From contig BCKE01000028.1 of the NCBI GenBank assembly GCA_001600495.1, forward strand, positions 39,960 through 60,062: DNA of 20,103 bases. The letters run 5' to 3'. The notes below the pieces were generated by a model. That model was not told the DNA's origin and made no database searches. It was given only the letters and a program-made list of their open reading frames with translations. This DNA is from Pilasporangium apinafurcum. Lineage: Eukaryota; Oomycota; Peronosporomycetes; Pythiales; Pythiaceae. Below are positions 1 through 20,103 of the stretch, in pieces (the stretch's first letter is position 1; every line of letters starts with the position of its first letter). Made by a program: the position numbers and the translations under genes.

Positions 1-1291
1 CTGACACTTCCTCGTCAACGTCGAAATTACCGTCGAACGTCACTGCACTCTGTTTGCGGCTCATACTCCCTCTCGACTGCGGAGTCACTGCTGCAAAAGA
101 TAAACTTTGAAAATCTTTTTGCTGAGGTTGATATATTTTGTTGGTCGGATTGACTTCTTTGCTATTTTCTTGAACATTTGCTTTATCGATGCTGGTGATA
201 GATGATGGCGATAGAGCCGATGCTTTAAATGGAAGCGATTCGAAAGTGTCGTTTGCTTTGATTGATTGTTGTCCCTTTTCTTGCGGAGAGAGCTGAACTG
301 CACCATCTTGGAGAAGTGAATCATCCAAGGATGATTCTAGTGTGTCCACAGTCGTGTCAGCAACTTTTGTAACGAGCTCAGCGCTTCTGGTACTGTGTGA
401 AATAATGTTTTTGGTATTCACTGTCTCTTCTGGAAGTGAGCTTTCCATACCCCGAAATAGCTTATGAAGATATTGACTGCTTCTCGTCTTCACGGCTTCA
501 TCAAGTATGGTTCTTGAGTTCCAATCCCGCACCTCTGCAGAAAAAGAGGCAACTTTCTTTACTGGTGATAAATCTGAGACATCAAAAACTGGTGATTTGA
601 CGGTATTATAGTCGTGAAATGTCTTCACTTTCTCCCTTTTCACGCCATCTAGCGCGAATTTCTCCGGCGTCAAGCCTTCGCCGTCATCATCATTCAGTAT
701 TATTGTCGTTGAGAGCCGACTGGGTCGTTTCTCTTCTTCCTCTTTTTTTGATGGTATCATGGAATAAGCATTAATTTTGTCTTGCTGGAGTTCTCTCTCA
801 ATTTCGTCTATGATCGATTGTCGTCTTCTTGATCGCCGCTTTTTGGACTTTGTCTTCTTGGTTCTAACAGTACCTTGAAAGAGCAGTCGTGAGTCTCTCA
901 TCTCTTGCGCATTCGTTCGGTATCCGTGCACCATCCGGCGCACTGTGGCACTGGATAGAGATGATCGAAGGAAAGCAGATGCATTAGCTGACCGACGCAG
1001 ACAGTCGTCAAAACTCGTGAACAATTGCGTTGGTGGCGGTGGTAGCCCCCGTCGTGGTGGCAGTCGCGCTTGCTTCCGTTGCTGAAATTCCAATTGCGAC
1101 TCATGCAGAAAATTCACGCTGATGTTGGCATTTGCAGCTGCATATAAGCGTTCCCAGGCAAAATAGAGCGGGATCTCTTCATAAGATGCCAAGTCGCGCC
1201 GCTGCAAATACGCTCGCGATTCATGGTTGATGGCTTCATACCGCAACTTAGGAACATCACCCGTTGTCGTAAAGTTATCTGATCCGTTCAT
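1..1291 (-). CDS. Unrecognised low-complexity protein, N-terminal part (runs off left edge)
   Basis: The minus-strand frame is open from an ATG at 1291-1289 to the window edge, about 430 codons, with an in-frame TGA directly upstream (1303-1301), so this is the first possible Met. The N-terminal ~120 residues look folded (start MNGSDNFTTTG, then an aromatic stretch EIPLYFAWERLYAAANA) and include a proline-rich patch RRGLPPPPTQLF. A strongly basic patch KKTKSKKRRSRRRQ follows at about residue 145, which could be a nuclear-localisation signal or nucleic-acid contact. The rest is rich in Ser, Thr, Asp, Glu and Lys and is probably disordered. No introns are needed in the visible part. I do not recognise a family. 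It is divergent from the gene starting at 1732, with 440 bp between them. Confidence is good that it codes and low for any role. Confidence 0.7.
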   Translation of the reverse strand, partial: MNGSDNFTTTGDVPKLRYEAINHESRAYLQRRDLASYEEIPLYFAWERLYAAANANISVNFLHESQLEFQQRKQARLPPRRGLPPPPTQLFTSFDDCLRRSANASAFLRSSLSSATVRRMVHGYRTNAQEMRDSRLLFQGTVRTKKTKSKKRRSRRRQSIIDEIERELQQDKINAYSMIPSKKEEEEKRPSRLSTTIILNDDDGEGLTPEKFALDGVKREKVKTFHDYNTVKSPVFDVSDLSPVKKVASFSAEVRDWNSRTILDEAVKTRSSQYLHKLFRGMESSLPEETVNTKNIISHSTRSAELVTKVADTTVDTLESSLDDSLLQDGAVQLSPQEKGQQSIKANDTFESLPFKASALSPSSITSIDKANVQENSKEVNPTNKIYQPQQKDFQSLSFAAVTPQSRGSMSRKQSAVTFDGNFDVDEEVS

Positions 1292-1731
1292 CGCCAGGTT
1301 TCACTCTTTTGCTAGAATCCAGAAGTTGACAGAAGTGATCATCATACTTGACAACCATCTTCACAAGGCTGAAACTCATTGCAGTTCGCTATTAATACCA
1401 ACAACGGTGCGATTGCAAACCGCTTTGCGAAACGGAGTATCAAATCAATACGCGCACGCATTAATCGTCAGAGAGCCGCATGGGACGGATAGAGGTGGCT
1501 GTTCACTCATAGAAAAGGGAAAACTTTCTTCTGCCTCATCCAGTCGGTTTACGTGAAGTTGAGCTGCTGTAGCATGTTCTCACCCTTTGCTTTCCCATAT
1601 TCTTTGCGCAATTCTATTCTGATAATCAATACCTTGTTTAAATATACAAATTGTATCTATTGAATGTGTGATCATGAAGAGTCACATGGTATTGTATAAG
1701 TATTTTGTCGAATTGAAGAAACGTGCTCTAA
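1292..1731. promoter_or_regulatory. Divergent intergenic region between two unknown genes
   Basis: This 440-bp stretch separates the start codons of two genes transcribed away from each other, so both promoters should lie here. The + strand ORF across 1227-1556 and the short minus-strand ORF from about 1382 that ends near the left gene's start look like chance frames: neither can be spliced in phase to a neighbour that I could find. I see no RNA gene and no clear initiator match. Confidence 0.35.
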
Positions 1732-3656
1732 ATGGAAACAGAAGAAGGTGACGCACCAGCAGCGCTGGTCTATTCAGACGCTGAAGAGGAAGAAGATGTG
1801 TCCGATGCAGGGCTACTGAATGTGGTGGATGCATTTGAGGACTTTAATCTGAGGGTACGAAGGTGACTACACTTGAACACGATAGTAAGCGCATGATAGA
1901 TCGCCGAAATGACTGGTATGTCGGTGTTCTTTACAGGCGCAACAGCACCTTCGCGATCTATGCACAGAAACACACCTTCAGGTAGCGCGGATACATTACT
2001 ATTACCTTGACTAAATTATAATATTAACATATGCAACAACCGCTAGCTCTATGGAGATGATGTAATGCCAACACAGAGCGAGCAAGAGAGCCAACTGCCT
2101 CACTACCTGCAAATGAGCGACCACTTCCGCCTCACAAAACCTCCACATTTTGAACACTGGCGACAGATGTTCCCATATTTGCAGCTCACTGGCAAGGCAG
2201 TTTTCTCAGAGGAAATACAGGAACATATCCAAATCATGCCCTCCATAGGAGAATCACCACTGTTCAGCACACATGCAATCAGCAATGAGAAGCCGTTGAG
2301 TATTGTCGGCTACCGATGTGGTACAGTACCCGACGAGTCAGTTCCGGCACAAGAAGAAATCATCCTTTCGTACGCTTGATCTATACGCTCAGTACAAACT
2401 GTCTGTGCGTGTTTGGTCATGACAATCATTTGTCTTGTTTGTGTGGCATGTAGTCATGGCCAGATGGAGGAAGTTATTGCTCAGGACGTACGTGAAGAGA
2501 TATACGGAGAACGAGAAGAAAACAATAGTAGCACACTATGTTGTCCTTCACCTCATTCGTCTCGAGTGGAAGAATTGATCGACGATCTCACCATCCAGTG
2601 CTTCTCTGATATTGTCACACCATTGGTGGGTTGTTTAACCTGCCATAACTGGATTATCTACCGCAGTTGTTCATTGCAATGGGCATTACATACATAGGTC
2701 ACATCGCTTTTCTGCACATTACTTGAGAAGCGACAATTTGCACTTCGAATGAAGCGAGAGACGGCAGAAGCTGCGGCAAAAAAGACTATGGAGGAAGTGG
2801 CTGCAGCGCAAGAAGCACAACGTCTACAGGAAGAGGAAAAAGCACGCTTGCAGGCTGTACATAGGGAAGCGCTGGCAAAAGCGCGAGAAGAAGAAGCAAA
2901 ACGGGAGGCAGAGAAGCAAGCACTGTTGCTAAAACAGCAGATGGAGGAGAACGACGAAGAAGAGATCAAAATCAGGACATTGGCATATACTCACACTCGA
3001 GAATGGCATCAGCCCAACAAGAAATGCTTTGCGCATCGCGGACGACAGCTGTAAGTTGACCGACTGTGTTTATCGTTTGTAGTACGCTCGCTTGTACTGA
3101 AATTTGCTCTATGACTGTTAGAACGTATTTAAAACCGGTCTTGAAGTCAAAGGTAAATGTACAATATGTGAGAACTTAGACCAATTTAAATACCTTACAC
3201 ATTTTAATACAATAGGAGGGAAGTAAGGACTTCGTGAAGAAAAACTCGCCGAAGAATTTCACAGAACTCACGCCTGAAAAGCGACGAGACGGCCCACCTG
3301 CGTTCAGGAGGAGAACATATTCCAGTCCATCTACTCCTCAGTCAGCTTGGTCAATACGTTCTCCAGAACAATCTAATGAAGCACCTGCCGACCGAAGGAA
3401 TGAGTCTTCAAGCGTACACGTGCACTTGCCGTTGATCACCGCCGCGGCATCTGGGCCCACAACAAATACGTTCGTAAAGTACTCACGAAAGTTACCACAT
3501 GAGGCCGAATCGGACAGTTTACTGCTACAGCGAACATCATCGCCAGTACACGCTCCTTATAGAACACCTCCGAAAATCCTCGTACAATCAGATAAAAGCA
3601 AGCAGAAGCCAAAGAAAATAAAACGTACAAGAAAACCACATATCAACATGGATTAA
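1732..3656 (+). CDS. Unrecognised coiled-coil protein with basic C-terminal tail, seven exons
   Basis: A spliced model joins exons 1732-1854, 1937-1981, 2047-2369, 2454-2625, 2698-3050, 3122-3152 and 3216-3656. Introns are 82, 65, 84, 72, 71 and 63 bp, all GT-AG, and every junction keeps phase; the total is 1488 nt (495 aa). The N-terminus is acidic (YSDAEEEEDVSDAG). A middle region of about 140 residues from exon 3 is probably globular. Around residues 225-330 there is a long Glu/Lys/Ala/Arg helix (for example AQRLQEEEKARLQAV), a probable coiled coil or single alpha helix. The C-terminal ~150 residues are Ser/Pro/Arg-rich and end in a basic run KQKPKKIKRTRKPHINMD, perhaps a nuclear or nucleolar signal. 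I do not recognise a family. The 3' end converges on the prolidase gene with 136 bp between. Exon 5-6 boundaries are the least certain. Confidence 0.72.
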
Positions 3657-3792
3657 CCGAACAACCAACGACCTCCGCTTCCAGTATTCAGGTACATATC
3701 ATCCCAACTATCGCACCAATTTGCTGCTCAATGTTCTTGTTCACTATCAGCTGACCTTTTTGGCAGGAGGGGCAAATGCACTGTCGGTTTTC

Positions 3793-5469
3793 TTACTTTT
3801 TCCGCATGATTGCTTCGATCTCCTTCACTGTTCGAGGTACTTTAGTCATGTTTTCAGCACCGTGAGCGGTGACGATAATATCCGATTCGATACGCACGCC
3901 ACCAGTGCCACGAAAACGCGCAAGCATCTCCTGGTTAATGAATTTGGCGGTTTCTGGGTTCACCAAGACGCTATGAATTTGCGCTTCAATGAAATAGCAC
4001 CCGGGTTCAACCGTCAGCACCACGTTCTTCTCCAATGTACGCACACAGCGCAGCTTTTGCAGAATCTTCTTTTCCGAGCGCTTACTTCCCACAGGGTACC
4101 CACCGACGTCATGCACATCTAGTCCCATCAAATGTCCAAGGCCATGCGGATAGAAATACGCAGAGATTTCGTGATCCATCAGTTCATCCACAGTGCCGTT
4201 CTGGAAGAGGCCATGCTCTAGTAAATGCTGCGTCAGCACGCGATGCGACAGCAAATGCATGTCAATGTAGCTCACGCCAGGTTTGATGGCAGCAATGACA
4301 GCGTCGTGGGCCTTGAGTACACCTTCATAAATCATTCGCTGGTCGACCGTGAATACACCATTCACAGGGAACGTACAAGTGATATCCGAGGCATAGCCGT
4401 GCAACTCGGCGCCCATATCGTTGAGGAAAATGTCGCCATCATCGAGAATCTTGTCATTCGGAGCTCCTGCGTGGCCATAATGCAGCGCCGAAGCGTTATT
4501 ACCACTGCCGCAGATGCAAGTGTACGCATGCAATCGCGCACCACCATTACTGTAGCAATGATGCAAAAACGAACTTTCAGCGTGGAATTCCATCTTGCCC
4601 GCACGAATGGACTTCATAACTTCAATATGCGCCTCTGATGAAAGCGCGTTCACGAAGCGAAGTAACTCCAATTCCTTTTCGCTCTTGATCACACGGCATT
4701 CTACCAGCACTGGGTGTAGCGCCGTCAAATCGGTTGCAAAGTTCTCAATGCCTTCAAACGTAGAGGTCGTGACTGTTTCCAGACCACTGTCGGTGTTCTT
4801 TCCGTTCAGCAAATACAACTTTTTGGCCTTCAATTGATCTTGCAGGACTGTCAGCAATTCGTCCATGTAGAAGACTGCATCAACTTTGTAATGAGTCTTG
4901 AAATGCTTGAGCGACTTGCGCTCTCCGCACCATAGCTCCCATTCTTCATCGAGCCGCGGCACAAACAACACCGAGCGGTGGGTCGTCAGATCGACCAAAC
5001 CAGCGCAACCTGGCTCGCGTACCCCAAAAAGGTACTGGAAAAAACTCTCCTGGCGAAATGCGTACTGGGTGTCGGTATCATAGCGATCCACTTCCACACC
5101 ACCGTGCAGGAGCACAACTGACCCATTGCTTTTCGCTTCTGGATGATTCGTCAAGAACTTCTTGATGAGCTTCTGACGATGCTCAACGTGCATGGTATAG
5201 TCGATGGGAAAGAGTTCGTAGGTCTCCGAAGGATCCAAGGGGCCATGAGAATGATGGTCGTGGTGATGATTGGGCGCATGAGTAGCTCCTCCGTTGATGA
5301 CACTGCCGTTGTTGCTGTGGGTATTGGTGTTTCGTTGTGTTAACCGCTGTTGGCGCGCATACACGCTCGCACGGTTCTTCTGCAGCAGCGCGATAGAGGC
5401 AACTGCCGCCGCTGCTGCTGTCGCAGACAGTAATCCTTTCACTCCTGAGTTCTCTGACGTTGAGCTCAT
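3793..5469 (-). CDS. Prolidase (Xaa-Pro dipeptidase, M24 metallopeptidase)
   Basis: Prolidase cleaves Xaa-Pro dipeptides with two metal ions in a pita-bread fold. From the ATG at 5469 the protein is 558 aa, longer than the usual ~490. The five metal ligands are visible: Asp351 and Asp362 (in NDMGAELHGYASDITCTFP), His446 (PHGLGHLMGLDVHDVGGYP), Glu488 (LTVEPGCYF) and Glu528 (GGVRIESD). The spacings of 11, 84, 42 and 40 match those I recall for human prolidase (11, 83, 42, 40). The creatinase-like N-terminal domain precedes them (about 80-260). An Ala-rich hydrophobic stretch at about 12-30 followed by basic residues could be a membrane anchor or mitochondrial presequence, and a His-rich run (HHHDHHSHG) follows. 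An in-frame ATG at 5589 would add 40 residues. I prefer 5469 because the extension spans two palindromes and looks non-coding. It is intronless. Confidence 0.93.
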   Translation of the reverse strand: MSSTSENSGVKGLLSATAAAAAVASIALLQKNRASVYARQQRLTQRNTNTHSNNGSVINGGATHAPNHHHDHHSHGPLDPSETYELFPIDYTMHVEHRQKLIKKFLTNHPEAKSNGSVVLLHGGVEVDRYDTDTQYAFRQESFFQYLFGVREPGCAGLVDLTTHRSVLFVPRLDEEWELWCGERKSLKHFKTHYKVDAVFYMDELLTVLQDQLKAKKLYLLNGKNTDSGLETVTTSTFEGIENFATDLTALHPVLVECRVIKSEKELELLRFVNALSSEAHIEVMKSIRAGKMEFHAESSFLHHCYSNGGARLHAYTCICGSGNNASALHYGHAGAPNDKILDDGDIFLNDMGAELHGYASDITCTFPVNGVFTVDQRMIYEGVLKAHDAVIAAIKPGVSYIDMHLLSHRVLTQHLLEHGLFQNGTVDELMDHEISAYFYPHGLGHLMGLDVHDVGGYPVGSKRSEKKILQKLRCVRTLEKNVVLTVEPGCYFIEAQIHSVLVNPETAKFINQEMLARFRGTGGVRIESDIIVTAHGAENMTKVPRTVKEIEAIMRKK

Positions 5470-5541
5470 CCTGATGGTTGCGTTCTTTTCCCTTGCGTTT
5501 CGGTTGTTCAAGAAAAAAAGTGCTTGACATTCGGCGGTCCC

Positions 5542-5584
5542 GGTTCGAACCAAATCAGTATCTAATGAATCCGGTTCGAACCGG
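5542..5584. repeat. Pair of GGTTCGAACC palindromes upstream of prolidase
   Basis: The perfect 10-bp palindrome GGTTCGAACC occurs at 5542-5551 and again at 5573-5582. The second copy extends to the 14-bp perfect palindrome CCGGTTCGAACCGG (5571-5584). Centres are 31 bp apart, about three helical turns. They lie 73-115 bp upstream of the preferred prolidase start. Between them, on the minus strand, is TTCATTAG, a partial match to an initiator. Binding sites for a dimeric factor are a reasonable inference. The motif resembles a tRNA T-loop/B box, but no tRNA folds around it. Confidence 0.55.
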
Positions 5585-5662
5585 ATCATATTACAAGCCC
5601 TCCGTAGAAATTAAAGTGTCCTTCAGTGTACACTATTGACTGTCAATTGCGAAAGGTGATAT

Positions 5663-6540
5663 GTGGAAAGCACACACATGAAGATGGAGTTTCAAGTGCA
5701 TCACCTCGCACACCGGGAAGAGTATCAGCAAACACAGCAATTAAAATTTTACAGCGTCATGCTCTATACATTGGTGCTGAAACAGCTTAAGATGCTACAG
5801 TGGCTTTACCAAGTGCACATACCACTTGATCCACTGTGTGAATTGGATTTACCGGAGATTGGCATCCAGAAACACAATTTTCCGGTGGTACATTGGCAGC
5901 ATCCCTACTGTAAAGAAGGCTGCCAACAAGTTCACCCATTGGCACTGCATCCATTGATGGTGCAAAAGCGATTGAATGTGCTGCTGCGGTTCCAAGAACA
6001 CAATTACACACTGGAAATTCAGGATAGTGCGATGTATTTCGCTGCTATGTACGATCACTTGAAGGCCATCAGATTTTTTGCATGATATCGGTTACACCAG
6101 TGGATGCTCAACAAACTCCATGGGCAGAACAACTAGCGAAGGACAGATGATGATTCTGCGATCTCTCCATGAGGATCAACGAAGGCTGTTCCGTATACAC
6201 CACTATCCATGCTGCAGCAAAAGATCATTTGGACGTCACTGCGTTTCTACTGAATCATCGACTTTAAGAATCGGAAATCTCCATTCGTCATGCTTTGGAT
6301 GCGGTAGTTTGACATCGTCATCTTGATCGCATTCAGTTGCTGATTGAGAAAATTTCGGATATTGATGATGCAGAATATGACACGATGGATCAATGTGCTG
6401 TGAGTGGCCACGTCAAAATGGTCAAGTTTCTTGCAGAGAAGAATCAAATGAACAATCGCTTCACGTCGATTGTACTCCTGACAACAGCGTTGATATTGTC
6501 GAAATACTTTGTGGGATTTCCATCAAAGGTCGTTTGACAT
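5663..6540 (+). pseudogene. Decayed ankyrin-repeat protein gene
   Basis: Successive ankyrin-like repeats can be read only by changing frame and passing stops. In the first frame the repeat SAMYFAAMYDHLKAIRFF ends at a TGA near 6084. One frame over, the sequence continues as FLHDIGYTSGCSTNSMGRT and then SEGQMMILRSLHED. A second shift at about 6165-6195 brings in VYTTIHAAAKDHLDVTAFLL. That frame has a TAA at 6265-6267 and a TGA at 6310-6312, then resumes as RHLDRIQLLIEK and YDTMDQCAVSGHVKMVKFLA. The pattern (Met-x-x-Ala-Ala...Gly-His-Leu-x-x-Val-x-Phe-Leu) is typical of large oomycete ankyrin families (established knowledge). At least two frameshifts and three stops make an active gene unlikely. 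No short introns rescue it in the stretches I tested. The 5' end is uncertain, and the region 6541-6640 may hold further remnants. Confidence 0.75.
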
Positions 6541-6919
6541 AAGTACATGTGCTCGCTAAGAAGAAAGAGAGATCGGAGGTTGTGACGTTGTGGGACGAGT
6601 TGATTGTGGAGACTAAGTTGTAAATGGGACCTATATGACGGAGACAGAGCAAAAAAATGTCAGAAACAAACGATACTGTCTTTTGCCATTGGAGATCTGT
6701 TAAGCTGTCAAGATGAATCGGAAATATACATAAATGAGATAGCTTGCCATTCGCTTTCGCTTTTTCATCGTTTTGACAGTCACCTGGATTTGGGTGTTTA
6801 ATCGGAATTTTTCTTATTTGAGAGTATCTTTAGCCTTTCTCTATGGTGCTGACATCATCTGGTCCTCGTTTACTTTAGAAGTCTCCTTAACACGAGCCCG
6901 CATCAAAATACAGGAGACA

Positions 6920-7467
6920 ATGAAGACGGCGTTGTTGTTGTGGATAACTGTGAGCTCAGTGGTTATTGTGTGTCTGTACAATGCTGTGAACGCTCAAAAT
7001 GACTCGAAATGTGACAGAAAACAACATTCATTTCGATGCAACGACCAACAAACCCATCTTCTCCACTGCGCAACAGGTGATCAATGGAGTCAACTGGAAT
7101 TCTGCCCGAACGGATGTAAACGTGACAACGACACGATAATACCGTTCTGTGAGAAAATCAATGGATCTTCACCAGTTGAACCTTCGGAATGTCGCCTGGA
7201 TGGTATTGCTCGATGCGCCACCAGCATACGCAGGACAGCAAACGTATCAAACACATATACCGACGGACTGTTTCGGTGTGTTGCTAAAACGTGGCGACTG
7301 ATGGATTTATGTCCATTTGGATGCAAAGAATCTCGCGGTATCAGTTTTGCTTCGCTCATGCAAGGTAAAATTCACGATGTGCTGTTCTTCACTCGTTGTC
7401 TTGGACAGTTCTAGCTTATTATACGCTCTTTGTAGGCGAATGCAGAACGGCAGAAGATGATCTATGA
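6920..7467 (+). CDS. Small secreted cysteine-rich protein with two six-Cys units
   Basis: The ATG at 6920 gives a clear signal peptide: MKT, then a hydrophobic core ALLLWITVSSVVIVCLY, with likely cleavage after NAVNA at residue 25. The mature part carries two similar units. Unit 1 has Cys at 31, 40, 50, 62, 66 and 77; unit 2 has Cys at 91, 99, 120, 131, 135 and one more after the intron. Both contain an aromatic plus Cys-Pro-x-Gly-Cys block (LEFCPNGCK and MDLCPFGCK). A terminal intron gives the stop: donor GT at 7338 (149 aa) or 7365 (158 aa), acceptor AG at 7434-7435. Both donors are phase 1 and lead to ECRTAEDDL then TGA at 7465-7467. Without splicing the frame stops at 7414. Asn-x-Ser/Thr sites are present. 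Family unknown; a secreted effector, adhesin or surface protein is possible. A TTG-initiated upstream extension is unlikely. Confidence 0.72.
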
Positions 7468-7679
7468 GTTGAATCTGTGCTCCATGCACATATCAGTCAG
7501 TACTTGACTAGAAAAGGCACCATATCGTGATGATAGGATCGATTAAGTAACGATTTTCACGAATGAAATTTTCATTCAGTCGCATAAAACAGATCAATAC
7601 ATATACTCACGTAGCATTTGTTACCTTCTTCTTAGCCTCAGAGTTTCGGATTATACGCACAACCTCTTGACCTATTCTT

Positions 7680-10056
7680 CTAAGGTTCTCGATGCTGTTC
7701 GTCCTGTTTAATCAGCTCAGCTGCATGAGACGCCACCATGAGCACTGATGAATGTACGTTTCCGTTCGGAATTAACGGGATGACTGACGCATCAGCTACG
7801 CGAAGATTTGGGACCCCAAACACGCGCAGGCGATTGTCCACGACGCCATCAACTTCGTTCGCAGCCATTGCAGCGCTGCCCACCCAATGCGAGTTACGAA
7901 AAACTGAGCGATAGACCCACTCGTTCAGATCTGTACAGTAGACGAAACAGTAAGTGATTTCACATCTAAAGACACAGACTCTCTATTTCTCACCATCAGT
8001 GTTATTGACAGCAGCTCCAGGTGAGATCTCCGCACCTATCACACCATTTTTCTCTTTTCAACACCAAACGCATAAACAGAGCAGCATAGTTAGCTCCTAA
8101 ACAATGAAGATCATTATAAAACTGTCGACGACAGCAGAGAAATATTTTTACCGAGTACAGCTGCAATTTCGCGGACAACATTTATACCCCACGACAATTT
8201 CCAAACATCGTCGCCTCTTAAGTGTTCGGGTTCCTCATCAGGTACCTCCGACACCACACGTGGGATAAAATTATCGTCTTCCATCGTGTTATTCTTTACA
8301 GTGAGTACGATGCGATTGCGAGCTTCTGGTGCCAGTAGTGCGACCGTGAAGACAATCTCGGTCGTGTGGTTCAGTTGAGCGCTGTTGGTCATATGTGGCT
8401 CCGACTTCCGGGGAAAAAATGTCAGTTGGATCTCTGGGATCGTCGAGCCTGGGGGGATGAGAAATGCACCAGCACTGATACCTGCAGACCCCATAAGCCC
8501 ATAGCTAGTTGGGTCTTTTACACGTTTACTTCTTGCCTGAAAATACGCCTGTAATTCCAACTCTAGGTCAGCTTCACGAGGACTGAGACTCTGATACGTC
8601 ACGCCCACAACCGGATGATCCTGCAAATTCATTCCCACGCGCGCCAGTGGTTTCTTTACTGGGATCTGCAGTTTCTCCAGTGCTTTTTGTGGACCAATAC
8701 CCGACATCATAAGCACTTTTGGGGTATTGATGGCTCCGGCAGTTAGAATGACATGACCATTCTTGGCGAGTCGGATTGTATCACGTGAACCATCGACGAA
8801 GCGCACATTCACACTTTTAGCCACTTGTGTAAGGCCGTCATTACCGTCTTTGAGATTGATTTTCTGCAGAGAATACAGTAGAAGAAGGTTAATTACTAAA
8901 TGCTCAGCCATCATACGCAAGTTTATGTTTTCTGGTGCTTGGTTTCTTCGCTTACGATGACATGTGTGTGCAGTAGGAGCTGGAAATTCTTGTATTTCCC
9001 TTCTTTATCATTCAGCACCGGTCCCAGAAACGTTTTCGCGGCGCTTTCACGGACACCATCGCGGGTATTGAAATGATAGAAACCTGCACCATACCGTCCG
9101 CCAGGTGCATTGAAATCCACTGTACGTGGCAATCCAACGTCTTCACACGCGTTGAGGAATGCAGTAGAGAGTTCGTCTTTAAACGCGGGTGGACTCGTTC
9201 GCACAAAGCCGTCAGTACTGTGAAAGGAAGAATTGGGTCCATCAAAATCTTCCATCCGCAAATAGAGTTGCAATGCTTTGGCCCAGGACCAATCCTTCAT
9301 GGCCCAGCGCTCCAGATCTGATGGTAATGCTCTTACTACAACAACATTTGGCAAATTTTACCTTAATGTAAAGCGACTAGTAGCAAATACTTCATAGATA
9401 CAATACCATAGAGCATGGCATTGTGGATACCGCATCCACCAAGCGCCTTGGCGATATTCACATCAGGATAATCCCAATGTACAGACGGCGTGTTAGCCAC
9501 ACTCGTCCAGTAAAACGGCACATCAAACGGCGTGAGGTGTTGCGTGTTGGCTGATCCAGGAATTGCATCCTATATCACACAATCAAATAGTCAATATATG
9601 ACTTCGTGCAACTAATTTTCTTTTCGTATATAAATATGCGGCTTAAATACTTACCTTACCACCCAATGCGACTTGTGAGGCGTTCCCCGCTTCAATCAGC
9701 AGCACCCGTCGCCAGGAATCTTCCGCCAAAAGCCGCGAAATCACAGTCCCTGCTGGGCCACCGCCGATCACAATCGCATCATACTGTCACAATAGAATAT
9801 CTTCATAAGTAAACTCATCTGCTAGATCAAAATAACCTTTATCTTGCATTTTGTGTACCTCAATGTCGTTAGAGAGGAGAAGATCGGCGTGACGGAAGAG
9901 CACAACCACAAGCACAATCAGCAGCACCATGAGCACAACAGCACCTACAGCAAAGAGAAGGCGCTTGCGGCGATTACTATTGACATTGTCTGCGGCAGCT
10001 GTGCGCTTCTCCGCCAGCAACAGCGCCGTCTCTTCCGTTGCGGGTGGCGACGCCAT
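7680..10056 (-). CDS. Membrane-anchored GMC-family FAD oxidoreductase, seven exons
   Basis: GMC enzymes (choline dehydrogenase, glucose/aryl-alcohol oxidases) oxidise alcohols with FAD. Exons on the minus strand are 10056-9859, 9783-9655, 9569-9407, 9335-8956, 8863-8152, 8053-7994 and 7930-7680. Introns are 75, 85, 71, 92, 98 and 63 bp with consistent phases; the protein is 630 aa. The ATG at 10056 has a good context (GCCCATGGCG). Residues 33-54 form one strong transmembrane segment preceded by NRRKR, so a type II anchor with the enzyme in the secretory lumen or outside is inferred. The FAD Rossmann motif is YDAIVIGGGPAG (67-78), and the GMC signature region is ALGGCGIHNAMLYVRA (151-166). The second signature lies near GAINTPKVLMMSGIG. 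The candidate catalytic pair is His562 (NSHWVGS) and Asn605 (PNGNVHSS), 43 apart as in the family. Substrate cannot be told. It converges on the secreted-protein gene. Confidence 0.9.
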
Positions 10057-11027
10057 GGGCTCTTGGTGCAGGTTAGTAGATGACAATGGTGCTTGGACAG
10101 AGGGAAACGTACCAAAAATGTGGATACTGCGTGGACTACATAAAATAGAACGTTTTTTGCTTGTCTCATGCGTATCCTCATTCCATCACCTTTGATCAAA
10201 AAAAGAAAAGTCCATCATATCCTTGCTGGCGATCACTGCACTAGAGCGACGAAAATATACTTGCATCCGCATAAAATGTCTGAGCGCAGGCATGTGAACA
10301 TGATATCATGGCAAAATGGTGCGACGCCTTCCACCTACAGCACCGAGGTGCAGTTATCCGCACAAACATCATACCCTATTACGTTTGGTGGTGGACGTGG
10401 ATGCTGTTACCTATCCCTATCGCTAGCCCATCCACACACGCACGCAATAATCTTGCAGCTAATTCTAGCGTGTCATCCATAGATCATTATTAATCTTTAG
10501 TCCCCACCTCTTGTGCAATGTGTCGAACAAACTGTACAAATGCACCACGCGTGGTACAGAACATGTGGGGTTACAGGTTAAAGTGCGGACTTAACAAAAG
10601 TATGCGATCTTTCCGAGCTGAGATTCAATGAACGATACACCAGAAGTGTCCGTAGTGCAGTGCACAAAAGAGAATCTGTATTGGTCATACTGCTGGCGTG
10701 GTTATAGATCGGTTTCCAAACGTGTTGGAAGAGTAGAGGGTCACCTAGTCAGCGGACCGTTAGTACAACTGTGATTGTCTTATTTCCTCTCTTCCATGTT
10801 TTTTCACCTGCCAACAAAAAATATCCTTACCCACTTCACTTGCTCACAAATTTTCCCGCCATTTTTCCACTAAAATACCGTCAAGATACTGGTATACCGG
10901 TTTCTAGGTAATTAGATACGGTCATATCTAGCCACGGATGGTGGCAGCAGCCTTTTGTTTGATGCACATCATAAGTGACGAGGTCGTCCCTCCCACCTTT
11001 CCCTTTCTATACAAGCGCAACCCCGCA
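10057..11027. other. Intergenic region between GMC oxidoreductase and alpha-tubulin copy 1
   Basis: These ~970 bp separate two divergently transcribed genes and should hold both promoters. Several open frames of 60-104 codons on the + strand (10168-10493) are His/Ser/Pro-rich, resemble no family and have no splice links that keep phase. I found no tRNA, rRNA or repeat array. Confidence 0.4.
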
Positions 11028-11102
11028 CTCATTTACATTCTCCAAGTTGACTGCAAGCGCCCTCATCCCGCTTCCTCTCAACCAGCTAGATCATCCATCT
11101 TA
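11028..11102 (+). promoter_or_regulatory. Initiator-like core promoter and leader of alpha-tubulin copy 1
   Basis: CTCATTTA at 11028-11035 partly matches the oomycete initiator YTCATTYY, with the inferred start at A11031 and a 72-nt leader. The block 11037-11073 (ATTCTCCAAGTTGACTGC onward) is identical over 37 bp to 19203-19167 in front of copy 2, which marks it as a duplicated or conserved promoter/leader element. The ATG at 11103 follows. Confidence 0.5.
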
Positions 11103-12458
11103 ATGCGTGAAATTCTTTCCATCCACTTAGGCCAGGGCGGCATCCAAGTCGGCAACTCGTGCTGGGAACTATACTGCCTTGAACACGGTATCCAACCTGA
11201 TGGTCAAATCCCTAACGACTCGATCGCCAGCGGTGATGATGCCTTTTCTACATTCTTCTCCGAAAATGGACAAGGAAAACATGTTCCCCGCGCAGTGTTT
11301 GTTGACTTAGAGCCCACAGTGTGTGATGAAGTCCGCACTGGCACCTACCGTCAACTCTACCACCCAGAACAAATCATCTCGGGAAAGGAAGATGCTGCCA
11401 ACAACTATGCACGTGGTCACTACACCATCGGTAAGGAAGTGGTTGACTTGGTACTTGATCGTGTACGCAAGTTGGCAGACAACTGCACGGGACTCCAAGG
11501 TTTCATGGTATTCAACGCAGTTGGTGGTGGTACTGGTTCGGGTCTTGGTTCGCTATTGCTTGAGCGATTGTCTGTTGACTATGGTCGCAAGAGTAAATTG
11601 GGGTTCACGATCTATCCATCGCCTCAAGTATCATCTGCTGTGGTGGAACCATATAACTCGGTGTTGTCTACTCACTCGCTTTTGGAACACACTGATGTGG
11701 CAGTGATGTTGGACAATGAAGCTATTTACGACATTTGTCGTCGCTCTCTTGATATTGAGCGTCCAACATACACCAACTTGAATCGTTTGATCGCTCAAGT
11801 GATTTCTTCTTTGACGACATCGTTACGTTTCGATGGTTCATTGAACGTCGATATCACGGAGTTCCAGACAAACTTGGTACCATACCCACGTATCCACTTC
11901 ATGTTGAGCTCGTATGCTCCTGTGATTTCTGCAGAGAAGGCATATCATGAACAATTGACTGTTGCGGAAATCACAAACAGTGCATTTGAACCAGCATCGA
12001 TGATGGCCAAGTGTGATCCACGTCATGGGAAGTACATGGCTACGTGTTTGATGTACCGTGGTGATGTTGTTCCAAAGGATGTGAATGCTGCTGTGGCTAC
12101 GATCAAGACGAAGCGTACGATCCAGTTTGTGGACTGGTGTCCTACTGGTTTCAAGTGTGGTATCAATTACCAACCACCTACGGTGGTTCCAGGTGGTGAT
12201 CTTGCTCGTGTTCAGCGTGCAGTGTGTATGATCTCTAACACGAGTGCTATCGCTGAAGTGTTTTCTCGCATCGATCACAAGTTCGATTTGATGTATGCGA
12301 AGCGTGCATTCGTTCACTGGTATGTTGGTGAAGGTATGGAAGAAGGTGAGTTTTCTGAAGCACGTGAAGATTTGGCTGCATTGGAGAAGGATTATGAAGA
12401 AGTGAGTGCTGAGACTGCGGAGGGTGAAGGTGAAGAAGAGTTTGGTGAAGAATACTAG
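11103..12458 (+). CDS. Alpha-tubulin copy 1 (Lys40-less)
   Basis: Alpha-tubulin pairs with beta-tubulin to form microtubules. The frame from the ATG at 11103 encodes 451 aa, matching the family from the start [18 protein letters not shown]. The GTP-binding motif GGGTGSG lies near residue 142. The C-terminal tail is acidic and ends in EEFGEEY, a Tyr-terminated tail suited to the detyrosination cycle. It is intronless. The lumenal loop reads [12 protein letters not shown], so position 40 is Ser rather than Lys, and the loop is one residue shorter than in copy 2; the acetylation site is therefore absent. Another change nearby is ENGQGKH against ETGAGKH. From about codon 71 onward the gene appears nucleotide-identical to copy 2 until the last codon. 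The open frame extends 55 codons upstream, but that extension has no tubulin homology. The stop is TAG. Confidence 0.98.
11313..12454 (+). repeat. Inverted repeat arm A: homogenised body of alpha-tubulin copy 1
   Basis: This 1142-bp stretch appears identical to the reverse complement of 17775-18916. I compared several segments directly. In addition, two off-frame translations of the block (127 and 159 codons) are the same in both copies, which would be disrupted by synonymous changes. The only difference seen is an N at 18614. Differences start abruptly on the 5' side (last one at 11310-11312, GAG against GAA) and resume at the final Tyr codon (TAC against TAT). The arms have equal length, so there are no indels. 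Confidence 0.9.
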
Positions 12459-12801
12459 ATTGAATACCAGTCATGATACACCATTATCTTACTTTGGCTC
12501 ATCAAATGATCTACATAACGTGTGTCTTGATGTCGAAGGAGTAGCAACATTAAGTGGCAGGGAATACTAAGCTCGCGTTAATAGCGCAATACATCATTAG
12601 TTAACTGCACATATGACCGCACTGTATTAATCTTGACGGAAGAATGTATCTAACGATGGTGCCAAGGTGTGACGCCAAATTCGGCGTCCAAATTTGGATT
12701 CAGGTGACAAAAAAAGATGGCAGACATTACGAGGTAACACAAAGAGAATGACTACGGCATCGATTCTGTTGTAATTGCAAGCATATAGGATACGCGACAA
12801 T
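12459..12801. other. Intergenic region, alpha-tubulin 3' flank and next promoter
   Basis: This 343-bp stretch holds the 3' flank of tubulin copy 1 and the presumed promoter of the coiled-coil gene. The flank sequence does not resemble the flank of copy 2 beyond the stop codon. No gene or repeat is visible. Confidence 0.4.
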
Positions 12802-14403
12802 ATGCCAACCAAAATCAAACTCAACAACAAGCCCTTGGTGCGGAAGGTAAGCGTGAGAGCGAAAGGATATCTGCTCAACCTAAGCTTATTCGTATTGACT
12901 GTGTTTGTTGCTGCAGCCGGGGTCTGCAGAGGAAATCACACCCAAGTTTCGCGCCAAGATTCTCGGGCTTAGCGCTGTATCAGAGCAGAATTCAGCGTTA
13001 TCAAATGAACGAGATGAGAATGGTGAGGGTAAGAATCAGGAAGAGTTGGTGACACAATTACAAGAAGAGTTGACGCGTCGTCAGGTGAGAAAACCAACGA
13101 GAGTATTGTCGAAGCTGGAATGCATCAACTTGGAGATTCGATACATATAGTTAACGATTATGTTAGGAGAGCTACATTCGTCGGGAACGGCAATACAAAG
13201 TTCGAATTGCTGAACTGGAAGCACAGGTTTCAGACTCACGCGCGAAGCAAAGTCGAGAAATTTCCATAGATGCGTCCATGGAGAAGCTGCGGCAGATGCA
13301 TCGAACGATCATCGAGAATGTAGACCAAGTGCAGGATCGAACGAGTAAAATTTTGCAGGGTGAGTACATACATTGGCGATTTGCTGATGATTGTTGGATA
13401 AAGGGGCACTTTTTAGATTAACAAACTTGCGGTTGCTTGATCAAATACAGAGCAAGAGAAGGACTTACTGCGCGCGTTTCGAGCGCGGCTCTACAGTGTT
13501 CAGGAAGAATTGGAATCGGAGAAAAACAAAACGGATGATGGTGCGTCGGCATGGATCGAGAAAAGCAAACAGCTCGAAACTGAAGTAGAATGGACAAAAG
13601 AGTTGGCCGATCGTCTTGACCGGCTTAATCAGAGTCTTACGCGGGAGAACCAACGGTTGAAGACGCAGTTCACAACCCAGGAAAACGACCGAGAGTTTCT
13701 TGTGAAGCAACTCGTGATGGTCAAGAAAGATAACGTGCGACTACGCAATGAGTATGACGCTCTGTGTAAACAAGTCGACCAGATGAAAGAAGAAGCCAAG
13801 CAGTCAGTAGTGGGACTCTCGGCGTCGACAAGTGCACTTCCAAAGGTACACTTTCAGAGCTCCATGACGTCAACCCATCTTAATGGACAAACACAACCGC
13901 AACGGCCCACCACAGCGGTCATAGGCGGGACGTCATCGATGCATTTGCTGCCTGAGGCTGATAATCGTTACAAGGAGATCATTAAACGCTTGAAGCGACT
14001 CTTGGAAGTGGAGCGCCGGAACCTGCAGCAGGTGCGGACAGCCTACAAGTCCGAATTGCAGAACCGCACCGAGCTCGAAGTGCTGCTAAGAGAGTGTGTA
14101 CAGGATGTGCGGGCCGAAATCTCTCACTATTCGCAGCAGCCATTGCCAACGGTCAGGAGTAGTACCACGCTGACGTTGTTATCATCAATGTCAACGGACA
14201 CAACTCGACAATGGACCACGACTGAAAGACAACGGCTAGTAGAAAAATTGTTAGCAAAAGAGCGATTCCTTAGTGTCTTGACGGCCAAAGCATTCCCGAT
14301 TCATCACGGGAAGTCACATGGAGACCCATTGGTAACAGGGGATGGCATTTCACCAGAGGAAATGGCCAAGATGTACGGAGAAATCGGTGGCAGTAGCCAC
14401 TGA
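12802..14403 (+). CDS. Coiled-coil protein of unknown function, four exons
   Basis: Exons 12802-12846, 12917-13084, 13167-13359 and 13451-14403 join in phase through GT-AG introns of 70, 82 and 91 bp to give 452 aa. The start ATG (MPTKIKLNNKPLVRK) opens a short basic first exon. Exons 2-3 and the first part of exon 4 have heptad-like Leu/Glu/Lys/Arg patterns (for example LEAQVSDSRAKQSREI and ELADRLDRLNQSLTRENQRL), so a long coiled coil from about residue 50 to 240 is expected. A Ser/Thr/Gln-rich linker follows, then a second helical block around 290-350 with LLEVERRNLQQVRTAY and TELEVLLRECVQDVRAEI. That block looks the best conserved. The C-terminus is less ordered. I do not recognise a named family; a centrosomal or flagellar structural role is only a guess from its shape. 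Confidence 0.78.
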
Positions 14404-14658
14404 GGGTGCACACAAATGAAAGTTTTTTCCGTTGGGTTAAAGAAGATGGTAATTAGGCAGTTTTTTGCTTTTTTTTAACTGTAAAGCGAAGGAGGGGAGT
14501 AGTGGGTGGCACGAAAGAAAACGAACAACAGTAACAACACACGCCACATCGAACATCTGCCTATCGAGTGTAATGGGTGGTTGCTATTCCTTTGTGGGTG
14601 GTTTCATGACATTGGTTAGCCAATGTTGCCATAAGTAATATGCACCCAATAGCCAACA

Positions 14659-15000
14659 TGGATGCAAGACATGTAAAATTTTTGATCAGACGAACATTTA
14701 CGAACACGGCGGAAGGATACAAAGAACGGAGAGCAGAGGAATATTAGATGCTGCGTATGTTGCAGCAGCTGACAAATCACCAAGTCACAAAGATCGAACT
14801 TAATATTCCCCACATGGTGAAATAAGAAAAAGCATCGAGAAATTCGAAGAATGCAATGCACATGAAAATGTGCTATTGGTTGTATGTCCAAACCGAACAT
14901 TACAGGAACATGACGCAGACTTGAAGAAGAGTCATGCCTATCGTAAGAAACCGTTGCCAGTGCTAAACAGCAAGATTGGAAGCGCACGTGAGCATTGATT
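14659..15000 (+). pseudogene. Possible coding remnant (two frames, interrupted)
   Basis: On the + strand one frame starts MDARHVKFLIRRTFTNTAEG, hits a TAG after EEY, and continues LRMLQQLTNHQVTKIELNI before a TAA. Another frame then gives FEECNAHENVLLVVCPNRTL and KKPLPVLNSKIGSAREH, ending at a TGA at about 14997. The composition looks protein-like, but no clean splice joins the parts. The opposite strand has an uninterrupted 129-codon frame (14616-15005) rich in His, Phe and Cys, which looks like antisense of coding sequence. A decayed gene or a missed exon pair are both possible. Family unknown. Confidence 0.25.
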
Positions 15001-15397
15001 ATCACGCATTCAATCCAAGATAGGCTTGGTGCGTATGGCTTGATGGGTAGGGTGCGTTTAAATTGCTCTTTATCTTCTTCTCTTTTTTTTATGTTGGCTA
15101 TGCGATCGTTACCGTTTACTTTAAAATATCGAATGTCAGGAAATTTGTTGCAACGTTTCAGATCAGCTCTTTTTTAGCAACTATTATAATAAAAAGTTAA
15201 TAAAGTTGCAAAAAGAGGGTGAATGACTGAAGCTCTGTGAAATAAGTTCAGAACGTAACGGCTCGTAAAGTTCTACGACCGTGCATTCGGACATTTGGAC
15301 GATGTTTCTTCCGACCATGGATAGAGGGTGGAAGATTGAAAGGATGTTTGCTGTGTAAAAAAAAGATCTTTTTGTCGTGGTGGCAGGACAATACCTG
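15001..15397. other. Intergenic stretch with a weak minus-strand ORF
   Basis: This AT-rich stretch lies between two remnant-like segments. The minus-strand ORF at 15184-15405 (73 codons) ends in a hydrophobic, low-complexity tail and resembles no family. Nothing else can be supported here. Confidence 0.3.
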
Positions 15398-15700
15398 TTA
15401 GGCACTGATTGCCTGTAACTTCAACACAATTGCATCTATAGCACGCCGTACCCTGGATACAGTCGAGGATTCAATCACATATAACCGAGATCTGTAAGAG
15501 CGAATATAAACATGAAAAAAAAAACATATGTAGTATCCCATCAACGCGCTTCCATCAAAATCAAATGAATGCAACGGTTGGAACCATTGCTAGAGGTATA
15601 TGTGACGGACGGCAGCAAGCTGATATTTATCGACCGATCGCCAACGTTCGACTACGCACACTACTAGATCCAAAATCCTTCTTCTTCCCACCTTCGGTAT
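15398..15700 (-). pseudogene. Possible minus-strand gene remnant with candidate exons
   Basis: Reading the minus strand, one frame gives GRRRILDLVVCVVERWRSVD then KYQLAAVRHIYL before a TAG near 15587. After a good acceptor (TATTCGCTCTTACAG, AG at 15493-15492) a second open stretch reads SRLYVIESSTVSRVRRAIDA then IVLKLQAISA, and stops with TAA at 15400-15398. The two segments look like amphipathic helices and may be exons of one gene, but I cannot find a donor that joins them without stops. A weak resemblance of the first helix to RRP1/Nop52-like rRNA-processing proteins (Trp-x-x-Val-Asp-Lys) is not enough to name it. Treat as a low-confidence pseudogene or missed gene. Confidence 0.25.
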
Positions 15701-15920
15701 CATAACAAAATTAAGAAGCAGTTCTATTACGTGTTGGTTACATTTTTGTGGCTCCTACTGTCTGAAAAACCTTATTTAGCGGTGTAAAAAACCCTTGTTG
15801 CCTTTCAAGATCCATCTGATATTATGGATCTTTTCTGAAGCATTTTGTATAGGAGGCTCCTATTATCCGGTTATGTATACAACTTTGGTCTATAACGGCA
15901 CAGAACACTGTTCCGAAAAA

Positions 15921-16029
15921 CTTGTCTCCTCTCCACCCTCCTCTTCACCTCTTCTCCACCCTCCTCTCCTCCTCCACCACCCCTCCTCTTGGTTCCTCAT
16001 AATTTCTTCTTTATTTTTTTTCCTTCCTT
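15921..16029 (+). repeat. Pyrimidine (CT-rich) tract upstream of the RWP-RK gene
   Basis: About 110 nt of the + strand are almost all C and T. They include two near-copies of TCTCCACCCTCCTCT (starting near 15930 and 15954), followed by CT/T runs. The tract ends about 100 bp before the RWP-RK start codon and about 35 bp before an initiator-like site, so it is probably part of that promoter. A mirror-like homopyrimidine tract could also adopt non-B DNA. Confidence 0.5.
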
Positions 16030-16062
16030 GCTCTTTGGAATGGAATGCAGAATAGAGATTCT

Positions 16063-16133
16063 CTCATTCGATCTTTTCTGTGCTTGAGCGGAGACCAAAC
16101 AATCCCATACGGCAATTTTCCCATCGGATATAA
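16063..16133 (+). promoter_or_regulatory. Initiator-like site and leader of the RWP-RK gene
   Basis: CTCATTCG at 16063-16070 followed by ATCTTTTCTG resembles the oomycete initiator plus its T-rich flanking element. It would place transcription start at A16066, 68 nt before the ATG. That distance is like those inferred for the two tubulin genes (72 and 74 nt). No experimental support. Confidence 0.4.
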
Positions 16134-17393
16134 ATGCTCAAGCACTCGCCTAGTAGCAACAGCAGTACGGTGCCATCCTCTGCGACATCCTCCCCATCAT
16201 CCATGGCTCATCGCGGTGCTATGGTCATGCCACTCAACATGCACGCTATCTCCTCTAGTGTAGAGGACGAATACATGCGAAGCCCCAGTGCCAGTGCCAT
16301 TCCCATGTCCGCTCGTGTGGCAACCCCGAAGAAAAATGTGATCTCATTGTCACCAGCGTGCAACTTTGAAGCCTTCAGCCACCACTTTCACCTACCACTT
16401 AAAGCTGCGGCGGAAAAGTTTGGTGTCCGTGCCACGGCGTTCAAGAAGCGTTGCCGTGCGATCGGCATCCGCCACTGGCCATATCGTAAGGTACGCAGTC
16501 TCAAGCGCTCGCTCCAGGAGCTAAACCGATGCAAGGAGCAAGGACAACTCAATGAGAAGCAGCAATATCAATACACGACTTTCAAAAAACAATTGGACAA
16601 ACTTATGTCCCCGGAGACCTATGGTGCGTATCATATCCATGTTATGACTTGAGATTAAATGATTTGAATCTGACGATGCTGTTCAACTACAATTTTGTAG
16701 GTATCGATCCCTCTGGTCGCATCACGCAGCATCACTTTGAGGAAGACTACAGTGATGAATCTGATGATGATTCTTATGACTCGCAAAGCCCGCGTGTCGG
16801 TGGTGTCACGTTTACGGATTGCAGCATCAGTCCCGTGGATAGCGATAAGACCTTTGGCGATTTCTCCACGCCGACCCACCTTCGCTCATTTCGACGACAG
16901 CAAATGGTGTGTTTTATTATAAGTACTTCTCAAGATCGATTTCTCTATTAACGTTTTTATGCTTGACTATATGTAGAGCTACTTGCCTTCGGCTCATTTA
17001 AACAAACCCATTCATTCTCAGTTCAATGCCACGGAGCTCCCAAGCGTCTCCATTCGCCTTGGCTCAAAAGAAGCGCTAAATGCTTACTGCAATAAGTACC
17101 AATTTGGGGCGTACGACCATTATCTCCATGAGGCAGAGAAGCAGGCAGCGCTGATGCGGCCGCCGCTTCACACAGACAGTGGCTGTGATAACCAAATAGC
17201 CGATCACCCGCCCAGCGGTTGCTCACTGATGGGGTCACATCATGACTTTATGCCTACCACAGAGGATGTACGGACGTTCAATGAAGCCGAAGAAGAGTTT
17301 TCGGATCATCCGACCACTTTGGACTACAGCAGTGAGCGGTTCTTCGACGATGTGTTCCTGCAGATCTCCCCAGACTATGGCTGTCTCGTGTAA
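16134..17393 (+). CDS. RWP-RK domain transcription factor, three exons
   Basis: RWP-RK proteins are DNA-binding regulators found in plants, algae and oomycetes. Exons 16134-16623, 16701-16906 and 16977-17393 join in phase through introns of 77 and 70 bp to give 370 aa. The N-terminal ~75 residues are Ser/Pro-rich. The domain lies at about 78-125: FHLPLKAAAEKFGVRATAFK then KRCRAIGIRHWPYRKVRSLK. The helix-turn-helix parts match the family, but the signature reads HWPYRK where RWPxRK is expected, so the first Arg is His. A short coiled-coil-like segment (residues 125-155) follows. Exon 2 encodes an acidic stretch EEDYSDESDDDSYDS, a possible activation region. The C-terminal exon is acidic and aromatic in places (SSERFFDDVFLQI). 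Each intron's read-through frame stops early, which supports the splice model. Target genes are unknown. Confidence 0.92.
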
Positions 17394-17770
17394 GGCTGTG
17401 CGTGGTAGCTTCACCATCGGATGATTTCGACTGGTTTGATTTGGCCGCTTCATGTGTCAGCCTTTTCCATTCATTCAAGTAGGTAGATCTCAGCAAGATA
17501 GGCAATCTAATAAATCGCTCATCAACAGCGACGATCGATAGGCAGTCGTCCGGACATTTAGGAAATGTAGAAAAGGAAAGATTTGTTGTGTGTTCCAATA
17601 ACCCAGTAAAATAAAACAACCAAAAAAAATGGAAATTTAACTAAATGACCAATACGATAGGCAGTGGAATTCTCTTATTCATATTTTAACATTCGCTGCT
17701 TCACAAAAGTAACAAAATGAAAATATGAAAAATAAACGACCTCTTTTCACGCGAAGACTCATGAAGCTGC
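17394..17770. other. Convergent 3' flanks of the RWP-RK and tubulin copy 2 genes
   Basis: The RWP-RK gene ends at 17393 (+) and tubulin copy 2 ends at 17771 (-), so these 377 bp hold only the two 3' flanks. The right half is AT-rich (17580-17750), as expected for polyadenylation regions. No gene is visible. Confidence 0.4.
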
Positions 17771-19129
<1,359 letters not shown>

Positions 19130-19206
19130 CTTGAGAGAAGAAGATAGTCTTGAGACGGTCGAGAGAAAGCGGGATGAGGGCGCTTGCAGTCAACTTGGAG
19201 AATGAG
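19130..19206 (-). promoter_or_regulatory. Initiator-like core promoter and leader of alpha-tubulin copy 2
   Basis: On the minus strand CTCATTCT (19206-19199) fits the oomycete initiator YTCATTYY exactly, with the inferred start at 19203 and a 73-74-nt leader. The 37 bp from 19203 to 19167 are identical to the leader of copy 1 (11037-11073). Sequence closer to the ATG has diverged. Confidence 0.55.
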
Positions 19207-20007
19207 CGCAGGTTTTTCTCCCAACCAAACAGTTGAAAGAGGGTGTGGAGATGGTCAGAATGGGGATCGGACTCAGAACATCAGGCCAAGAACAAGCATA
19301 AAATGTCGATTTTTAGGTTAATTTATAGCACTTTCATGCGGATTTTCAGGTCAAAAAGTTCAAAGTTTTGAAATGAGTGAAGGTTGGTCCAACACCTCAT
19401 GCTCTGATCTCCATGCAAACCAAGATGCAATATTTCTGAGCTGCGAAATAAGAAAATGTGTTCACATGGACCAATAGCAACTCTTTTATTAGATTTTCAT
19501 GCCGATGAGCCTGCTGCTACTGATCAGTGATACATTATGGACGACAATGCAGTACCACGTATTCACTTTTTTTACATGGGGTTATGACGATCTATCATAC
19601 CAACACGCGCATTGCAGCAGCACTGCAAATAAGGCATCAATAGCATACACCGAGAGTCTCTTGATGGCTAAAGTTCAGATTGGTCATTATAACAATTATT
19701 AAGCATTATTTTTAAATTGGACGGATATAGATGAAATGACTAGGAATGGTCCAGATATTCGTCTTTCTTAGAACACATTCTCTTCCTGTCAATACACTGA
19801 GTAGTCTCAAAATCCAACAAAAGACACCACAATAACAAATGAAAATTAATCGCATGCATTGATGTTGCCTTACACACACAAAACACTCTTCTGTTCAAGT
19901 GCCTTCCAAGCCTACCAGCTCGAAAAGAATCACTTTACATAGGTTGAATCGATCGTTGTTTCATGAGGAACAACGTTGGCAGAAGCATAAAGATCTGCTT
20001 CTAGTCC
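19207..20007. other. Intergenic region between alpha-tubulin copies 2 and 3
   Basis: About 800 bp separate copy 2's initiator from the stop codon of copy 3, both on the minus strand. The region should contain copy 2's upstream promoter and copy 3's 3' flank. A 67-codon + strand frame at 19499-19702 has no family features. I see no RNA gene or repeat array. Confidence 0.4.
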
Positions 20008-20103
20008 TTAGTATTCTTCACCAAACTCTTCTTCACCTTCACCCTCCGCAGTCTCAGCACTCACTTCTTCATAATCCTTCTCCAATGCAGCCAAATCTTC
20101 ACG
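20008..20103 (-). CDS. Alpha-tubulin copy 3, C-terminal fragment (cut by window edge)
   Basis: The minus-strand frame encodes the last 31 residues of alpha-tubulin ([17 protein letters not shown] onward, ending FGEEY) and stops with TAA at 20010-20008. All 93 coding bases are identical to copy 1, including the final TAC codon. Copy 2 differs only in that last codon (TAT). It is tandem with copy 2, about 880 bp upstream of copy 2's start codon. Whether the rest of the gene is intact, and whether it has Lys40, cannot be seen. Confidence 0.95.

Follow-up and report, generated by a model that had tools for sequence, protein, structure and literature searches.

A probable old alpha-tubulin isotype without Lys40, nearly identical in its body to a Lys40-bearing neighbour, in the oomycete Pilasporangium apinafurcum

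Lys40 of alpha-tubulin is an acetylation site in the microtubule lumen and is linked to stable, long-lived and axonemal microtubules. Genomes that mix isotypes with and without this residue are already known, and in C. elegans, according to the accessible part of one report, MEC-12 alone of nine alpha-tubulins carries Lys40 (PMC8987236). For the doublet microtubules of Tetrahymena, the available portion of another study reports that the Lys40 loop is ordered where it touches inner proteins, e.g. RIB72A/B and CFAP52, and that acetylation matters most where inner proteins are scarce (PMC11006419). The role of Lys40 acetylation is nevertheless difficult to single out, given the many sites at which isotypes tend to differ. 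In work on paralogs, as far as the accessible text goes, islands of divergence that persist under gene conversion are taken as a possible hint of selection, the neutral alternative being that conversion is suppressed there (PMC3728101). Of added interest here is that the Lys40 region is nearly the sole coding difference between two neighbouring alpha-tubulin genes.

The window, i.e. the whole 20,103-nt stretch that was analysed (C28:39960-60062 of an assembly of 136 contigs and 36.5 Mb), contains two alpha-tubulin genes and the end of a third, which are listed together with other genes of the window in Table 1. Copy 1 encodes a full-length protein of the alpha type (Pfam Tubulin, 203.7 bits; Tubulin_C, 171.8 bits), both domains are present in the copy 2 protein as well, and the PDB chains nearest to copy 1 are alpha-tubulins; the open frame of copy 1 continues 5' of the chosen start, to 10938. 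The initial annotation of this DNA had reported that copy 1 lacks Lys40 while copy 2 keeps it, and both statements can be read directly from the codons. Its serine at position 40 is likewise correct by plain numbering, as is the loss of one residue from the loop (CDS of 1356 vs. 1359 nt), and with no lysine there copy 1 should indeed not be acetylatable at this position. The interval that it gave for the loop, 11216-11240, lies inside the loop but covers only its later part. The gap falls opposite Lys40 itself in the MAFFT alignment and in the alignment to PDB chain 6u42, and at codon 43 in the DNA alignment of the two copies; whichever placement is used, Lys40 is absent from copy 1. An AlphaFold2 model made from a six-sequence alignment had a mean pLDDT of 32.7 and was left unused. 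Upstream, the copies share a short leader stretch, beyond which no alignable DNA was found between them. The sequence GCTCATTCTCCAAGTT (19192-19207, minus strand), 5' of copy 2, is one mismatch from what we take to be the oomycete core-promoter consensus; this match is weak, at least one being found in 40 of 100 shuffles.

Table 1. Coordinates of alpha-tubulin genes, their parts and other genes of the window (window positions unless a contig is named).
Feature	Position	Strand	Remarks
Copy 1 alpha-tubulin CDS	11103..12458	+	451 aa, without Lys40; start set by homology
Copy 1 upstream leader stretch	11036..11071	+	36 nt, same in copies 1 and 2
Copy 1 lumenal loop	11205..11240	+	12 residues; codon 40 = TCG (Ser), 11220-11222
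Copy 1 divergent island	11141..11312	+	first to last pre-body difference from copy 2; 38 nt differences
Copy 1 body	11313..12454	+	1142 nt without a difference from copy 2, apart from one N there
Copy 2 alpha-tubulin CDS	17771..19129	-	452 aa, with Lys40; N at 18614
Copy 2 upstream leader stretch	19169..19204	-	36 nt, same in copies 1 and 2
Copy 2 lumenal loop	18989..19027	-	13 residues; Lys40 codon AAG, 19010-19012
Third alpha-tubulin copy, C-terminal end	20008..20103	-	cut by window edge and N gap
L003, alpha-tubulin with Lys40	C11:738878-740236		near contig end
L004, alpha-tubulin with Lys40	C94:76052-77278		cut by contig end
RWP-RK domain protein	16134-16652	+	between the tubulins; 64.1 bits; frames to 17393 resemble later exons
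Aminopeptidase P-like protein	3793-5589	-	Pfam Peptidase_M24 and AMP_N
GMC oxidoreductase, partial	8114-8920	-	40.9 bits; probably more exons upstream

The 40 nucleotide differences found in the codon alignment of copies 1 and 2 are very unevenly placed, with 38 inside the first 71 codons and the other two in the last four nucleotides of the CDS, where they affect the Tyr and stop codons. Codons 1-13 contain a single difference, and codons 14-70 contain 36 in 168 nt, spread over 29 codons of which 20 are changed synonymously and 9 non-synonymously (with the gap at codon 43). All amino-acid differences lie within residues 19-58 and amount to eight substitutions when the gap is placed at Lys40 in the protein alignment, or nine when it is placed at codon 43, plus one missing residue. 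The Nei-Gojobori dS between the copies is 1.45 over codons 14-70, a rough value from only 56 codons, and 0.004 over codons 71-445, where a single site, in codon 71, accounts for it; the synonymous sites of codons 14-70 are thus near saturation. When compared with L003, a Lys40-bearing gene on another contig, copy 2 shows a dS of 1.1 for codons 14-70 and 1.2 for codons 71-445, and copy 1 shows 2.2 and 1.2, respectively. Because the two copies are about as diverged from each other in the island as either is from L003, with an undiverged body, the probable reading is that copy 1 is an old isotype, its body replaced through gene conversion and its Lys40 region left separate. Moreover, when copies 1 and 2 are compared together with L003, 235 sites are polymorphic; the two copies agree at 196 of them, and one run of such agreement, 121 sites long, was reached in none of 10000 shuffles. 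The pair therefore has the form left by gene conversion, the same body adjoining a strongly diverged stretch, to which assembly collapse may contribute. The proposal in the initial annotation of an isotype specialised only at its N-terminus holds in that the differences are confined there, but this confinement is probably what remained after gene conversion of the body.

Copy 2 and the two further alpha-tubulins of the genome, L003 on C11 and L004 on C94, all carry Lys40, and copy 1 does not. L003 and L004 are identical at 1229 of 1229 comparable CDS nucleotides and across a 90-nt leader, with unlike DNA further upstream, which may reflect conversion or recent duplication. Next to copy 3 lies a gap of 6685 N (G000:C28:60063-66747), past which its probable start is found (span G000:C28:60063-66833); its first 86 CDS nucleotides equal those of copy 2. 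Identity within the family thus need not end before codon 71: it extends through the N-terminus in L003 and L004, and it covers these 86 nt in copies 2 and 3. The exact identity of the bodies of copies 1 and 2 could in part be assembly collapse, which is conceivable because of the N at 18614 and the large gap adjoining.

Comparison of the loop across related oomycetes, which the initial annotation had suggested as a check, turned up similar lysine-free loops. A protein search with residues 1-75 of copy 1 gave 2878 hits and a profile search from six proteins lacking Lys40, in which scoring was limited to candidates sharing most words, gave 7959; the best 120 of 2878 and the best 120 of 7959 were used, and both searches matched tubulin. 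The protein database, being clustered at 90% identity, hides many isotypes, so that absence from these lists means little. Among the matches listed (copies 1 and 2 included), 38 of 161 readable loops departed from the 14-residue Lys40 form. Loops of 13 residues, as counted from Gln35, made up 15 of the 161, namely 14 oomycete rows, copy 1 among them, and one fungal record. Lysine is present in the fungal loop and in none of the 14 oomycete ones listed, 13 of which have Ile36 and 13 Ser40. Apart from copy 1, these rows come from Phytophthora infestans, Phytophthora ramorum, Phytophthora cactorum, Phytophthora cinnamomi, Phytophthora pseudosyringae, Phytophthora capsici and Bremia lactucae, and the QIPNDSIA of the copy 1 loop is matched exactly in Phytophthora pseudosyringae. 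Twelve-residue loops without Lys40 occur in Saprolegnia diclina and in Phytophthora oleae, the latter with a lysine at position 35. Loop residues vary strongly among species, and Phytophthora cactorum has a Lys40-bearing protein (P0111) beside the form that lacks it. Five Phytophthora and Bremia alpha-tubulins without Lys40 (P0093, P0097, P0104, P0106, P0116) are 89-96% identical overall to copy 1 and have a lysine-free 13-residue loop like that of copy 1, mostly with Ile36 and Ser40; their bodies are unlike the copy 1 body, as expected across species. The two from Bremia lactucae, CCR75_008879 (P0106) and CCR75_008880 (P0097), have consecutive locus numbers and are perhaps neighbours. The oomycete proteins lacking Lys40 are already public, under plain tubulin names; separately, the Phytophthora nicotianae alpha-tubulin P0119 bears the source name 'DIS3 exonuclease 2', likely a naming error. 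Thus the isotype noted initially for this organism does exist in its genome, but the trait is shared with other oomycetes.

Trees were computed from 19 rows, i.e. copy 1, copy 2, L003 and 16 chosen proteins, with the exclusion of truncated or oddly modelled rows lacking Lys40 (P0094, P0095, P0096, P0102, P0105, P0112, P0113) and of many Lys40-bearing rows, including P0108, P0110 and P0111. In the tree of residues 1-71 a single branch separates the nine rows lacking Lys40 from the others (84/80; 82% of 200 bootstrap trees). The same rows need three changes in the body tree and two in the tree made without the loop columns, a single change being sufficient in 16% of 200 bootstrap trees. As the grouping is lost without the loop columns, a reading of single origin depends on the loop. 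In the residues outside it, copy 1 is nearest to a Lys40-bearing Globisporangium protein (56 of 58 residues), followed by copy 2 (55 of 58).

A profile search of the genome with Pfam Acetyltransf_16 (Mec-17) matched two exons on C62, and the predicted four-exon acetyltransferase, for which splice sites were chosen by hand, has 179 residues and scores 154.1 bits against PF05301 (cut-off 27). At the gene level, an acetyltransferase of this family is therefore present as a prediction. The same profile had no match in 14 control genomes, a control of little weight. Among the matches listed, its best relatives, 49-59% identical, are PF05301 proteins of Globisporangium, Phytophthora, Plasmopara, Lagenidium, Nothophytophthora and Pythium, and the Saprolegnia protein is 45% identical; Bremia and Hyaloperonospora are absent among the best 120 of 231 hits, an absence that proves nothing. 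None of the named oomycete acetyltransferases among these matches is near-identical, and a tree of 18 acetyltransferases gave no placement of this genome, whose nearest protein relatives are from oomycetes. Since the enzyme is encoded, Lys40 acetylation likely occurs in Pilasporangium apinafurcum, and copy 1 would escape it.

Several other explanations have to be weighed against an old isotype maintained by selection. Loss of Lys40 may have been nearly neutral, with the microtubules tolerating it, the loop drifting and the island persisting only because its divergence and indel now hinder conversion there, an account that we regard as unlikely, though well worth keeping in view. The very different loop residues of different species speak for it, as does suppressed conversion, the neutral alternative mentioned above; on the other hand, lysine was regained in none of the 14 oomycete loops of 13 residues among the matches listed, and the island has a purifying pattern, neither of which is decisive. 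About equally doubtful is an independent loss of Lys40 in this lineage, with convergence on a Phytophthora-like loop. It would agree with the two changes in the tree without loop columns, where a single change has little bootstrap backing, and with how common loops other than the 14-residue Lys40 form are among the matches listed. However, the common length, the nearly constant Ile36 and Ser40 and the exact match in Phytophthora pseudosyringae are not easily reconciled with convergence, and the high dS of the island speaks for age.

Finally, the identity of the bodies may be a product of assembly, the reads of one copy filling both, so that the real proteins may differ elsewhere. The N in copy 2, the gap at copy 3 and the position of L003 and L004 close to contig ends all point that way; even so, we consider this quite unlikely, and because each island is continuous with its own distinct upstream DNA, the Lys40 difference would stand regardless.

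The remaining reading, that copy 1 is a functional, old isotype lacking Lys40, with an overwritten body and a Lys40 region kept by selection, is one to which we give an even chance on the present sequence evidence. It is consistent with an island whose frame stays open and in which synonymous codon changes outnumber non-synonymous ones, 20 vs. 9; the variation of loop residues among species also fits relaxed constraint. Under this reading, gene conversion with the Lys40-bearing neighbour would overwrite the body of copy 1, and selection would purge those conversions that would transfer the Lys40 loop. Tubulin from copy 1 would lower the Lys40 acetylation of the microtubules that it joins, and its shortened, lysine-free loop would alter lumenal-loop contacts. 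Taken together, the inner-protein contacts and the general link of Lys40 to stability suggest that copy 1 would go to dynamic microtubules, most likely those of the cytoplasm and the spindle in the growing phase, with the Lys40-bearing genes serving the flagellum; this would be the hyphal vs. flagellar division of labour that the initial annotation put forward as a possibility. More broadly, it is possible, although we hold it with less than even confidence, that oomycetes retain a dedicated alpha-tubulin that is non-acetylatable in the lumen, selection holding an island of about 170 nt while conversion erases nearly all other coding differences. If selection does hold the island, evolution would have marked the lumenal loop as the important part, and the division of labour would be testable in zoospore-forming oomycetes. 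The two proteins differ only within residues 19-58 and the enzyme is encoded; on this reading, the pair would constitute a natural isotype swap isolating the role of Lys40 and its loop.

In the parts of the literature that were searched, mostly papers outside subscription access (including PMC3471859, PMC9294176 and PMC6647872), no description of an oomycete isotype lacking Lys40 was found. Of the known systems, C. elegans resembles Pilasporangium apinafurcum in having alpha-tubulins with and without Lys40 and the acetyltransferase in one genome, but the available portion of that report describes no pair identical outside the Lys40 region (PMC8987236), and here there is such a pair. Within the limits of the accessible accounts, the paralogs GOT1p1 and GOT1p2 of Tigriopus resemble copies 1 and 2 in forming a mosaic of low and high divergence (PMC3728101), although GOT1 is another gene in which no functional site could be named, whereas the island described here holds a known modification site. 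The beta-tubulin paralogs of Leishmania, as far as the accessible text describes them, undergo concerted evolution and have homogenised copies as seen here (PMC1533823), but they are beta- and not alpha-tubulins.
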